This document shows positions 1-64,000 of a stretch of DNA of 64,000 nucleotides, in pieces. The translations under genes were made by a program, and so were the position numbers. A model generated the notes under the pieces. That model did no database searches. It saw only the letters and a program-made list of their open reading frames with translations, and was not told where the DNA came from. Each line of letters starts with the position of its first letter. The stretch's first letter is position 1. The stretch lies in the NCBI GenBank assembly GCA_018654605.1, contig JABILG010000019.1:24742-88741 (forward strand). The letters run 5' to 3'. The DNA is from a bacterium (lineage in GTDB: Bacteria > Desulfobacterota_D > UBA1144).

Positions 1-207
1 TATTGATGCTGTTTCAGCCATAAAATGAACCCCGCAAAAAATTATCATTTCTGCGTCAACTTCTACGGCCTTTTTTGCAAGACCGAGGGAGTCTCCAATA
101 AAGTCAGCTATATCTTGGACTTCAGGTATTTGATAGTTGTGCGCAAGAATGACAGCATTTTTCTTTTTTTTAAGGTCAGATATTTGCTTTAAAACATTTA
201 AATCCAT
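1..207 (-). CDS. nadA: Quinolinate synthase NadA, N-terminal part (cut by window edge)
   Basis: NadA condenses iminoaspartate with dihydroxyacetone phosphate to quinolinate using a [4Fe-4S] cluster. The frame opens at ATG 207-205 and runs off the left edge, so 69 codons are visible. They contain the NadA signature [19 protein letters not shown], then [10 protein letters not shown] and a cysteine in [13 protein letters not shown] that is the first expected cluster ligand. The start lies only 3 bases after the nadC stop, so the two are almost certainly co-transcribed and translationally coupled. NadB, which supplies the substrate, is upstream on the same strand at 4079-5686. The remaining two thirds, including the other cluster cysteines, lie outside the window. 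Confidence 0.93.
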
Positions 208-210
208 GAT

Positions 211-1053
211 TTATTTTAACACATTCATAGAGATATCTATGGATGGCGATGAGTGTGTAATTGTCCCTACTGAAATATAATCAACATCAAAAGATGAAAT
301 TTTTTTTATCTTAGGTATATCAATTCCACCCGATATTTCTATTTCTACATCAGGATATTTTCTTATTTTATTAATCGCTTTTTTTATGTTGGGCACGGTA
401 AAGTTGTCCAACATCACCCTTTTAATTTTAAACTTTAATGCACTATCAAGCTGAGAAAGAGATTTAACCTCTATTTCAACGGGAGCGAGTCGTTTCTTTT
501 TGAACAGCTTAGTAAGGGTTGGCTCCACCCCCCTAAGGCTTTTTATGTGATTATCTTTAATTAATATGAGCTTAGATAGGTCCATTCTATGGTTCTCACC
601 ACCCCCAATCTTAACGCAGTATTTTTCTATCAACCTCCACCCAGGCGTGGTTTTTCTTGTATCTAGAATATTAATCTTTTTGTTTTTTATTGGTTTGCAG
701 AAGTTATAAGTTGTTGTGGCTATGCCCGATGTTTTTTGTAAAAAATTTAAAAGAATCCTCTCAATTGTAAGAATTTTGTTTCCTGGGCCATTAATTATAG
801 CAACTCTAGTATTTTTTTTAACATAAGACCCTTCTTTGAGTTTCCAGACAATTTTTATTTTGTTGTTAAATTTTTTAACTAAATAATTAACTATTTTTGT
901 ACCACACAAGATTCCGCTTTCTTTAAATAAGAGCTCACAAGTTAAATTTGAATCTTCAATTAAAGTTTTTGTGGTTATATCGGAAGATACTTTATCTTCT
1001 TTTAAAGAAGAATTGAGAATTGTGCTAACACTTTTTTTTAAAGCACTGTTCAT
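211..1053 (-). CDS. nadC: Nicotinate-nucleotide pyrophosphorylase (carboxylating)
   Basis: NadC converts quinolinate and PRPP to nicotinate mononucleotide, the step after NadA. The protein has 280 residues, the usual size. The diagnostic block is present around residues 131-170: DTRKTTPGWR, EKYCVKIGGGENHR and LILIKDNH, which carry the PRPP and quinolinate binding residues. The C-terminal barrel motif ISGGID is also visible near residue 240. It starts 6 bases after korB and ends 3 bases before nadA, so it is embedded in a korA-korB-nadC-nadA unit. No strong Shine-Dalgarno is visible, which fits coupling to korB translation. Confidence 0.95.
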   Translation of the reverse strand: MNSALKKSVSTILNSSLKEDKVSSDITTKTLIEDSNLTCELLFKESGILCGTKIVNYLVKKFNNKIKIVWKLKEGSYVKKNTRVAIINGPGNKILTIERILLNFLQKTSGIATTTYNFCKPIKNKKINILDTRKTTPGWRLIEKYCVKIGGGENHRMDLSKLILIKDNHIKSLRGVEPTLTKLFKKKRLAPVEIEVKSLSQLDSALKFKIKRVMLDNFTVPNIKKAINKIRKYPDVEIEISGGIDIPKIKKISSFDVDYISVGTITHSSPSIDISMNVLK

Positions 1054-1059
1054 ATAAGT

Positions 1060-2073
1060 CTATTTAACTTCCCAAGTATCTCCAGAGGAAATAAGCCTGC
1101 TTAAATCAGGTTTAAATTTTGTTTTTGCCGATTCAATTTGTTCGTGGATACGGTCATCAAAAGTTGGCTGGTTAATTCTTTTTATGATTCCCATCGGAAC
1201 AGGAAATTCAGGAAATTTCATATCAGCAACCATTCTTATTAGTGTTAAATCAGTTTCATCGTATATTACTACATTGTCCGGGACATTCTCGGGGTCAAAC
1301 TCAACAATATCGAACTTACCATACCCCATAACAAGACCTTTGTTAGCTTTTTCACCGAATATTAGAGGCTTTCCGTGCTCAACTTTAATATTGTTATCAT
1401 CTCTTATGTTTCTCTCAGTAAATCCATCAAAAGCCCCATTGTTGTATATGTAACAATTTTGATATATATGAACAAAGGACGTTCCCTTGTGATTATAAGC
1501 TTCGACTAAAACTGCCACAAGTTCTTTTACATAGGTTGCAGAAATTTGTGCAACAAAAGAAGCACCGCACTCTACTGCTAAAGACGCTGGGTCCGCAGGT
1601 TCTTCAATTGTTCCATATGGAGCTGTTTTATTAATTTTACCTTTTTCACTGGTAGGAGAATATTGACCTTTTGTTAGACCATATATTCGGTTGTCAAACA
1701 AAAGGATATTCATGTCCGTATTTCTTCTTAGTGCATGCATTAGATGGTTACCACCAATAGAAATTCCATCACCATCTCCAGTAACGATCCAAACAGCTAG
1801 TTCTGGATTAGAAATTTTTAGCCCGGTTGCAATAGGAAGTGGTCTTCCATGTATTGTGTGAAATCCATATGTTCCCATATAATATGGGAACCTAGAAGAG
1901 CAACCAATACCAGAAACTACTGCATGTTCATTTTTTGGTCTACCTATTTGAGCCATAGCTGTTTGAACAGCCTTTAAAATTGCATAGTCTTCGCAACCAG
2001 GACACCACCTAGGTTCTGCTGCTGATTTGAAATCATTAGCTTTGTATTTGACAGACTCTGTAGTAGTACTCAT
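1060..2073 (-). CDS. korB: 2-oxoacid:ferredoxin oxidoreductase, beta subunit (KorB-like)
   Basis: This is the thiamine-diphosphate-binding beta subunit of a 2-oxoacid:ferredoxin oxidoreductase, most like the 2-oxoglutarate type, which makes succinyl-CoA and reduced ferredoxin. It has 337 residues. C24 and C27 in WCPGCEDY, C57 in GIGCSSR and C206 in IYQNCY match the four [4Fe-4S] ligands of the family. GDGDGISIGGNH near residues 98-109 is the TPP/Mg motif. An AGGAG Shine-Dalgarno sits just before the ATG in the 20-base gap after korA. Substrate choice (2-oxoglutarate, pyruvate or branched-chain oxoacid) is inferred from similarity to KorB and is not proven by the sequence. Confidence 0.9.
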   Translation of the reverse strand: MSTTTESVKYKANDFKSAAEPRWCPGCEDYAILKAVQTAMAQIGRPKNEHAVVSGIGCSSRFPYYMGTYGFHTIHGRPLPIATGLKISNPELAVWIVTGDGDGISIGGNHLMHALRRNTDMNILLFDNRIYGLTKGQYSPTSEKGKINKTAPYGTIEEPADPASLAVECGASFVAQISATYVKELVAVLVEAYNHKGTSFVHIYQNCYIYNNGAFDGFTERNIRDDNNIKVEHGKPLIFGEKANKGLVMGYGKFDIVEFDPENVPDNVVIYDETDLTLIRMVADMKFPEFPVPMGIIKRINQPTFDDRIHEQIESAKTKFKPDLSRLISSGDTWEVK

Positions 2074-2093
2074 ATAAACTCCTTAAATGTTAA

Positions 2094-3953
2094 TTAATGT
2101 TCTTTTAGTAAGTTTAACTCATTGTTGATAAATTCCACCATTTCAACGACAGAGATTGGTTGACCTGTTACTCTTCCTAGGAAAGAAGTATCAATCATAA
2201 ATTTAGATCTAATTATCATGTTTAATTGCCCTAAGTTTAATTCCACAACAGCAACTTTTTTGAAGCTTTTCAAAACTTTCTCTAAGTTTTTAGGAAAAGG
2301 ATTTATATATCTTAAATTAACAATTGCAACTTTTTTTCCGCTTTTTGCAATTATTTCAGCAGACGCCCTCATGCTTCCTATCGCGCTACCCCATCCTAAA
2401 AGAACAAGGTCCGCATCCTTATCTCCAAGAATTTCAACGTCTGGAATGTCATTTTGCACTCTTTGTACTTTTTCTGCTCTTAATCTAGTCATTAAGTCAT
2501 GGTTGTCTGGGTCTTGTGAAATTGCCCCAGTTTCATTAATTTTTTCTAGACCACCAATTGTGTGCTCTAAGCCTTTAGTGCCAATTCTAACCCAATCCCT
2601 AGCCAATGTTTCCTTGTTTCTTTTGTAAGGAAGATAGTCTTTTGGATTAGTTCTAAAAGGCGCTTTCATTTCAGGTATTGTGCTTAAATCAGGAAGCTTC
2701 CATGGCTCAGAAGCATTTACTAAAAAGCCTTCAGATAAAACTATAACAGGCGTCATATATTTTGTTGCAAGTCTTACCGCTTCAATTGAAATCCAAAAAC
2801 AGTCAGACGCTGACTCAGGTGCGAGTACAATTAAGTGAGAATCTGAAGGTCGACCAAAGAGAGCCATAGCCAAATCGCCTTGTTCGGTCTTAGTAGGCAT
2901 CCCTGTTGATATTCCTGATCTCATGAAGTTAAAAATTATTAAAGGCAGCTCTGTCATTACCGCTAGGTTAATTGCTTCAATTTTAAGTGCTAGTCCAGGA
3001 CCCGAGCTCCCAGTTATTCCGAGTGATCCACCATAAGCAGCACCCAGGGCCATAGTTACAGCAGCTATTTCATCCTCAGTCTGTATTGCGGCAACATCAA
3101 ATTGCTTTAATGCTGCAAGAGTATGAAGAATTTCACTTGCTGGCGTGATGGGATATCCTGCATAAACAATTGGAAGTTCTATTCTTTCTGCCGCAGCCAA
3201 CAGACCGTAAGATGTCGCTAGTGCTCCATTAATATTTCGATAAGTTCCTGGCTCAAGCTTAGCTGGAGGTATTTTGTACATTATAGGAAAAATCTCCATT
3301 GTATCACACAGATTGTATCCCGCATGAAGAACTTTCGTATTAGCCTCCAAAATTAAGGGTTTTTTGCCAAACTTTTTTGTTAAAAAACTTTCTATTGGTT
3401 CTAAAGGTCTTTGAAATAGCCACGAAACAACTCCTAAAGCTAAAAAGTTTTTGCATCTTAGCTTGTCTGCATGGCCCATATCTTCCATATCCTCCAAAGC
3501 TTTTAAAGTAAGCGTTGTTATAGGAATCTTGTGAACTCTATAGTCCTGAAGAGAGGTGTCATCTGGACCAAGAGGGTCAGATTCAAAACCTGCTTTTTTT
3601 AGGTTTTTTGGAACAAACTCGTCTTCGTTAACAACAATTATCCCACCTTTATTAACAGTGCTCATGTTTACTTTTAATGCAGCGGGGTTGAAGCAAATAA
3701 GAACGTCAGGGGTATCGCCCGGTGTATAAATATCTTTAGCAGCAAATTGTATTTGATAAGAAGAGACCCCATATGTTGTTCCAAGTGGCGCACGAATTTC
3801 GGATGGAAAATCGGGAAATGTAGAAAAATCATTACCGGCTATAGCAGTCGTATTACCAAATTGATCACCTGTAATTTGAATTCCATCCCCAGAGTCACCA
3901 GCAAATTTTACGGTAACCATTTCTAGTTCTTCTAATTGTTTTTGAACAGCCAT
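2094..3953 (-). CDS. korA: 2-oxoacid:ferredoxin oxidoreductase, fused gamma/alpha subunit (KorA-like)
   Basis: The 619-residue protein fuses the gamma domain (about residues 10-190, starting with KFAGDSGDGIQITGDQ, the CoA-binding region) to the alpha pyrimidine-binding domain (about residues 230-619, with GYPITPASEILH and TGSSGPGLALKIEA). This one-chain arrangement is known from aerobic as well as anaerobic bacteria. With KorB it forms the complete core enzyme. No separate ferredoxin or delta subunit is nearby, so an unlinked ferredoxin must accept the electrons. An AAGGTG Shine-Dalgarno precedes the start. A promoter candidate lies at 4035-4062. The gene leads the korA-korB-nadC-nadA unit. 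Confidence 0.92.
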   Translation of the reverse strand: MAVQKQLEELEMVTVKFAGDSGDGIQITGDQFGNTTAIAGNDFSTFPDFPSEIRAPLGTTYGVSSYQIQFAAKDIYTPGDTPDVLICFNPAALKVNMSTVNKGGIIVVNEDEFVPKNLKKAGFESDPLGPDDTSLQDYRVHKIPITTLTLKALEDMEDMGHADKLRCKNFLALGVVSWLFQRPLEPIESFLTKKFGKKPLILEANTKVLHAGYNLCDTMEIFPIMYKIPPAKLEPGTYRNINGALATSYGLLAAAERIELPIVYAGYPITPASEILHTLAALKQFDVAAIQTEDEIAAVTMALGAAYGGSLGITGSSGPGLALKIEAINLAVMTELPLIIFNFMRSGISTGMPTKTEQGDLAMALFGRPSDSHLIVLAPESASDCFWISIEAVRLATKYMTPVIVLSEGFLVNASEPWKLPDLSTIPEMKAPFRTNPKDYLPYKRNKETLARDWVRIGTKGLEHTIGGLEKINETGAISQDPDNHDLMTRLRAEKVQRVQNDIPDVEILGDKDADLVLLGWGSAIGSMRASAEIIAKSGKKVAIVNLRYINPFPKNLEKVLKSFKKVAVVELNLGQLNMIIRSKFMIDTSFLGRVTGQPISVVEMVEFINNELNLLKEH

Positions 3954-4034
3954 TAAACTTCACCTTTTAGTTAAAATATAATTAATTTAATAGAGTACCC
4001 TCAGTAAATACTGAATTTCAACGCACCGCAAAAA

Positions 4035-4062
4035 ATTATAGCATTTTTTTTATTTAATACAA
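4035..4062 (-). promoter_or_regulatory. Candidate sigma70-type promoter for korA-korB-nadC-nadA
   Basis: Read on the minus strand, TTGTAT (4062-4057) and TATAAT (4040-4035) are separated by 16 bases. Transcription would start near 4028, leaving a leader of about 75 bases before korA. That leader contains a small inverted repeat, TCAGT/ACTGA around a 4-base loop, and the AAGGTG ribosome binding site. No other gene intervenes between nadB and korA (125 bases). Confidence 0.6.
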
Positions 4063-4078
4063 TGTGAATCAATATAAA

Positions 4079-5686
4079 TTATTGTTTTGAGTACGAAAAG
4101 CGCAAAGTTCCATTGTTTAACTTCCAATTTATATGTTTGAGCCACTTTGATGATTCGTTAGAAAAATCTTCCCTTATATGAGCGCCTCTTGATTCTTCTC
4201 TTAATAGGGCAGACTTTGTAATTAGGTAAGTTAAACTTTTTAGATTCATAAGCCTCTTGTCTATAAGGTCAAATTCATCTAAATTTGTTCTTTTAATAGA
4301 TGAGATTTCATTTAGTGCAAGTAGTAAATCTTTTTTATTTCTTAAAATTCCAACATAGTTATTTATAGTTTGTGAAAGTAGTATTCTATAGTTTAAGTAT
4401 GATTCTACTTTCTTGTCTGATGATATTAGAGAGCATTTTTTAGCCTTTTCTATTAAATTCTTAGGAATTTTCACTTCTTTTTTAGATAATTTTACAGCTG
4501 AGTCGACCGCTCTTCTTGCAAAAACTAAACATTCTAAAAGTGAGTTGCTAGCTAGCCTGTTGGCTCCATGCGCTCCAACACAAGCAACTTCTCCACAAGC
4601 ATAAAGATTTTTGATGTTAGTCTGTGAGGAGGTATTTGTTTTGATGCCACCAATCATATAGTGTGCAGCCGGGGATACTGGAATATCATCTTTAGTAATA
4701 TCCAAACCTTCCCTCAAACAAAGTTCAAAAGTATTTTTAAATCTATTTTTAATTAGACTAGGTTTTAAGTGTTTTAGTGATAAGAAAACATTTTTCTCAC
4801 CATTTGTTCTCATCTCATTAAATATGGCTCTTGCTACTATATCTCTGGGCGCAAGCTCTAATTGTTTTGAATAGTTTTCCATAAACCTGGTCCTTGAGTG
4901 ATTAACAAGCTGGCCACCTTCTCCTCTTATTGCTTCTGATATAAGGAAATTTTGAGCACCTTCTTTAGAAAAGACTGTCGGATGAAATTGTATAAACTCC
5001 ATATCTTTCACTACCGCACCTGCATTAAGCCCAAGCGCTATTCCATCACCTGATGTACTGGATGGATTGGAAGATTGAGAATATAGACCACATCCACCAC
5101 CTGTAGCGAGAATTGTAGCCTTTGAATGGATACTAACTTTATTTTTTTCTTTATCTGAAAAAACTAAACAGCCAAAACACGTCTTGAAGTCAGAGAACAA
5201 GTCTATTACAAAAGAATTTTCATAAATTGTGATTTTATTATTTCTTTCAACTTCTTTACATAAAAAATCTACCACAGCTTTTCCCGTTTCATTTCCTAAT
5301 GCATGAAGAATTCTTCTTCTGCTATGGCCACCTTCAATTCCAAAATCAAAACCTGATTCTGCTCGATCAAAATTCATTCCCTGATCAATTAACTCTTGAA
5401 CACGCTCTGTTCCTTCTGTGACCATAGTGTTTACAGCTTCTTGATTATTAAGTCCACAACCTACAGAGAGAGTATCTTTTTTGTGAATTTCAATTGAATC
5501 GTCTTCATTTATTGCTGCTGCAATCCCTCCTTGCGCCCAATAAGAATTGCTTTCTTGAATTGAGGACTTTGTTATTAAAGTTACTTTGCCAAACCTGGAT
5601 GCATAAATTGCCGAATAAAGCCCCGATAATCCTGAGCCGATTATCAAAAAGTCAGTTTTTATTTCTAATATATCTTTTTTGTTCAT
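4079..5686 (-). CDS. nadB: L-aspartate oxidase
   Basis: NadB oxidises L-aspartate to iminoaspartate, the first step of de novo NAD synthesis. It is an FAD enzyme of the succinate dehydrogenase/fumarate reductase flavoprotein family and has 535 residues. The N-terminal dinucleotide motif IIGSGLSGLYSAIYASR, the flavin-contact stretch NSYWAQGGIAAAI, the substrate loop SPAAHYMIGGI and the GANRLASNSLLECLVF segment are all present. It starts inside the glnD stop (ATGA overlap, 5683-5686), so it is coupled to glnD. nadC and nadA follow on the same strand after korAB, so three NAD biosynthesis genes are clustered but split by the oxidoreductase. Confidence 0.94.
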   Translation of the reverse strand: MNKKDILEIKTDFLIIGSGLSGLYSAIYASRFGKVTLITKSSIQESNSYWAQGGIAAAINEDDSIEIHKKDTLSVGCGLNNQEAVNTMVTEGTERVQELIDQGMNFDRAESGFDFGIEGGHSRRRILHALGNETGKAVVDFLCKEVERNNKITIYENSFVIDLFSDFKTCFGCLVFSDKEKNKVSIHSKATILATGGGCGLYSQSSNPSSTSGDGIALGLNAGAVVKDMEFIQFHPTVFSKEGAQNFLISEAIRGEGGQLVNHSRTRFMENYSKQLELAPRDIVARAIFNEMRTNGEKNVFLSLKHLKPSLIKNRFKNTFELCLREGLDITKDDIPVSPAAHYMIGGIKTNTSSQTNIKNLYACGEVACVGAHGANRLASNSLLECLVFARRAVDSAVKLSKKEVKIPKNLIEKAKKCSLISSDKKVESYLNYRILLSQTINNYVGILRNKKDLLLALNEISSIKRTNLDEFDLIDKRLMNLKSLTYLITKSALLREESRGAHIREDFSNESSKWLKHINWKLNNGTLRFSYSKQ

Positions 5687-8223
5687 ATTAATATATTTTT
5701 TAGCCTCTTCTTTAAAAGTTCGATACCTTTCTCTTCTAGGAGCTTTCCCCCACTTGTTTTTTTCACATAAAAAGAGTCGTCAACAGAACCTCTCCTAGTT
5801 GAAATTTTAACCAAACCCAACGATAGTCCTAAATCTTTCAAATTTTTGGAGATTTCATAGAGTAGCCCGGGTTTGTCGGCTGATGAAAGCTCTATTATTG
5901 TATAGTTTTTAGACGAGTTGTTATCAACTTTTATTTTTGTTTCGATTTTAGCACCACTTAGTATTGATGAAATATTCTTTCCAATCTTGTTTTCCTCGAT
6001 GATAATTTCTTTTTTCTCTAAATCATTTTGAATCGAACTCCAAATAGCCCTATCGCTAAAAGTTGATTTGCCAAACCTATTAACCTCGAATGTATAGAGC
6101 GCAAGATTCTTCTTAAGCACAGTTGTTCTTCCAGAATAAATATTGATGCTAGCAGAAGAAAGTCTTCCACAGATTTCTGCAAATCCTACTTTCTGTTTTT
6201 TTGACCATATTGTTACTTGGTCAACATTATTTTTTTGGCTATATTTTACTTTAAGAGAAATATCTTTAGTTTGGTTCATTAGAATTTCTATCTGGTATTT
6301 TAATTCCTCTTCATTGTAAGTATTAAAATAAGTTGAAAAATAATTTCCAGCAATTTGCTTGAACCTTACTTGATCTATACTTTTAAATACTTGGTCTTTT
6401 TTAGTATTTTTTACTAAAAGGGTCTTGTGCTTAGATTTGGAATTAACAAATAAACTATTTGCTTTTTTAAAAAGGAGAGAAAGCAAGTTTCCTTTCCAAT
6501 TTGACCAAACATCTGGCGCAACACTTCTTAAATCGCAAAAAGTAAGTATAAATAAATACTGAAGATTTTCTTTCGATTCGACTCTATTTTTAAACTCTTC
6601 TATTAATTGCTTGTCATCCAGGTCCCTCTTCTGTGAGTAGCTAGACATTATCAAGTGTTCTTTAACTAAGAATTCAACTGTTTGAGCCAACTCGTCTTCA
6701 CAAAGCAAGTTTTGACAAATATCTTTTGTAATTTTGCTCCCTCTTTCCGCATGATTGTTACCGTAGCCTTTACCTATGTCATGTAAAAGACAAGCTAAAT
6801 AAAAAGCTTCTTTCTTTTTTAATTTAGAAGCAATACCTGATTCAAATGGAAAATCTTTTTTATATTCACCATTTATAAGTTTTTCATATTCATTAATTAG
6901 CAATATAGAGTGAACATCAACTGTATAAATATGAGATGGGTCAGTGAGTGGCAAATTTTTAATAACTTCAAATTCGTGAAACAAAAAAGATAAAATATTA
7001 TTTTTGTTAAGACTAGAAAGAATTTTGAAGATATTTTTCCCTTTTTTTAGTATCTCAATAAAGTGTCTATTTATTATTTTTATTTCACCAGTCGAGAATC
7101 GAAATGATTCTATTTTTTTTATCTCTTTAAGTAAGTCGTCACAAATTTCACAATCATGAATTACAGAGTATTCAAATACCTTTAAAATATTTCGTGGGTT
7201 ATGAAATAACCTTTTAGGGTTTATAGCTTTAAGTACTCCTCTGTGGATAATAAAAAAATCATCTAGGTTTTGAATTCTTTTTGAAGTAAATATTTTTTTA
7301 CTTATAGTTTTCTGAATTATCTTATCAGTTAACTCGCTAACTTTATTTATAGTCCCGTATACTTCCTTCATAAAAAGAGTTTCTTTTCTTAAAAAGTCTT
7401 CATCTTCTATGTTAAAAAAATCTGCGGCTTTAATTTGAGAATCAAAATCAATGATATCTATATCGTGTTTTTTGTTTATATGTAAGTGGTTCCTTATTGT
7501 TAAAAGGAAGTTCAGAGATTCATTTATAATTTTTATTTCATTTTTATTTAAAAAACCAGCACCTAAAAATTTATTGATTTCAATTTGAGAATGAAATGCT
7601 TTAAGAATCCAGAATATTGAGTGTATATCTCTAAGGCACCCTTCTCCTTCTTTTATGTTCGGCTCAGTTAAGTAAGTTGCTGAGCCATACTTTATATGCC
7701 TTTTTTTTCTCTCGATAACTTTTTCGTTTATAAAGTTTTGTGAAATATTTGGCAAAAGCTTCTTGTTTATATCATTTTGTAGTTTTGTTTGTATAAGTGA
7801 ATCTCCAGCAATAGCTCTTAAGTCTAACAGCGAGCTTAAAACTGTTGAGTTCCGTGAGCTTGCAAGCTCAAGACAATCATCAATTGTTCTTAAAGAATTT
7901 CCTACTTCTAGTCCTGTGTCCCAAAGTTTATAAAGTATTTTTTCTGCTATATCCTCTGCTTCACTTTTTTTTGTTCTTTCATATAGAATCAATATGTCTA
8001 TATCTGATTGGATACAAAGCTCTCTCCGACCATATCCTCCAAGAGCCAAAAGGGCTATACCTTTATTTTTATAACTTAGGCTTACTTCAGAAGAAATAAG
8101 TTTATCTATTTGATTTGAGTATTTGTTAGCAATTTGAATTCCAGAATTTTTCTTTAACAAATGAAATCTTTTTATTTCTCTATAAATATTTTGAAATTTC
8201 TCGGCAAAAGTGGAACTTGTCAT
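5683..8223 (-). CDS. glnD: [Protein-PII] uridylyltransferase / uridylyl-removing enzyme
   Basis: GlnD adds and removes UMP on PII proteins in response to glutamine and so signals nitrogen status. The 846-residue protein has the expected order. The N-terminal nucleotidyltransferase domain carries GGYGRRELCIQSDIDILIL, whose two Asp residues bind metal. A central HD hydrolase domain carries CLLHDIGKGYGNNHAERGS near residue 480. ACT domains lie at the C-terminus, the last beginning IELSSADKPGLLYEISKNL. Length is near the family norm. Four-base overlaps link it to the upstream adenosyltransferase gene and the downstream nadB. No PII gene (glnB) or ammonium transporter is in the window. Confidence 0.93.
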   Translation of the reverse strand: MTSSTFAEKFQNIYREIKRFHLLKKNSGIQIANKYSNQIDKLISSEVSLSYKNKGIALLALGGYGRRELCIQSDIDILILYERTKKSEAEDIAEKILYKLWDTGLEVGNSLRTIDDCLELASSRNSTVLSSLLDLRAIAGDSLIQTKLQNDINKKLLPNISQNFINEKVIERKKRHIKYGSATYLTEPNIKEGEGCLRDIHSIFWILKAFHSQIEINKFLGAGFLNKNEIKIINESLNFLLTIRNHLHINKKHDIDIIDFDSQIKAADFFNIEDEDFLRKETLFMKEVYGTINKVSELTDKIIQKTISKKIFTSKRIQNLDDFFIIHRGVLKAINPKRLFHNPRNILKVFEYSVIHDCEICDDLLKEIKKIESFRFSTGEIKIINRHFIEILKKGKNIFKILSSLNKNNILSFLFHEFEVIKNLPLTDPSHIYTVDVHSILLINEYEKLINGEYKKDFPFESGIASKLKKKEAFYLACLLHDIGKGYGNNHAERGSKITKDICQNLLCEDELAQTVEFLVKEHLIMSSYSQKRDLDDKQLIEEFKNRVESKENLQYLFILTFCDLRSVAPDVWSNWKGNLLSLLFKKANSLFVNSKSKHKTLLVKNTKKDQVFKSIDQVRFKQIAGNYFSTYFNTYNEEELKYQIEILMNQTKDISLKVKYSQKNNVDQVTIWSKKQKVGFAEICGRLSSASINIYSGRTTVLKKNLALYTFEVNRFGKSTFSDRAIWSSIQNDLEKKEIIIEENKIGKNISSILSGAKIETKIKVDNNSSKNYTIIELSSADKPGLLYEISKNLKDLGLSLGLVKISTRRGSVDDSFYVKKTSGGKLLEEKGIELLKKRLKNILI

Positions 8224-8780
8224 TTTTTAAAGTTAACAAAAACCTCACCTTCATGGCTTTCTTTGTTTTGGTGGCGAGCTAAAACGAATAGCAAATCAGA
8301 AAGTCTATTAATATAAATTAAACCATTTGGATTTACCCATTCTGTTTCGCTCAATAAGACAACATGTCTTTCGGCCCTTCTGCATATAGTTCTTGCAAGA
8401 TGCAGATAGCTTCCAACCAAAGACCCAGAAGGTAAAATGAATTCTTTAAGGGGACCGACCTTTTTGTTGTAATGATTAATTGTTTTTTCTAATTTATTTA
8501 TTTTAACTTTTCCTATCCTGGGAACTTTTGTAGATTTAGTTGAAGCCAAGTCTGCACCAACTATAAATAAATCGTTTTGAACCATATTAATAATTTCTTT
8601 GATTTCTTGTAACATATCTTCCGAGCGAGCAACTCCTAAAACAGAGTTTAGTTCATCTACTTCACCGTAAGATTCAACCCTAATTGAGCTCTTTGAAACA
8701 ACTTCGCCGCCAACTAGGATTGTTTTTCCTTTGTCGCCAAATTTTGTATAAACTTTGGATATACGCATTTTTTTAACCAT
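8220..8780 (-). CDS. ATP:cob(I)alamin adenosyltransferase, PduO type
   Basis: The enzyme transfers the adenosyl group of ATP to cob(I)alamin to make coenzyme B12. The 186-residue protein shows the PduO-type motifs: YTKFGDKGKTILVGGE at the N-terminus, RVESYGEVDELNSVLG, and CRRAERHV with INRLSDLLFVLAR near the C-terminus, which form the ATP-binding site. It overlaps glnD by 4 bases. The ATG at 8780 is used here, and Met5 is an alternative start. Its presence implies at least one adenosylcobalamin-dependent enzyme elsewhere in the genome. Confidence 0.92.
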   Translation of the reverse strand: MVKKMRISKVYTKFGDKGKTILVGGEVVSKSSIRVESYGEVDELNSVLGVARSEDMLQEIKEIINMVQNDLFIVGADLASTKSTKVPRIGKVKINKLEKTINHYNKKVGPLKEFILPSGSLVGSYLHLARTICRRAERHVVLLSETEWVNPNGLIYINRLSDLLFVLARHQNKESHEGEVFVNFKK

Positions 8781-8842
8781 ATCTTATTTTAACCCATAGC
8801 TAACATGTAAACAATTTTAAGTAAATTTGTTATTCTTATCTT

Positions 8843-9895
8843 GTGCTACAGGATTTATTTAACAAGAGTAGGAAAGTCCCTTTCTCGGATTTTGTAACCT
8901 ATGCTTTGTATAGCGAGAATGGTTACTACAGAAAAGGTTCTCATGTTGAAAAGAACGGAGATTTTTTAACTTCTCCTTTAGTGTCGAGAGCGTATGGGGA
9001 AACATTAGCTAGTTTTTTTCTTACAAAAGTTATTCACAATAGGTCCGATAAAATTTCTTTAGTAGAACTAGGCCCTAACGATGGAAGGCTAATGTCCTCT
9101 GTAGTTGATTACATAAAAAAGTCTGCACCAAATATATATCAAAAATTAGAAATTATATTGGTAGAACAAAATATCAATATTCACAAAAATATTGCCAACC
9201 TCCTGAGCAACCATAAAGAAAAACTGAGTATATGTGCAACAATTACAGATATAGAAAAAAAAAACAATGAAACCTTCTTGTTTTGCAATGAATTTTTTGA
9301 TGCTTTAACTTTTGAACGATGTGTTTTGAAAGAAAATATTCTATATATTGTAAATATTGAAAAAGAAAAGAAGAATATTTCTGAGGTTTTAATTAAAGCA
9401 GGAGATTCCCTAATTAGAAAAATAGAGGAGTATGATTTGCAAATAGAAGAAAACTTTTATTTTGAATTCCCTATTCTAGAATATGAAAAGTACTTTTATG
9501 AGCTTAGTAAAAAGTTTTCAAGCCTTCATGTTCTAGTCAATGACTATGGTGAGAAGTCTGATTTTTTTCATTCGTCGCCTGACCCCCATGGAACCTGTAG
9601 ATGTTTTTATAAACATAAAGTCTCAAGAGATTTTTATAACAATATATTCGACCAAGATATAACTTATGATGTTAACTTTGAACTTTTAAGTCTTGTTGCA
9701 AAAAAATATGGATTTAAAGAAACAGGATTTTATTCACAATCAGATTTTTTGCTTTCAAATAATATTTTAGATTTTATTCCTAGCCAGATGATAGAAGACA
9801 GTAACCAATCTTTAAGAGATTTTAAAAAATTGGTTTCCCCAAATGCGTTTGGTGAAAAATTTAAGTTTATTATTTTTAAACTCAATGAAAAGTAA
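8843..9895 (+). CDS. SAM-dependent methyltransferase, MidA/NDUFAF7 family
   Basis: The 350-residue protein matches the MidA (COG1565) family, whose mitochondrial member NDUFAF7 methylates an arginine of a complex I subunit. N-terminal features are typical: FSDFVTYALYSENGYY, NGDFLTSPLVSRAYGETLA and the SAM-binding stretch VELGPNDGRLM. CNEFFDAL, another conserved block, follows. The start is GTG at 8843. It is divergent from the adenosyltransferase gene with 62 bases between starts. The bacterial substrate is not established, although complex I is a reasonable guess. No respiratory complex I gene is in the window. Confidence 0.8.
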   Translation: MLQDLFNKSRKVPFSDFVTYALYSENGYYRKGSHVEKNGDFLTSPLVSRAYGETLASFFLTKVIHNRSDKISLVELGPNDGRLMSSVVDYIKKSAPNIYQKLEIILVEQNINIHKNIANLLSNHKEKLSICATITDIEKKNNETFLFCNEFFDALTFERCVLKENILYIVNIEKEKKNISEVLIKAGDSLIRKIEEYDLQIEENFYFEFPILEYEKYFYELSKKFSSLHVLVNDYGEKSDFFHSSPDPHGTCRCFYKHKVSRDFYNNIFDQDITYDVNFELLSLVAKKYGFKETGFYSQSDFLLSNNILDFIPSQMIEDSNQSLRDFKKLVSPNAFGEKFKFIIFKLNEK

Positions 9896-9935
9896 TTTGA
9901 AGTAACTTTTTTTTTACGTTAAAGTTAAGCCTATT

Positions 9936-11099
9936 ATGAAAATAGATTGGTCAGATAGAATTAAAAATCTTCCTCCCTATTTGTTTGCCGAAATTGATGC
10001 TAAAAAGGATGCTTTACTAAACAAGGGAATAGATGTGATAGATTTGGGGGTTGGTGATCCTGATATACCAACACCGAAAAGAATTATTGATGCACTCCAT
10101 CGTTCTTCCTTGAATCCTGAGAACCATAGATACCCCTCATATGCAGGGATGATGTCTTTTAGAGATGAGGTCGCAACTTGGTACAAAAGACGTTTTAATG
10201 TTGAGCTTAAGGGAAATAAAAATGTAATTGCTTTAATAGGATCCAAAGAGGGTGTTGCACATGCTCCTTTAGCTTTTATTAACCCTGGAGACATAGCGCT
10301 TGTTCCTGATCCAGGATATCCTGTTTATAGTGTAGCCACAGAATTTGCAGGTGGGACACCTTATGTAGTACCCCTACTAGAGTCCAATGGTTTTATGCCT
10401 GACTTAGATATAATTCCAGAAGATATTCTCAAAAAAACAAAGATAATGTTTCTTAATTATCCAAACAACCCGACTTCTGCTTTTGCAACAGACGAGTTTT
10501 TTAAGAAAGCTATTGATTTTGCTTTTAAAAATAATATTTTAATCTGTCATGATGCAGCTTATACAGAAGTTTATTTTCAGGAAAAGCCTAAAAGTTTTCT
10601 TGAGTATGATGGAGCTGTTGATGTTGGCATTGAGTTTCATAGTCTCTCCAAGACCTTCAGTATGACTGGATGGAGATTGGGGCATGTCGCTGGGAACGAA
10701 AGCGCTGTGGCTGCAATTGGTAAGATTAAAACAAATATTGATTCAGGAGCTTTTCAAGCAGTTCAAGAAGCCGGCATTGAAGCTCTAAGAAACTATGAAG
10801 ATGAGCTTCAAGATAGAATAGATATTTACAAAAAGAGGTCAGAACTTTTATCTTCTGGTCTTGAATCAATTGGAATTGAAGTCTATAAGCCCAAGGGAAC
10901 CTTTTATGTTTGGTTTAAAAATCCAAATGGTATTTTATCAAAAGATTTTGCAAATACTCTTTTGGAGGATGCTGGAATAGTTATGACACCAGGTACAGGT
11001 TTTGGCGAGCATGGGGAAGGATATACAAGAGCATCTGTAACTTTAGATGATAAAAGACTTGAAGAAGCAGTTAAAAGAATTAAAAAAATAACTATTTAA
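9936..11099 (+). CDS. dapL: LL-diaminopimelate aminotransferase
   Basis: DapL converts tetrahydrodipicolinate directly to LL-diaminopimelate, bypassing the succinylase and acetylase routes to lysine and peptidoglycan. It is a class I/II PLP aminotransferase of 387 residues. [12 protein letters not shown] near the N-terminus, HRYPSYAGM, the NYPNNPTSA block and the lysine in [15 protein letters not shown] (PLP Schiff base) are present. The YPSYAGM and GWRLG contexts resemble DapL more than general aspartate aminotransferases, but a broader aminotransferase cannot be excluded by eye. It ends in an 8-base tail-to-tail overlap with leuS. Confidence 0.85.
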
Positions 11100-13527
11100 T
11101 TATTATATTAATAAGCCTTTTTTTAACATAGATTTTTTTTACTATTATTTTGCCATCTAAAAACTTTGTGAAATCTTTGGACTTACAAATTCTCAAGGAT
11201 ATCTCTTCATCACTTTCCTCTTCAAACAACAGAGGTGTTGAACCTCGGGTTTTTCCATTAATTTGTACAGCAATAATAACCTTATCTTTTTCAATTATTG
11301 ATTGATTATACTTTGGCCAAATTAAGTTAATATCATTTTTATTAAATTTTCCTAACCCCCAAAGTTCATTTACTACATGTGGAATGAATGGATTAGCCAA
11401 TTGTAAAAACTGATAAATAAAAAAACCAAAAAGCCTATTATTATTTTCTTTAAACTTATAAGCAAAATTTAAAAGCTCCATTAGTGCAGCAATGCAGGTA
11501 TTAAATTGAAGGTTTTCAATGTCCTTAGTTATTTTTTCTGTTGTTTTGTGAATTTTAATTAAAAAGGCCTTTTCCTCAGTGGAAATTGTGTTGATATCTT
11601 CATCAAAAGAAGAATTTATTGATTCTATGTTCTCATATATTATTTTCCACATTCTTTTTAAGAATCTACTAGCACCTTCAATACCTTTATCGTTCCACTC
11701 CAAGTCTTTCTCGACCGGAGCTGAAAACAGAATAAAGATTCTGACTGAATCTGCCCCATATTTTTTTATTATCTCTTCAGGATCTACTGTATTGCCTAAA
11801 GACTTAGACATTTTTGCACCATCTTTAAGTACCATTCCTTGGGTGACAAGTTTTTTAAAAGGCTCTGTAATATGGCTTTTTCCAAGTCTGTTTAAGGCAT
11901 GTGTGAAGAACCTTGAATATAATAGATGCAGTATCGCATGCTCAACGCCACCTATATAAAGATCTACAGGCATCCATTTTTTATATTGTTCATCAAACAT
12001 CTTCTCTGATTGAGGGGAGCAAAATCTGGCAAAATACCAAGAAGATTCAAAGAATGTATCAAAAGTATCCGTCTCTCTCATTCCGACTTCCCCCCCACCT
12101 TTTGCCTTTACATGCTTCCAGGTTGGATGTGAGTCTAAAGGGTTTCCGTTTTTGGTAAAATCTATTTCTTTTGGGAGCTCTACAGGTAGTTCATTATCTT
12201 TAACCGGTATCGTATCGCCATCTTTTGAATAGTATATTGGAATTGGTGTTCCCCAGTATCTTTGTCGCGATACCCCCCAGTCTCTTAACTTGTATTTTAC
12301 AGACGGCTCTGCAAGATTTTTATCTTTAAGTTTTTCTATAACCTTCAATTTCGCACTCTCTATGTGTAAACCATTTAAAAAATCAGAATTAATCATTACA
12401 CCATCCCCGGTATAGGCTTCTTTTAATTCTTCATCGGAGTCAGGGTAGCTTCCAACCACCTGAGTAATAGTTAAATTATATTTCTTAGCAAAATCAAAAT
12501 CTCTTTGATCATGTGCCGGACAGCCAAATATTGCTCCGGTCCCATAGTTTATTAGAACAAAGTTGGCAATATAAACAGGTATTCGCTTTTTTGTAAACGG
12601 ATGTTCAATTACAATGCCAGTATTGATTCCTATCTTCTCTGCTTTTTCTAAATCTACATTCGTTGTTCCAGCTTGTTTACAAATTTTGATGAAATCAGAG
12701 ATTTCTTTATTGTTTTTCGCAAGCTCAACGCTAATAACATGGTCTGCAGATAATCCTATGAAAGAAGCACCATATATTGTATCAGGCCTAGTAGTAAAAA
12801 CTTCTACTAGTTCATTTGAGCCAATAATTTTAAATTTAATGGTAGCCCCAATAGACTTACCTATCCAGTTTTCTTGCATAGATAAGACTTTTTTTGGCCA
12901 CAAACTTAAATCTTCTAACCCTTTTAAAAGATCTTCTGCAAAGTCAGTTATCTTCAAGAACCATTGTGACAATTTTTTTTGTTCAACAATTGCTCCTGAC
13001 CTCCATCCTTTACCATCTATAACTTGTTCATTTGCCAAAACTGTTTGATCAACGGGATCCCAGTTTACAAAAGACTCCTTTTTATATGCTAATCCAGCAT
13101 CGTAGAGTTCTAAGAAAAATTTTTGTTCGTGAACAAAGTATTCTTTATCACAGGTCTTTATTTCCCTGGTCCAGTCATAAGAGAGACCCATTTGTTTTAG
13201 CTGCACTTTCATAGCCTCAATATTTTCGTATGTCCACTCTTTAGGATGTATGTTGTTTTTTATAGCTGCATTTTCTGCTGGCATTCCGAAAGCATCCCAA
13301 CCCATAGGATGTAAAACATTGAATCCTTGTGATCTTTTAAATCTTGCTGAAACATCTCCGATTGCATAATTTCTTACATGACCCATGTGGATTTTTCCTG
13401 ATGGATAGGGAAACATCTCTAAAATGTAATATTTTGGTTTTTTGCTATTTTCGTCAGGGCAAAAAATAGAGCTATCCTCCCAGTTTTTTTGCCATTTCTT
13501 CTCGATATCTAAAAAATTATATTCCAT
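11092..13527 (-). CDS. leuS: Leucyl-tRNA synthetase
   Basis: This class I synthetase has the HIGH motif as HMGH in [16 protein letters not shown], the editing-domain motif [12 protein letters not shown] and [12 protein letters not shown] (KMSKS). Counting from the start chosen here it has 811 residues, near the family norm. A longer reading from 13587 is possible but would add 20 non-conserved residues and overlap the divergent gene starting at 13576. The ATG at 13527 gives [13 protein letters not shown], which aligns with normal LeuS N-termini. No T-box or other leader is visible in the 48-base divergent gap. The stop overlaps dapL. Confidence 0.95.
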
Positions 13528-13575
13528 ATCTTTTTTTGCCAAAAATAATTTATAGTTTAGTTTTATATATACACC

Positions 13576-14157
13576 ATGATTCTTCAAGATAAAAATTTAG
13601 ATAAAGGTAAGATTGAAAGACAAACCAGAATACTGAAATCCCTAGGACTTAAAGGATTGTTGGTTACAAGTCAACAAAAGGCCACTCTTTTAAAATTAAT
13701 CAACAATATGAACCAGAAGAGTTTAGGAGTATCGGTAAAGGTGCTTTTTGTTGGCGATAAGCTCACGTCTAAAGACTCAGAAGAAGGGGCCTTGTTTGGG
13801 AACATAATTAAAAAAGGAATGAATATTTCAGACCAGCAGTTGGATACTTTAGATACATCAAGTGTTGCTTTTACTAACAATAAATTTGATGGGGTTAAAA
13901 TTCTTAACAATTTGATCAGGGAAAAGGTAAAGCTTTGTAGTCCGTCGATTATAGTTTGCTTTGGTGAAAGAATTTCACAATTTGCTCTTGACTCAAATGA
14001 TTCTATTCTTAGTTTAAGAAATAATTTTTTTAATTTGTTTAACTCAAAATTAATTTGCACATTAGCTCTAAATTCAATTCTTGATAATCAGTCTAAGAAG
14101 AGATTGGTTTGGGAAGATATAAAGAAAGTGAACAAAGAGGTTTTAGATGAAAAATAA
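13576..14157 (+). CDS. Degenerate uracil-DNA glycosylase-superfamily-like protein
   Basis: I do not recognise a characterised family, but the 193-residue protein follows the layout of family 4/5 uracil-DNA glycosylases. [25 protein letters not shown] sits where GEAPGxxED..G.PFVG normally lies, here in two parts. [18 protein letters not shown] matches the P-x-vivalG strand. The tail [16 protein letters not shown] matches the usual kraVWeDLk ending. The Fe-S cysteines and the TYHPSYLLR catalytic loop are missing (LALNSIL occupies the latter position), so glycosylase activity is doubtful. It is divergent from leuS and its end overlaps the next gene by 11 bases. The family assignment is inference. 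Confidence 0.55.
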
Positions 14158-16231
14158 ACTAGTTAATGAAAATAGTCCGTATTTGCTTCAGCATTCATCG
14201 AATCCAGTCAACTGGTTCCCTTGGGGTGAGGAAGCCTTTAGAGTTGCCAAAGATAAAGATTTGCCAGTTTTTTTGTCTATTGGATATTCAACTTGCCATT
14301 GGTGTCATGTGATGGAAAAGGAGTCCTTTGAGGACGAAGAGGTTGCATTAATTTTAAATAAAAACTTTATTTCAATTAAAGTAGATCGGGAACAAAGACC
14401 TGATTTAGATAGTATTTATATGTCTGTATGCCAGATGATGACAAAGCGAGGTGGGTGGCCTCTTACGGTAATCCTTACACCTGACAAAATCCCTTTTTTT
14501 GCGGGGACTTATTTTCCTAAGAATTCAACTAAGGGCTCAGTTGGACTATGCGAGTTTCTTCCTAAAGTTAGAGAGGTTTGGGATGAGAAAAGAGAAGATG
14601 TATTGAAGTCTTGCGATTCTATCTACACTTCTTTGAAGGAAGTTTCTAACCCAAATGTTCCAGACAGTTACGTTCAAAAAGAGGACTTAAAAGAAATATT
14701 TGAAAGCATAAAAGATTTTTATGATGAAAAATATGGCGGCTTTGGTGAAGCACCAAAATTTCCAAGTCCTCAAAATATGATTTTTTTATCAAAATTTTAT
14801 AAATCATTTAATGAAAAAGATGCAATGAGAATGGTTGAGCAAACATTAACCAGTATGCGTTTAGGAGGAATTTTTGACCACGTTGGTTTCGGTTTTCATA
14901 GGTATTCTACTGATATTAAATGGCTTGTTCCTCATTTCGAGAAGATGCTTTATGACCAAGGCATGATTCTCGAGTCTCTTGCGGAAGCCTATAGCCTTTC
15001 TTTCAAGGATTTGTTTAGGGAAACTTCAGAAGAAATTTATCTCTATGTTAATGAAGTTTTAAAGTCTAAAGATGGGGGTTTTTTTTCAGCGGAGGATGCT
15101 GACAGCGAAGGACAAGAGGGGGCTTTTTATACTTGGGAACTGGAAGAAATTAGAGGCATTTTGACAAAAGATGAGTCTGCTTTTTTTGAACATTTGTACG
15201 GTATTGAACAAGAGGGAAATTTTAATGAGGAGGTATCTAGTGCAAGAAATGGAAAAAATATAATCTACTTGAAAGATGAGCTTGAAACTTTCTCCTCGAT
15301 TTTTTCAATTGATCACAAGTCAATTAAAGAAGAATCAGATAGAATTAAGCAAAAATTAAAAATTGCAAGAAATAAAAGAATTAGACCCAGCCTGGATGAT
15401 AAAATACTAACAGACTGGAACAGCTTGATGATTTCAGCTCTATCAAAATCATCAATTGTTTTTAGACAGGAGAAGTATTTATCTTTAGCTATCAATAGCT
15501 TTGAATTCATAATCAATAATATGGTAAAAAAAGACTCTACTCTTTTCCATTGCATTAGAGACAACAATGCTTCCATTGAGGGTATGATTGATGATTATGC
15601 TTTTTTAACTAAAGCATGCGTTGATTTATATGAAGCAACTTTGGACCCCACTATCCTAGAGACTGGGCTAAAAATTTGTGAAAAAATGATAGAACTCTTT
15701 TGGGATAACAATAAGGGTTTGTTCTACGCAACCCCTGAAAGCTCCCTAGATGTAATCGTTAGACAAAAGAATCTTTTAGATGGCGCTATACCCTCAGGAA
15801 ACTCAGTAGCCTTGTTCGGACTTATCAAGATTGGAGGATATTGTAACAACCTTCTAATATCAGAAAAGGCTAATAAGCTATCCCTTCAATTAGGTGAAAT
15901 GGCTAAAAAGTTTCCAATTAATCTGTCTCAATTTCTTGCAAATCATCTAACTTTGTTAAGTGATAGTGTCCAGATTGTTATTGTTAACCCTTGTAAAGAG
16001 CTAGATTTCAGCAACGAGATAATAAATTATTTAAGAGACTTTAACCATAATAATAAACTAATTTATTATATATCCACTTTAGATGATTTAGACAAATATA
16101 AAAAGATTTTAAGAAATCATGATAATTTTTTGCCGGATATTTCTGATAAATTTGGGATATATATATGTAAGGACTATTGCTGCAATCTACCGGTTCGGAC
16201 TTTGTCCGAAGTAAAAAGAATATTGGATTAG
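14147..16231 (+). CDS. Thioredoxin-domain protein, YyaL/SPATA20 (DUF255) family
   Basis: The 694-residue protein begins with [21 protein letters not shown] and [14 protein letters not shown], the hallmark of the DUF255 family: an N-terminal thioredoxin-like domain with CHWC followed by a large six-hairpin glycosidase-like domain (about residues 200-690). Other family blocks visible are [31 protein letters not shown] and [13 protein letters not shown]. The biochemical role is not established. An AAAGAGG Shine-Dalgarno inside the preceding gene and the 11-base overlap indicate coupling. It converges on mnmG with one base between stops. Confidence 0.9.
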
Positions 16232-16232
16232 T

Positions 16233-18119
16233 TTAAATCTTAGCTTCGTTTACGGACTGATCTTTTTTGATATATACCATAAGGATGTTGATAGCCGCAG
16301 GAGTTATTCCTGAGATTCTAGAGGCTTGACCAATTGTTTCGGGCTGTATTTTGTTCAACTTATGTTTTAGCTCATTTGATAAACCTGGTATTACATTAAT
16401 ATTCAGGCTTGATGGAATTTTAATCCCCTGGTGTTTTGTCACTTGCTCTATTCCAGCATTTTGTCTCGCTATATACCCTTCATATTTGATTTCATTCTCT
16501 ATAAGAGATTGAACTATCTTGTCTTCGATTTTATCTAATCCTGCATTCAGCTCAATCAAGTCATCATAAAAAACTTCTGGTCTTCTAAGTATTTCTTTAA
16601 AGGAAGTTGGTTTTTTTAACGAAGGAGTTCCCAACTTAGAAAGAAAAGCGTTATTTTTTTCATTAGGCACAATCTTGGAGTTATTTAGCTCTTCCATTAT
16701 CTCATTAAATGAATCTCTCTTTTTATTAAACAAATCAAACCTACTTTGTTTTATTAATCCAACTCCATAACCTATCGGAGTTAATCTAAAGTCAGCGTTG
16801 TCATCTCTTAGTAAAAGTCTATGCTCAGCTCTGGAGGTAAACATTCTATAAGGTTCATCAACACCAAGTGTTACTAAGTCGTCTATTAAAATTCCTATAT
16901 AAGACTCTGATCTTTTGAGAATCAGGGGGTTTGCACCTTGAACTTTTAGTGAGCTATTGATTCCCGCTATAAGTCCTTGAGCGGCAGCTTCTTCATAACC
17001 AGTCGTTCCGTTTATTTGTCCAGCCATATACAAATTTTTAATTGTTTTAGATTCCAATGAGGACTTTAAATCTCGAGGGTCACAATAGTCATATTCTACA
17101 GCGTAGCCTGGTCTCATTATGTCCGCATTCTCGAGGCCTTTTATGCTGTTTATAATCTTTATTTGCACATCTATAGGGAGACTTGTGGATATTCCATTAG
17201 GATATATTTCCTTAGTATTTAGACCCTCAGGTTCTAAAAAAACTTGATGTCTATCCCTGTCAGCAAATTTAACAATTTTGTCCTCGATAGAAGGACAATA
17301 TCTTGGTCCTATACCCTCAATTTGCCCTGAATACATCGGTGACCTGTGAATATTGTCTTTTATTATCTTGTGTGTCTCAGCGTTAGTGTATGTTATGTGA
17401 CATGGAAGTTGAGCGTTTCTCACATGTGAATTTTCAAAAGAAAAAAGTAAGGGGTCTTTGTCCCCAGGCTGCTCGATAGTTTTTGACCAATTAATTGTTT
17501 TACCGTCTAATCTTGGGGGTGTCCCAGTTTTAAGTCTTCCTAAGTTTAAACCAAGTTCTTTAAATGAATCGGAAATTTCTGTTGTCGGTGCTTCTCCGGC
17601 ACGGCCAGCACTTGTTTTTTCGGCCCCAACATGAATTAATCCATTTGGGAAAGTACCCGGAGTAACAACTAAACACTTGCAGTGATATATTTCTCCATAA
17701 GAAGTTTGCACCCCAATAATTTGACCATTTTTTTCTAATAAAGAATGTATAAGTCTTTGCTTAACAAACAAATTTGCCTGGTTTTCTATAGCCTGCTTCA
17801 TGTGAATCTTATATAGATTCCTATCTGCTTGAATTCTTGTTGATTGAACAGCAGGACCCTTTTTAGTATTTAGCCTTCTGTATTGTATTGATGAAAAGTC
17901 GGCAGCTTTGCCCATTTCACCACCTAAAGCATCTATCTCTCTTACTAGATGACCTTTTCCAACTCCTCCTATTGATGGGTTGCACGACATAATACCTATT
18001 GTATCGAGGTTAGCTGTTAGAAGAAGTGTTCTAGTTTTAAGCCTAGCCGAAGACAATGCAGCTTCACAGCCAGCATGACCCCCTCCGATAACAATTACAT
18101 CAAATTCATTTAAACTCAT
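16233..18119 (-). CDS. mnmG: tRNA uridine-5-carboxymethylaminomethyl modification enzyme MnmG (GidA)
   Basis: MnmG works with MnmE to modify U34 of several tRNAs using FAD and methylene-tetrahydrofolate. The 628-residue protein has the N-terminal FAD motif [18 protein letters not shown], the [22 protein letters not shown] block, [27 protein letters not shown], and [11 protein letters not shown]. The C-terminal helical domain (about 550-628) is intact. Length matches the family. mnmE is not in the window. The start is divergent from the amidotransferase gene at 18196, with 76 AT-rich bases between them and no obvious strong promoter. Confidence 0.95.
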
Positions 18120-18195
18120 GATTTCTAAATCTTATATTAAAATAGTAAAAATAAAAGAATTTTAAAATTATTAAAAATACTAGATAATAATATTT

Positions 18196-18870
18196 ATGAT
18201 AAAAAAAATAGTTGGCATAACTTGCGATGTAAAAGGTAAGTTTTATGAATCTGAAATCGCATATTCTGAAAAAGTAATTAAATCCGGTGGAGTTCCATTT
18301 TATCTTCCGATGGTAAATGATAAAAGAAATATTTTAAAAGTTATATCCTGCATTGATTCTTTGATTGTGACTGGTAGTAGAGATATAGACCCAGCTTTTT
18401 ATGGGCAAAAGAAATCCAAACTTATAAATTCTTTGGACAAGAGAAGAACGTTGAGTGAGATTTTATATATTAACTATGCAATAAAGTTAAAAAAGAGGAT
18501 TTTGGGTATCTGTGGAGGAATGCAGTTGATTAATGTCGTCTTAGGTGGAAGTTTACATCAGGATATAAAACTTTGTGTTCCAGGGGCTAATAGCCACTCT
18601 AATGGCACGAGGCATAAAATTTCTATAAAATCAGATTCAATACTTTATGAGATTTTTAGAAACAAATCGGCAATTGTAAATAGTTATCATCATCAATCAA
18701 TTGATACTCTAGGGAAATCATTAATTGTTGTGGCACAATCAAAAGATAAAACTATAGAGGCGTTTGAAAGTAAAAGTAAGAGAATCCTAGGATTACAGTG
18801 GCATCCTGAGCTTTCAAATAAAGAGTTTGAACTAAATTTTTTTAAATGGTTAATAATGGAAAACAAATAA
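18196..18870 (+). CDS. Class I glutamine amidotransferase-like protein (peptidase C26 family)
   Basis: The 224-residue protein resembles the gamma-glutamyl-GABA hydrolase (PuuD-like) and C26 peptidase group. The nucleophile is Cys106 in GICGGMQLINVVLGG, and the His/Glu pair is in LQWHPEL near residues 203-205. An oxyanion-type glycine region (TGSRDIDPAFYG) and the YHHQSID block also fit. Family members hydrolyse gamma-glutamyl amides. The actual substrate here is unknown. It precedes uvrA by 25 bases on the same strand and may be co-transcribed with it. Confidence 0.8.
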   Translation: MIKKIVGITCDVKGKFYESEIAYSEKVIKSGGVPFYLPMVNDKRNILKVISCIDSLIVTGSRDIDPAFYGQKKSKLINSLDKRRTLSEILYINYAIKLKKRILGICGGMQLINVVLGGSLHQDIKLCVPGANSHSNGTRHKISIKSDSILYEIFRNKSAIVNSYHHQSIDTLGKSLIVVAQSKDKTIEAFESKSKRILGLQWHPELSNKEFELNFFKWLIMENK

Positions 18871-18895
18871 GGATTCTTTTGGTTAGGCTATAGAA

Positions 18896-21652
18896 GTGAA
18901 GAATATAACCATTAAAGGCATTAGGCAGAATAATTTAAAAAATATCGATGTAGAAATTCCACGTGGTTCAATAACAGTACTTACGGGCGTTAGTGGATCT
19001 GGAAAATCAACTTTAGCCTTTGATACAATTTTTGCAGAAGGTCAAAGAAAATATTTAGAATCACTCTCAAATTATGCTAGACAGTTTATAGATAAATTTG
19101 AAAAACCTGACTTAGATTTTATATCTGGATTGTCGCCAACAATCTCAGTAGATCAAAAGACATTTATGAGGAACCCTAGGTCTACCGTAGCCACCATAAC
19201 AGAGATATATGATTTTTTAAGATTGCTATATGCAAGAGTTGGTGAAGTTAAATGTTATAAATGTGGATCCTTAATAGATGCAACTTCTTTAGATTCTATT
19301 GTTTCTATTGTAAATCGTGATTTCGCAGCCAAAGATATAGAAATTTACTTTCCTATAGCCTTAGGCAAGAAGGGAGAGTTCAAAAAAGAGATTTCTGATG
19401 CCGCGAAACTATTTTCCAAGATTCGAATAGATGGTGAATTGTTCTCATTTTCAGAAAAGGTTGATTTAGAAAAACAGAAAAAACATACAGTAGAAGTTTA
19501 TGTTGATAGTATAAAAGTAAACAAAAAGAATTCATTGAGAATTTCTGAATCAATCAAGACGGCACTCCAGTATGGTGAAGGGTTAGTTGTTGTGGAATCA
19601 GAGAAAAAAAGAAAAATCTTTAATAGAAATATGAGTTGTTCTAATTGTAGCGCTACTTTTCCTGAGATATCCCCAAGATTTTTTTCTTATAATAGTCCCT
19701 ACGGTCAGTGTTTGGAATGTGAAGGCTTGGGGTACTTTGAAATGTTTGACTTGGAATTAATAGTTCCTGACACTTCAAAGTCAATCAAGGATGGAGCTTT
19801 AGCGCCATTTAAAGATTCAGCTTTTTATAAAAAAATTATAAATAGTTTTCTGAACCAAAATAGTATTGATTTAAACACTCCGTTTAGTGAACTCAGCGAG
19901 AATGCTCAATCATTAATTTTTTATGGTGACAATAAAACTTTCGAAGGGATAGTTCAAATTTTAGAAAAATGGTTTAGTTCATCACGTGCGGAAGAAATTA
20001 GAACAAACCTGTTAAAGTACAGAAAAATTGAAAAGTGCATAAATTGTAATGGCTGTAGATTGAGAGAAGAGGCCCTTAGTGTTTTTATAAATAAAAAAAA
20101 TATTTCACAAATATGCGACTTAACTATACTAGATTGTCAGAAATTCTTTAAAAAAATTAAATTTAATGGAACAGCGAAACTAATTTGGGCAAAAATTAAA
20201 AATGAAATTATTTCCCGATTGGACTTCCTTCTTAGCGTAAGCCTGGGTTATTTAACGCTCGATAGAACTGCTCCAACTCTTTCGGGAGGTGAAGCTCAAA
20301 GAATAAGGCTTGCTTCACAATTAGGAGCCAATCTTACTGGTATAACATACGTGTTAGATGAGCCTACAATCGGATTGCATCCTAGAGATAATAAGATGTT
20401 GTTAAATTCTTTAAAATTATTAAAGGAAAGAGGGAATACTTTAGTGGTTGTTGAGCATGACGAGGAAACTATAAGAAGCGCTGATTATATAATCGATATA
20501 GGGCCTGGCGCTGGACTGAATGGAGGCCTAGTTGTTGCCAATGGGTCCCCCATGTCTATTGCTAAGAACAAAGCTTCGTTAACTGGACAATACCTTTCAA
20601 AAAAGAAGAAAGTTAAAATCGTTGAAAGCAAATCAAAAATAAAAAATTATCTATCAATAAAAGGGGCAGTTCTAAATAATCTAAAATCAATCGATGTAGA
20701 TATTCCCATTGGAAAAATTACTTGTGTCACTGGGGTTTCGGGTTCTGGTAAAAGTACGCTGGTTGTCCAAACAATCTATGAAGCAATTTCGTCTTCAATC
20801 AATTCTAAGAATAAGGTCACACCTGATTTTCTTACTAGCATCAGTGGCGAGGAAAATTTTGATAAGATTATCAATATTAATCAGTCTCCTATAGGTAGAA
20901 CATCAAGGTCTAATCCTGCAACTTATACTGGAATCTTTGGAACAATTAGAGAGGTTTTTGCCTCACTGCCAGATTCTAAGATTAAAGGATTTTCAGCAGG
21001 AAGATTTAGTTTTAATGTAAAGGAAGGAAGTTGTTCAGAGTGTTCGGGTGCTGGAAGCATAAAAATCGAAATGAGTTTTTTGCCTGATGTTAATGTTTTG
21101 TGCGATTCATGTGAAGGGAAAAGGTTTGATTTGGAAACGCTAAGTGTGTTTTATAGAGGAAAAAATATTGCAGATGTTTTAAATATGACTTTTTCAGAAG
21201 CGAATGATTTTTTTGCCGGATTTCCTATTTTACAAAATAAAATTAATATAATTAATTCTGTAGGCCTTGGGTATCTCAAACTAGGACAAGACGCAACAAC
21301 TCTCTCGGGAGGTGAAGCTCAAAGAATTAAGATTTCAAAGGAGTTGATTAAAAAGAATACTTGTAAGACTTTTTATATTTTAGATGAACCAACTATAGGT
21401 CTACACTATGAGGATATTGACAAGCTTCTTGGGGTTGTATACCAGCTTAGGGATTCTGGAAGTACTATAGTAATCATCGAGCATAATATGGAAGTGATTA
21501 ATGGCTCTGATTATATAATTGACCTTGGACCGGATGGTGGTTCAGCCGGAGGGCATTTATCTTTTCAGGGTTTAAAAAAAGACTTTCCTTTTGTAAAGAA
21601 GTCAGAAACTGCAAAATTTTTAAGGGAGCATATTAGTCACTTAAAAAGGTGA
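18896..21652 (+). CDS. uvrA: Excinuclease ABC subunit A
   Basis: UvrA is the damage-recognition ATPase of nucleotide excision repair. The 918-residue protein contains two ABC modules: Walker A GVSGSGKSTLAF near residue 35 and GVSGSGKSTLVV near residue 615, signatures LSGGEAQRIRLA and LSGGEAQRIKIS, and DEPTIGLH in both halves. Zinc-finger cysteines are visible in KCYKCG, SCSNCSATF with CLECEG, and CSECSGAG with LCDSCEG. The start is GTG at 18896, and no clear Shine-Dalgarno precedes it. The end overlaps the small minus-strand gene at 21641 by 12 bases. The transcription-coupled repair factor Mfd is also in this window. Confidence 0.96.
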   Translation: MKNITIKGIRQNNLKNIDVEIPRGSITVLTGVSGSGKSTLAFDTIFAEGQRKYLESLSNYARQFIDKFEKPDLDFISGLSPTISVDQKTFMRNPRSTVATITEIYDFLRLLYARVGEVKCYKCGSLIDATSLDSIVSIVNRDFAAKDIEIYFPIALGKKGEFKKEISDAAKLFSKIRIDGELFSFSEKVDLEKQKKHTVEVYVDSIKVNKKNSLRISESIKTALQYGEGLVVVESEKKRKIFNRNMSCSNCSATFPEISPRFFSYNSPYGQCLECEGLGYFEMFDLELIVPDTSKSIKDGALAPFKDSAFYKKIINSFLNQNSIDLNTPFSELSENAQSLIFYGDNKTFEGIVQILEKWFSSSRAEEIRTNLLKYRKIEKCINCNGCRLREEALSVFINKKNISQICDLTILDCQKFFKKIKFNGTAKLIWAKIKNEIISRLDFLLSVSLGYLTLDRTAPTLSGGEAQRIRLASQLGANLTGITYVLDEPTIGLHPRDNKMLLNSLKLLKERGNTLVVVEHDEETIRSADYIIDIGPGAGLNGGLVVANGSPMSIAKNKASLTGQYLSKKKKVKIVESKSKIKNYLSIKGAVLNNLKSIDVDIPIGKITCVTGVSGSGKSTLVVQTIYEAISSSINSKNKVTPDFLTSISGEENFDKIININQSPIGRTSRSNPATYTGIFGTIREVFASLPDSKIKGFSAGRFSFNVKEGSCSECSGAGSIKIEMSFLPDVNVLCDSCEGKRFDLETLSVFYRGKNIADVLNMTFSEANDFFAGFPILQNKINIINSVGLGYLKLGQDATTLSGGEAQRIKISKELIKKNTCKTFYILDEPTIGLHYEDIDKLLGVVYQLRDSGSTIVIIEHNMEVINGSDYIIDLGPDGGSAGGHLSFQGLKKDFPFVKKSETAKFLREHISHLKR

Positions 21653-21889
21653 AGTGAATTTTGCTATTACAAAAGAAAAAACTATTAAGACAACTAGTAC
21701 CTTTAACATCACATATGCGTGCGCGTGGTCAGCACCTTTTTCAGCGTTAGGCACTCTTTCAGGATAAGTCAGAACGACATGTCCCTCTTCTGCTTCTTTT
21801 GGAGCTGCTTCAGCAGCAATTTCTTCTTCCGAGCCTAAACTATCTTTAGCTTCAACCTCATTGGTTGCTTCTTCTTTAATTTCACCCAT
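21641..21889 (-). CDS. Small acidic protein with one C-terminal membrane segment
   Basis: I do not recognise this 82-residue protein. Residues 1-35 are rich in Glu and Ala, the middle has HVVLTYPERVPNAEKGADHAHA, and residues 60-79 form one hydrophobic helix (MLKVLVVLIVFSFVIAKF) followed by a four-residue tail. It looks like a tail-anchored or single-span inner-membrane protein with a cytoplasmic acidic head. The biased composition and clean hydrophobic helix argue for a real gene. Against it are the weak ribosome binding site and the 12-base overlap with uvrA. It is transcribed away from the riboswitch region at 21931. Confidence 0.55.
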   Translation of the reverse strand: MGEIKEEATNEVEAKDSLGSEEEIAAEAAPKEAEEGHVVLTYPERVPNAEKGADHAHAYVMLKVLVVLIVFSFVIAKFTSPF

Positions 21890-21930
21890 ACAAAATAATA
21901 ACCTACTGAGTTGCTTATTTAAATATTATA

Positions 21931-21960
21931 TTGATTTTTATTTTATTTCAGTGCTATAAT
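21931..21960 (+). promoter_or_regulatory. Promoter of the riboswitch-led sulfur operon
   Basis: TTGATT (21931-21936) and TATAAT (21955-21960) are separated by 18 bases. The predicted start of transcription, about 21966-21968, coincides with the 5' side of the first riboswitch stem. The RNA would therefore begin almost directly with the aptamer, which supports both calls. Confidence 0.75.
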
Positions 21961-21964
21961 CTAT

Positions 21965-22016
21965 ATGTCGTCATTTAACTCTAATTGCAGCGACATTAAA
22001 TAATTGCTAAATAGGG
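21965..22016 (+). ncRNA. SAM-II (SAM-alpha) riboswitch
   Basis: The 52-base element has the SAM-II plan. Stem P1 is ATGTCG (21965-21970) paired with CGACAT (21991-21996). The loop carries the conserved ATTTAAC and ATTGCAG blocks. Downstream come ATTAAATAA and then GCTAAA and AGGG. The blocks ATTTAA, TTGCA-GCG, TAAA and GCTAAA-AGGG appear in the same order and almost the same spacing as in published SAM-II aptamers, in which SAM binding forms an H-type pseudoknot and hides the AGGG ribosome binding site. The next full gene is a sulfurtransferase, consistent with sulfur amino acid control. SAM-II is mostly known from Alphaproteobacteria and marine metagenomes. Confidence 0.85.
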
Positions 22017-22048
22017 TGAAGACGTTGATCGATGTCTTTCCTCTTTGA
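22016..22048 (+). other. Possible 6- to 10-codon ORF directly behind the riboswitch ribosome binding site
   Basis: The riboswitch ends in AGGG (22013-22016). A TTG eight bases later (22025) or an overlapping GTG (22016), both in the same frame, would open a very short reading frame ending at TGA 22046-22048 (VKTLIDVFPL from the GTG). It lies in frame with the Cys-rich leader and shares V-K-T-L with that peptide's start. It may simply be what is left where a riboswitch-controlled gene once began. Translation is unproven. Confidence 0.3.
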
Positions 22049-22075
22049 GTTACAAAAAATTTTTTGGAGTTTGTT

Positions 22076-22165
22076 ATGGTTAAAACATTATTTGTATTGC
22101 TTGTTAGTGAAGTAGATACATGTTGTTGTAACTTTTCAAACTTATGTTGTTGTAACTACAAGTAG
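22076..22165 (+). CDS. 29-residue cysteine-rich leader peptide (putative cysteine attenuator)
   Basis: An ATG at 22076 preceded by GGAG (22066-22069, six bases away) opens a 29-codon frame ending at TAG 22163-22165. The peptide contains two runs of three consecutive cysteines, each in the context CCCN (residues 16-19 and 24-27), all encoded TGT. Six of 29 residues are Cys. The DNA for the runs is a 14-base direct repeat at 22120-22133 and 22144-22157. Polycysteine leader ORFs in mycobacteria act as cysteine-responsive attenuators in front of sulfur genes, and this one precedes a CysA2-like sulfurtransferase by 69 bases. The function is inferred. The ORF, its ribosome binding site and the Cys runs are seen directly. 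Confidence 0.7.
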   Translation: MVKTLFVLLVSEVDTCCCNFSNLCCCNYK

Positions 22166-22198
22166 TACTAGTTAGTTATAAATTTAAAATTTAATTTT

Positions 22199-22222
22199 TC
22201 TGGTTTTATTAATAAGGCCAGA
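22199..22222 (+). promoter_or_regulatory. Hairpin abutting the sulfurtransferase ribosome binding site
   Basis: TCTGGTTTTA (22199-22208) pairs with TAAGGCCAGA (22213-22222) over ten consecutive pairs, two of them G-U, with a TTAA loop. The GGAGGAA ribosome binding site (22224-22230) starts two bases after the stem, and no T-run follows, so it is not an intrinsic terminator. Stem bases 22203-22208 are also complementary to TAAAAC at 22081-22086 inside the Cys leader, which offers an alternative pairing. A role in translational control of the downstream gene is inferred. Confidence 0.5.
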
Positions 22223-22234
22223 TGGAGGAATAAA

Positions 22235-23077
22235 ATGGCAGAATATAAGAATCCAGAATTGTTAGTTTCAACTGACTGGGTCCTGGAAAATAAAGATAAA
22301 CCAGGAATTAAGGTACTTGAATCTAACGAAGATATTCTTTTGTATGACATAGGTCATATTGAAGGAGCAATAAAAATAGACTGGGAGACAGAGCTTCAAG
22401 ATAATCTTATAAGAGACTATATAGACAAAGATAATTTTGAAAAACTTCTTTCCTCAAAGGGAATTTCACCTGAAGATACAGTTGTTTTCTATGGAGACAA
22501 AAGTAACTGGTGGGCATGTTACGCCTTTTGGACATTTAAAATCTATGGTCATGAGAAATGTATTATAATGAATGGTGGAAGACAAAAGTGGATTGAGGAG
22601 AAAAAGCCACTGTCTAAAGACATACCTTCTCTAGAGAATACAAATTATAAAGTTACTAATGTTAATCTTGGCATTAGAGCATTTAGGGATGAGGTCAAAG
22701 AACATAGCGCTGCTTTAGGAGCTTTAATTGACGTTCGATCACCTAAAGAATTCAGCGGTGAAATGCTTCACATGGAAGCATATCCTCAAGAAGGAGCACT
22801 TAGAGGTGGACATATTCCTAATGCTCAAAGCGTTCCTTGGGCGACTGCAGCAAATGAAGATGGCACATTTAAATCGGCTGACGAGTTAGTTGAGATATAT
22901 CAGAATGGAGCCGGACTAAAACCAGAAGATGATGTTATTGCTTATTGCAGAATAGGCGAGAGATCTTCACATACTTGGTTCGTTCTTACTTATCTGCTGG
23001 GTTACAATAGTGTTAAAAACTATGATGGCTCCTGGACCGAATGGGGCAATCTTGTCCAAGCGCCTATTGAGAAGTAG
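22235..23077 (+). CDS. Sulfurtransferase with two rhodanese domains (CysA2-like)
   Basis: The 280-residue protein has an inactive N-terminal rhodanese domain (about 1-125) and an active C-terminal one (about 145-280). The active-site loop is [12 protein letters not shown], with Cys as sulfur carrier. The CRIGERS loop and the ending [14 protein letters not shown] strongly resemble thiosulfate sulfurtransferases of the mycobacterial CysA2 type rather than mercaptopyruvate enzymes (CGSGVT loop). It has a strong GGAGGAA ribosome binding site five bases from ATG. Upstream lie a SAM-II riboswitch, a polycysteine leader and a hairpin. Eleven bases downstream is a SufU-like scaffold gene, so delivery of sulfane sulfur for Fe-S or cofactor assembly is likely. 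Confidence 0.9.
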
Positions 23078-23088
23078 AGAGGTTTAGT

Positions 23089-23517
23089 TTGACGAAAGAT
23101 AAACAAGAACTAATGGACTTTATTTTAGATCATTATGAGAACCCGAGAAACTCGGGTTCTCTTAGCGATGAAGATAAGAATAAGCATCGATGTGATATTA
23201 AACAAAATGGTGGGAATCCAGGTTGTGGCGATATAGTCACTATTTGCCTTCAGTTCGAAGATAATGTGATTACAGATTTTAAATTTGAAGGTGAAGGTTG
23301 CATTGTTAGTCAGGCAGGAACATCTATTATTTCTGAAGTTGTAATAGGGAAATCCAAAGATGAGATTCTAGCTATGGGACCAGAGATTATTACTGATATT
23401 ATTGGTGAGGAGCTAGCACTTTCTAGGCCAAAATGCTCTACTTTAGGAATCTCCACCGTTAAACTAGCCATAAGAGAGCTTGAAAAAGAAGAGACTAAGA
23501 AGCAAGCTGTAAGCTAA
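23089..23517 (+). CDS. Fe-S cluster scaffold / sulfur acceptor, SufU/IscU family
   Basis: The 142-residue protein is of the NifU N-terminal family. DHYENPRNSGSL near the N-terminus, the three Cys ligand blocks GGNPGCGDIVTI, GEGCIVSQAGTSII and RPKCSTLG, and the Asp after the first Cys (CGD) match SufU/IscU. It has no HSPA-binding LPPVK motif, which favours SufU (sulfur acceptor from SufS) over IscU. The start is TTG at 23089 with an AGAGAGG ribosome binding site that overlaps the end of the preceding gene. No SufBCDS genes are in the window. The pair with a sulfurtransferase suggests a persulfide relay, which is inference. Confidence 0.87.
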   Translation: MTKDKQELMDFILDHYENPRNSGSLSDEDKNKHRCDIKQNGGNPGCGDIVTICLQFEDNVITDFKFEGEGCIVSQAGTSIISEVVIGKSKDEILAMGPEIITDIIGEELALSRPKCSTLGISTVKLAIRELEKEETKKQAVS

Positions 23518-23525
23518 TTACTTTT

Positions 23526-23552
23526 TTGTAATTCATATATTTAATTTATAAT
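23526..23552 (+). promoter_or_regulatory. Possible internal promoter before the nitroreductase-like gene
   Basis: TTGTAA (23526-23531) and TATAAT (23547-23552) are separated by 15 bases, slightly short. A GAGGT ribosome binding site follows at 23571-23575. The 64-base gap is larger than other gaps in this operon, so the next gene may have its own transcript. Confidence 0.35.
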
Positions 23553-23581
23553 AAACGTAGTTGTAAAAGCGAGGTAAAACT

Positions 23582-24931
23582 ATGACAAAAAAAAATGGTA
23601 AAGCAAATGGAAAAGTTAATTATGAGGCTGCTTTAAAGTACCCTTTATTTGAAGCTATCTTTAATAGAAGGTCAAGAAGATTTGGGCTAGGAATGGAACT
23701 TCCTTCTGATAGCTCTTTAGGCTATAAATCAAAAATAGATCCTGTTCCATTAACTGAATTTCAAGAAGCAATGTTAGTTTGGGCAGGGACTGGGTTAACT
23801 GGTTTATGTCTAGCAGATTTACCGCCAGAAAATGGGATTGATTTGTTATGCCAGTGGACAAGCAGAACTTGGCCATCAGCATGTAACAATCATGGAACAG
23901 AACTATTTTTCACTAATGATTCTGGTCTTTATTATGTTGACGTTAAACACATGTTGCCAAAAGATAAAGAGTTAGACGTCTTTTTTAGAATGAATGTAAA
24001 TGATAAAATTGACAGATTGCTAGAGTTATACAAAGAAGGATTGGTCAAGCTCGAAGATGGTAGGGCAAACTTACCTGATAAAATGCCAGGACTTTTTGAT
24101 TTTAATCAATGGAATACTAACAAGCCAGGAACGACAACTTTTATTCCTGTTACAGACATAACAGAAGAGTATTTAAACTTGCTGACATTATATTGTAGCA
24201 GTTCTTATGCTTTTAATATTTGGGACGAGAAAAATAACTGTTCTTGTGGACAGGATGAATGGATTGCTTCAGGTCGAATTAAAGAGGATGTTAAAATGTC
24301 ACTTTATGACCTTGAGGTTAGGATTCTTACAGGTCTAAATGTAGAGCAGGCATTTATATGCCAAAACATGTCTTTAGCGCTTCAAGCACTAGGCCTTGGA
24401 GGTTGGACTTTTACGGGTCTGATTCCGAGATTCACTTTGGGATCTAATCCTGAATTATTCAAAGGTCTTGGCTTTAGATTTGAACAGCCCAAATCGGGCC
24501 CTACAAGACCGGTTGGTAAAGATGGTATCTTTGAGGGGTATTGTCCACCTTATTATAAAACAATGTCTGATGCATTTGACAAAATGGATGAGCATAAATG
24601 GGGAGCTTGGGATAGTTCAAAACCCTTTCCTTATAAAGAGCCAGATAAGCATCTAGTCAAAGCTCCAAGACCAACTGATACTACGAATGAAATTGTAAAA
24701 TCTGTTGCCGAATACATTCATAATACTTATGGATCATTCCCTGCTTTTGTAGACCCAATGTATATGAGGCTGGTATTTCAGGCGCATAATTTAGATTTAG
24801 ATTTTTATGACGAATATTATCCACCAGGATCTTATACTGACCAACATATAAATACTTTTAAATATTTTCATCCGGATAAAGAGAATCCATATAAGCAGAA
24901 ACCTGAGAAAAAGCAACCTTGGGACAAATAA
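23582..24931 (+). CDS. Unrecognised protein, nitroreductase-like fold suspected
   Basis: I do not recognise this 449-residue protein. The opening NRRSRRFGLGMEL resembles the RRSxRxF start of flavin nitroreductases, and GLNVEQAFICQNMSLALQALGLGGW resembles their conserved helix near the flavin, so a large nitroreductase-superfamily member is the best guess. Residues 150-260 and the C-terminal 120 residues, rich in Tyr, Pro, His and Lys, have no counterpart I can name. The NNCSCG segment near residue 220 holds two Cys. It has no signal peptide or membrane segment. It follows the sulfurtransferase and SufU-like genes on the same strand, so a link to sulfur or Fe-S metabolism is possible but unproven. 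Confidence 0.6.
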   Translation: MTKKNGKANGKVNYEAALKYPLFEAIFNRRSRRFGLGMELPSDSSLGYKSKIDPVPLTEFQEAMLVWAGTGLTGLCLADLPPENGIDLLCQWTSRTWPSACNNHGTELFFTNDSGLYYVDVKHMLPKDKELDVFFRMNVNDKIDRLLELYKEGLVKLEDGRANLPDKMPGLFDFNQWNTNKPGTTTFIPVTDITEEYLNLLTLYCSSSYAFNIWDEKNNCSCGQDEWIASGRIKEDVKMSLYDLEVRILTGLNVEQAFICQNMSLALQALGLGGWTFTGLIPRFTLGSNPELFKGLGFRFEQPKSGPTRPVGKDGIFEGYCPPYYKTMSDAFDKMDEHKWGAWDSSKPFPYKEPDKHLVKAPRPTDTTNEIVKSVAEYIHNTYGSFPAFVDPMYMRLVFQAHNLDLDFYDEYYPPGSYTDQHINTFKYFHPDKENPYKQKPEKKQPWDK

Positions 24932-24934
24932 GAA

Positions 24935-26629
24935 TTATTTTTTAAGGGAATCCCAAACATCTTGAGTGATTCCCTCTTCTCTAAGCTTAACCTTTTGGAC
25001 TCGATTAGTAGGAGTTTTAGGTAAAGAATCTCTAAACCTTACAAATCTTGGAATCATAAACTTTGGCATTATAGGTTTTAAAAAATCTATTAGGTTAACG
25101 GGATCAAGCTCCGCCCCTTCTTTTAAAACGATAACTATCATTAATTCATCTTCAGAGTGACGGCCTTGTTCGTCTAGTTTTACGGCTATCGCTGCAGACT
25201 CTTCAATGCTGGGATGTGATGATATAAGATTCTCCACTTCAAAAGAACTAATATTTTCACCTCTTCGTCTTATGTAGTCTTTGACTCTATCCATAAAGAA
25301 GATGTAGCCATCTTTGTCCATCCTACATAAGTCTCCAGTGTGAAACCACAGGTTTCGAAAGTCTGAAACAGTTTTTTCGGGCATTTTATAATAATAATGT
25401 AGGCAAATATTTGGAATTCTAGGTCTGAGAACAAGTTCGCCAGGAGTATCTCTTTCAAGTTCTTCATCAGTATCCGGATCAACAATCTTTATTTCATAGC
25501 CTGGTGATTCTTTTCCACAAGATCCAACCCTGAAAGGTTCGTTAGGTCTTGTAAATGTGCACTGACCTACTTCCGTTAGGCCATATCCTTCAGTAAAAAG
25601 AATATTAAATCTTTCCATAAATTCTTCAATAATGTCATGAGGTGCAGGGCTACCTAGGACTAATTCGACATTATGATCTTTCTCTTCTGGAACCTTGGGC
25701 GCATTCCACATAAAATAGGACATTACTCCAACAAGATTAAATTTTGTAACCTTAAAATCTTTCATCCATTTCCAAAATTTGCTAGCAGAATATTTCTCTT
25801 CAACCACAATTTTACAGCCGCTAATCATAGCGGGATATACCCCCATTACCATTGCATTAGAATGAAAAAGAGGCAAACAGGTGAAAACTGTATCACTTTC
25901 TACAAGATCCATAATGGACGAGTAGTTTTGCGCAGATGAATAATCTGCTGCACATGGCCTAACAACACCTTTAGACTTCCCTGTTGTACCAGAGGTGTAC
26001 ATTAGCCTAGCATGATCCATATGGGTTATTTTAACTTTCGGTTCTTTTTCTGAACCATTAGATACAAACTCATTCCAGGATATGCATCTAGTTTTATTGT
26101 AACCACACGCGTTAAAGTTGTCGTCACCACTTCTAGTCCAAACAATTACTTCTTTAATATTTGGAATTCTATCTTGTATGTTGGCTAAGCGCTCAAGGTA
26201 CTCTTCTGCAATTATTATGATTTTAGAGTCCGAGCTTTCAATTATATATTGGAGGAAGTCCATTACATATGCGGTATTGATTGGAACCATAACGGATCCA
26301 TTTTTTAAAATGCCAAACCAAGCTAAACATATCTCCAGCGAATTAGGCATGTAAACAGATACTTTATCTGTTTTATTTATTCCTAACTTATCTAAAGAGT
26401 TTGCAATTTTATTAGCCTGAATATTAACTTCAGAAAAAGTGAGGGGTTTGTTATAGCTAAACTGTAAGAAATCTTTGTTTGGGTTTGAATTAGCTTGATC
26501 AATGAGAACTCTTGGAAGAGTCCAGTTTTTTTGGTTACTTTTTGTATTCCAATCATAATCAAATTTATTTTTCCACCTATAGGTAGTAGGGTAGTTTAAA
26601 TCTTTGATCGGAAATTTCTTTTTAGGCAT
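24935..26629 (-). CDS. Acyl-CoA synthetase (AMP-forming), CaiC/FadD-like
   Basis: The 564-residue adenylate-forming enzyme activates a carboxylic acid to its CoA thioester. YTSGTTGKSKGVV (P-loop-like A3), GYGLTEVG (A5), LWFHTGDLCRMD (A7) and DRVKDYIRRRGENIS (A8) are intact. The catalytic Lys is in TPTNRVQKVKLR near the C-terminus. It is most like the carnitine/crotonobetaine-CoA ligase branch, but the substrate cannot be read from the sequence. It starts in a TAATG overlap with the MaoC-like gene, so the two products probably act in one acyl-CoA pathway. It converges on 23582-24931 with three bases between stops. Confidence 0.88.
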   Translation of the reverse strand: MPKKKFPIKDLNYPTTYRWKNKFDYDWNTKSNQKNWTLPRVLIDQANSNPNKDFLQFSYNKPLTFSEVNIQANKIANSLDKLGINKTDKVSVYMPNSLEICLAWFGILKNGSVMVPINTAYVMDFLQYIIESSDSKIIIIAEEYLERLANIQDRIPNIKEVIVWTRSGDDNFNACGYNKTRCISWNEFVSNGSEKEPKVKITHMDHARLMYTSGTTGKSKGVVRPCAADYSSAQNYSSIMDLVESDTVFTCLPLFHSNAMVMGVYPAMISGCKIVVEEKYSASKFWKWMKDFKVTKFNLVGVMSYFMWNAPKVPEEKDHNVELVLGSPAPHDIIEEFMERFNILFTEGYGLTEVGQCTFTRPNEPFRVGSCGKESPGYEIKIVDPDTDEELERDTPGELVLRPRIPNICLHYYYKMPEKTVSDFRNLWFHTGDLCRMDKDGYIFFMDRVKDYIRRRGENISSFEVENLISSHPSIEESAAIAVKLDEQGRHSEDELMIVIVLKEGAELDPVNLIDFLKPIMPKFMIPRFVRFRDSLPKTPTNRVQKVKLREEGITQDVWDSLKK

Positions 26630-27771
26630 TAAACAATAGCCTCTCTCGTTGGCACAGCAACAATCATTTCCATAGTTAAGACTCTTATTTTATTGTCTAC
26701 AATATTGGATACACCTTTAAAGCCAGCCTTTTCATAGGCTTTAAACCCAGCTTCTGTTACAATTTTATCCCCGCAAAGTTGGATTGTTAAGATTCCAAAA
26801 TCTTCTCTGTTTTTAATTACATCTTTATTTATGACCTTAAAAGAACCTGTAATTTTTTCATCGTCATCATTTGTTGAACTGAACATTGATTGAATTATAT
26901 CACTTGGATAGGTTGGAGCATCGTGTGAGCCAGAATTCATGCCCAAAAAGTATGCATATGGAATATGTGAGCTAACCTCTCCTTCAACTGTAGATTTAAT
27001 AGCGCCGCCATATCCTATAAAATTTGACTTTGGAGTGTGATGAACGCTCGCATCATTGAGAGTGGAAATTTGAAGCCAACTAAAATCCACTAGGTTTATA
27101 GATTTCGCAAAATCTCCCTCATAAATTTCATCTATTTCAAAATCTTCAAAAGACTTAACCTTTTTTTGATTAAACTTACTAGGTAAGTTGTGAAACTTTA
27201 GTGGCATCATAGACTCTGTTAGGTTAATTCTCTCGGGTTGATCTTGTATGCTTGATTGTTTATCAAGAGTTGTCCCCCTTGTTGCTCTAACTAAGACTTG
27301 TCTTATGTACTCAAGGACAACTTTATTGTCTTGATTTGTAATTGTTGTTCTGACTTGAACCGAACCATTTGAAGCGCCATCTTTTTTAACTTCGATTCCC
27401 AATACTTCTGAAGTTGCAAATAAAATATCACCCTCATATGCAGGTACACCATATCTCAAATTTTTATATGAAAGATTCGCAATAGCATTAAATGATATAT
27501 CATGAACACTTAACCCAAAGCCAACATTAAATAGATATCCTTGGCTGATTATAGAAGGGGATTCAATTCCAAAATTTTGTTTTTTAATCTCAATATTAGG
27601 ATCTATGTATCCCAATGAGCCAGCCAGCTTTGAGTCCATTCCAAGTGCATAATTTTTATTAAATTTTTTTATGTACTCTTTGTTTCTAAATGGGGTAACC
27701 TGGATTGCTCCATGATATAGTTTTTCTCCGGGTATAAATTCTTCGATATGTTTTGATGAAACTAAATCCAT
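26629..27771 (-). CDS. MaoC-like enoyl-CoA hydratase with two hot-dog domains
   Basis: The 380-residue protein has two halves. The N-terminal half holds GYLFNVGFGLSVHDISFNAIANLSYKNLRYG followed by AYEGDILFATSEVLG, a typical MaoC hot-dog region with the hydratase His/Asn. The second half (from about 205) repeats the fold more loosely around HHTPKSNFIGYGG and HIPYAYFLGMNSGSHD. The layout resembles mesaconyl-CoA or 2-methylfumaryl-CoA hydratases. A GGAGGT ribosome binding site precedes the ATG. Coupled to the acyl-CoA ligase downstream, it probably hydrates an unsaturated acyl-CoA. The substrate is unknown. Confidence 0.78.
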   Translation of the reverse strand: MDLVSSKHIEEFIPGEKLYHGAIQVTPFRNKEYIKKFNKNYALGMDSKLAGSLGYIDPNIEIKKQNFGIESPSIISQGYLFNVGFGLSVHDISFNAIANLSYKNLRYGVPAYEGDILFATSEVLGIEVKKDGASNGSVQVRTTITNQDNKVVLEYIRQVLVRATRGTTLDKQSSIQDQPERINLTESMMPLKFHNLPSKFNQKKVKSFEDFEIDEIYEGDFAKSINLVDFSWLQISTLNDASVHHTPKSNFIGYGGAIKSTVEGEVSSHIPYAYFLGMNSGSHDAPTYPSDIIQSMFSSTNDDDEKITGSFKVINKDVIKNREDFGILTIQLCGDKIVTEAGFKAYEKAGFKGVSNIVDNKIRVLTMEMIVAVPTREAIV

Positions 27772-27820
27772 TTAAAACCTCCAAAATAATTAGTTAAGGT
27801 TACAATTATTAAGATTTTTA

Positions 27821-28549
27821 TCAACGCTCTTTATAAGTAAGATAGGAAACTAATATTCCTATCTCATAAAATAATACCAAGGGTACAAGCATAAAAAGCA
27901 TTGAAAATACATCAGTTGTTGGAGTTAAGACTGCTGATATTATAGTTGAAATGAGTATGGAGTATTTTCTTTTTGAGGCTAAAAATCTACTTGAAGTTAT
28001 ACCAAATTTCGAGAGAATGTAGATTATTAAAGGGTATTCAAAGATTATTCCAAAACTAAGGATTATTGAAGACAAGAATCCTAGAGTATCGCTTACATTA
28101 GGGAGAGCTGTTATAGAGTTAGATGAATATTCATTAATTAGAATATTGAAAGTTACAGGTGCTACAAATCTATAACAACAGAATGCCCCTATGAAGAAAA
28201 GTAATGTTCCAACGACTATTACAAGGGCCGATGATTTTTTTTCGTTTTCATATAGCCCTGGTTTAATAAATGTCCATATCTCATAAATAATTAAAGGAAA
28301 GGTTAATATAAAACTTGTTAAAAAAGATATTCTTACATTTGATGATAATCCTTCAGCGGGTCTAGTGAATATGATTTTTGAGTTTGCTGGCAATGAGTCT
28401 GTGATTGGTATTAAAGCAAGCTCCATTAAGAGGTCTCTATAGTAAAATGCTGGTACAAACAATATGACCATGATTAAAACTATTTTTATCAAGCTCGCAC
28501 GTAAAATTCCAAAATGTTCTAAGAATGTCATTTTCTCTTGTGACCCCAT
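27821..28549 (-). CDS. tatC: Sec-independent protein translocase TatC
   Basis: TatC is the membrane receptor for twin-arginine signal peptides. The 242-residue protein has six hydrophobic segments. It also has the N-terminal FLEHFGILRASL block, the loop FPLIIYEIWTFIKPGLYENEK with the conserved Pro and Glu, and the last loop TPTTDVFSMLFMLVPLVLFYEIGI. tatA and tatB are not adjacent, so they must be elsewhere. It lies 49 bases upstream of the MaoC-like gene on the same strand and is divergent from serA, with a TATAAA -10-like box on the minus strand upstream. Confidence 0.93.
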   Translation of the reverse strand: MGSQEKMTFLEHFGILRASLIKIVLIMVILFVPAFYYRDLLMELALIPITDSLPANSKIIFTRPAEGLSSNVRISFLTSFILTFPLIIYEIWTFIKPGLYENEKKSSALVIVVGTLLFFIGAFCCYRFVAPVTFNILINEYSSNSITALPNVSDTLGFLSSIILSFGIIFEYPLIIYILSKFGITSSRFLASKRKYSILISTIISAVLTPTTDVFSMLFMLVPLVLFYEIGILVSYLTYKER

Positions 28550-28597
28550 TGTTAAATTTTATACCCAGCTATTTCCTTTTACAATTAATCCTTTTGA

Positions 28598-28626
28598 TTG
28601 ACATTGTTTGAATGCTAAAATATATT
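28598..28626 (+). promoter_or_regulatory. Sigma70-type promoter of serA-hisZ-purA
   Basis: A perfect TTGACA (28598-28603) and TATATT (28621-28626) are separated by 17 bases. Transcription would start near 28633, leaving a leader of about 21 bases that contains the GGAGGA ribosome binding site (28643-28648) of serA. Confidence 0.7.
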
Positions 28627-28653
28627 TTTCTTTTGTAACTTCGGAGGAATATA

Positions 28654-30255
28654 TTGAAGATATTAATAACTGACGGCTTGTCAAAAGAAGGACTTTCATT
28701 ATTTGAGAGTCATAAAAATATAGATTTAGATGTTCGAAAGAAGATTGACAGAGAAGAGCTAAAAAAAATAATTAATAATTATGAGGCTGTAATAATAAGA
28801 AGTGCCACAACTATAGACGCTGAAATTATTAATCTTCTTGGACAAGACTTTAAGTTAATCGGAAGAGCGGGAATTGGGGTTGATAATGTTGATATAAAGG
28901 CAGCTTCCAAGAAAGGTATCATTGTAATGAATACCCCGTCTGCAAATGCGATAACAACTGCTGAACACACTATTGCATTGTTATTCTCATTGGCAAGAAA
29001 AACACCTCAAGCCCATAGTTCAATGAAATCCTTAAAATGGGAACGTTCTAAGTTTCAAGGTACAGAGTTGTTTGGAAAGACTTTAGGATTAGTTGGTATG
29101 GGAAATATTGGAAGATTAGTTGCCGAAAGAGCAATAGGCCTGAAAATGAAAGTCATTGCTCATGATCCTTATATATTAAAAGGTACAAACTTAAATATGC
29201 CAGTTGAATTGGTTGATATGGACGAGGTATTTAAGATGTCTGATGTTATATCAGTTCATACACCATTAACTTCAACTACAAAGAACCTTATTTCAAAAGG
29301 ATCAATCCAGATGATGAAAGATGGTGTCTTTATTATTAATTGTGCGAGAGGTGGGATTGTAAATGAAGATGATATTTCAGAGGCAATTTCATCAGGCAAG
29401 GTAGGTGGTTTAGCCTTAGATGTCTTTAATCCTGAGCCACCAGATTTTAAGTCTCCTATCTTTGAATTAGACAACAATGTTGTACTTACTCCACACTTAG
29501 GTGCTTCAACTCAAGAGGCCCAAATGAAAGTAGGTATTGCAATGGCCGAACAGGTTGTCGAATTTGTAAATGATGGAGTTGTTTCAAATGCAGTAAACAT
29601 GCCATCAATGAGCAATGAGGTCCTTAACGAGATTAGTCCATATTTAAATTTATGTGAAAAACTTGGAAACTTTATGGGTCAAACATGCAAATCAGGAGTT
29701 AAAGAGATAATTGTAGAGTATAGCGGTAATGTTGCGGAGACTAATGTTGCCCCTCTTACTATCACTGCCTTGAAAGGTTATTTGTCGCCTATAATGAGTG
29801 CACCAGTTACTTATGTAAATGCTCCATTGATAGCTGAAGAGAGAGGTATAAAGATAACAGAAGCCAAAGTTTCCACGGAAGAGGAGTTTTCAAGTCTCGT
29901 ATCCGTTATAATTAGAACAGATACTGAAAAACTATCAATTTCAGGATCGTTGTTTGGGATGAAAGAAGCTAGGTTTACAAAATTAAATAAACACTCTATA
30001 GATTTAATTCCTGAGGGGAATATATTAATGATACAAAATTATGATAAACCAGGAGTTGTTGGCCTACTTGGAGCTGCACTTGGTGAAAAGAATATTAATA
30101 TAGGCAGACTGTATTTAAGTAGGCAAGAAAATTCAGAGAAAGAAGATTATGCTTTAGCTTTCATCTCAGTAGATTCTCCTGTTTCAGAAGAAACTCTTGA
30201 GGATATCGCTAATTTATCTGAAGTTAAAAGCATAGATCAGGTAATTTTTGGATAA
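28654..30255 (+). CDS. serA: D-3-phosphoglycerate dehydrogenase
   Basis: SerA oxidises 3-phosphoglycerate in the first step of serine synthesis. The 533-residue protein is the long form. The N-terminal half is a 2-hydroxyacid dehydrogenase with LIGRAGIGVDNVD, the NAD motif LGLVGMGNIGRLVAERA, CARGGIVNEDDI and the catalytic His in TPHLGASTQEAQ. An intervening domain (about 315-450) and a C-terminal ACT domain (IQNYDKPGVVGLLGAALGE) follow, so serine feedback is expected. The start is TTG at 28654, fixed by GGAGGA five bases upstream. hisZ begins in a TAATG overlap with its stop. Confidence 0.95.
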   Translation: MKILITDGLSKEGLSLFESHKNIDLDVRKKIDREELKKIINNYEAVIIRSATTIDAEIINLLGQDFKLIGRAGIGVDNVDIKAASKKGIIVMNTPSANAITTAEHTIALLFSLARKTPQAHSSMKSLKWERSKFQGTELFGKTLGLVGMGNIGRLVAERAIGLKMKVIAHDPYILKGTNLNMPVELVDMDEVFKMSDVISVHTPLTSTTKNLISKGSIQMMKDGVFIINCARGGIVNEDDISEAISSGKVGGLALDVFNPEPPDFKSPIFELDNNVVLTPHLGASTQEAQMKVGIAMAEQVVEFVNDGVVSNAVNMPSMSNEVLNEISPYLNLCEKLGNFMGQTCKSGVKEIIVEYSGNVAETNVAPLTITALKGYLSPIMSAPVTYVNAPLIAEERGIKITEAKVSTEEEFSSLVSVIIRTDTEKLSISGSLFGMKEARFTKLNKHSIDLIPEGNILMIQNYDKPGVVGLLGAALGEKNINIGRLYLSRQENSEKEDYALAFISVDSPVSEETLEDIANLSEVKSIDQVIFG

Positions 30256-31466
30256 TGAACACCTTTTCATTACCTATAGGGATTAAAGAATATACGACCA
30301 AAGATGTAAGAAAGATTGACTTTATTTCGTCAGTTATCTTAGAGGAATCTGAATTGTGGGGATTTAAGAAAATTATAACTCCAATCTTTGAAAATATTAA
30401 TTCTTTAAATGTTGGCTTAAAAGAGGAAACGATTAATAAGACAATTAAATTCATCGATCCTTTAAATGGAGACGTCTTAGGCCTTAGGTCCGATATCACT
30501 CCACAGATAGCAAGATATGTTTCAAATAACTATAAAACTGAAAAGATGCCACTTAGGCTAACTTACAATGAAAGAGTAGTTAGAAATAATTACAAAGAAA
30601 CCGGAACAAAAAGAGAGGTCTTCCAAGTGGGTTGTGAGCTTATTGGGTCAAACTCATTAGAATCAGACTTAGAAATAATTTGTTTAGGAGTTTCAATTTT
30701 AAAGAAGTTAGGCTTTGTTAATCAAGTTGTAACATTAAATTCTTCATTATTATTAAACTTTATTTTTGAAAACTTGGAGCCTATCAAAGAAGATATCAAG
30801 TTGCTTTTTCATAAAAAAGATTACCAATCGATTGCAAATTTTAGTTCAGATAAAAGGTTAAATAGTAAGCAAAAGAATTTTATAAAAAAATATTTAAAAC
30901 CATTAATTCAAAATAAAGCTATATCTTCAAAAGATTTACCATTAAAAGTTAAAGAAAGTATCACAAGGATAAATTTAATAGAAAAAACAGTTTGTGCTAC
31001 TTATCCATCGGTAGACTTAAGAGTAGATTTTCTTGATGTTAAAAATTTTGACTATTATTCAGGTATGACTTTTGATATTGCGGTTCCTGAAATATCTCAG
31101 ATTGTTTTGTCTGGTGGTCGTTATGATGAACTTATAGGGAAGTATGGGAATGCCTTTCCTGCCGTTGGCCTGGCAGTTAATATTTTGCCATTAATTAAAA
31201 CAGTAAATGCTGATCAGCTAGGCACGCCAATTGTAGTGATAGACTCAACTCACATTGATACTTTTTCATTATCAATTGATATAAAAGATTTTTTTACTTC
31301 ACAGGGATTCATTGGAGTTTTGTCTAACAAGAGGAACACTTATAAAGATAAGTTTGATTTAAAGATTATGATTTCAAAAAATAGAAGCTTAACCTTGTAC
31401 GATAGCAAGAATAAGAAAATTACTTCTTTTAAAAGTTTTTCCGATTTGCAAAAAGAGGATTTTTAA
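30255..31466 (+). CDS. hisZ: ATP phosphoribosyltransferase regulatory subunit HisZ
   Basis: HisZ is a catalytically inactive histidyl-tRNA-synthetase paralogue that activates short-form HisG in the first step of histidine synthesis. The 403-residue protein has class II features LRSDITPQIARYVS (motif 2 region) and RLTYNERVVRNNYKETGTKREVFQVGCELIG, and ends in VLSGGRYDELIGKYG without a full anticodon-binding domain of HisRS type. The DVLGLRSDITPQ context and location directly before purA favour HisZ over HisS. It starts one base inside the serA stop and ends one base before purA. It implies a short HisG elsewhere. Confidence 0.88.
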   Translation: MNTFSLPIGIKEYTTKDVRKIDFISSVILEESELWGFKKIITPIFENINSLNVGLKEETINKTIKFIDPLNGDVLGLRSDITPQIARYVSNNYKTEKMPLRLTYNERVVRNNYKETGTKREVFQVGCELIGSNSLESDLEIICLGVSILKKLGFVNQVVTLNSSLLLNFIFENLEPIKEDIKLLFHKKDYQSIANFSSDKRLNSKQKNFIKKYLKPLIQNKAISSKDLPLKVKESITRINLIEKTVCATYPSVDLRVDFLDVKNFDYYSGMTFDIAVPEISQIVLSGGRYDELIGKYGNAFPAVGLAVNILPLIKTVNADQLGTPIVVIDSTHIDTFSLSIDIKDFFTSQGFIGVLSNKRNTYKDKFDLKIMISKNRSLTLYDSKNKKITSFKSFSDLQKEDF

Positions 31467-31467
31467 T

Positions 31468-32748
31468 TTGACTAAGAAAATAAAAAACTCAGTTTTTGTT
31501 GGCGCTCAATGGGGTGATGAAGGTAAGGGTAGAATAGTAGATCTGGTTTCCGAGAACTATGATATCATCGCTCGTTTCCAGGGTGGAAGCAATGCTGGCC
31601 ATACAATTATTATTAAAAATAAAAAAATTGTTTTACACCATATTCCTTCAGGGGTATTAAGGAAAGGAAAGGTTTCTGTAATCGGTAATGGCACTGTTGT
31701 TGACCTAGCTTCGCTTGTTAAGGAAATAAAGGGACTGAGGAAAAGTGGCTTTAATGTTTCAGGTAAAAACTTAAAACTAAGTTCTTTGGCTCATGTCGTT
31801 GCGCCATATCATAAGATAATCGACCAAGAAAGAGAATTAATGAAGGGTAATAAAGCAATAGGAACAACAGGTAGGGGAATTGGACCGGCTTATGAGGACA
31901 AAGTCACAAGGAATGGTCTCAGGGTCATTGACCTAGAAGACAAGAAGCTTTTAAATGAAAAAATTAATAATATATTAAAAGAAAAAAATAAGATTATATC
32001 TAAGATATTTAAGAAAAAAGGATTCAGCAAGAAGCTGATCGTAGAAGAGTTATATAAAAATTATCAATATCTTAAAGAGTTTGTTTCGGACACAGGAAAA
32101 TTTCTCAATGAAAGTATAGCAAGAGATAAAAGAGTCTTATTTGAAGGTGCCCAAGGAGTGATGCTAGATATAGATTTTGGCACCTATCCTTTTGTAACCT
32201 CTTCTTCAACTATTTCTTCTAATGCCTCAGCTGGTTCAGGTGTCTCATTCACAAAGCTTGGAGATGTAACTGGTATATCTAAAGCTTATACAACTAGGGT
32301 TGGACATGGTCCATTTCCAACCGAAATGTTTGACGACCAAGGCTTAACTCTTCGTGAGTTTGGCACAGAGTATGGTGCAACAACTGGAAGACCTAGAAGG
32401 TGCGGATGGTTGGATCTTGTAGCTCTAGAATATGCTGTTACAGTTTCTGGTATAACTTCATTGGTTCTTACGAAAGTTGATATATTATCGATTTTTAAGA
32501 AGATTAAAGTTTGTACTGGATATAAATTAGAAAACAAGAAACTATCATCGTACCCATTAAGCACAGTGGATTTGGCTAAGGTAACACCCATTTATAAAGA
32601 ATTTCCTTCTTGGTCTATGGATGAATTATCTACAAATAAAGTTCCCAGAAGTCTAAAATCCTTGATTAAATTTATCGAATCTTCCTTAAAGGTTAAGGTT
32701 ACAATGCTATCTATAGGTCCAGAACGGGATGAAATTATTTATTTGTAA
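31468..32748 (+). CDS. purA: Adenylosuccinate synthetase
   Basis: PurA joins IMP and aspartate with GTP in AMP synthesis. The 426-residue protein has GAQWGDEGKGRIVDL at the N-terminus (P-loop with catalytic Asp), GGSNAGHTI (catalytic His), GTTGRGIGPAYEDK, FEGAQGVMLDIDFGTYPFVTSS, GHGPFPTEM and GATTGRPRRCGWLD. The start is TTG at 31468, one base after the hisZ stop, so translation is coupled. The 3' end overlaps the convergent phoH by 10 bases. Confidence 0.96.
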   Translation: MTKKIKNSVFVGAQWGDEGKGRIVDLVSENYDIIARFQGGSNAGHTIIIKNKKIVLHHIPSGVLRKGKVSVIGNGTVVDLASLVKEIKGLRKSGFNVSGKNLKLSSLAHVVAPYHKIIDQERELMKGNKAIGTTGRGIGPAYEDKVTRNGLRVIDLEDKKLLNEKINNILKEKNKIISKIFKKKGFSKKLIVEELYKNYQYLKEFVSDTGKFLNESIARDKRVLFEGAQGVMLDIDFGTYPFVTSSSTISSNASAGSGVSFTKLGDVTGISKAYTTRVGHGPFPTEMFDDQGLTLREFGTEYGATTGRPRRCGWLDLVALEYAVTVSGITSLVLTKVDILSIFKKIKVCTGYKLENKKLSSYPLSTVDLAKVTPIYKEFPSWSMDELSTNKVPRSLKSLIKFIESSLKVKVTMLSIGPERDEIIYL

Positions 32749-33695
32749 GCCTCTATAATTTTCTTTACTAATCTATGACGTACCACATCATTCTCATCAA
32801 AAGAGCAAAACTCTATTTCATCAACATCTTTCAAAATTGATTGAGCCTCTATCAGCCCCGACTTAGAACTTTTATCCAGGTCAACTTGTGTTATATCTCC
32901 TGTAATTACGCACTTAGAATTAAATCCAATACGAGTAAGAAACATTTTCATTTGAGATGAAGTAGTATTTTGAGCCTCGTCTAAGATTATAAATGCATCA
33001 TTTAAAGTTCTTCCCCTCATAAACGCAATAGGTGCTATCTCAATAGTTTGCTTGTCAATCAACCGTGAAACTGTATCAAAGTCTAGCATGTCGTTAAGGG
33101 CATCAAATAATGGTTTAAGATAAGGGTCAACTTTTTCATTTAAATCTCCAGGTAAAAACCCAAGTTTCTCTCCTGCTTCAACTGCAGGTCTTGTAAGTAC
33201 TATCTTTTTTACTTTCTTCATATTTAAGGATGCAACTGCAGTCGCAACTGCTAAATAGGTTTTACCCGTACCGGCTGGTCCTATTCCAAAGACAATATCG
33301 CTTTTCTTTATTGAATCTATATATAGTTTCTGATTAATACTTTTTGGTGCTATAGTTTTACGATCCGTTGTAACACAAACAGTATCGAGGAAAATATCCT
33401 CAATAGTATGAGCTCTTTGGCTAAGTATCTTTAAGCCTGACTTGAAATCATTTTCGGAAGGAAAGTAGCCTTTCGAAATTATTTTATAAAAATTCTCAAC
33501 TAAATCTTTTCCTAAGTTAACTTCTTTCGAAGGACCGATTAGAATTAATTCGTTTCCTTTAGAATGTATCTTAATGTTGAGTAGCTTTTCAATCGTAATA
33601 ATATTAGATTGATTTGTACCATTTAAAATTTTAAACCAACTTAAATTATCGAAAATTAGCTTATCTTCAGTTATGGAATCTAACACAGGGCTCAT
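32739..33695 (-). CDS. PhoH-family ATPase
   Basis: The 318-residue protein has the PhoH layout: an N-terminal KH-like region, then GIGPAGTGKTYLAVATAV (Walker A, near residue 138) and AFIILDEAQNTTSSQMKMFLTRIG (Walker B), with the TRPAVEAGEKLGFLPGDL block between them. PhoH proteins are cytoplasmic ATPases often linked to ybeY and RNA metabolism, but ybeY is absent here. It shares a four-base overlap with the upstream exchanger gene and converges on purA with overlapping ends. Confidence 0.93.
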   Translation of the reverse strand: MSPVLDSITEDKLIFDNLSWFKILNGTNQSNIITIEKLLNIKIHSKGNELILIGPSKEVNLGKDLVENFYKIISKGYFPSENDFKSGLKILSQRAHTIEDIFLDTVCVTTDRKTIAPKSINQKLYIDSIKKSDIVFGIGPAGTGKTYLAVATAVASLNMKKVKKIVLTRPAVEAGEKLGFLPGDLNEKVDPYLKPLFDALNDMLDFDTVSRLIDKQTIEIAPIAFMRGRTLNDAFIILDEAQNTTSSQMKMFLTRIGFNSKCVITGDITQVDLDKSSKSGLIEAQSILKDVDEIEFCSFDENDVVRHRLVKKIIEAYK

Positions 33696-34672
33696 AAGAA
33701 TTTATAGAATAAATAGTAAACATAAAATAATAAAAATCCAACAATAGAATGAACATGTATTGTTTTTTCTTTTTTACTTTTAAGATAATAAATAATGAAA
33801 AGTCCAAAAATAGCTATTTCTAAAGATACTAATAAAATCGAAGGAGGAAAACCTAACGTAATCGGTTTTGTGTTGAATATTAAGGCTATAATTCCAAAGA
33901 TACATATGTTTGCTAAATTGCTACCTAAAACGTTACCAATAACAACATCATGTTTTCTATATTTGAATATAGCCAGCAATGAAGTGAATATTTCCGGAGA
34001 AGATGAGGCCAAAGCAAAGTATATCGAGCCTATAAACGAAGAAGCAACCCCCAGATCAATCTGTAGCTTTAATCCAGTCTTAACAAGAAATTCCGAACCA
34101 ACTGCCAAGAGAGATACTCCTAGAACCACACGAATAATGGTTTTCTTTGTTGAAAAAACTTTTGTTTCTTGTTTTAAGTAATTATTGGCTACTTTGTTAG
34201 ATCTAAGGACGTATAAAATTATTGCAATAATCATTAATACAGAAAGTAATTTTTTAATTAATAAAGAGTCAAAAAGATTTAATCCATAAATGGAAAAGAT
34301 TATGGTTGAAAAGATACTAATTGGTATAAAATTCTTAAATGAAAAAAAATTAAAAGAAAATTTCTGATTAAATTTTATAAATATTGAAAGACCTAAAACT
34401 AAGCATATATTCGCAAAATTGCTTCCTAAAATTGTTCCATAAGCAATGGTAGATCCGCTAGAGAGGCTAATAGCTTTGGATAATACAAATAATTCTGGCA
34501 GGGATGTTGCCCATGCTATAAGAGTTATGCTGACAATCATCTCGGATATTTTTAATCTAGCAGCAGTAGACAAGGCTCCTGAAATTAAAAAATCTGCTCC
34601 GAAATAAAGCATCCCAATTGATGTAATTGTATATAAAAGAAGAAAGATATACTGATTCGAAATTAAATCCAT
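33692..34672 (-). CDS. Na+/Ca2+ exchanger family membrane protein (YrbG/CaxA-like)
   Basis: The 326-residue protein has about ten membrane segments in two inverted halves. The alpha repeats are recognisable: ADFLISGALSTAARLKISEMIVSITLIAWATSLPELFV with GTILGSNFANICLVLG in the first, and LGVASSFIGSIYFALASSSPEIFTSLLAI with GNVLGSNLANICIFG in the second. Both carry the conserved acidic residue in SLPELF or SSPEIF that binds the cation. It lies between purC (one-base overlap) and phoH (four-base overlap), so the three genes form one minus-strand unit. Ion specificity is inferred from the family. Confidence 0.9.
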   Translation of the reverse strand: MDLISNQYIFLLLYTITSIGMLYFGADFLISGALSTAARLKISEMIVSITLIAWATSLPELFVLSKAISLSSGSTIAYGTILGSNFANICLVLGLSIFIKFNQKFSFNFFSFKNFIPISIFSTIIFSIYGLNLFDSLLIKKLLSVLMIIAIILYVLRSNKVANNYLKQETKVFSTKKTIIRVVLGVSLLAVGSEFLVKTGLKLQIDLGVASSFIGSIYFALASSSPEIFTSLLAIFKYRKHDVVIGNVLGSNLANICIFGIIALIFNTKPITLGFPPSILLVSLEIAIFGLFIIYYLKSKKEKTIHVHSIVGFLLFYVYYLFYKFL

Positions 34673-35565
34673 TAAGCTGTTAGGAGGTCTATGGCTTCAA
34701 TGTATTTTTCCGAAGTTAGAGAGGCAATGTCCCTTGGAAGCTCAGGTGCTGGTGGATTTTTGTCCCAGCCTACAGAGGTTAAGTAGTCCCTAACAAACTG
34801 TTTGTCATAGCTTTGTTGTCCTCGACCTTCACCATATAAATCTTTGGGCCAGAATCGAGAGGAGTCTGGTGTTAATACCTCATCAATTAAGATAAGTTGG
34901 TCATCTATAAGGCCAAATTCAAATTTTGTATCTGCAATAATAATACCTTTCTCTTTAGCGTAATCATGAGCAGTAGAATATATCTTTATAGAAAAATCTC
35001 TTACTTTCTCTGCAAGATCTTGGCCGATTATTCCAACACATGATTCAAAATTAATGTTTTCATCATGCTCCCCTTGCTCTGCTTTTGTAGAAGGAGTGAA
35101 AATTGGAGTATCAAGTTTTTCTGATTCTACCAATCCATCTTTAAGCTTAATCCCGCAAATAGTTCCTTCCTTCTTGTATTCGGACCACCCAGAGCCAGTA
35201 ATATAACCTCGAACAATGCATTCTACAGCTAAAGGCTTAGCTTTCTTTACTATCATAGACCTGCCTTTAAGTATTTCCTCGTGTTCTTTGAGTGTAGGAT
35301 ATTGCTCAACAACATTATCACTTATGAAATGGTTTTGAATTATATTTTCTGTTAGAGAAAACCAGAATTTAGATAGTTTTGTAAGAACTTCGCCTTTACC
35401 TAAAATTCCTGTTGGAAGAATCGAGTCGTAAGCAGAGATTCTATCACTTGATACAATTAACAGTGAGTCACCCATATCATATAAATCTCTAACTTTTCCA
35501 CGATTGATTAGGTTTTGATTTTTTAGGTTAGTTTGAAGTACAATATTTTTATTTTCTATATCCAT
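34672..35565 (-). CDS. purC: Phosphoribosylaminoimidazole-succinocarboxamide synthase
   Basis: PurC (SAICAR synthetase) ligates aspartate to CAIR in purine synthesis. Hallmarks are RGKVRDLYDMGDSLLIVSSDRISAYD near the N-terminus, VECIVRGYITGSGWSEY, GLIDDQLILIDEVLTPDSSRFWP and the YDKQFVRDYL tail. The ATG at 35565 gives 297 residues. A longer frame would start at TTG 35592 with nine extra residues of no similarity, so the ATG is preferred. No clear ribosome binding site is seen for either. It is divergent from tRNA-Val, with 84 bases between them that also hold the tRNA promoter. Confidence 0.93.
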   Translation of the reverse strand: MDIENKNIVLQTNLKNQNLINRGKVRDLYDMGDSLLIVSSDRISAYDSILPTGILGKGEVLTKLSKFWFSLTENIIQNHFISDNVVEQYPTLKEHEEILKGRSMIVKKAKPLAVECIVRGYITGSGWSEYKKEGTICGIKLKDGLVESEKLDTPIFTPSTKAEQGEHDENINFESCVGIIGQDLAEKVRDFSIKIYSTAHDYAKEKGIIIADTKFEFGLIDDQLILIDEVLTPDSSRFWPKDLYGEGRGQQSYDKQFVRDYLTSVGWDKNPPAPELPRDIASLTSEKYIEAIDLLTA

Positions 35566-35602
35566 TAAGTAATTATAAATTAATGAGAGCAAAGAACAAA
35601 AT

Positions 35603-35631
35603 TTGATTTATATTTTTGTCCTCTATACAAT
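35603..35631 (+). promoter_or_regulatory. Promoter of tRNA-Val and the thrS-infC-rpmI-rplT unit
   Basis: TTGATT (35603-35608) and TACAAT (35626-35631) are separated by 17 bases. The predicted transcript begins near 35638, twelve bases before the tRNA. No second promoter is evident in the 13-base gap between the tRNA and thrS. Confidence 0.65.
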
Positions 35632-35649
35632 ATTTCATTTAGGAAGTAT

Positions 35650-35721
35650 GAGCGCGTAGCTCAGGGGGAGAGCGCTTGCTTGACATGCAAGAGGTCGGTG
35701 GTTCAAATCCACTCGTGCTCA
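35650..35721 (+). tRNA. tRNA-Val (anticodon GAC)
   Basis: The 72-base cloverleaf has acceptor stem GAGCGCG/CGTGCTC with one G-U pair and discriminator A. The D arm lies in TAGCTCAGGGGGAGAGC. The anticodon stem CTTGC/GCAAG closes the loop TTGACAT, and the T arm is GGTGG-TTCAAAT-CCACT. Bases 34-36 read GAC, decoding valine GUC/GUU. The 3' CCA is not encoded. It stands 13 bases before thrS and is probably processed from the same transcript. Confidence 0.95.
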
Positions 35722-35734
35722 TTGAATATTAATT

Positions 35735-37639
35735 ATGAAGATATATATAAAAGAAGAACAGTTTGAAGTTGAGTTTGGAAAATCAATAGGGGAAGTCTTT
35801 TGTGCTCTTAAATATGATAGCTCACTAATAGGTGCAACAATTAATGGGGAACTGACCGATTTATTTCATGTTGTCCAAGAGAACGATAAACTAACACCGG
35901 TATTTAAAGATACGGAGTTGGGGTTAGGTCTCATAAGGCATACTGCTGCTCATGTTTTAGCCGAAGCTGTTCAAGCAGTTTATCCTGAAACAAAGGTGAC
36001 AATTGGACCGGTTATAGAGAATGGATTTTATTATGACTTTTATTCGGAAAAAAACTTTACAGAGGAAGACCTCCTGCTTTTTGAAAAAAAGATGCAAGAA
36101 ATAATCAATCAAAAACTGCCCATGTTAAAAAAAGTTGTTTCTAAAGAGTCAGCCTTAAAAGAGTTCAATAAAATGGGCGAGTCATTCAAGGAAGAGTTAA
36201 TTGAAGGCTTCCCACCTGGCGAGGAAATCTCTTTATATTATCAAGATAAATGGTTTGACCTATGCAGAGGCCCGCATGCTCCAAATACTTCTTATATAAA
36301 GTCTTTCAAGCTTTTAAGTGTTGCAGGTTCTTATTGGAAAGGGGATGAAAATCGTGAATCTCTTCAAAGAATTTATGGAACAGCCTTTTTTTCTAGGAAG
36401 GATTTAAAAAAATACCTAGCTTTATTAGATGAGGCTAAGAAGCGAGACCACAGAAAGTTAGGTAAAGAGTTGAATCTTTTTTCCATTACAGATGAGATAG
36501 GCCCAGGACTAATTCTTTGGCATCCTAATGGGGCCACTATTAGAAGAATTATAGAAGACTTTTGGAGAGACGAGCATATAGAGTCTGGATATAGTTTAAT
36601 TTTTACACCACATATCGCAAAAGCAGACCTATGGGAGACCTCAGGTCATTCTGAATTTTATAGTGAAAATATGTTTTCACAAATGGACATAGATACTAGC
36701 AAGTATCAAACAAAGCCAATGAATTGCCCATTTCACATAATGGTTTATAAGAGTGAACTAAGAAGCTATAAAGATTTGCCAGTTAAGTTTGCTGAAATCG
36801 GAACAGTTTACAGATATGAAAGATCTGGCGTTTTACACGGTCTCTTTAGGGCAAGAGGGTTTACTCAAGACGACGCACATATTTTTTGTACTTTAGATCA
36901 GATTGAGGAAGAAGTTGAAAAAGTTATAAATTTAACAACAAAATTTCTGAATGCTTTTGGCTTTAAAGATTATGAGATATTTGTGTCAACAAAACCTTCT
37001 AAATATGTGGGCTCCGATGATGAATGGGACGAGGCAACTAATGCTTTGAAAAATTCATTAGGAAACAAATCCCTTAATTTCACCGTTGATGACGGGGGTG
37101 GCGCCTTTTATGGGCCAAAGATAGATCTTAAAATAAAAGATGTTTTAGGACGTTCTTGGCAATGTTCAACAGTTCAAGTTGACTTTAATTTACCAAAAAG
37201 ATTTGACCTTAATTATATTTCACGTAATAATGATAGACTTCAGCCAGTAATGATACATAGGGCAATCTTTGGATCATTTGAACGTTTCTTTGGAATATTG
37301 ATTGAACACTACGCTGGTGCATTTCCTTTTTGGCTAGCACCTGTTCAAGTTAAGATTCTTACCGTTTCAGATGAACAATTTGATTACTCTGATTTCCTCA
37401 ACGAAACATTTAGGAAATTAAAAATAAGGGTTGAAGTTGATAAAAGGAATGAAAAGTTAGGTTTGAAAATTAGAGAAGCATCAATCAATAAAATTCCTTA
37501 TATATTGACAATAGGACAATCCGAGGTCGAGAACGAAACCGTTAGTGTTAGAAAGTATGGGGGAGAGCAATTAGGAGAATTAAAAATATCTGAATTCGAA
37601 TATATTATGAAAAATGAGCAAATGGAGGGTCTTCTATAA
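35735..37639 (+). CDS. thrS: Threonyl-tRNA synthetase
   Basis: The 634-residue class II synthetase has an N-terminal TGS domain (about 1-60), an editing domain with HTAAHVLAEAV and DLCRGPHAPNT (zinc and editing residues), and a catalytic core. The core holds motif 2 and the zinc Cys in TKPMNCPFHIMVYKS, and YERSGVLHGLFRARGFTQDDAHIF. An HGTP anticodon-binding domain ends the protein. The ATG at 35735 has no clear ribosome binding site. Its stop TAA overlaps the AUA start proposed for infC. Confidence 0.96.
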   Translation: MKIYIKEEQFEVEFGKSIGEVFCALKYDSSLIGATINGELTDLFHVVQENDKLTPVFKDTELGLGLIRHTAAHVLAEAVQAVYPETKVTIGPVIENGFYYDFYSEKNFTEEDLLLFEKKMQEIINQKLPMLKKVVSKESALKEFNKMGESFKEELIEGFPPGEEISLYYQDKWFDLCRGPHAPNTSYIKSFKLLSVAGSYWKGDENRESLQRIYGTAFFSRKDLKKYLALLDEAKKRDHRKLGKELNLFSITDEIGPGLILWHPNGATIRRIIEDFWRDEHIESGYSLIFTPHIAKADLWETSGHSEFYSENMFSQMDIDTSKYQTKPMNCPFHIMVYKSELRSYKDLPVKFAEIGTVYRYERSGVLHGLFRARGFTQDDAHIFCTLDQIEEEVEKVINLTTKFLNAFGFKDYEIFVSTKPSKYVGSDDEWDEATNALKNSLGNKSLNFTVDDGGGAFYGPKIDLKIKDVLGRSWQCSTVQVDFNLPKRFDLNYISRNNDRLQPVMIHRAIFGSFERFFGILIEHYAGAFPFWLAPVQVKILTVSDEQFDYSDFLNETFRKLKIRVEVDKRNEKLGLKIREASINKIPYILTIGQSEVENETVSVRKYGGEQLGELKISEFEYIMKNEQMEGLL

Positions 37640-38217
37640 AAAGAAAAAAATATAGTCCACGAAAACCTTTGCAAAGAATTAATAATTCTATTAGGGCAAA
37701 AGAAGTCAGACTTATAGGTTTAGATGGAGCTCAAGTAGGAATTGTTCCTATAGATGAGGCATTAGCGACTGCCAAGGCAAGTTCAACTGATTTAGTTGAG
37801 ATTTCCCCTGATGCATCACCTCCAGTTTGCAAGATTATGGATTATGGAAAGTTCTTGTATGATCAGAAAAAACAACAAAGTGGTCAGAAGAAGCCAAAGG
37901 CGCAAGTTTTAAAGGAAATAAAATTTAGACCTAACATTGGAGAAAATGATTTTAATGTTAAAATAAATAGGCTAAAAGGATTTTTGGCCGATGGAAACAA
38001 GGTTAAGATAAGGTTGTGGTTTAAGGGAAGGGAGATTGTTCATAAGAGAATAGGAGAAGAATTAGTAGCAAAAATAATTGAAACGGTTTCAGAGTCTGGT
38101 GAACTAGATAATGAACCAAAGTTTGAAGGAAAAAATCTAACTTTAATGGTTTTACCAAAAAAGTTAATAAAGGCGGTTAAAAAAGAAAATGTCAGTACAA
38201 AAAATGAAGTCCAATAG
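37636..38217 (+). CDS. infC: Translation initiation factor IF-3, starting at AUA
   Basis: IF-3 keeps the 30S subunit free and checks initiator codons. The conserved core RINNSIRAKEVRLIG, KIMDYGKFLYDQKK, KEIKFRPNIGENDF and the C-terminal domain are intact. The first conventional start in frame is TTG 37669. Eleven codons upstream an ATA at 37636 sits six bases behind a strong GGAGGG (37624-37629) and adds a basic stretch (KRKKYSPRKPLQ) typical of IF-3 N-termini. IF-3 genes in other bacteria start at AUU or AUA and use this for autoregulation. From the ATA the protein has 193 residues. The ATA overlaps the thrS stop (ATAA). Confidence 0.9.
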   Translation: MKRKKYSPRKPLQRINNSIRAKEVRLIGLDGAQVGIVPIDEALATAKASSTDLVEISPDASPPVCKIMDYGKFLYDQKKQQSGQKKPKAQVLKEIKFRPNIGENDFNVKINRLKGFLADGNKVKIRLWFKGREIVHKRIGEELVAKIIETVSESGELDNEPKFEGKNLTLMVLPKKLIKAVKKENVSTKNEVQ

Positions 38218-38389
38218 AAGCGCAGCTAAAAGGTTTAAGCTAAAGCCTAATGGAAAGCTCAAAAGAATTAAGGGTAGCAAGCATCATTGCAATGTTCATA
38301 AGGCGCAATCAAGGATTAGAAGATTAAAAGAAGATGGAACCGTAGAAGGAAGAAAAGCAAGAGATTTAAGAAAAGTAATCTTTGCTTAG
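38189..38389 (+). CDS. rpmI: 50S ribosomal protein L35
   Basis: The 66-residue basic protein has the L35 signature KMKSNRSAAKRFKLKPNGKLKR followed by KHHCNVHKAQSRIRRL, in that order. The ATG at 38189 overlaps the end of infC by 29 bases. An internal ATG at 38204 (MKSNRS) would give 61 residues, shorter than usual, so the first is preferred. The tight infC-rpmI-rplT order is the standard one, and translation is probably coupled to infC. Confidence 0.93.
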   Translation: MSVQKMKSNRSAAKRFKLKPNGKLKRIKGSKHHCNVHKAQSRIRRLKEDGTVEGRKARDLRKVIFA

Positions 38390-38405
38390 AATTTAGGGGA
38401 TTTAG

Positions 38406-38747
38406 ATGAGAGTAAAAACAAGCGTAGCAAGTAAAAAAAGAAAAAAAAGACTTTTAAAGCAAACTAAAGGGTTTTGGGGTCAAAGAAAAAACGTATTCAA
38501 GAGAGCTAAGGAAACTTTATTAAGGTCTATGGCCTTTTCGTATCGTGATAGAAGAGTTAAAAAGAGAACTAATAGAGCATTGTGGATAATTAGGATTAAT
38601 GCTGCTTTGAGAGAAGAGGGAGTAACTTATAGTAAGTTTATTCACTCACTTAAAACTAGAAATATCGAGCTCGATAGGAAAGTACTTTCTGAGTTAGCTA
38701 TGAATAATCCTGAGCAGTTTAAGAAGCTTATTGCAGAAGTTGTATAG
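38406..38747 (+). CDS. rplT: 50S ribosomal protein L20
   Basis: The 113-residue protein is a full-length L20: KKRLLKQTKGFWGQRKNVFKRAKETLLRSMAFSYRDRR is followed by the LWIIRINAALREEGVTYSKFIHSL core. It starts 16 bases after rpmI with a GGGG-type ribosome binding site. L20 often represses its own operon through a leader structure, but I see no convincing mimic in the short spacers here. After the stop come 132 bases without a gene before gcvT. Confidence 0.96.
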   Translation: MRVKTSVASKKRKKRLLKQTKGFWGQRKNVFKRAKETLLRSMAFSYRDRRVKKRTNRALWIIRINAALREEGVTYSKFIHSLKTRNIELDRKVLSELAMNNPEQFKKLIAEVV

Positions 38748-38879
38748 AATTTAGCCTAAATATCCTTGATTTATATTAAATCTCCTTAATTTTGTTAAAT
38801 AAACTAGCCCACGATTCTCAGATTATATTTTAGATTTTTAAATCCTAAAAGTATCAATAAAATTAGGTAGAATAATGGA

Positions 38880-39989
38880 ATGAAAGAAACTCCTCTTTTT
38901 GAAATTCATAGGAAAATGAATGCCAAATTTGTCGATTTTAATGGATGGAATATGCCAGTTTGGTTTAAAGACCTAAGACAAGAGCATCTACATGTAAGAA
39001 ATAGCATAGGTATTTTTGATGTTAGCCACATGGGAGAAATAGAACTGGAGGGGGCTGATGCTGAGGAGTTTGTTAATTATACTTTTACAAATACAATCTC
39101 AGATCTAAAAAATGGACAAGCTCGTTACGGATTTTTCTGTAATAATGAAGGCGGGGTTATAGATGATGTAATAATATACAAATTAAATAATGACAGATTT
39201 TTTATATGCGTAAATGCCGGTAATATTGAGAATGTTTTCAACTGGCTTAGCTCTAACTCAGCTGCTTATGTAGTTACAATAAAGAACCTTACAAATTTTT
39301 ATGGCCAACTAGCAATTCAAGGTCCTAAAGCTGTGGAAGAGGTAGCCAAACTTTTCCCTGATTCTCAAATAGATAGGATAAAGAAATATTCAATTTCAAG
39401 GGTTAATGAACTAGATAGCCAATTTAAATCAAACTTAAGTCACTCCTGTCCTAACGGAGATAATTTTTTAATTGCGAGAACTGGCTATACTGGTGAAGAT
39501 GGATTTGAGCTTTTTGTGCCTAATGAAGTTCTAGATGAAATATATTTAAAGATTATCTCTGAGATTGAGAATATTAAACCATGCGGTCTAGGTTCTAGAG
39601 ATACTCTTCGATTAGAAAAGGGTTTTCCACTTCATGGAAAAGAGATTAGCGAAGAGCTGAATCCAGTGGTAGCTAATCTAGAAAGATTTATAGACTTTTC
39701 TAAGATAGATTTTATCGGAAAAGCTTCTCTGGAGTCATTCGCAGAAAGTAGAGATTTTACATTAATTGGTTTTAAGATGGTTGAAATGGGCATCCCTAGA
39801 TCCGGACATAAAATCTTTTCAGCTAATGACGAAATTGGCTATGTTACCAGTGGAACTTTCTCTCCTTCTTTAAATGAAGGAATTGGATTGGGAATTATCA
39901 AGAAAGAATTTTCGGAAATAGAAGATATTGAAGTTAAAATAAGGAATGATAAAAAAAAAGTCAAAAGGGCTTCCTACCCATTTGTCTAA
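38880..39989 (+). CDS. gcvT: Glycine cleavage system T protein (aminomethyltransferase)
   Basis: GcvT transfers the methylene group from the lipoyl arm of GcvH to tetrahydrofolate and releases ammonia. The 369-residue protein has FVDFNGWNMPVWF, GIFDVSHMGEIE (with the conserved Asp and His), TGYTGEDGFELFVP and the C-terminal barrel with GYVTSGTFSPSLN, all typical of GcvT rather than of DmdA. The order gcvT-gcvH-gcvP is intact. The 132-base upstream gap shows no glycine riboswitch. It has only an imperfect AT-rich inverted repeat (TTTTAG/CTAAAA, 38828-38850). Confidence 0.94.
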   Translation: MKETPLFEIHRKMNAKFVDFNGWNMPVWFKDLRQEHLHVRNSIGIFDVSHMGEIELEGADAEEFVNYTFTNTISDLKNGQARYGFFCNNEGGVIDDVIIYKLNNDRFFICVNAGNIENVFNWLSSNSAAYVVTIKNLTNFYGQLAIQGPKAVEEVAKLFPDSQIDRIKKYSISRVNELDSQFKSNLSHSCPNGDNFLIARTGYTGEDGFELFVPNEVLDEIYLKIISEIENIKPCGLGSRDTLRLEKGFPLHGKEISEELNPVVANLERFIDFSKIDFIGKASLESFAESRDFTLIGFKMVEMGIPRSGHKIFSANDEIGYVTSGTFSPSLNEGIGLGIIKKEFSEIEDIEVKIRNDKKKVKRASYPFV

Positions 39990-40003
39990 TCTAGGAGTTA
40001 ATT

Positions 40004-40387
40004 ATGTCTAAAATTATAAAAGATTTGAAATATAGTAATGATCATGAATGGGTTCTGCTTGACGGCGATACTGCCTTGATAGGTATAACTGATCATGCAC
40101 AAGATTCCTTGGGAGAAATAGTTTTTGTTGAACTTCCTAGAGTAGGGGATGTCCTAGAAAAGTCCTCTATTTTTGGAGCTGTAGAGTCGACAAAATCAGT
40201 ATCCGATCTTTACATGCCGGTGGCAGGTACGGTAACTGAAGTTAACACCTTAATTGAGAATCAACCAGAATTAATAAATTCAAGTCCGTATAGTGAAGGT
40301 TGGATGATAAAAATTAGCCCAACTAATATTTCAGACATAGAAACATTACTTAGTTCTGAGGAGTATAAGAATCTAATTGATGGATAA
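40004..40387 (+). CDS. gcvH: Glycine cleavage system H protein
   Basis: The 127-residue lipoyl carrier shuttles the aminomethyl group between GcvP and GcvT. The lipoylated Lys is in GAVESTKSVSDLYMPV, and HEWVLLDGDTALIGITDHAQDSLGEIVFVELP precedes it as in other H proteins. A TAGGAG ribosome binding site stands before the ATG. The end overlaps gcvP by 8 bases. Confidence 0.96.
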   Translation: MSKIIKDLKYSNDHEWVLLDGDTALIGITDHAQDSLGEIVFVELPRVGDVLEKSSIFGAVESTKSVSDLYMPVAGTVTEVNTLIENQPELINSSPYSEGWMIKISPTNISDIETLLSSEEYKNLIDG

Positions 40388-43286
40388 TAAGGTTAATATT
40401 AATTCTACGTATTCCGAGGTCGGGAAGAAAGATTCTTTTATAGACCGCCATATTGGCCCGTCAGACAATGAAATAAAGTCTATGTTGACGACCTTAGGTT
40501 ATGGTGACTTAGAACAGCTCATTCAAGCAACTGTTCCCAATCAAATTTTACTTGATGTTCCAGTTGATTTAGATGCCCCAATGGATGAACAAGAGGCTTT
40601 AAGTTTCTTAGATTCAAAAATTAGTCAGAATGACTTATTTAAAAGCTATATAGGCATGGGTTACAATAACACAATTACCCCGACAATTATTCTAAGGAAC
40701 ATTCTCGAAAATCCTGGTTGGTATACTGCTTATACGCCTTATCAGCCAGAAGTATCACAGGGCAGACTTGAGATGCTTATAAATTATCAACAAATGATAA
40801 TGGACTTGACCGGATTGGAGGTTGCTAATGCTTCCCTCTTGGATGAAGGTACTGCAGCAGTTGAAGCAATGATTCTTGCATTTAGGCAATCTAAAGATAA
40901 TAGGACTCTTTTTTTAGTTTCAGAATTTTGTCACCCCCAAACTATAGATTTGATACAAACAAGAGCTAAGCCTCTAGGAATCGGGATTAAGGTTGGTGAT
41001 ATAAACTTATTAATTAAAGAGCATGGTAATTTGTTTTTTGGTTTCATAGCTCAGTACCCTGATACTCTTGGTAGAGTTCAAGATTATCAATTGACGATTT
41101 CTCAAGCTAAAGCGCAAAATTCTATATCAATTCTGGCATGTGATATTTTGTCATTAACGATTTTAAAGTCCCCTGGTGAGCTTGGAGTGGATATTGCGGT
41201 TGGTACTTCTCAACGATTTGGTGTTCCGATTGGATTTGGAGGCCCGCATGCTGCTTTTATTTCATGTAGAGAGGAGTTTAAGCGGCTACTCCCAGGAAGA
41301 ATAATTGGCAGATCTATAGATAAGAATGACAATCTGGCCTATAGAATGGCACTGCAAACAAGAGAGCAACATATAAAGCGAGAAAAGGCTACTAGTAATA
41401 TATGTACCGCGCAGTCACTACTCGCAATAGTTGCTTCAGCCTATGCAATTTATCATGGCCCTGAAGGACTAACGAAGATTGCATTAAGGGTACATAGGTT
41501 AGCAAGAATATTAAGTAAATCTTTGCTTAATATGGGATTTGTTAATCGAAATAAAACTTATTTTGATACAATAAATATTAAATGCTCGAAAGAAAAAATT
41601 GCATCTATAAAAAAGAAATCTATAAAAAATAAAATTAACTTCAGATATTTTTCTAGTGAAGAGTTAACAATCTCCTTAGACGAAACAACAAATTTAGACG
41701 ACCTACTTCTAATAATTAGTTGCTTTGGAAGTACAAAAAAGATTGACCTAACTTTGGTAGACGAATCTCTTTCTTTAGAAATTCAAAATATCAAGAATGA
41801 TCAATTAAGGGTAGAAGATTTCTTAACTCATCCAGTGTTTAATGTTAATAAATCAGAAACCGATTTGCTTAGATATCTTAAAAAGCTTGAAGACAAAGAT
41901 ATCGCTTTGAACAAGTCAATGATTCCTCTTGGGTCATGTACAATGAAGCTTAATGCTAGTTCAGAGATGATTCCTATTGGATGGAAAAAAGTGAATTCAA
42001 TCCATCCTTTTGTCCCAAAATCTCAGATTAAAGGCTATGAGTTTGTGATAACCAAACTACAGGAAACTCTTTCAAGGATTACAGGATTTGATGCAGTGTC
42101 ACTACAACCTAACGCTGGAGCCCAAGGTGAGTTGGCAGGTTTGATGACGATTAAAGCTTTTCAAGAAGCAACAAGCGATGACATTAGAGATATCTGCTTG
42201 ATACCAAGTTCTGCCCATGGTACTAATCCCGCGAGTGCAATATTGGCAGGATTCAAAGTTGTAATTGTTAAATGCGACGAACATGGTAATGTCGATACAA
42301 AAGATTTATCTTATAAGATTCAAGAATTTCCCGATAAAATTGCAGCGTTAATGGTCACTTATCCTTCTACTCATGGAGTTTTTGAGGAAAGCATTGGAAA
42401 AATATGTAGGATGATTCATGATGCTGGTGGCCAAGTTTACATGGATGGAGCTAATTTAAATGCAATTGTGGGAATATCCAAACCCGGAAATTTTGGTCCA
42501 GATTTATGTCACATTAATCTTCATAAAACCTTTTGCATACCTCATGGTGGTGGTGGTCCTGGTGTTGGGCCAATAGCCGTCAAGAAGCATTTGTCTAATT
42601 TTATGCCCAATCATGTTGTTGTTAAGAGTGCAGGTCCTAAAAACGGTTTTGGATCAATTGCATCTGCCCCTTGGGGGAGTGCCTCAATCTTGCCAATCTC
42701 TTTAATGTATATAATGATGATGGGTTCTTCAGGAATTAAGAAAGCAACTCAAGTAGCTATACTTAATGCAAACTATATAGCTGACAAACTTAAAGATTAT
42801 TATCCTATTTTATACACTGGAAGAAATAATAGGGTTGCCCACGAATGTATTATCGATCTAAGAGACTTAAAGAAGATTCATGGAATAACTGAGGAGGACA
42901 TAGCTAAGAGGTTAATCGACTATGGCTTCCATGCTCCAACAATGTCATTTCCTGTACCTGGCACTTTAATGATAGAGCCAACCGAAAGTGAGTCTAAAGT
43001 AGAGATAGACAGGTTTTGTGACGCATTGATTAGTATTCATGGAGAAATAATTAAGTATTCAAATATCGATGCCATTAATCTCTCCCCACTAAAAAGCGCA
43101 CCTCATACCTTTTTTGATTTAAGTAATAATAATTTTGACTACTCAATCGCAGAGGCTTTTCCAGCCCAACACCTTGAGATAAATATTTCTAGATATATTG
43201 CACCAATTGGTAGGGTGAATAATGCTTTTGGAGATAGAAATTTTGTTTGTAGTTGCGTGCCAATCGAGGATTATATAGAGGCTTAA
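40380..43286 (+). CDS. gcvP: Glycine dehydrogenase (decarboxylating), single-chain P protein
   Basis: This is the PLP-dependent decarboxylase of the glycine cleavage system, here as one chain of about 968 residues rather than the split P1/P2 form. The N-terminal half shows DRHIGPSDNEIKSML and YTPYQPEVSQGRLEML. The C-terminal half has IPLGSCTMKLNASSEM, SAHGTNPASA and the Schiff-base Lys in INLHKTFCIPHGGGGPG. A TTG at 40377 is in frame just before the ATG, and the ATG at 40380 is preferred. It overlaps gcvH. Only one base separates its stop from that of the convergent SurA-like gene. Confidence 0.95.
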   Translation: MDNKVNINSTYSEVGKKDSFIDRHIGPSDNEIKSMLTTLGYGDLEQLIQATVPNQILLDVPVDLDAPMDEQEALSFLDSKISQNDLFKSYIGMGYNNTITPTIILRNILENPGWYTAYTPYQPEVSQGRLEMLINYQQMIMDLTGLEVANASLLDEGTAAVEAMILAFRQSKDNRTLFLVSEFCHPQTIDLIQTRAKPLGIGIKVGDINLLIKEHGNLFFGFIAQYPDTLGRVQDYQLTISQAKAQNSISILACDILSLTILKSPGELGVDIAVGTSQRFGVPIGFGGPHAAFISCREEFKRLLPGRIIGRSIDKNDNLAYRMALQTREQHIKREKATSNICTAQSLLAIVASAYAIYHGPEGLTKIALRVHRLARILSKSLLNMGFVNRNKTYFDTINIKCSKEKIASIKKKSIKNKINFRYFSSEELTISLDETTNLDDLLLIISCFGSTKKIDLTLVDESLSLEIQNIKNDQLRVEDFLTHPVFNVNKSETDLLRYLKKLEDKDIALNKSMIPLGSCTMKLNASSEMIPIGWKKVNSIHPFVPKSQIKGYEFVITKLQETLSRITGFDAVSLQPNAGAQGELAGLMTIKAFQEATSDDIRDICLIPSSAHGTNPASAILAGFKVVIVKCDEHGNVDTKDLSYKIQEFPDKIAALMVTYPSTHGVFEESIGKICRMIHDAGGQVYMDGANLNAIVGISKPGNFGPDLCHINLHKTFCIPHGGGGPGVGPIAVKKHLSNFMPNHVVVKSAGPKNGFGSIASAPWGSASILPISLMYIMMMGSSGIKKATQVAILNANYIADKLKDYYPILYTGRNNRVAHECIIDLRDLKKIHGITEEDIAKRLIDYGFHAPTMSFPVPGTLMIEPTESESKVEIDRFCDALISIHGEIIKYSNIDAINLSPLKSAPHTFFDLSNNNFDYSIAEAFPAQHLEINISRYIAPIGRVNNAFGDRNFVCSCVPIEDYIEA

Positions 43287-43287
43287 C

Positions 43288-44187
43288 TTAAAGTCTTAAA
43301 GATATATAAGCGTTATCTCTGAGGTCTTGAAACCAGTTATCTAAAACTTCGTATTGTTTCTCGTTGGCTATAGTTGCTTTGATTTCTTCTCTTAGATTAA
43401 GATACTCGGAGTCACCAATTGTTTTTTCATTTATAAAAAAGTATTTAATTCTATTACCATCTTCAAATGGGCCCACAAGTTCTTTTGGCTCTGACTTTAA
43501 AATAGATTCTGAGATTTCACTATTTAAATCATTAATGCTGATATACCCTAAGTTTTTAGATTCCGGAAGAAAATAACCCTGATTTATAAACTTATCCAAA
43601 TTCGTGTTTAAGCTTCCTCCTTTATCAACTAGTTCTACAAACTCCATAACTTTATCTTTCGAGTCTTGGTCCTTCTTTATATATATGATGTGAAGATTAG
43701 CAAGATTCTGTGTTTCAAGCTCACCATAGTTGTTCAAATAGAAGCTTCTAGTTTCTTCTTCTGAGATTACAACTTTACTCCTTAATATAATTGTAGAAAT
43801 ACTTTCCTGTAGGTACTGGTTTTTCCAGCCGAACCTAATTCTATAAAGGTTGATACCCGTTCTTGCAATTTCGCTATCAACTTTTTCTTTAGTGTTTGTC
43901 TTAATAAAGTTTTTTTCTATTTCATCTAACTGTTCTTCTGTTAAGGATATCCCCATTCGCTTAGCTTGAATTTCTAAAAGTTTCAGATCAGCAAGCTCTT
44001 TTAAATATTTTCTCTGAACCTCCTTATTTGTAGATGTGACACCACTATTCTTAATATGGCTTCTTAAATCGCTTAAGAAAATAACCTCATTATTTACTAT
44101 TCCTACGATGCCCTCATGTATACTGCCGTTTGAACTTATTGGCGACAATAAAAGAAGAAAAAATATAAAGAGATATTTGAGTTTCAT
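43288..44187 (-). CDS. SurA-like periplasmic chaperone / peptidyl-prolyl isomerase
   Basis: The 299-residue protein begins with a signal peptide (KLKYLFIFFLLLLSPISSNGS). The SurA N-terminal domain follows (GIVGIVNNEVIFLSDL, then a helical stretch to about 140), and then a single weak parvulin-like region (about 155-265, with LANLHIIYI and GYISINDLNSEISESI). Canonical SurA has two parvulin domains and over 400 residues, so this is a reduced form. It probably assists outer-membrane protein folding, an inference from the family. It lies five bases downstream of mfd. Confidence 0.75.
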   Translation of the reverse strand: MKLKYLFIFFLLLLSPISSNGSIHEGIVGIVNNEVIFLSDLRSHIKNSGVTSTNKEVQRKYLKELADLKLLEIQAKRMGISLTEEQLDEIEKNFIKTNTKEKVDSEIARTGINLYRIRFGWKNQYLQESISTIILRSKVVISEEETRSFYLNNYGELETQNLANLHIIYIKKDQDSKDKVMEFVELVDKGGSLNTNLDKFINQGYFLPESKNLGYISINDLNSEISESILKSEPKELVGPFEDGNRIKYFFINEKTIGDSEYLNLREEIKATIANEKQYEVLDNWFQDLRDNAYISLRL

Positions 44188-44192
44188 AATAT

Positions 44193-47100
44193 TTATTTGT
44201 TATTTATTATAAACTTACCATCCACAATTTCATAATCGCTTTTTAATATTTCTTCTATGTTTGATTTTCCTTCTAGAAATTTACTTATTTGCTTTGGTTC
44301 AGAACTTAAATTCTTGATTTCAATCTGTATTTCTTTTAGTTCTTTTACTTTTTTAGAATATATAATGATAGAGTCATCTTTAATTATGATTTTATGTATG
44401 CCGATTCTTTGTAAGTAAATCTTTATTAAACTAATGTTCATTAGGTTCTGGACCTCTAATGGGACTAAGCCAAATTTATCTAAAAACTCCTCTATTAGGC
44501 TTAAGTGTTCTTCTTTAGTTGTAATTAAAGATATTTTCTTGTAGTAAAAGAGTCTCCTCTCGGCTGATTCAATATAAGTTTCAGGTATATATACATTTTG
44601 ATTATAGATTATTTCTACTTCTTGGTGCTCATCTATACTCTTGTTCTTTACCCTGTTTATTTCTTTTTCCAGAAGCTCTAAATAAAATTCAATTCCTACA
44701 TCGAAGATGTTCCCTGATTGTTGTGTCCCAAAAAGGTTTCCTGCACCTCTTATTTCAAGGTCTTCCATCGCAATATTAAACCCAGAACCAAGCTTAGTTA
44801 GCTTTCGAATTGCCTCTAGTCTTTTTTTGGCATTATCCGAAATTTCTTCGTTTGGTATTAACAAGAAAGCCTTACCTTTCTTGTCACCTCTTCCAATTCT
44901 TCCTCTTAATTGATATAAATCTGAAAGACCAAATTTGTGAGCGTTATTTATTATCATTGTATTGGCTTCTCTGATATCCAAGCCTGCCTCAACTATAGTT
45001 GTAGTGATAAGTATTTTTATCTCACCATCTATAAATTGCTTTAATATCTCTTCTACTTTGTCTCCTGACATTCTTCCATGGATAAATTGAATGCTTATCC
45101 CTGGACAGGTTTTTTTAATTTTTAAATAGATTTCTTCAATACTAGCAATTTCATTATGAATAAAGAAAACTCTACCATTTCTCCTCAGCTCGAATTCTAT
45201 GCATTCTTTGATTAATAAAAGGTCAAATTCTTCTATATAGGTCTCTATGCTTAATCTTTCTTTTGGTGGGGTTGCTAGTAAGCTTATTTCTCTTAAGCCG
45301 CTGAGTGATAACTGTAGAGTCCTAGGAATGGGAGTAGCAGATATACTTAAAGAATCCACCCCCTTCTTTAACTGTTTAATTTTTTCTTTGTCTGAGACAC
45401 CAAACTTATGCTCCTCATCAATTATTATTAGACTGAGATTTTTTAATACGATTTCCTTAGAGAAGATTTTATGAGTTCCAATTAAGATATCAATTTTTCC
45501 GCTTATAGAATCTTCAATTATTTTATTTAACTCACTTTTCTTTGTGAACCTGGTCACGCCTTCAATTCTTATAGGAAACCTTTGAAATCTATTTTTAAAA
45601 GTTTTAAGATGTTGGTGTGCCAATAGAGTGGTTGGTGCTACAATTGCAGTTTGCTTTAAGTTCATGGAGGATAAAAAAGAGGCTCTGAGGGCCACTTCAG
45701 TTTTTCCAAACCCTACGTCACCACATATAAGCCTATCCATAGGTATAGGAGCTTGCATATCTTTATATGTATCAAGTATCGCACTCTTTTGATCTACAGT
45801 TTCTTCAAATTCAAATGTATCTTCAAAATCTAAAATCTCATTGTTATTGATTTTAAATTGAAATCCTTTAGCTGATTTTCTTTGAGCATAGAGACTTAAT
45901 ATTTCTCTAGCAGTTGTTTCCGCAGCTCTTTTTGCCTTCTTTACCTTTCCACTCCAGGCCTTTGACCGAAGGGTGTCCAAGTTTTTATCTTTTAAAGACC
46001 CTATATATTTTTGAATTAATGAAATTCTGTCTATTGGTATAAGAAGTAAGTCTTTATGACTAAATTCACATTCAATAAAATCTACATGCATTGATCCAAT
46101 TAGTTTGTTTTTAATTCCGTTAAAAGCACATAGGCCAAATTCTTTGTGTATAACTAAGTCACCCTTTTTTAAGTCATTAAAACCAGAAAGCTTGAATGAA
46201 GATTTTGCGTACTTTTGTGAGCTAGGGCTTTGATTTTTAGAAAAGTTTTGAGCATTGAATGATATGAAGATTTCTTTGGTATCTCTTAAGACAAATGATT
46301 TTCTTAAGAAACCGTTAAGGTATGAAATTTCACTAGCTTTTTCTTCTATAAGGTCAATCTTAAGGTTCTCAATGGTATCTTTTTCTGAGATTATAGTTAT
46401 CTGATTTTCTGAACCATTCTTTCTTATGAACTCAACCAGCTTGGGTATAGATTCGTTTAAGTTCTCATTTAGATACTCAACTTTAAACTTGTGTGATTCA
46501 GAGGATTTTATTGATTTGATTGGATTTATTTGAATAATTTTATTCTGTTTAGTAAATCTCTTTATCCTTTTGTCTTCGTTTGAGGAATTTTTTATTCCAC
46601 AATCAGTAAAAATTATCCCATCTTTGATATGGTCTAATATAAGTAGGTCATTTCTCGAACCATTTTCTTTTTTGAGTGAAACAATACTTATTTCTTGTAG
46701 GGTCTCATTTAACCTTCTTTCGCTTTCGATGTTGAATGTATTAATCGATCTTATTGTATTGTTGTGAAATTCGACTCTTATTGGTGCTTCAAACGAAGGT
46801 GTAAATATATCAATAATCGATCCCCGTACTGAGTACTCTCCAAGCCTCTCAGTAAATTCATTCTTTTTATATCCAAATTTCTCAAGATTATTTATTAATC
46901 CATCTCTATCTTCCCTCTTTGATTTTATATCAATAGTAACTCTATCCTTCTTTATTCCCTCGCTGAAAGGATAGTATAGGTTTTCTCTTTCGATGAACTT
47001 TATTTTGTTATTATTCTTCTGAAGAAAATATAATATGTTTAATGACCTACTGCGGTCATTTAAAACGTTATTTTGAGAATTTAATATATCGCTTGCTAGA

Positions 47101-47318
47101 TAGAATATTCTTTTATTCCAAACCTCTTCAAGGTACTCAACAATAAGCTTACATTTTTTGGTATCTTTAGTTATATAAAATATATCTTTCGGACTTTGAA
47201 GGGAAGCTTGGTTAACAATCTTAGATATCAGGAAATCATTAGATTCATAAAAGCTGAAAACTTTTTTATCTTCTAAGTTCATTGAAATCTTATTTGTGGG
47301 TTCTAGAATTTCATTCAT
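44193..47318 (-). CDS. mfd: Transcription-repair coupling factor Mfd
   Basis: Mfd removes stalled RNA polymerase and recruits UvrA. The 1041-residue protein has a shortened UvrB-like N-terminal region and an RNA-polymerase-interaction domain starting LKKGDLVIHKEFGLCAFNGI (about 385). The RecG-like motor carries GDVGFGKTEVALRA, IIDEEHKFGVSDKEKIK, SATPIPRTLQ and LRGRIGRGDKKGKAFLL, and a C-terminal TRCF domain follows. It is roughly a hundred residues shorter than E. coli Mfd, the loss being mainly N-terminal. The start is the ATG at 47318, with Met13 an alternative. It is coupled to leuB by a TAATG overlap. Confidence 0.93.
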   Translation of the reverse strand: MNEILEPTNKISMNLEDKKVFSFYESNDFLISKIVNQASLQSPKDIFYITKDTKKCKLIVEYLEEVWNKRIFYLASDILNSQNNVLNDRSRSLNILYFLQKNNNKIKFIERENLYYPFSEGIKKDRVTIDIKSKREDRDGLINNLEKFGYKKNEFTERLGEYSVRGSIIDIFTPSFEAPIRVEFHNNTIRSINTFNIESERRLNETLQEISIVSLKKENGSRNDLLILDHIKDGIIFTDCGIKNSSNEDKRIKRFTKQNKIIQINPIKSIKSSESHKFKVEYLNENLNESIPKLVEFIRKNGSENQITIISEKDTIENLKIDLIEEKASEISYLNGFLRKSFVLRDTKEIFISFNAQNFSKNQSPSSQKYAKSSFKLSGFNDLKKGDLVIHKEFGLCAFNGIKNKLIGSMHVDFIECEFSHKDLLLIPIDRISLIQKYIGSLKDKNLDTLRSKAWSGKVKKAKRAAETTAREILSLYAQRKSAKGFQFKINNNEILDFEDTFEFEETVDQKSAILDTYKDMQAPIPMDRLICGDVGFGKTEVALRASFLSSMNLKQTAIVAPTTLLAHQHLKTFKNRFQRFPIRIEGVTRFTKKSELNKIIEDSISGKIDILIGTHKIFSKEIVLKNLSLIIIDEEHKFGVSDKEKIKQLKKGVDSLSISATPIPRTLQLSLSGLREISLLATPPKERLSIETYIEEFDLLLIKECIEFELRRNGRVFFIHNEIASIEEIYLKIKKTCPGISIQFIHGRMSGDKVEEILKQFIDGEIKILITTTIVEAGLDIREANTMIINNAHKFGLSDLYQLRGRIGRGDKKGKAFLLIPNEEISDNAKKRLEAIRKLTKLGSGFNIAMEDLEIRGAGNLFGTQQSGNIFDVGIEFYLELLEKEINRVKNKSIDEHQEVEIIYNQNVYIPETYIESAERRLFYYKKISLITTKEEHLSLIEEFLDKFGLVPLEVQNLMNISLIKIYLQRIGIHKIIIKDDSIIIYSKKVKELKEIQIEIKNLSSEPKQISKFLEGKSNIEEILKSDYEIVDGKFIINNK

Positions 47319-48385
47319 TAACTCAGTTTATCTATATTTTTCAAGATTTCATCACCCATTTGCGAACAAGTCAAAGTGTCCTTGATTCCAATATCTTTTG
47401 TTCTGAATCCGGCATTTAGTGTTTCGGAGACGGCACTTTCTATTAAATCATGAATACTATCTAGTTGTAAGGAATATTTAAAGAGCATTCCTAAGGACAA
47501 TATTGCTGCAATAGGATTAGCAATATTCTGACCTGCAATATCAGGAGCGCTTCCGTGAACTGGTTCGTATATTCCATACTTATTACCAATACTTGCAGAT
47601 GGAAGCATTCCAAGGGATCCCGTAAGCTCTGCTACTTCGTCACTTATAATATCCCCAAATAGATTACCAGCGAGTATCACATCAAAGGTTGACGGTCTCT
47701 TTATAACTTGCATCGCGGCATTGTCTATATATAAATGATCTAGTTCGACATCTTTGAATTCATTAGAATGTATTTCGCTGACAACATCTCTCCATAGTTG
47801 CATAACCTCTAAAACATTTGCCTTGTCTAGTGATGTGACTTTATTTCTTCTTTTTCTGGCAATCTCAAAAGCCACTCTAGCAACTCTTGCTATTTCATCT
47901 TCACTATAGATTAAGTTGTTGGCACCTACCTTTTTACCATCAACTTCTTTTATATATCTCGGTTCTCCGAAATATATTCCTCCTGTAAGCTCTCTGACAA
48001 CAAAAATATCAGTGCCTTTTACGATACTTTTTTTAAGACTAGAGGCATCTATTAGAGCAGGAAAAACTTTTCCTGGTCTTAGATTAGCAAAAGCTTCTAG
48101 TTCTTTTCTAAGTGTTAGGAGTCCTTTTTCAGGCTTAAGGTTATGTTCAAGTTGTTCCCACTTTGGTCCACCCACAGCACCAAGTAATACCGCATCGGCT
48201 TCCATAGCCTTTTTCAAAACCTCTTTCGTTAGAGGTTCTCCGTGAACATCAATTGATGCCCCACCAAATAGGTCCTCGGTATATTCAATTTCACAGTCTT
48301 TCTGAAAATAGCTTATGACTTTTAAGCACTCATTGGTTACCTCTTGTCCTATTCCATCACCAGGAAGAATCAATATTTTTTTCAT
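47318..48385 (-). CDS. leuB: 3-isopropylmalate dehydrogenase
   Basis: LeuB oxidatively decarboxylates 3-isopropylmalate in leucine synthesis. The 355-residue protein has LPGDGIGQEV, LLGAVGGPKWEQL, LRKELEAFANLRPGKVFP, VRELTGGIYFGEPRY, DKANVLEVMQLWRD, IDNAAMQVIKRPSTFDVILAGNLFGDIISD and GSAPDIAGQNIANP, the complete set of NAD, Mg and substrate motifs. The glycine-rich ELTGGIYFGEPR loop is typical of LeuB rather than isocitrate dehydrogenase. leuA, leuC and leuD are not in the window. The FAH-family gene ends directly before its start. Confidence 0.95.
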   Translation of the reverse strand: MKKILILPGDGIGQEVTNECLKVISYFQKDCEIEYTEDLFGGASIDVHGEPLTKEVLKKAMEADAVLLGAVGGPKWEQLEHNLKPEKGLLTLRKELEAFANLRPGKVFPALIDASSLKKSIVKGTDIFVVRELTGGIYFGEPRYIKEVDGKKVGANNLIYSEDEIARVARVAFEIARKRRNKVTSLDKANVLEVMQLWRDVVSEIHSNEFKDVELDHLYIDNAAMQVIKRPSTFDVILAGNLFGDIISDEVAELTGSLGMLPSASIGNKYGIYEPVHGSAPDIAGQNIANPIAAILSLGMLFKYSLQLDSIHDLIESAVSETLNAGFRTKDIGIKDTLTCSQMGDEILKNIDKLS

Positions 48386-49135
48386 TTATATCTCCTTAGA
48401 ATTTATCTTTGTTCTTAGATGAACATGATTGCTCGTGCTTTCTAATCCTTCTATTTCAACTGACACCATATCATTTTCTTTAATTTGCCCTACGCCACCC
48501 GGGGTACCTGTTAATATTATATCTCCTTTGTTTAATGTCATAATTTTACTTATATAGCTTATTAAAAAATCAATTTTATGAATCATCTGGCTAGTATTGG
48601 ATTCTTGTTGAATCTTCCCATTTAGGATGGTTTTGATTGTAACATTTTGATAATTAATTTCATCAGATATTATTGGTCCCACTGGACAAAATGTATCAAA
48701 GCTTTTGCCCCTAGAGAATTGAACATCTTGGGCTTGTAGGTCTCTAGCTGTTATATCATTAATGCATATAGCACCTAAAATATATTTATATGCATCCTTT
48801 TTGTTTATCCACTTTGCTTCTTTTTTTATTACTATTCCTAACTCACCTTCATAGTCGACTTTTGAGCTCATATAGTCAGGATAGATAATATTCTCAAAGG
48901 GTCCTACTATTGAAGAAGGAGCCTTTAAAAAAATTAAAGGTTCTTGGGGCGGCTGTTTCTTCATTTCGACTGCATGATCATGATAGTTTAAACCGATAGC
49001 AACAATCTTTGATGGAGAAACCGAAGGAACAATACTTGTTTTGTTTACTCTATTAAAAAAACTATTATAGGAGCTAGCTGTCTTAAAGTTTTTTCTGACT
49101 TTTTTATTTTTTTCTTTATATGTGCAAATAATCAT
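48386..49135 (-). CDS. Fumarylacetoacetate hydrolase-family protein
   Basis: The 249-residue protein has the FAH catalytic domain: VAIGLNYHDHAVEMKK (active-site His), PLIFLKAPSSIVGP, VDYEGELGIVIKKEA (metal-binding Glu residues), NDITARDLQAQDVQFSRGKSFD with FCPVGP, and ILTGTPGGVG. Such proteins include oxaloacetate and acylpyruvate hydrolases and 2-hydroxyhepta-2,4-diene-1,7-dioate isomerases. I cannot choose between them from sequence. It lies one base downstream of truA and directly upstream of leuB on the same strand. Confidence 0.87.
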   Translation of the reverse strand: MIICTYKEKNKKVRKNFKTASSYNSFFNRVNKTSIVPSVSPSKIVAIGLNYHDHAVEMKKQPPQEPLIFLKAPSSIVGPFENIIYPDYMSSKVDYEGELGIVIKKEAKWINKKDAYKYILGAICINDITARDLQAQDVQFSRGKSFDTFCPVGPIISDEINYQNVTIKTILNGKIQQESNTSQMIHKIDFLISYISKIMTLNKGDIILTGTPGGVGQIKENDMVSVEIEGLESTSNHVHLRTKINSKEI

Positions 49136-49136
49136 T

Positions 49137-49874
49137 TCAATATTTTACATCATAAAGATATAGTCCACACGCAGGAACTGATAAATTTAATTTTAATTTA
49201 CTTTTATTTGCCAATGCGTTAATTATATCACCTTCGTTTATCTTCTCTTTTTCATAATTTATTAATGCACCAATTATCAGCCTAACCATACCTCTAAGGA
49301 AACCGTTCCCAGAAATTTTAATTTCTAAGATGTTCTTTCTTTTTACAATTGTAAATGAATATATAGTTCTTATGGTATCTGTACCTGAGAAACCTGTTTT
49401 GCAGAAATGGATAAAGTCATGTTTGCCGATAAAGAAATTTGCCCCTTTTCTTAACTTTTTTAGGCTTAGATCTTTTTTTATAAAGAGAACTCTATCATCT
49501 TCGAAGACACTGCATGGTTCTAAAGTTTTTATTTTATATAAATAAATCTTCTTTTTACAACTATGTTGAGAGTGAAAGCTGTCATTTACATTTTCACAGA
49601 ATCTAATCTTTATATCTTGATTTAAAAGTCTGTTTAACCTATCCCTAAGAGCTATTAAATTAATATTTATCTTTTTATCTATGTGGAAGTTAGCTATTTG
49701 TTTAATTCCATGAACACCGCTATCGGTCCTTCCGGAACCTACCAATGTTATTTTTGTTCGATATATCTCTTCAAGTTTCTTTTCAACTTCATTTTGAACC
49801 GTTTTACTATTTGCTTGCTTCTGCCAGCCGCAATAATTAGTTCCAATATATTCTATGTGCATTTTAATATTCAT
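49137..49874 (-). CDS. truA: tRNA pseudouridine(38-40) synthase
   Basis: TruA makes pseudouridine at positions 38-40 in the anticodon arm. The 245-residue protein has the catalytic Asp in GSGRTDSGVHGIKQIANF, the N-terminal IEYIGTNYCGWQKQ, and the C-terminal FLRGMVRLIIGALI helix. The usual GRTDAGVHA reads GRTDSGVHG here, a conservative change. It starts in a four-base overlap with the permease gene. Confidence 0.93.
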   Translation of the reverse strand: MNIKMHIEYIGTNYCGWQKQANSKTVQNEVEKKLEEIYRTKITLVGSGRTDSGVHGIKQIANFHIDKKININLIALRDRLNRLLNQDIKIRFCENVNDSFHSQHSCKKKIYLYKIKTLEPCSVFEDDRVLFIKKDLSLKKLRKGANFFIGKHDFIHFCKTGFSGTDTIRTIYSFTIVKRKNILEIKISGNGFLRGMVRLIIGALINYEKEKINEGDIINALANKSKLKLNLSVPACGLYLYDVKY

Positions 49875-50791
49875 TGGTATTTTATTCTTTTATCTATTAT
49901 AGGGTAAGTGAGATCAATTAACATATTAATAGTTACAAGGACCACCGTATAAACAATAGTTAAGCCACAAACAATTGGGTAGTCACGGTTTATAATAGAT
50001 AAGATAAACATTTTCCCCATTCCAGGTATAGAAAATATGCTTTCAACAACGAAAGAGCCTGTAATCATGAAAGCTGAAATAGGACCAATTGCAGTTATAA
50101 ACGGTACCAAAGAATTTCTAACTATATAGTACTTAAGAATGAGATTAGACTTAATATTATTTAGCTTGGCATTTCTATAGTACAGAGTTTTCTCGACGTC
50201 ATTCATTGATTCAAGCATTAACTTAGATAGAAATGCTATAGAAGGTATCGAGAGTGTGACGACTGGAAGAATATAGCTTAAGGGTGATTCAAGAAGGGCT
50301 GCAGGTAAAACTTTTAACTGTACCGAAAAAATCATTATAAGTAGTGCACCAATTAAGAATGTAGGAGTTCCTACGGATAAATATAAGAAATTAGTTATAA
50401 ACTTAGAAAAAAAACTCTTTTTATTATTGTATATAAATCTTGCAACTAAAATTGCAACAAAGACTGTAAAGACAAGTGCTAGTAAGCCTATTTTTAAAGA
50501 GTAAGGAAAACTTTTTTTAATAATATCATTGACATTTTTTCCTGGATAAAAATATGAAGGACCTAAGTTTAAACTAGACGTTGATTTAATATAATATAGG
50601 TATTGTTTAATAAGAGGCTCATCTAACTTATATTTTTTTTCTATATTATTTTTAACTTTAGGAGGTAGTTTTTTATCTGTGTCAAATGGTCCACCCGGAA
50701 GAATCCTTAGTAATAAAAAAGTCGCAGATACTACTATGAATATAACTAAAATAGAGCTTATAAGCTTTCTTAAGATAAAACTAATCTTCAT
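49871..50791 (-). CDS. Orphan ABC transporter permease, DppB/OppB-like
   Basis: The 306-residue protein has six membrane segments. It has the DppB-type start (ILRKLISSILVIFIVVSATFLLLRILPGGPF), the ATPase-contact EAA loop (YRNAKLNNIKSNLILKYYIVRNSLVPF) and the C-terminal VVESIFSIPGMGKMFILSIINRDYPIV. Dipeptide-type transporters need a second permease, two ATPases and a binding protein, and none is in the window. It overlaps the S41 protease gene by 11 bases and truA by 4, so it is translated with them. Partner genes must be elsewhere, or it works with a different partner. Confidence 0.88.
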   Translation of the reverse strand: MKISFILRKLISSILVIFIVVSATFLLLRILPGGPFDTDKKLPPKVKNNIEKKYKLDEPLIKQYLYYIKSTSSLNLGPSYFYPGKNVNDIIKKSFPYSLKIGLLALVFTVFVAILVARFIYNNKKSFFSKFITNFLYLSVGTPTFLIGALLIMIFSVQLKVLPAALLESPLSYILPVVTLSIPSIAFLSKLMLESMNDVEKTLYYRNAKLNNIKSNLILKYYIVRNSLVPFITAIGPISAFMITGSFVVESIFSIPGMGKMFILSIINRDYPIVCGLTIVYTVVLVTINMLIDLTYPIIDKRIKYQ

Positions 50792-53600
50792 TTCTTGTGA
50801 AGTAAATCTCCTTATGAGTTTTTATGTCTTTTTTGTCAGATGCAACGATATATAATTTATTTCTTCCTGGCTTGAGAACAATATTGAACTTCTCACTAAG
50901 AACTTTTTCTTCTTCTCTGCTTAATCTGATCTTTTCATCGTTTAGGAAATAGTTCACATTCTTAATAATAGAATTATCCATAATTTCCGCTTCTATGTTA
51001 ACTCTATTTTTTGAAGTTTCTTGTGCAGACTTAATGAAAATTTCTGGTGGAAGCTCATAGATTCTTCTAAAATTATAAGTATTCTTTTGCTTAATCTCTT
51101 CCACAACTAATTCAGTATCTTGTTTATTTAGCCAAAAGAATATTTTTTCATTATTTGCTGAAACAAGAATGAAGTTTTCTGTTTCTCCTATACTTTCGAT
51201 AGACTCACCCTTATTAATTTTGCCTAGAACAATCCCTCTTGGGCTAGGTTCAGAATAGCTTATAGAAGATCTCAAGGTAGTATAATAATTTTTTGCCGAC
51301 CTGAATGACGCGAGTTCATTCTTGTTAATCGCAATATCTTTGTCAAAGAATGCATGGGTATCCTCGTCATGAAATCTAATTACAAATCTAATTTCTTCAT
51401 TTTTAATCTCATTTGAGTCTATAGATAGATTACTTATTAGACTAAAGTTTTCATCTTTTTGGGCCGATATTTTATGTTTCTTGTTCTTTATGATTAATTT
51501 TTTGTCATTTGATAGAATTTTTACGTAGCATTTGTTGCAATCTAAGGGAGTCCTAGTTAATGATATATCTATATCAAAATCAGCCGTATTTTTTGATTGA
51601 TTTGGCTTCAAAGTATATGAGAATTTTGGGAAAAGGAATTCCTTTCTTGCCACGCTTGTTTTTAAAGAAATTTTGCTTACTTGAGAAAAGGTTGGTTTTA
51701 ATGAATGACTCATATCTAATTGAAGCAAGCTTAGTGTTATGATATCTTCACTGGTCTTAAGCCAGCTAGGTACTTTGAAAAGAATCTTAAAATTGTTTTT
51801 CTTATTTTTTTTTATTTTTCCAACATAGAAGTATTTATTATTAAAGGTTTTGTTATCAGACTCAGATTTAATAATTAAGTTAGAGAATTCGAAGTCGGAG
51901 CTATTTAGGATAGACCCTTTAATCTCTTTGTTTATACCAGGTATGAAATTTATTCTATCCTTTACTGTCATACTTAGTTCCCCATTCTTGTTGTGCGAGT
52001 CTAGGCTAAAACTTTTTGAAGAGAAGCCTTTGAGTTTTTCTGTAAAAGACTTGCTAATTTTTTCTCCTTCACCTTCTATGTATTTCTCTAAGATAGAAAG
52101 AAAGTTCTTTGTGTTACCTCTTAACTCAACTTTATCTAAGAGGCCTGAATTTAAGATAAATGTTGAAAAAGATATCAATTCATCATTCTCATTTTCTTCT
52201 AATTTTTTAGGCGAATAAATAATATTAAATTTTTGTTCTTCTGAATCTAAAGTTAGCTCTTCTTCTATTTCTTTGTCTGTTATTAGTGCACTTTTTTCTA
52301 AATTAACTGGTATGAAATTTATGTTAGGGCTAATTCCATTCAAATGTACTTTATAGTTTATAGGACTTAGGTATTCTGCTATGGTCAGCTTGATTCCCGA
52401 CCCATCATTTTGTTTGTATATCTCCTGAACAGTACCTTTTCCAAAAGTTTGTTGACCAATAACTATCCCTCTTTGGTTATTTTTAATTGCACCCGTTACA
52501 ATTTCAGACGCGCTGGCACTACCCCCATCGGTAAGAACAATTAATGGACCATCAAACTTGGGTGTTTCCACTGGATTTGTAAAGAAGTTTATATTCATTT
52601 CCTTATTTTTACTTTTAGTTGATACAATTAGTTTTTCTCTCAGGAGTACATTTGATATTTTAAGAGCTTGATCAAACAAGCCGCCCGGATTTCCTCTTAA
52701 GTCTAATATAAGAGAACTGACCCCATCGTTTCTTAGCTTATTAAGCGCAGAGACAAATTGCTGGTATGTATTAGATTGAAATGTATTAACCTTTATATAT
52801 CCAACTTTTTGATCTAAAGATTTTGATTCTATACTCTTAATTTTAATTATGTCTCTAACTATTCTGAACTCAATTAAGTCTTCTACATTGTCTCTTTCGA
52901 TATAAATTGTTATGGGGGTGCCCTTCTCCCCCCTTAATAGTTTAATAGCTTGTTCTAAGGTAAAACCTTCAGTTTCAAAATCTTCTATTCTATTAATTTT
53001 ATCATTTGCCTTTACACCCGCTTTATCAGCAGGCGTACCCTCAATAGGAGATATAATTGTTAATTTCTCATCTCGTATACCTATTACAATTCCCAATCCT
53101 CCAAAACTTCCCTTGCTTTCAATTAAAAATTCATCGAACAAGTCTGGATGTATTACTGAAGAGTATTCATCTACATCTTTGAGCATTGCATTTGCGACTA
53201 AGTAGTGAACATTGTTGTCATTATCGAAATCCTCCCAGTTAAATCCTCGAAGATATTCTATTAATCTTGTCAGTATTATTCCTACGTCTTTAATATTTTT
53301 AGCTTTAAAAGGAAACTCACTTATAACAAGATTACCTTCAATGTCGTTTCCTTGAATCTCAAACTTAGGACTGTCACCCCATTTTATTTTGACTAAAAGA
53401 TTATCCGCAGATGAATTTATCGTATTGACGGATTTTATAAGAATATCCTTATACTGATCTTTATTGTAGAAGTATGAATTTTTTTGAATATATTCAGCCG
53501 TATCTCGTATAGTGAAGGTCTCTTGTTTAGGGATACCATAGGAAGGATCTATAAGTCCAAAATATAGCAGTAGTGCTATAAGTAAATTTCTTAAAACCAT
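50781..53600 (-). CDS. Large exported S41 (C-terminal processing) peptidase with PDZ domain and long C-terminal extension
   Basis: Counted from the ATG at 53600 the protein has 939 residues. It begins with an export signal (MVLRNLLIALLLYFGLIDPSYG). A tail-specific protease core follows: PDZ domain with ISPIEGTPADKAGVKANDKI, VSSLILDLRGNPGG, catalytic Ser in GGSASASEIVTGAI and Lys in QTFGKGTVQ. Beyond about residue 480 lies an extension of over 400 residues. It has beta-rich, Ig-like stretches and a bacterial SH3-like segment (RGIVLGKINKGESIESIGE). Large S41 enzymes of this kind occur in deltaproteobacteria. A longer frame to 53669 would overlap nadE and adds no signal, so it is rejected. It overlaps the permease gene by 11 bases. 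Confidence 0.88.
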   Translation of the reverse strand: MVLRNLLIALLLYFGLIDPSYGIPKQETFTIRDTAEYIQKNSYFYNKDQYKDILIKSVNTINSSADNLLVKIKWGDSPKFEIQGNDIEGNLVISEFPFKAKNIKDVGIILTRLIEYLRGFNWEDFDNDNNVHYLVANAMLKDVDEYSSVIHPDLFDEFLIESKGSFGGLGIVIGIRDEKLTIISPIEGTPADKAGVKANDKINRIEDFETEGFTLEQAIKLLRGEKGTPITIYIERDNVEDLIEFRIVRDIIKIKSIESKSLDQKVGYIKVNTFQSNTYQQFVSALNKLRNDGVSSLILDLRGNPGGLFDQALKISNVLLREKLIVSTKSKNKEMNINFFTNPVETPKFDGPLIVLTDGGSASASEIVTGAIKNNQRGIVIGQQTFGKGTVQEIYKQNDGSGIKLTIAEYLSPINYKVHLNGISPNINFIPVNLEKSALITDKEIEEELTLDSEEQKFNIIYSPKKLEENENDELISFSTFILNSGLLDKVELRGNTKNFLSILEKYIEGEGEKISKSFTEKLKGFSSKSFSLDSHNKNGELSMTVKDRINFIPGINKEIKGSILNSSDFEFSNLIIKSESDNKTFNNKYFYVGKIKKNKKNNFKILFKVPSWLKTSEDIITLSLLQLDMSHSLKPTFSQVSKISLKTSVARKEFLFPKFSYTLKPNQSKNTADFDIDISLTRTPLDCNKCYVKILSNDKKLIIKNKKHKISAQKDENFSLISNLSIDSNEIKNEEIRFVIRFHDEDTHAFFDKDIAINKNELASFRSAKNYYTTLRSSISYSEPSPRGIVLGKINKGESIESIGETENFILVSANNEKIFFWLNKQDTELVVEEIKQKNTYNFRRIYELPPEIFIKSAQETSKNRVNIEAEIMDNSIIKNVNYFLNDEKIRLSREEEKVLSEKFNIVLKPGRNKLYIVASDKKDIKTHKEIYFTRNED

Positions 53601-53606
53601 TAATAC

Positions 53607-53616
53607 ATTATATAAT
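53607..53616. promoter_or_regulatory. Palindromic -10 element, probable bidirectional promoter
   Basis: ATTATATAAT is a perfect palindrome that reads TATAAT on both strands (53611-53616 plus, 53612-53607 minus). It lies in the middle of the 24 bases between the divergent starts of the S41 protease (53600) and nadE (53625). Normal spacing would put both transcription starts within a few bases of the start codons, giving leaderless or nearly leaderless mRNAs. Only weak -35 matches (TTCTTA plus, TTTCTA minus) are visible. Confidence 0.5.
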
Positions 53617-53624
53617 TTAATAAT

Positions 53625-55265
53625 ATGAATAGAAATATTAAAGTTGGCGTTGTACAAATGAATTCTCATGTGGGAGCTATTGATTATAATTTAAAAAAAA
53701 TAATCAAATTCATTAAGTTAGGAAGAAATAGAAAAGTTGATTTGCTTTGTTTCCCTGAGCTTGCTCTCGTTGGCTATCCACCAGAAGACTTGCTATTAAG
53801 CAAGAACTTTCTAAAAGCAACTGAATTAGCGGTTAAACAAATTCAAAGAATAGATAAAAACATTTCTTATATAGTAGGCTATCCCAAACTTATAGGAGGT
53901 AAACTTTATAATGTTGCAGGAGTATTTATTCATGGCGAACTAAAGTATGAATATAAAAAGATTCGTTTGCCTAATTATGGCGTATTTGATGAACAAAGAT
54001 ATTTTGAAACCGGTGAAGAGCCTCTTATCTTTAAATTTAAGAATAGAAATATATGTTTAACAATATGTGAAGATATTTGGAATGATTTTAAAATATCTCA
54101 AGGTTCATCAAAGGAATATTTACCAGATTTATTGATTAATCTTTCAGCCTCTCCTTTTAATATTAGAAAGCAAAATGAACGTTTAAAGCTTCTTGGTAAT
54201 ATTGCAAGAAAAAATAACATAGAAGTGGTGTACTCGAACCTAGTTGGAGGTCAAGATGAAGTCGTTTTTGATGGCAATAGCTTTTTTTTAGATTGTGAAG
54301 GAAGAATGATTTCAAAAGCACAGGAATTTCAAGAAGAGCTTAAGATACAGGACTTAAATTATAAGAAAGAAAATAAAAAACCCTTTTTTAAGCGAAAAAA
54401 TAAACAGGATAATTTATCCAGTATATTTTCTGCTTTATCAATTGGATTAAGAGATTATGTGATTAAAAATGGCTTCAAAAAAGTAGTAATTGGAATCTCA
54501 GGAGGAATAGATTCTGCCTTGGTATCCGCAATAGCTGTTAAATCCTTAGGTCCAAAGAATGTTTTAGGAATTGCAATGCCATCCAAATTTAATTCAGAAC
54601 TTAGCCTAAAACTTGCACAAATGCTATCTGCAAATTTAGGCTTTAGATTAAAAGTCTCTTCTATACAAGAAATCTTTCAAAAAAATTTAGAATTGTTAAG
54701 TAAAAAGATATATGGAAAGACATCCTTCGATGCAACAGAAGAGAACCTGCAAGCTAGAATTAGAGCTAATATACTGATGGCTACCTCGAATAAGATAGGA
54801 TCCTTACTTTTATCGACAGGAAATAAAAGCGAGATAAGTGTGGGTTATTCAACGCTTTATGGTGATGCCGCTGGTGGCATTGCGATTTTGAAGGATATCC
54901 CCAAGATATTAGTTTATGATCTTGCAAGGTTCTATAACTCTCAAAATAGCTCGAACTTGATACCAAATAAGATAATATCAAGAGACCCATCTGCCGAGTT
55001 AAGAGCGAATCAAAAAGATTCTGATTCACTTCCACCCTATAGGATCTTAGATAAAATCTTAGAAGCATATATTGAGGGAGGTAAAGAAGTCAGTGAAATA
55101 TCTAGACTATTAAAAGTTCAGAAATCATTAGTTAGGAAAATAATTAATAAGATTAATGATAGTGAATTTAAGAGGAAGCAAGGCCCGCCAGGAATAAAGA
55201 TAACATCAAAGGCTTTTGGGAGAGATAGAAGATATCCTATTACTAACGGTTTTAAAGAAGCTTGA
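53625..55265 (+). CDS. nadE: Glutamine-dependent NAD+ synthetase
   Basis: NadE amidates nicotinate adenine dinucleotide to NAD. The 546-residue protein joins an N-terminal nitrilase-type glutaminase with catalytic Glu in CFPELALVGYPPEDLL, Lys in KIRLPNYGVFDEQRYF and Cys in LTICEDIWND. The C-terminal synthetase has the ATP P-loop GISGGIDSALV and STGNKSEISVGYSTLYGDAAGG. It therefore uses glutamine and needs no external ammonia. There is no Shine-Dalgarno before the ATG, consistent with a leaderless message from the promoter at 53607. With nadA, nadB and nadC it covers most of de novo NAD synthesis. Only nadD is missing from the window. Confidence 0.95.
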   Translation: MNRNIKVGVVQMNSHVGAIDYNLKKIIKFIKLGRNRKVDLLCFPELALVGYPPEDLLLSKNFLKATELAVKQIQRIDKNISYIVGYPKLIGGKLYNVAGVFIHGELKYEYKKIRLPNYGVFDEQRYFETGEEPLIFKFKNRNICLTICEDIWNDFKISQGSSKEYLPDLLINLSASPFNIRKQNERLKLLGNIARKNNIEVVYSNLVGGQDEVVFDGNSFFLDCEGRMISKAQEFQEELKIQDLNYKKENKKPFFKRKNKQDNLSSIFSALSIGLRDYVIKNGFKKVVIGISGGIDSALVSAIAVKSLGPKNVLGIAMPSKFNSELSLKLAQMLSANLGFRLKVSSIQEIFQKNLELLSKKIYGKTSFDATEENLQARIRANILMATSNKIGSLLLSTGNKSEISVGYSTLYGDAAGGIAILKDIPKILVYDLARFYNSQNSSNLIPNKIISRDPSAELRANQKDSDSLPPYRILDKILEAYIEGGKEVSEISRLLKVQKSLVRKIINKINDSEFKRKQGPPGIKITSKAFGRDRRYPITNGFKEA

Positions 55266-55286
55266 TAAAATCTTATCAAATAAGAT
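55262..55286 (+). other. Two mutually exclusive AT-rich hairpins between nadE and tyrS
   Basis: TTGATAA (55262-55268) can pair with TTATCAA (55273-55279). ATCTTAT (55270-55276) can instead pair with ATAAGAT (55280-55286). The two seven-pair stems share bases, so only one can form. The first includes the nadE stop codon. Both are AT-rich and weak, so a switch function is speculative. Confidence 0.3.
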
Positions 55287-55297
55287 AATATATTAAA

Positions 55298-56491
55298 ATG
55301 GAATTTCTTGAACCAAAAAAGCAGCTTAAAATAATACTTGAGAATGTAATAGACATAGTTCCAGAAGCAGAACTATTGGAGAAATTATCTAAATCATTTG
55401 AAACAAAAGCGCCACTTAAAATTAAGGCAGGTTTTGATCCTACATCTTCCGATTTACACTTGGGCCACTCTCTTTTGTTAAAAAAATTGAAGGTTTTTCA
55501 AGACCTGGGCCATGAGATTAATTTCTTAATTGGTGACTTCACAGCTATGATTGGTGATCCAACTGGAAGAGACAAGACTAGAAAGCCACTTAGCGCAGAT
55601 GAGATTGAGGTTAATGCTGCAACCTATAAGGATCAGATGTTTAAGGTTTTAAATAAAGAAAGAGTTCAAATTTTTTATAATTCTAAATGGTTTAATAGCT
55701 TTGATTTAAAAGACCTTATCGGCCTATCTTCTTTAGAGAACGTTGCAAGGTTACTCGAGAGAGATGATTTTAAAAAAAGGTACAAAGCAGGGGAGGCTAT
55801 AACTGTTACAGAGTTTCTTTATCCAATACTTCAAGCCTACGATTCAGTTGTTCTTTCCTCCGATGTAGAACTAGGTGGAACAGACCAGAGGTTTAATATT
55901 TTACTAGGTAGACAAATCCAAAAAGCTTTTAATGTCTCTCAACAGGTGGGCGTCTTTCTTCCTATACTTGAGGGGCTAGATGGTACAATGAAGATGTCAA
56001 AAAGCTTGAATAATTATATCGGACTTAATGATTCTTGTGATGAAATTTTTGGTAAGACTATGTCAATTTCTGATGAATTGATGACAAGATATATAGAACT
56101 TCTCTTCGCAAATGACAGCCTTTTCTTTGGGGGCATTGATAACCCACTAGAAAAGAAGAAGGCTCTGGCTATGAAAATTGTTGAAGAATACCATAGTATA
56201 GAGTTGTCAGAGTTGGCTAGGAGTAATTTTGAAAGTAAGTTTAGTAAGAAAGATTTTCCTGATGATTTAGATGTAATTATAATTGAAATAAAACAAAAAA
56301 AGTTCTTAGACGTACTCTCAGAAATCACGGGTCAATCTTTTTCAAGGTCAGAATTAAAAAGGCTTATTAAAGATAAGGCAGTTGAAGTAAATGGGGAGAG
56401 GTTCACTTCCTTAGACACTTTACCTTCCCTTGAAAGCTACTGGAAGATTAAGCTAGGTAAAAGGAATTTTTATAAAGTCAAAATAAAGTAA
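55298..56491 (+). CDS. tyrS: Tyrosyl-tRNA synthetase
   Basis: The 397-residue class I synthetase has the HIGH-type motif in PTSSDLHLGHSLLL, the tyrosine/tRNA region LYPILQAYDSVVL with GGTDQRFNILLGR, KMSKSLNNYIGL as KMSKS, and a C-terminal S4 RNA-binding domain (SRSELKRLIKDKAVEVNGE). The order PTSSDLHLGH matches the TyrZ-like branch of TyrRS. It follows nadE after 32 bases with no T-box. Its stop codon overlaps the 3' end of the RNase P RNA on the opposite strand. Confidence 0.95.
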   Translation: MEFLEPKKQLKIILENVIDIVPEAELLEKLSKSFETKAPLKIKAGFDPTSSDLHLGHSLLLKKLKVFQDLGHEINFLIGDFTAMIGDPTGRDKTRKPLSADEIEVNAATYKDQMFKVLNKERVQIFYNSKWFNSFDLKDLIGLSSLENVARLLERDDFKKRYKAGEAITVTEFLYPILQAYDSVVLSSDVELGGTDQRFNILLGRQIQKAFNVSQQVGVFLPILEGLDGTMKMSKSLNNYIGLNDSCDEIFGKTMSISDELMTRYIELLFANDSLFFGGIDNPLEKKKALAMKIVEEYHSIELSELARSNFESKFSKKDFPDDLDVIIIEIKQKKFLDVLSEITGQSFSRSELKRLIKDKAVEVNGERFTSLDTLPSLESYWKIKLGKRNFYKVKIK

Positions 56492-56848
56492 GTGGGTTAG
56501 TAAGCCGAATTCTGTTTTATGTGATCATCTATCTAGGATAATAATTACTTATTACCTCAAGCGACCCACCCCGAAGCATTTGGAAAGGATACCAGCTTCT
56601 ATACATGGTCTTTCTCCTGGCGGGGTTTGCCTTGCCAGTCCCTGTTACCAGAAACTGCGGTGGTCTCTTACACCACCTTTTCACCCTTACCATCAATATC
56701 ACGTGTTTATTAATGGCGGTTATTTTCTGTGGCACTTTCCATTGCCTTTCGACACCTGGGGGTTACCCAGCACCAATTCCTTTAGGAGTTCGGACTTTCC
56801 TCTTGTATCTGTGCAAAGCCAAGATACAAGCGATCACTCAACCCACTT
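56490..56848 (-). ncRNA. rnpB: RNase P RNA, bacterial class A
   Basis: On the minus strand the 5' end AAGTGGGTT and the 3' end AACCCACTT form helix P1. Near the 5' end comes the conserved GAGGAAAGTCCGAACTCC, followed by the CR region GGGTAACCCCCAGG, GAAAGTGCCACAGAAA, GGTAAGGGTGAAAAGGTG and TAAGAGACCACCGC. The 3' conserved GAATTCGGCTTAC closes the catalytic core. At about 359 bases it is a typical type A RNA. It directly follows RNase HI (11 bases) and ends on the tyrS stop codon, with no room for an intrinsic terminator. Confidence 0.97.
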
Positions 56849-56859
56849 AGGATAATTAT

Positions 56860-57264
56860 TTACGAGATTGCCTCTTTTGCAAGTTTATCTGCGACCGTAT
56901 TTTGCTCCCTTGGTATATAACTTAGGGAAAAGCCGCATTTAATTTTACTTCTCAGTGCCTGAGCTTTTATCAGGAGTATTGAAAGGTTTTGTTCTTTACA
57001 TTTCCATTTCTTATTAAATTGCATGCAAATAAGTTGAGAATCTGAAAAAATATCTATTCTTTCAAACGACTCATTTTTTTTAATTATAGTTTCTAGACTA
57101 AAGATTAAAGCCTCATATTCTGCGATATTATTAGTTACGATTCCTTCTAAAGGTGAGGAAATTTTTTCTTCTATATCATTGTAAGTCATATAAATGCCCA
57201 CACCGCCAGAACCGGGATTTGGTTGACAGGCTCCATCTATAAAAACTTTTAGATTATGTTTCAT
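56860..57264 (-). CDS. RNase HI-family protein
   Basis: The 134-residue protein degrades RNA in RNA/DNA hybrids. The four catalytic acidic residues are visible: Asp in KVFIDGACQPNPGSGGVG, Glu in NNIAEYEALIF, Asp in DIFSDSQLICMQ and Asp in REQNTVADKLAKEA. It is shorter than E. coli RNase HI and lacks its basic protrusion, as in the archaeal-type or RnhC-like group. It lies between the zinc-ribbon gene (5 bases) and rnpB (11 bases). Confidence 0.9.
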   Translation of the reverse strand: MKHNLKVFIDGACQPNPGSGGVGIYMTYNDIEEKISSPLEGIVTNNIAEYEALIFSLETIIKKNESFERIDIFSDSQLICMQFNKKWKCKEQNLSILLIKAQALRSKIKCGFSLSYIPREQNTVADKLAKEAIS

Positions 57265-57269
57265 TTGAA

Positions 57270-57977
57270 CTAAGTAATCTTCGGAATGAGAATTTTTTTA
57301 CAGCAAGGAGTAAGAACAATTTCCTTACTTTGTAAAACTTTAATGTAAACTTGTGGGGGAATTTTCATATTGCAATGACCACAAACTTCTCCACGAGTTT
57401 CGGCTATTATTGGGGGATTATTGTTTGAACTAAGTCTTTCGTAAATCTTTAGGAAATCTTTATCTACTTCTTTTATTAGCTTTGCTCTTTCATCATCTAA
57501 AAGCCCAACTTCTTCTTTCGAATCATTTAGCTCTTTTTCTAGTTCAGAGATTTCATCTTTCATAGGCAGTATTTCTTCTTGAAAGTTTGCATTCCTGACC
57601 TCAGAATCTTTTTTACAAGATTCTATTTCTTCCATAGCTTTAATTTGGTTATCTTCAATTTCGATTTTTCTTCTCTTTAAGTCACCAGTTTCTTTTTCAA
57701 GAGCCTCAAGTTCTTCTTTAGTTTTAACTCTCATAACTTTCTCAGCATTAGCTCTAACTTTATCTTCGATATCTGCGATATCATCTTGGAGATTCGTCGA
57801 TATTGACTCTAGCTCAGAAATTTTTTGTGATAAATTTTTAATTTTAGTTTCCTCAGAATTAATTCTATTATTAAGAGAAAAAATCTTATTAGGAAGTTCT
57901 CTAAAATTATTTTGAATCTTCAGTATTTCGATATCTAAATTTTGAATTACTAATAATGGTTTAATTTTCTCTATCAT
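57270..57977 (-). CDS. Coiled-coil protein with C-terminal C4 zinc ribbon (COG1579 family)
   Basis: The 235-residue protein is a long antiparallel coiled coil (about 10-180, heptad-rich in Lys, Glu and Leu) followed by a zinc ribbon with CGHCNMKIPPQV and TPCCKK. This is the COG1579 architecture, with HP0958-like members that bind RNA or flagellar components in some species. No flagellar genes are present, so its role here is open. It sits 14 bases downstream of a tRNA gene and 5 upstream of RNase HI, which suggests an RNA-related role. Confidence 0.85.
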   Translation of the reverse strand: MIEKIKPLLVIQNLDIEILKIQNNFRELPNKIFSLNNRINSEETKIKNLSQKISELESISTNLQDDIADIEDKVRANAEKVMRVKTKEELEALEKETGDLKRRKIEIEDNQIKAMEEIESCKKDSEVRNANFQEEILPMKDEISELEKELNDSKEEVGLLDDERAKLIKEVDKDFLKIYERLSSNNNPPIIAETRGEVCGHCNMKIPPQVYIKVLQSKEIVLTPCCKKILIPKIT

Positions 57978-57991
57978 TTCAATCTCTTTCC

Positions 57992-58065
57992 TGGGCCCAA
58001 CTGGATTCGAACCAGTGACCGCCCGGTTATGAGCCGGGAGCTCTAACCAACTGAGCTATGGGCCC
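57992..58065 (-). tRNA. tRNA with CAU anticodon (elongator Met or Ile2)
   Basis: On the minus strand a 74-base cloverleaf begins GGGCCCA-TAGCTCAGTTGGTTAGAGC. It has anticodon stem CCCGG/CCGGG around CTCATAA and a T arm CTGG-TTCGAAT-CCAG, and ends in TGGGCCC with discriminator A. The CAU anticodon means either elongator methionine or isoleucine-AUA with lysidine at position 34. The mismatch-free GGGCCC acceptor rules out initiator tRNA. CCA is not encoded. Confidence 0.93.
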
Positions 58066-58085
58066 TAGGATGCAATAAAAGCCTT

Positions 58086-58114
58086 ATCCTATTTAATAAA
58101 AAATGTTTTGTCAA
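58086..58114 (-). promoter_or_regulatory. Promoter of the tRNA-CAU / zinc-ribbon / RNase HI / rnpB unit
   Basis: On the minus strand TTGACA (58114-58109, perfect) and TAGGAT (58091-58086) are separated by 17 bases. The start would be near 58079, about 14 bases before the tRNA. This is one of the best promoter matches in the window and points to heavy transcription of the stable RNAs. Confidence 0.75.
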
Positions 58115-58157
58115 TCTGAAAGACCCAACAGAAATATTCTACACGCTATAGCGATGA

Positions 58158-58185
58158 TTGACAGAGATTAAGATAAATTTATAAT
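58158..58185 (+). promoter_or_regulatory. Consensus promoter of the cytochrome oxidase operon
   Basis: TTGACA (58158-58163) and TATAAT (58180-58185) are both perfect hexamers, separated by 16 bases. The start would be near 58192, leaving a leader of about 17 bases without a visible Shine-Dalgarno before the SCO1 ATG. It stands back to back with the tRNA promoter. Confidence 0.8.
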
Positions 58186-58208
58186 ATTTATTCCCGTTTG
58201 CATTATAT

Positions 58209-59003
58209 ATGAAAAATTTACTTATATTTATATTATTTTTAACTTCTTGTATGTCAGCCCTAGCTGTATCAGACGAGTCTATTATAAAAAACGATGTTGG
58301 ATGGATAGAAAAGTTAGGAGAGAACATTAACTCTAAGGCTAATATCACTGATAACAAAAATATTACAAAAAAGTTTGAAGATTTTTTAGACAAAGATAAA
58401 CCCACAGTCTTAGTATTGGCTTATTATTCTTGTCCTAAAATGTGTACGTTCTTACTAAATGGTGTACTAGAGGCGGTTAATTCCACAGAGAAGATTAGAC
58501 CTGGGCTTGATTATAATTTAGTAACATTAAGTTTTGATAAGAAGGACAACCATGAAACTTCAAACCTTAAACAACAAAAATACAACAAAAACATTGGTTC
58601 AAATGAGCAATGGAGCTTTTATTCTGCCGATAGTGCCAATATAGAAGCCATTACAAGTTCGGTAGGATTTAAATTTACGCCCGATGGGGATGATTTTGCT
58701 CATCCTGCTGGTATAATATTTTTGACAAAAGAGGGAAAGATTTCCAGATACTTATCTGGGGTGCTTTTTGATTCTAAAGATTTCAAGTTAGCATTGCTTG
58801 AAGCATCCGATGGAGTAATAGGTAAGTCTTCGTTGTCAGATAAAGTTCTCCTCTATTGTTATGGTTTTGACCCGGTAGGAAAGAAGTTTGCTCTACAAGC
58901 TTTGAACGTTATAAAGCTTGGCGGCGTGATAACTTTAATATTCATGACTATATTTATGTTTTTTATGTGGTTTAAAAAAAACAATGAAGGAGAAACTAAA
59001 TGA
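58209..59003 (+). CDS. SCO1/SenC-family copper chaperone for cytochrome oxidase
   Basis: SCO proteins load copper into the CuA site of oxidase subunit II. The 264-residue protein has an N-terminal export signal with a possible lipobox (LTSC, Cys14). A thioredoxin-like domain carries the copper CxxxC as C75-P-K-M-C79 and the third ligand His in DDFAHPAGIIF. A C-terminal membrane helix (GGVITLIFMTIFMFFMWF) follows, giving two possible anchors. It opens the cox operon behind a consensus promoter. The coxB ATG overlaps its stop by four bases, which supports a role in assembling this oxidase. Confidence 0.9.
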   Translation: MKNLLIFILFLTSCMSALAVSDESIIKNDVGWIEKLGENINSKANITDNKNITKKFEDFLDKDKPTVLVLAYYSCPKMCTFLLNGVLEAVNSTEKIRPGLDYNLVTLSFDKKDNHETSNLKQQKYNKNIGSNEQWSFYSADSANIEAITSSVGFKFTPDGDDFAHPAGIIFLTKEGKISRYLSGVLFDSKDFKLALLEASDGVIGKSSLSDKVLLYCYGFDPVGKKFALQALNVIKLGGVITLIFMTIFMFFMWFKKNNEGETK

Positions 59004-59941
59004 AATGGTTACCAGAATCAGCTTCGACATTTGCACCCGGTGTTGATCTTATATTATGGTTAGTAACAATAATATCTGTTATATCTTGTGTGCTAATTGC
59101 ATTTCTCTTAATCTATTTTGTAATTAAATATAGAAGGAAAACGGAGAATGATCAGACTCCGGCAATTACCCATGATAGTTTCTTGGAAACTTTGTGGACC
59201 GTAATACCTACGATTCTATGTATTGTGATATTTATATACGGATATGTTTACTATGATCAATATACAGTTACACCAAAAAATGCTGTTGAGGTAAATGTTA
59301 CTGCTAAACAGTGGCTTTGGAGCTTTGATTATTCAAATGGTAAAAAAACATTAAACGAGCTTTATGTGCCCGTTGATCAGCCGATTAGGCTTGTTATGCA
59401 GTCTGATGATGTTCTTCACAGTTTCTTTGTTCCTGCATTTAGAGTAAAGCAAGATGTAATGGGAAATAGGTATACTTATATAAACTTTACTGCCACAAAA
59501 GAAGGAGTCTATGATCTTTACTGTACGGAATATTGCGGTACAGCACATTCAGATATGTTAGGAAAAGTTCATGTGTTATCCAAAGCAAAATTTGCATCTT
59601 GGCAAGATGGATCTGCCGATAAAGTCAAAAAGGCTTCCGCAGCTAGCATCCCACCTGCCGAATTGGGCAAGCAATTATATTCAAACAAAGGTTGTCTAGC
59701 TTGTCATAGTATAGATGGAGCTAACGGGGTCGGACCCTCATGGAAAGGACTGTTTGCAAAGAATAGGGTTTTTACGGATGGAGCTTCAGCTATAGCAGAT
59801 GAAAATTATATCAAGGAATCTATATTGTATCCGGGAGAGAAAATGGTCGAGGGTTATGGACCAGTTATGCCTTCCTATAAAGGCTTATTAGATGATGATG
59901 AGATAACAGCTATCATTGAATATATAAAGACATTAAAATAA
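59000..59941 (+). CDS. coxB: Cytochrome c oxidase subunit II fused to cytochrome c
   Basis: The 313-residue protein has two N-terminal membrane helices (about 16-40 and 65-85). A cupredoxin domain carries the CuA ligands H140, C175, E177, C179, H183 and M186 (DVLHSFF and CTEYCGTAHSDM). A C-terminal cytochrome c domain has heme-binding C232-L-A-C-H236 and a Met in PVMPSYKG as likely axial ligand. The fusion is typical of caa3-type oxidases, which carry their own electron-entry heme. Four-base overlap with SCO1 indicates coupling. Confidence 0.95.
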   Translation: MKWLPESASTFAPGVDLILWLVTIISVISCVLIAFLLIYFVIKYRRKTENDQTPAITHDSFLETLWTVIPTILCIVIFIYGYVYYDQYTVTPKNAVEVNVTAKQWLWSFDYSNGKKTLNELYVPVDQPIRLVMQSDDVLHSFFVPAFRVKQDVMGNRYTYINFTATKEGVYDLYCTEYCGTAHSDMLGKVHVLSKAKFASWQDGSADKVKKASAASIPPAELGKQLYSNKGCLACHSIDGANGVGPSWKGLFAKNRVFTDGASAIADENYIKESILYPGEKMVEGYGPVMPSYKGLLDDDEITAIIEYIKTLK

Positions 59942-59988
59942 TTTATTGTATAATTAAAAAAGCTATGGTTTAAAAAGGAGAACGTTAT

Positions 59989-61584
59989 ATGTCAGAAGAG
60001 CAGGAAAAAAATTATTTAGACAACGGTGAAGGATTCCGCTCATGGTTTTTCACTGTTGACCATAAAAGAATAGGCGTAATGTATTTGTGGGCAATAGGTG
60101 TTTTTTTCATTGTAGCTGCCATTGCATCTTTCTTGCTTAGAGCAGAGCATTTAACGCCAGGGCCAACAATTGTCAACGCTGATACTTATAATGTTTTATT
60201 TACTCTTCATGGGTCAATGATGGTTTTTTTATTTATTGTCCCAGGAGTTGCGGCTAGCTTTGGAAACTTCTTAATTCCATTAATGATTGGAGCAAAAGAT
60301 GTTATTTTTCCAAAATTGAATTTATATAGTTTTTGGCTCTATTTAGCAGGCGCCCTAATCTTTATGTTAGCATTGGCTGCTCCAGCTGATACAGGTTGGA
60401 CTTTTTATACTCCTTACTCAATAGAGACGGGTGCAAATGTAATTTTAATTACTTTTGGAGTCTTTGTCTTAGGATTTTCTTCAATTTTAACAGGAATAAA
60501 TTTTATAGTTACTATGCATAAATTAAGAGCACCAGGTATGACTTGGGATAGGCTTCCTCTCTTTTGTTGGGCTGCTTATGCAACATCATTACTCCAAGTT
60601 TTAGCAACACCAGTTGTTGGTATCACATTATTGTTGTTAATTGGAGAAAGATATTTTGGTTTAGGCTTCTTTGACCCTGCTAAAGGCGGCGACCCAGTCA
60701 TGTTCCAACATTTCTTTTGGTTCTATTCTCATCCTGCGGTTTACATTATGATTTTGCCTGCTATGGGAATTGTCTCCGAAATTATGCCAGTATTTGCAAG
60801 AAAGCCGATTTTTGGCTATAAGGCAATTGCATATGCAAGTTTAGCAATCGCCCTAATTAGCTTCCTTGTTTGGGGCCACCATATGTTTGTTAGTGGTCAA
60901 TCTAAATTAGTAAATATAATTTTCTCAGTTATAACTTACGCTGTCGCAGTTCCCACCGCTATTAAAGTTTTTAATTGGCTGTGGACTCTTTATAAGGGGT
61001 CAATTGAGTTGAGTACGGCAATGTTATATTCATTAGCTTTTATTTTTCTTTTTACAATCGGAGGGCTTACCGGCCTCTTCTTAGGTGCACTTGCTGCAGA
61101 CGTACATTTGCATGATACTTATTTTGTTGTCGCGCATATGCACTACGTTATGATTGGAGGGACAGTGTTTGGTTTCTTTGCGGCTCTTCATTTTTGGTAT
61201 CCCAAAATGTGGGGACGTATGTTCGATGAATTTAAAGCCAAGATAGCTTTTGTTCTTATCTTTATCGGTTTTAATGTTGCATTTTTTCCACAATTTATTA
61301 TGGGAACACTTGGTATGCCAAGAAGGTATTTTAATTACGCTCCAGAATTCCAGTCACTACATGTAGTTTCAACTTATGGTACATGGATAATTGGAATAGG
61401 GTTTATTTTGATGCTTTGGAATTTAATGAGGCCCTTGCCTGGAAAAGCACCAGCCAATCCTTATAACTCTTTGTCTTTAGAATGGAGCATGGATTCACCT
61501 CCTGGGACTTTTAATTTTGATGATATTCCTACTGTTACTGAGCCTGTATATAATTATGGCACAAAGATAGAGGAGGGGGCCTAG
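59989..61584 (+). CDS. coxA: Cytochrome c oxidase subunit I, type A2
   Basis: The 531-residue, twelve-helix subunit holds heme a, heme a3 and CuB. Heme a ligand His74 is in TLHGSMMVF. CuB ligands are H248, H297 and H298 ([17 protein letters not shown]). Heme ligands are in [14 protein letters not shown]. Tyr252, the residue expected to cross-link to His248, is present. The motif reads YSHPAVY instead of GHPEVY. The D-channel Glu is absent and Tyr246-Ser247 take its place, the definition of type A2. An AAGGAG ribosome binding site precedes the ATG in a 47-base gap after coxB. Confidence 0.96.
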
Positions 61585-61585
61585 C

Positions 61586-62248
61586 ATGGGAATTTTTGGA
61601 ATAACCAGCAAGTTAATTAAGTCAATTGCTTATCCATCTGAGATGGTCCCGTCAATAGAAGAGGATGATGGGCACCATCATTTTGATGCTGTAACAGAAC
61701 ATGAAGGTGCCAAGCTAGGAATGTGGCTTTTCCTTGCAACTGAACTCTTGCTTTTTGGTGGGCTTTTTGCGGCGTACGCGATTTATCGGGCTAAATATCC
61801 CGAAATGTTTATGCAGGGATCTAAGAGTTTGGATGTTGTTTTAGGTTCAGTTAACACTGTTATTTTGATTTTTAGCAGCTTGACTGTTGCTATTGCGGTT
61901 AAAGCTATACAAGAAAATAGGATTAAATTAGTAAAAATAATGCTTTGGGTGACAATCATATGTGCCGCAATTTTTGCTGTTAATAAATACTTTGAATATA
62001 CATACAAGTTCGGAAAAGGAATTTTCCCCGGAACCGATATTTTTTATTCAATTTATTTTGCAGCCACTGGCGTTCATATGCTACATGTTTTTATAGGCAT
62101 GGCAGTGCTCGGGGTTCTCTTACGTAAAGTATATAAAGGTAAGTACTCTAAAGATAACTATACAGCAATAGAAATTGGAGGGTTATATTGGCATTTGGTG
62201 GATTTAATATGGATTTACCTTTTTCCTTTATTGTACCTGGTAGGTTAA
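61586..62248 (+). CDS. coxC: Cytochrome c oxidase subunit III
   Basis: The 220-residue protein has five membrane segments. KLGMWLFLATELLLFGGLFAAY and HMLHVFIGMAVLGVL with GGLYWHLVDLIWIYLFPLLYL at the end are the family signature. The His-rich DDGHHHFD stretch precedes the first helix. It is the short five-helix form that lacks the first two helices of mitochondrial subunit III, as in caa3 oxidases. It starts one base after coxA. Confidence 0.94.
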   Translation: MGIFGITSKLIKSIAYPSEMVPSIEEDDGHHHFDAVTEHEGAKLGMWLFLATELLLFGGLFAAYAIYRAKYPEMFMQGSKSLDVVLGSVNTVILIFSSLTVAIAVKAIQENRIKLVKIMLWVTIICAAIFAVNKYFEYTYKFGKGIFPGTDIFYSIYFAATGVHMLHVFIGMAVLGVLLRKVYKGKYSKDNYTAIEIGGLYWHLVDLIWIYLFPLLYLVG

Positions 62249-62257
62249 GGAGTTTTT

Positions 62258-62539
62258 ATGGATAATCATGCTTCCTATAAGTCACTAATAAATATTTGGC
62301 TTTTTTTAATATTTCTAACAGTAGTAACTGTTGGAGCTGCGCAAATTGATTTTGGAGCTTTAAACGTTCTAATTGCAATCTTTATCGCGTCAATAAAAGC
62401 AGGAGTAGTTGCATATCACTTTATGCATTTGAAACATGAAGATGGACTGACTTGGATTTATGCAAGCTACCCAATTTTCTTATTGTTCCTTTTAATTTCT
62501 TTTACTTTGACCGATATGTTCTCACGCGTAATTAATTGA
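62258..62539 (+). CDS. Cytochrome c oxidase subunit IV (CoxD / caa3-type small subunit)
   Basis: The 93-residue protein has three predicted membrane helices. It contains SLINIWLFLIFLTVVTVGAAQIDFG and AIFIASIKAGVVAYHFMHLKHE, the pattern of prokaryotic subunit IV. A TAAGGAG ribosome binding site overlaps the end of coxC. Its position between coxC and ctaA is the usual one. Confidence 0.88.
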   Translation: MDNHASYKSLINIWLFLIFLTVVTVGAAQIDFGALNVLIAIFIASIKAGVVAYHFMHLKHEDGLTWIYASYPIFLLFLLISFTLTDMFSRVIN

Positions 62540-62543
62540 TATT

Positions 62544-63404
62544 ATGGGCAGAATTGAGAAATTAACTTTATATTCCCTTGTTCTTCTTCTTGTTTGGGGA
62601 AATATGGTAAGTGGTTTAGGTGCTGGTTTGGCCTGCCCTGATTGGCCCTTATGTTTTGGTACTTTCTTTCCAGAAATTAATTTCCCAATTTTGATGGAAC
62701 ATGGACATAGACTTCTGGGGCTATTTGTAACTATTTCTTTTGCTTTCTTAGTCAAAAAAAGATTGAAGTTTTACAAGGGGGGATATAAATTAATACCCAT
62801 TCTTTGTTCTATTTTGCTTGCTGTTCAGATTATTGCCGGAGGACTAGTAGTTATACTTCAGCTTGAAACAAATATCACCACTTTCCATTTTGGAAATGCA
62901 ATAGTAATTTTTATTCTAATTTATACCATGTGCATATATACTGATAGTGATAAATTAAAATTAGCTAATGTTTTTGACAAAAAAAAACTTCCATATTTAC
63001 TTCTCTTCTTATTCGTTTATTTGCAATTAGTCCTTGGTGCCTATGTAAGGCACTCGAATGCAGGATTAGCTTGTCCTGATTTTCCAAGATGCTTAGGTTA
63101 TTGGTTCCCACCCTACTTAAGTAAGACAGTTTTTGTCCATTTGTTTCATAGAATTAGTGGTATAGCTATATTGATAATTTCTTTCTGGCTATTTTTTAAA
63201 GCTTATTATTTAAGGGTGAATCCAGATATTTTATTAAATCTTAAACGACTTGCTTTGCTAGTCCTTGCTCAAGTTGTCGTGGGAGTATTCGTCGTAGTTT
63301 CAAAACTAGCTTTTTCAATGACAGCAGTCCATCTTTTAATTGCTCTATTAATTGTTGGAGTTATTCTTAATCTATTGTTTATAAACAAAGAAGCTAATTC
63401 ATGA
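62544..63404 (+). CDS. ctaA: Heme A synthase (COX15/CtaA family)
   Basis: CtaA oxidises heme O to heme A. The 286-residue protein has eight membrane segments in two related halves, each with a Cys pair loop (GLACPDWPLCFG and GLACPDFPRCLG) and heme-ligand His residues (MEHGHRLLG, TFHFGNA, LFHRISG, AVHLLIA). It shares four bases with the ctaB start, so the two heme A enzymes are coupled, and both serve the oxidase encoded upstream. Confidence 0.92.
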   Translation: MGRIEKLTLYSLVLLLVWGNMVSGLGAGLACPDWPLCFGTFFPEINFPILMEHGHRLLGLFVTISFAFLVKKRLKFYKGGYKLIPILCSILLAVQIIAGGLVVILQLETNITTFHFGNAIVIFILIYTMCIYTDSDKLKLANVFDKKKLPYLLLFLFVYLQLVLGAYVRHSNAGLACPDFPRCLGYWFPPYLSKTVFVHLFHRISGIAILIISFWLFFKAYYLRVNPDILLNLKRLALLVLAQVVVGVFVVVSKLAFSMTAVHLLIALLIVGVILNLLFINKEANS

Positions 63405-64000
63405 AATACTTAAAGGCAGTAATATCACTATCAAAGCCAAGTATAATTTTGAGTGTAGGGCTAACGGGATTTACGGGAATTGTTTTAGCTCATTCTGGAA
63501 TACCTTCTTTTCAGATTACTTTATTGTCGCTCCTATGCTTAATCTTGTCAGCCGCGGGTTCCGCTATGGTTAACAATCTAATTGAACGTAAAAATGATGA
63601 GCTAATGGAAAGACTTGAAGATCGGGTAAAAGCATTAAAGTTGGTTGGAATTAAGAATCTATCTATGATAGCTGCTTTTTTGATAACTATTTCATTGGCA
63701 CTTTCAGCAATATATATAAATCTTTTAAACTGTGCCTTAATACTTTTGGCGATACTTTCATATACTGTTTACTACACACTTTTTTTAAAGAAGTCTTCGC
63801 CTTTTGGTACAGTTCTAGGAGGGATTCCCGGCGCTTTACCAGTTATTATCGGATATTCCTCAATTCAACCAGAAGTATCAATGGGGTACATGGACATAAT
63901 AGTTTTGTTCCTATTTATGATGGTTTGGCAGCCACCGCACTTTTGGGCTTTAGCTCAGCATCTTAGGGATGACTATAAAAAAGGAGGCTTCCCAACCATG
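63401..64000 (+). CDS. ctaB: Protoheme IX farnesyltransferase (heme O synthase), N-terminal part
   Basis: CtaB farnesylates heme B to heme O, the step before CtaA. The frame opens at ATG 63401 in an ATGA overlap with ctaA and runs off the right edge, so 200 codons are seen. UbiA-family helices, GGIPGALPVIIGY and MVWQPPHFWALAQHLRDDYKKGGFP are clear. The first prenyl-diphosphate motif, normally N-x3-D-x3-D followed by M-x-R-T-x2-RP, reads NNLIERKNDELMERLEDRV. The first Asp is Glu and the RP is missing. The gene is probably still functional, because the second half is well conserved and the position is standard. Confidence 0.88.
   Translation, partial: MKYLKAVISLSKPSIILSVGLTGFTGIVLAHSGIPSFQITLLSLLCLILSAAGSAMVNNLIERKNDELMERLEDRVKALKLVGIKNLSMIAAFLITISLALSAIYINLLNCALILLAILSYTVYYTLFLKKSSPFGTVLGGIPGALPVIIGYSSIQPEVSMGYMDIIVLFLFMMVWQPPHFWALAQHLRDDYKKGGFPTM

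Follow-up and report, generated by a model that had tools for sequence, protein, structure and literature searches.

A SAM-II-type aptamer and a polycysteine leader, apparently wired in series, in front of bacterial sulfur operons

Introduction

Riboswitches of the SAM-II type have mainly been described from Alphaproteobacteria. Polycysteine leaders were reportedly found by Canestrari et al. in 2020 in front of mycobacterial sulfur genes, a sulfurtransferase operon included. According to the available text of a study on the S. meliloti metA riboswitch, the ribosome binding site of this element also works at a distance from the real start codon (PMC9373788). Runs of Cys codons occur in leaders of mycobacteria and other actinobacteria, as far as the accessible parts of two reports go (PMC1262725, PMC13236596), and surveys of tandem riboswitches describe, in the portions available, SAM-I with a T-box(Met) and SAM-II with SAM-V (PMC9481103). 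Riboswitches and peptide attenuators have usually been studied separately. Here, we analysed a locus of a small-genome bacterium in which the two are apparently wired in series.

Results

The locus and its genes

The window, i.e. the whole stretch of DNA that was analysed, comprises 64,000 nt of contig JABILG010000019.1 (GCA_018654605.1; positions 24,742-88,741, forward strand) with a G+C content of 33.5%. It is part of a 1.02 Mb draft genome (G000, the host), which belongs to a family of 14 genomes of about 0.8-1.1 Mb each in five genera. The class containing this family is taken to be Dadabacteria. Judging from the available text of PMC8115339, the family would fit the streamlined marine pelagic Dadabacteria clade described there, and the host likely has a marine habitat. 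Our comparison set consisted of the 14 family genomes and 43 other genomes of the class.

Table 1 Features of the window, in window coordinates
Feature	Positions	Strand	Basis
Promoter-like -35, TTGATT	21931-21936	+	sequence
Promoter-like -10, TATAAT	21955-21960	+	sequence; 18-nt spacer after -35
SAM-II-type aptamer	21967-22017	+	RF00521 match
Aptamer P1	21971-21967 with 21990-21994	+	paired in 100% of cells, 29 modules
Aptamer pseudoknot P2	21979-21982 with 22013-22016	+	paired in 96.6% of cells, 29 modules
Hairpin P3 of the expression platform	22018-22039	+	covariation across 29 modules
Switch strand CCUCUUUGAGUUACAA	22040-22055	+	alignment, pair counts, folds, duplex tests
Predicted P4, 5' arm (switch strand and leader Shine-Dalgarno)	22040-22074	+	duplex of -16.2 kcal/mol in the window
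Leader Shine-Dalgarno, GGAG	22066-22069	+	sequence; equivalent site in other modules
Leader ORF MVKTLFVLLVSEVDTCCCNFSNLCCCNYK, 29 codons and stop	22076-22165	+	sequence; Cys leaders in 16 operons
Cys-Cys-Cys runs in leader ORF	22121-22129, 22145-22153	+	sequence
Predicted P4, 3' arm (Ser-Asn-Leu-Cys-Cys-Cys-Asn-Tyr-Lys-stop codons)	22137-22166	+	duplex tests, codon choice
Ten-pair hairpin directly 5' of the sulfurtransferase Shine-Dalgarno	22199-22222	+	sequence
Sulfurtransferase Shine-Dalgarno, GGAGG	22224-22228	+	sequence
Rhodanese-type sulfurtransferase, 280 aa	22235-23077	+	PF00581, 3.6e-31
SufU/NifU-like Fe-S assembly protein, 142 aa	23089-23517	+	PF01592, 7.8e-23
449-aa protein after the SufU-like gene	23582-24931		no Pfam/NCBIfam match at 1e-3

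The first enzyme of the operon had originally been called CysA2-like, which is right in a loose sense: Pfam finds rhodanese domains, and the protein scores 100 with the 3-mercaptopyruvate sulfurtransferase model, whose cut-off is 250. Likewise, the SufU-like gene carries the domain expected of it (Table 1) and stays below the cut-off of the SufU model (78.8 against 92.5). A close relative of the 449-aa protein is also encoded downstream in genome G009.

The predicted promoter was recovered with both of its hexamers and its spacer. Taken alone it is weak evidence, because five promoter-like sites were counted in 21850-22300 against 2.7 in shuffles; weaker matches also occur inside the leader region. 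Across the family, a TATAAT-like hexamer (at least 5/6 matches) lies upstream of all 30 SAM-II modules, at 5-8 nt from the aptamer in 27 and at 14 nt in the other three. The predicted transcription start lies at about 21967, so that the transcript would open with the aptamer, which ends 59 bases before the leader start.

The aptamer belongs to the SAM-II type

The Rfam model RF00521 aligned with 21957-22031 at 35.8 bits (E 1.4e-6), i.e. 0.2 bits short of its gathering score of 36, and an Rfam scan at the gathering cut-off misses the aptamer for this reason. The UUGCA/GCUAAA core, P1 and the pseudoknot P2 are all present in the alignment, in which the window aptamer has a loop 3 bases shorter. 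The original prediction of a SAM-II element thus stands, with an intact core and a score narrowly below the cut-off. RF01726 gave 24.2 bits, and SAM_alpha and SAM-II were the only Rfam families that matched in 21880-22300 at E 10, none other being found for the leader hairpins.

Genome-wide (1.02 Mb), the window aptamer ranks first among the RF00521 matches (E 8e-7). In 14 control genomes the model had no match at E 0.01 or E 0.001; at looser cut-offs it matched 4/14 at E 0.5 and 14/14 at E 10. All 14 family genomes matched at E 0.5, and none of the 14 above the gathering cut-off. We also made a model, R1, from 29 family SAM-II modules. R1 matched 14/14 family genomes, as expected because it was built from those modules, and had no match in the 43 other genomes of the class, where RF00521 gave a single weak match at E 0.001 (G049, 26.7 bits). 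GCUAA is kept in 29/29 modules, with A as the sixth base in 27. P1 and P2 are near-invariant and therefore unproven by covariation. The window aptamer is predicted to bind SAM.

Aptamer and leader occur together

The predicted 29-codon ORF with two Cys-Cys-Cys runs is present in the window, and homologous or analogous Cys leaders precede 16 operons in six genomes. Kept in these relatives is a short ORF with a ribosome site and a Cys run near its stop; the run is Cys-Cys-Cys in 15 of the 16 leaders, and the N-terminal portions diverge widely. The exception, locus L004, has lost the platform and the middle Cys of the run as well (CFCG).

We then counted both elements at 35 sulfurtransferase, cysI and SBP56 loci, inspecting 400 bases upstream of each (348 at one contig end). 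Both were present at 15 loci, the leader with a half-deleted aptamer at one, and neither at 19; none of the 35 had an intact aptamer without a leader or an intact leader with the aptamer wholly missing. By gene, both elements precede 6 of the 13 sulfurtransferases (neither at 7), 6 of the 10 cysI genes (neither at 4) and 3 of the 12 SBP56 genes, with the leader and half-deleted aptamer at one SBP56 locus, that of the window's genome, and neither at 8. That aptamer and Cys leader belong together, as had been proposed for the window, is well supported by this joint recurrence before three sulfur operons. The relatives also include cases that speak against the original prediction, namely the 7/13 sulfurtransferase loci with neither element. 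Since both are missing together there, and in other genera, these loci mark where the pair arose more than they refute it.

Beyond the family, polycysteine ORFs precede sulfurtransferases at 6 of 80 named loci, where base shuffles would give 1.75; all six lie 203-365 bases upstream and do not resemble the family leaders, and they were rejected as the same leaders. In Dadabacteria outside the family, a looser criterion gave a Cys ORF at 4/30 loci (from 37 genomes with a match), and no SAM-II-like core was found at these four.

A separate observation concerns genus g2, where a DNA motif, GTTACTTTNTTTATACTACTA, occurs twice per genome with at most two mismatches in G001, G002, G003 and G005 (L236-L243). 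The sites precede the sulfurtransferase and SBP56, and G001 has a third, weaker one; no site was found in G000, G004, G008 and G009. The genes concerned have the RNA pair in g1 and g3, and the motif may be a promoter element or a binding site for a protein. As g2 has the shared motif and no RNA pair, control by RNA may have taken the place of a regulator acting on DNA, or vice versa.

The same module sits on thrC-like starts without a leader

The modules stand upstream of methionine/SAM/sulfur-type genes: thrC-like, sulfurtransferase, cysI and SBP56. The threonine-synthase-like gene reaches 277 bits with TIGR00260, above cut-off, and the cysI product is above cut-off as a sulfite reductase (NF010029). 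The SBP56 gene matches PF05694 at 581 bits and does not reach the methanethiol-oxidase model (115.7 against a cut-off of 650). The genes after cysI are presumably cysD and cysN, which they resemble.

Two further observations were made at these loci. At L002, L138, L141, L142 and L145-L149 the gene next to the thrC-like one encodes a small ThiS-like protein with a Gly-Gly end, perhaps a sign that homocysteine or cysteine is made by way of a sulfur carrier. The loci L126, L102, L115, L003 and L132 have a long AU-rich inverted repeat between the leader stop and cysI (CTAATTTGATAT with ATATCAAATTAG in L126, for example), with no obvious T run following it.

With no leader in between, the module lies right at the threonine-synthase-like start at 14 loci, which cover 13 of the 14 family genomes and all five genera. 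G006 has two such modules and none was found in G012 (77% complete); the G006 loci, L130 and L142, are near-identical and lie near contig ends, i.e. a duplication or an assembly artefact. Operons of both kinds have the order aptamer, P3, CCUCUUxGAGUUACA, Shine-Dalgarno and ATG at near-equal spacing. The start codon of the module is that of the enzyme in the thrC-like operons and that of the leader in the three sulfur operons. Because the same module sits on the thrC-like start, we conclude that in the leader operons it sits on the leader's ribosome site and not on that of the enzyme, which favours an arrangement in series over two switches working independently of each other.

In a tree of 29 modules only 5 of the 26 inner branches are well supported. 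The 15 leader modules share one branch (88/84) with the six thrC modules from their own two genera. Two changes of the leader label are required on the tree; the leader modules may still have a single origin, which appears in 17% of bootstrap trees. In G011 the SBP56 module groups with that genome's own sulfurtransferase module (97/91), and the two leaders (L131/L175 and L128) are near-identical from aptamer through hairpin, which looks like the transfer of a copy of the entire control cassette from one operon to another. The likeliest history would be that a thrC riboswitch was copied onto polycysteine leaders.

A switch strand with three possible partners

P3, the hairpin of the expression platform, is well supported by covariation: 7 of its 9 pairs vary on both sides among the 29 modules, and over the whole module structure 37 cells are double-changed, with 11.6 such cells in shuffles. 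The switch strand behind it has three possible partners, i.e. the 3' strand of P2 (extended P3), the aptamer loop UAACUC and the last codons of the leader (P4). Its CUCU can pair with the P2 3' strand in 97.2% of cells and its GAGUUA with UAACUC in 100%. Extended P3 appears in the printed free folds. The loop pairing has a predicted probability of at most 0.10 in 27/27 modules on free folding; it is disfavoured as a stable SAM-free fold and may be a co-transcriptional possibility only.

The 3' end of the leader is complementary to the leader Shine-Dalgarno and the switch strand, a predicted helix that we call P4. Across the 16 leaders, duplex energies range from -13.0 to -19.4 kcal/mol. They lie below the shuffled-leader mean in 16/16, with p<=0.05 in 11/16 under dinucleotide shuffles and in only 6/16 under codon-order shuffles; in these tests the signal is absent from L132 and L115. 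Over the 16 leaders, the 5' region pairs better with its own leader than under random assignment (p 0.042). Here, two leaders, those of L004, which has the half-deleted aptamer, and of L129, pair best with their own 5' region among all 16, and that of L132 pairs worst with its own. In all 16 leaders the last Cys is followed by AAC (11), AGC (3) or GGC (2), codons that can all pair with GUU; their genome shares are 29% of Asn, 11% of Ser and 15% of Gly codons, respectively. The naive probability of this choice, 3.6e-11, indicates a direction only, because it ignores shared descent. Together, the duplex, own-pairing and codon-choice tests support the prediction that P4 covers the ribosome site of the same leader. 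Among the thrC-like operons, those of genera g2 and g4 have a switch strand that pairs with the first codons of the gene (9 pairs; 5/5 tested rows, shuffle p<=0.025), and in g1, g3 and g5 this signal is not significant.

Folding of the enzyme's ribosome site

The ten-pair hairpin and the ribosome binding site foreseen in front of the sulfurtransferase were both confirmed. A consensus hairpin precedes the enzyme Shine-Dalgarno in 10 sulfurtransferase and SBP56 leaders, with a double change in 3 of 8 pairs. When a stalled ribosome was imposed in folding, just two of the 16 loci showed a rise of at least 0.1 in the openness of the enzyme Shine-Dalgarno. Classical attenuation, in which Cys codons and the post-stop segment, an antisequestor and the Shine-Dalgarno alternate, is therefore not supported. 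With a mimic of the SAM-bound state, openness fell by at least 0.1 in 9/16 loci, the mimic not being meaningful for L004; in the printed folds CCUC pairs with GGAGG, and in several loci the start codon opens simultaneously. The two-input control originally proposed thus holds as to the two elements belonging together, and is refined to a series; a step onto the enzyme's ribosome site was not seen in folding.

Proposed mechanism and alternative explanations

We favour, with moderate confidence, a two-input switch in which the SAM-II module acts on the ribosome site of the Cys ORF and full expression is obtained only when SAM and charged Cys-tRNA are both low. With SAM bound, P2 would form and leave the switch strand to P4, which would shut the leader's ribosome site; the leader would therefore not be translated. 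In the absence of SAM, the switch strand would be engaged by extended P3 or by the aptamer loop, and translation of the leader would proceed. A ribosome paused at the Cys codons for want of Cys-tRNA would then hold P4 open and the enzyme gene would be expressed, whereas one running through them would leave it unexpressed. This stalled-ribosome step is modelled on the mycobacterial polycysteine leaders, and the cysteine response of the leader is proposed by analogy with them. The weakest step is the one that would lead from the stalled ribosome to the enzyme gene. The net effect would be that sulfur supply shuts down when SAM or cysteine is plentiful. A fuller reading is advanced tentatively, as possible rather than probable: a NOR gate in which SAM gates the leader and the Cys codons serve both as Cys-tRNA sensor and as P4 strand, its SAM-II module having been copied from a biosynthetic gene onto polycysteine leaders and having reached three sulfur operons in Dadabacteria.

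The genome encodes Rho (671 bits, above cut-off), and the main rival is therefore a Rho-dependent step, which we regard as unlikely and still deserving of weight. Rho sites would become accessible on leader RNA left untranslated at high SAM or quickly cleared at high cysteine, and a ribosome held on the Cys codons would keep Rho away. In that case SAM and cysteine would both decide whether the transcript is completed, and the point of control would not be the enzyme's ribosome site. This would suit a window without an intrinsic terminator from promoter to gene and an enzyme ribosome site that does not respond to stalling in folding, and Rho has been proposed for terminator-less actinobacterial cys leaders in the accessible part of PMC1262725. 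However, the conserved hairpin beside the enzyme Shine-Dalgarno of sulfurtransferase and SBP56 points to ribosome-site control, and the thrC-like module has no leader.

Less probable still is an input from cysteine alone, with the aptamer a decaying copy of the thrC riboswitch whose remnant just provides the leader's ribosome site. Decay could be read from the sub-cut-off RF00521 scores in 14/14 genomes, from the host cysI copy (GCTAAG for GCTAAA, P2 weak), from the host SBP56 aptamer, which lacks its 3' half while the Cys-rich leader is kept, and from a 4-base insert in the G011 SBP56 copy. Yet the core is unchanged in the window copy and most others (P1 in 29/29, P2 in 96.6% of cells), P3 is kept through compensating changes, and no locus combines an intact leader with a wholly absent aptamer.

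We give equally little credence to an input from SAM alone, in which the Cys-rich peptide would serve metal or persulfide binding or the like, or the Cys codons would be maintained solely for their part in the 3' arm of P4. An RNA-level constraint on the Cys codons does show in P4 and in the choice of the codon that follows the last Cys, and L004, having lost its platform, also lacks the middle Cys. Against this, P4 alone leaves unexplained the first Cys run and the extra Cys codons (10 Cys in the G011 SBP56 leader), and all three operons consist of sulfur genes, like those of known polycysteine attenuators. Attenuation at an intrinsic terminator was rejected for the window, where none was found between promoter and sulfurtransferase.

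Discussion

Our analysis describes what is apparently a new combination of two known devices, wired in series. The original prediction knew of no leader combining SAM-II with polycysteine, and within the available text of the open-licence literature we likewise found no report of a SAM riboswitch joined to a Cys-codon leader. The two inputs would be the end product of the pathway, SAM, and its branch-point amino acid, cysteine. SAM-II-type riboswitches are thereby placed in Dadabacteria.

With the SAM-II riboswitch of S. meliloti metA, as presented in the available text of PMC9373788, the module shares the aptamer core, the pseudoknot and a ribosome binding site just downstream, whose response to SAM is predicted here. 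It differs in that the ORF behind it is a short Cys-rich leader in three operons, in its platform of P3 and CCUCUU-GAGUUACA, and in its host, which is from Dadabacteria and not from Alphaproteobacteria. With the polycysteine leaders of mycobacteria and other actinobacteria, as far as the accessible parts of those reports describe them, the leader has in common that it is a short ORF, precedes sulfur genes and has a run of Cys codons close to the stop. Unlike these, it is not leaderless and has its own Shine-Dalgarno under a riboswitch; its sequence is unrelated and its phylum a different one. uORFC-8-2, which precedes cysS in Rhodobacterales, also has tandem Cys codons in a uORF; unlike the window leader it has an intrinsic terminator and, in the available text of PMC8632094, no riboswitch. 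In its logic the arrangement comes close to SAM-I with T-box(Met), where, according to the portions available of PMC9481103, a SAM sensor and a sensor of tRNA charging likewise share one 5' region with two inputs. In that tandem, reading the tRNA falls to a T-box RNA that has a platform of its own, whereas here we propose that it is read by a translating ribosome whose loading is gated by the riboswitch.
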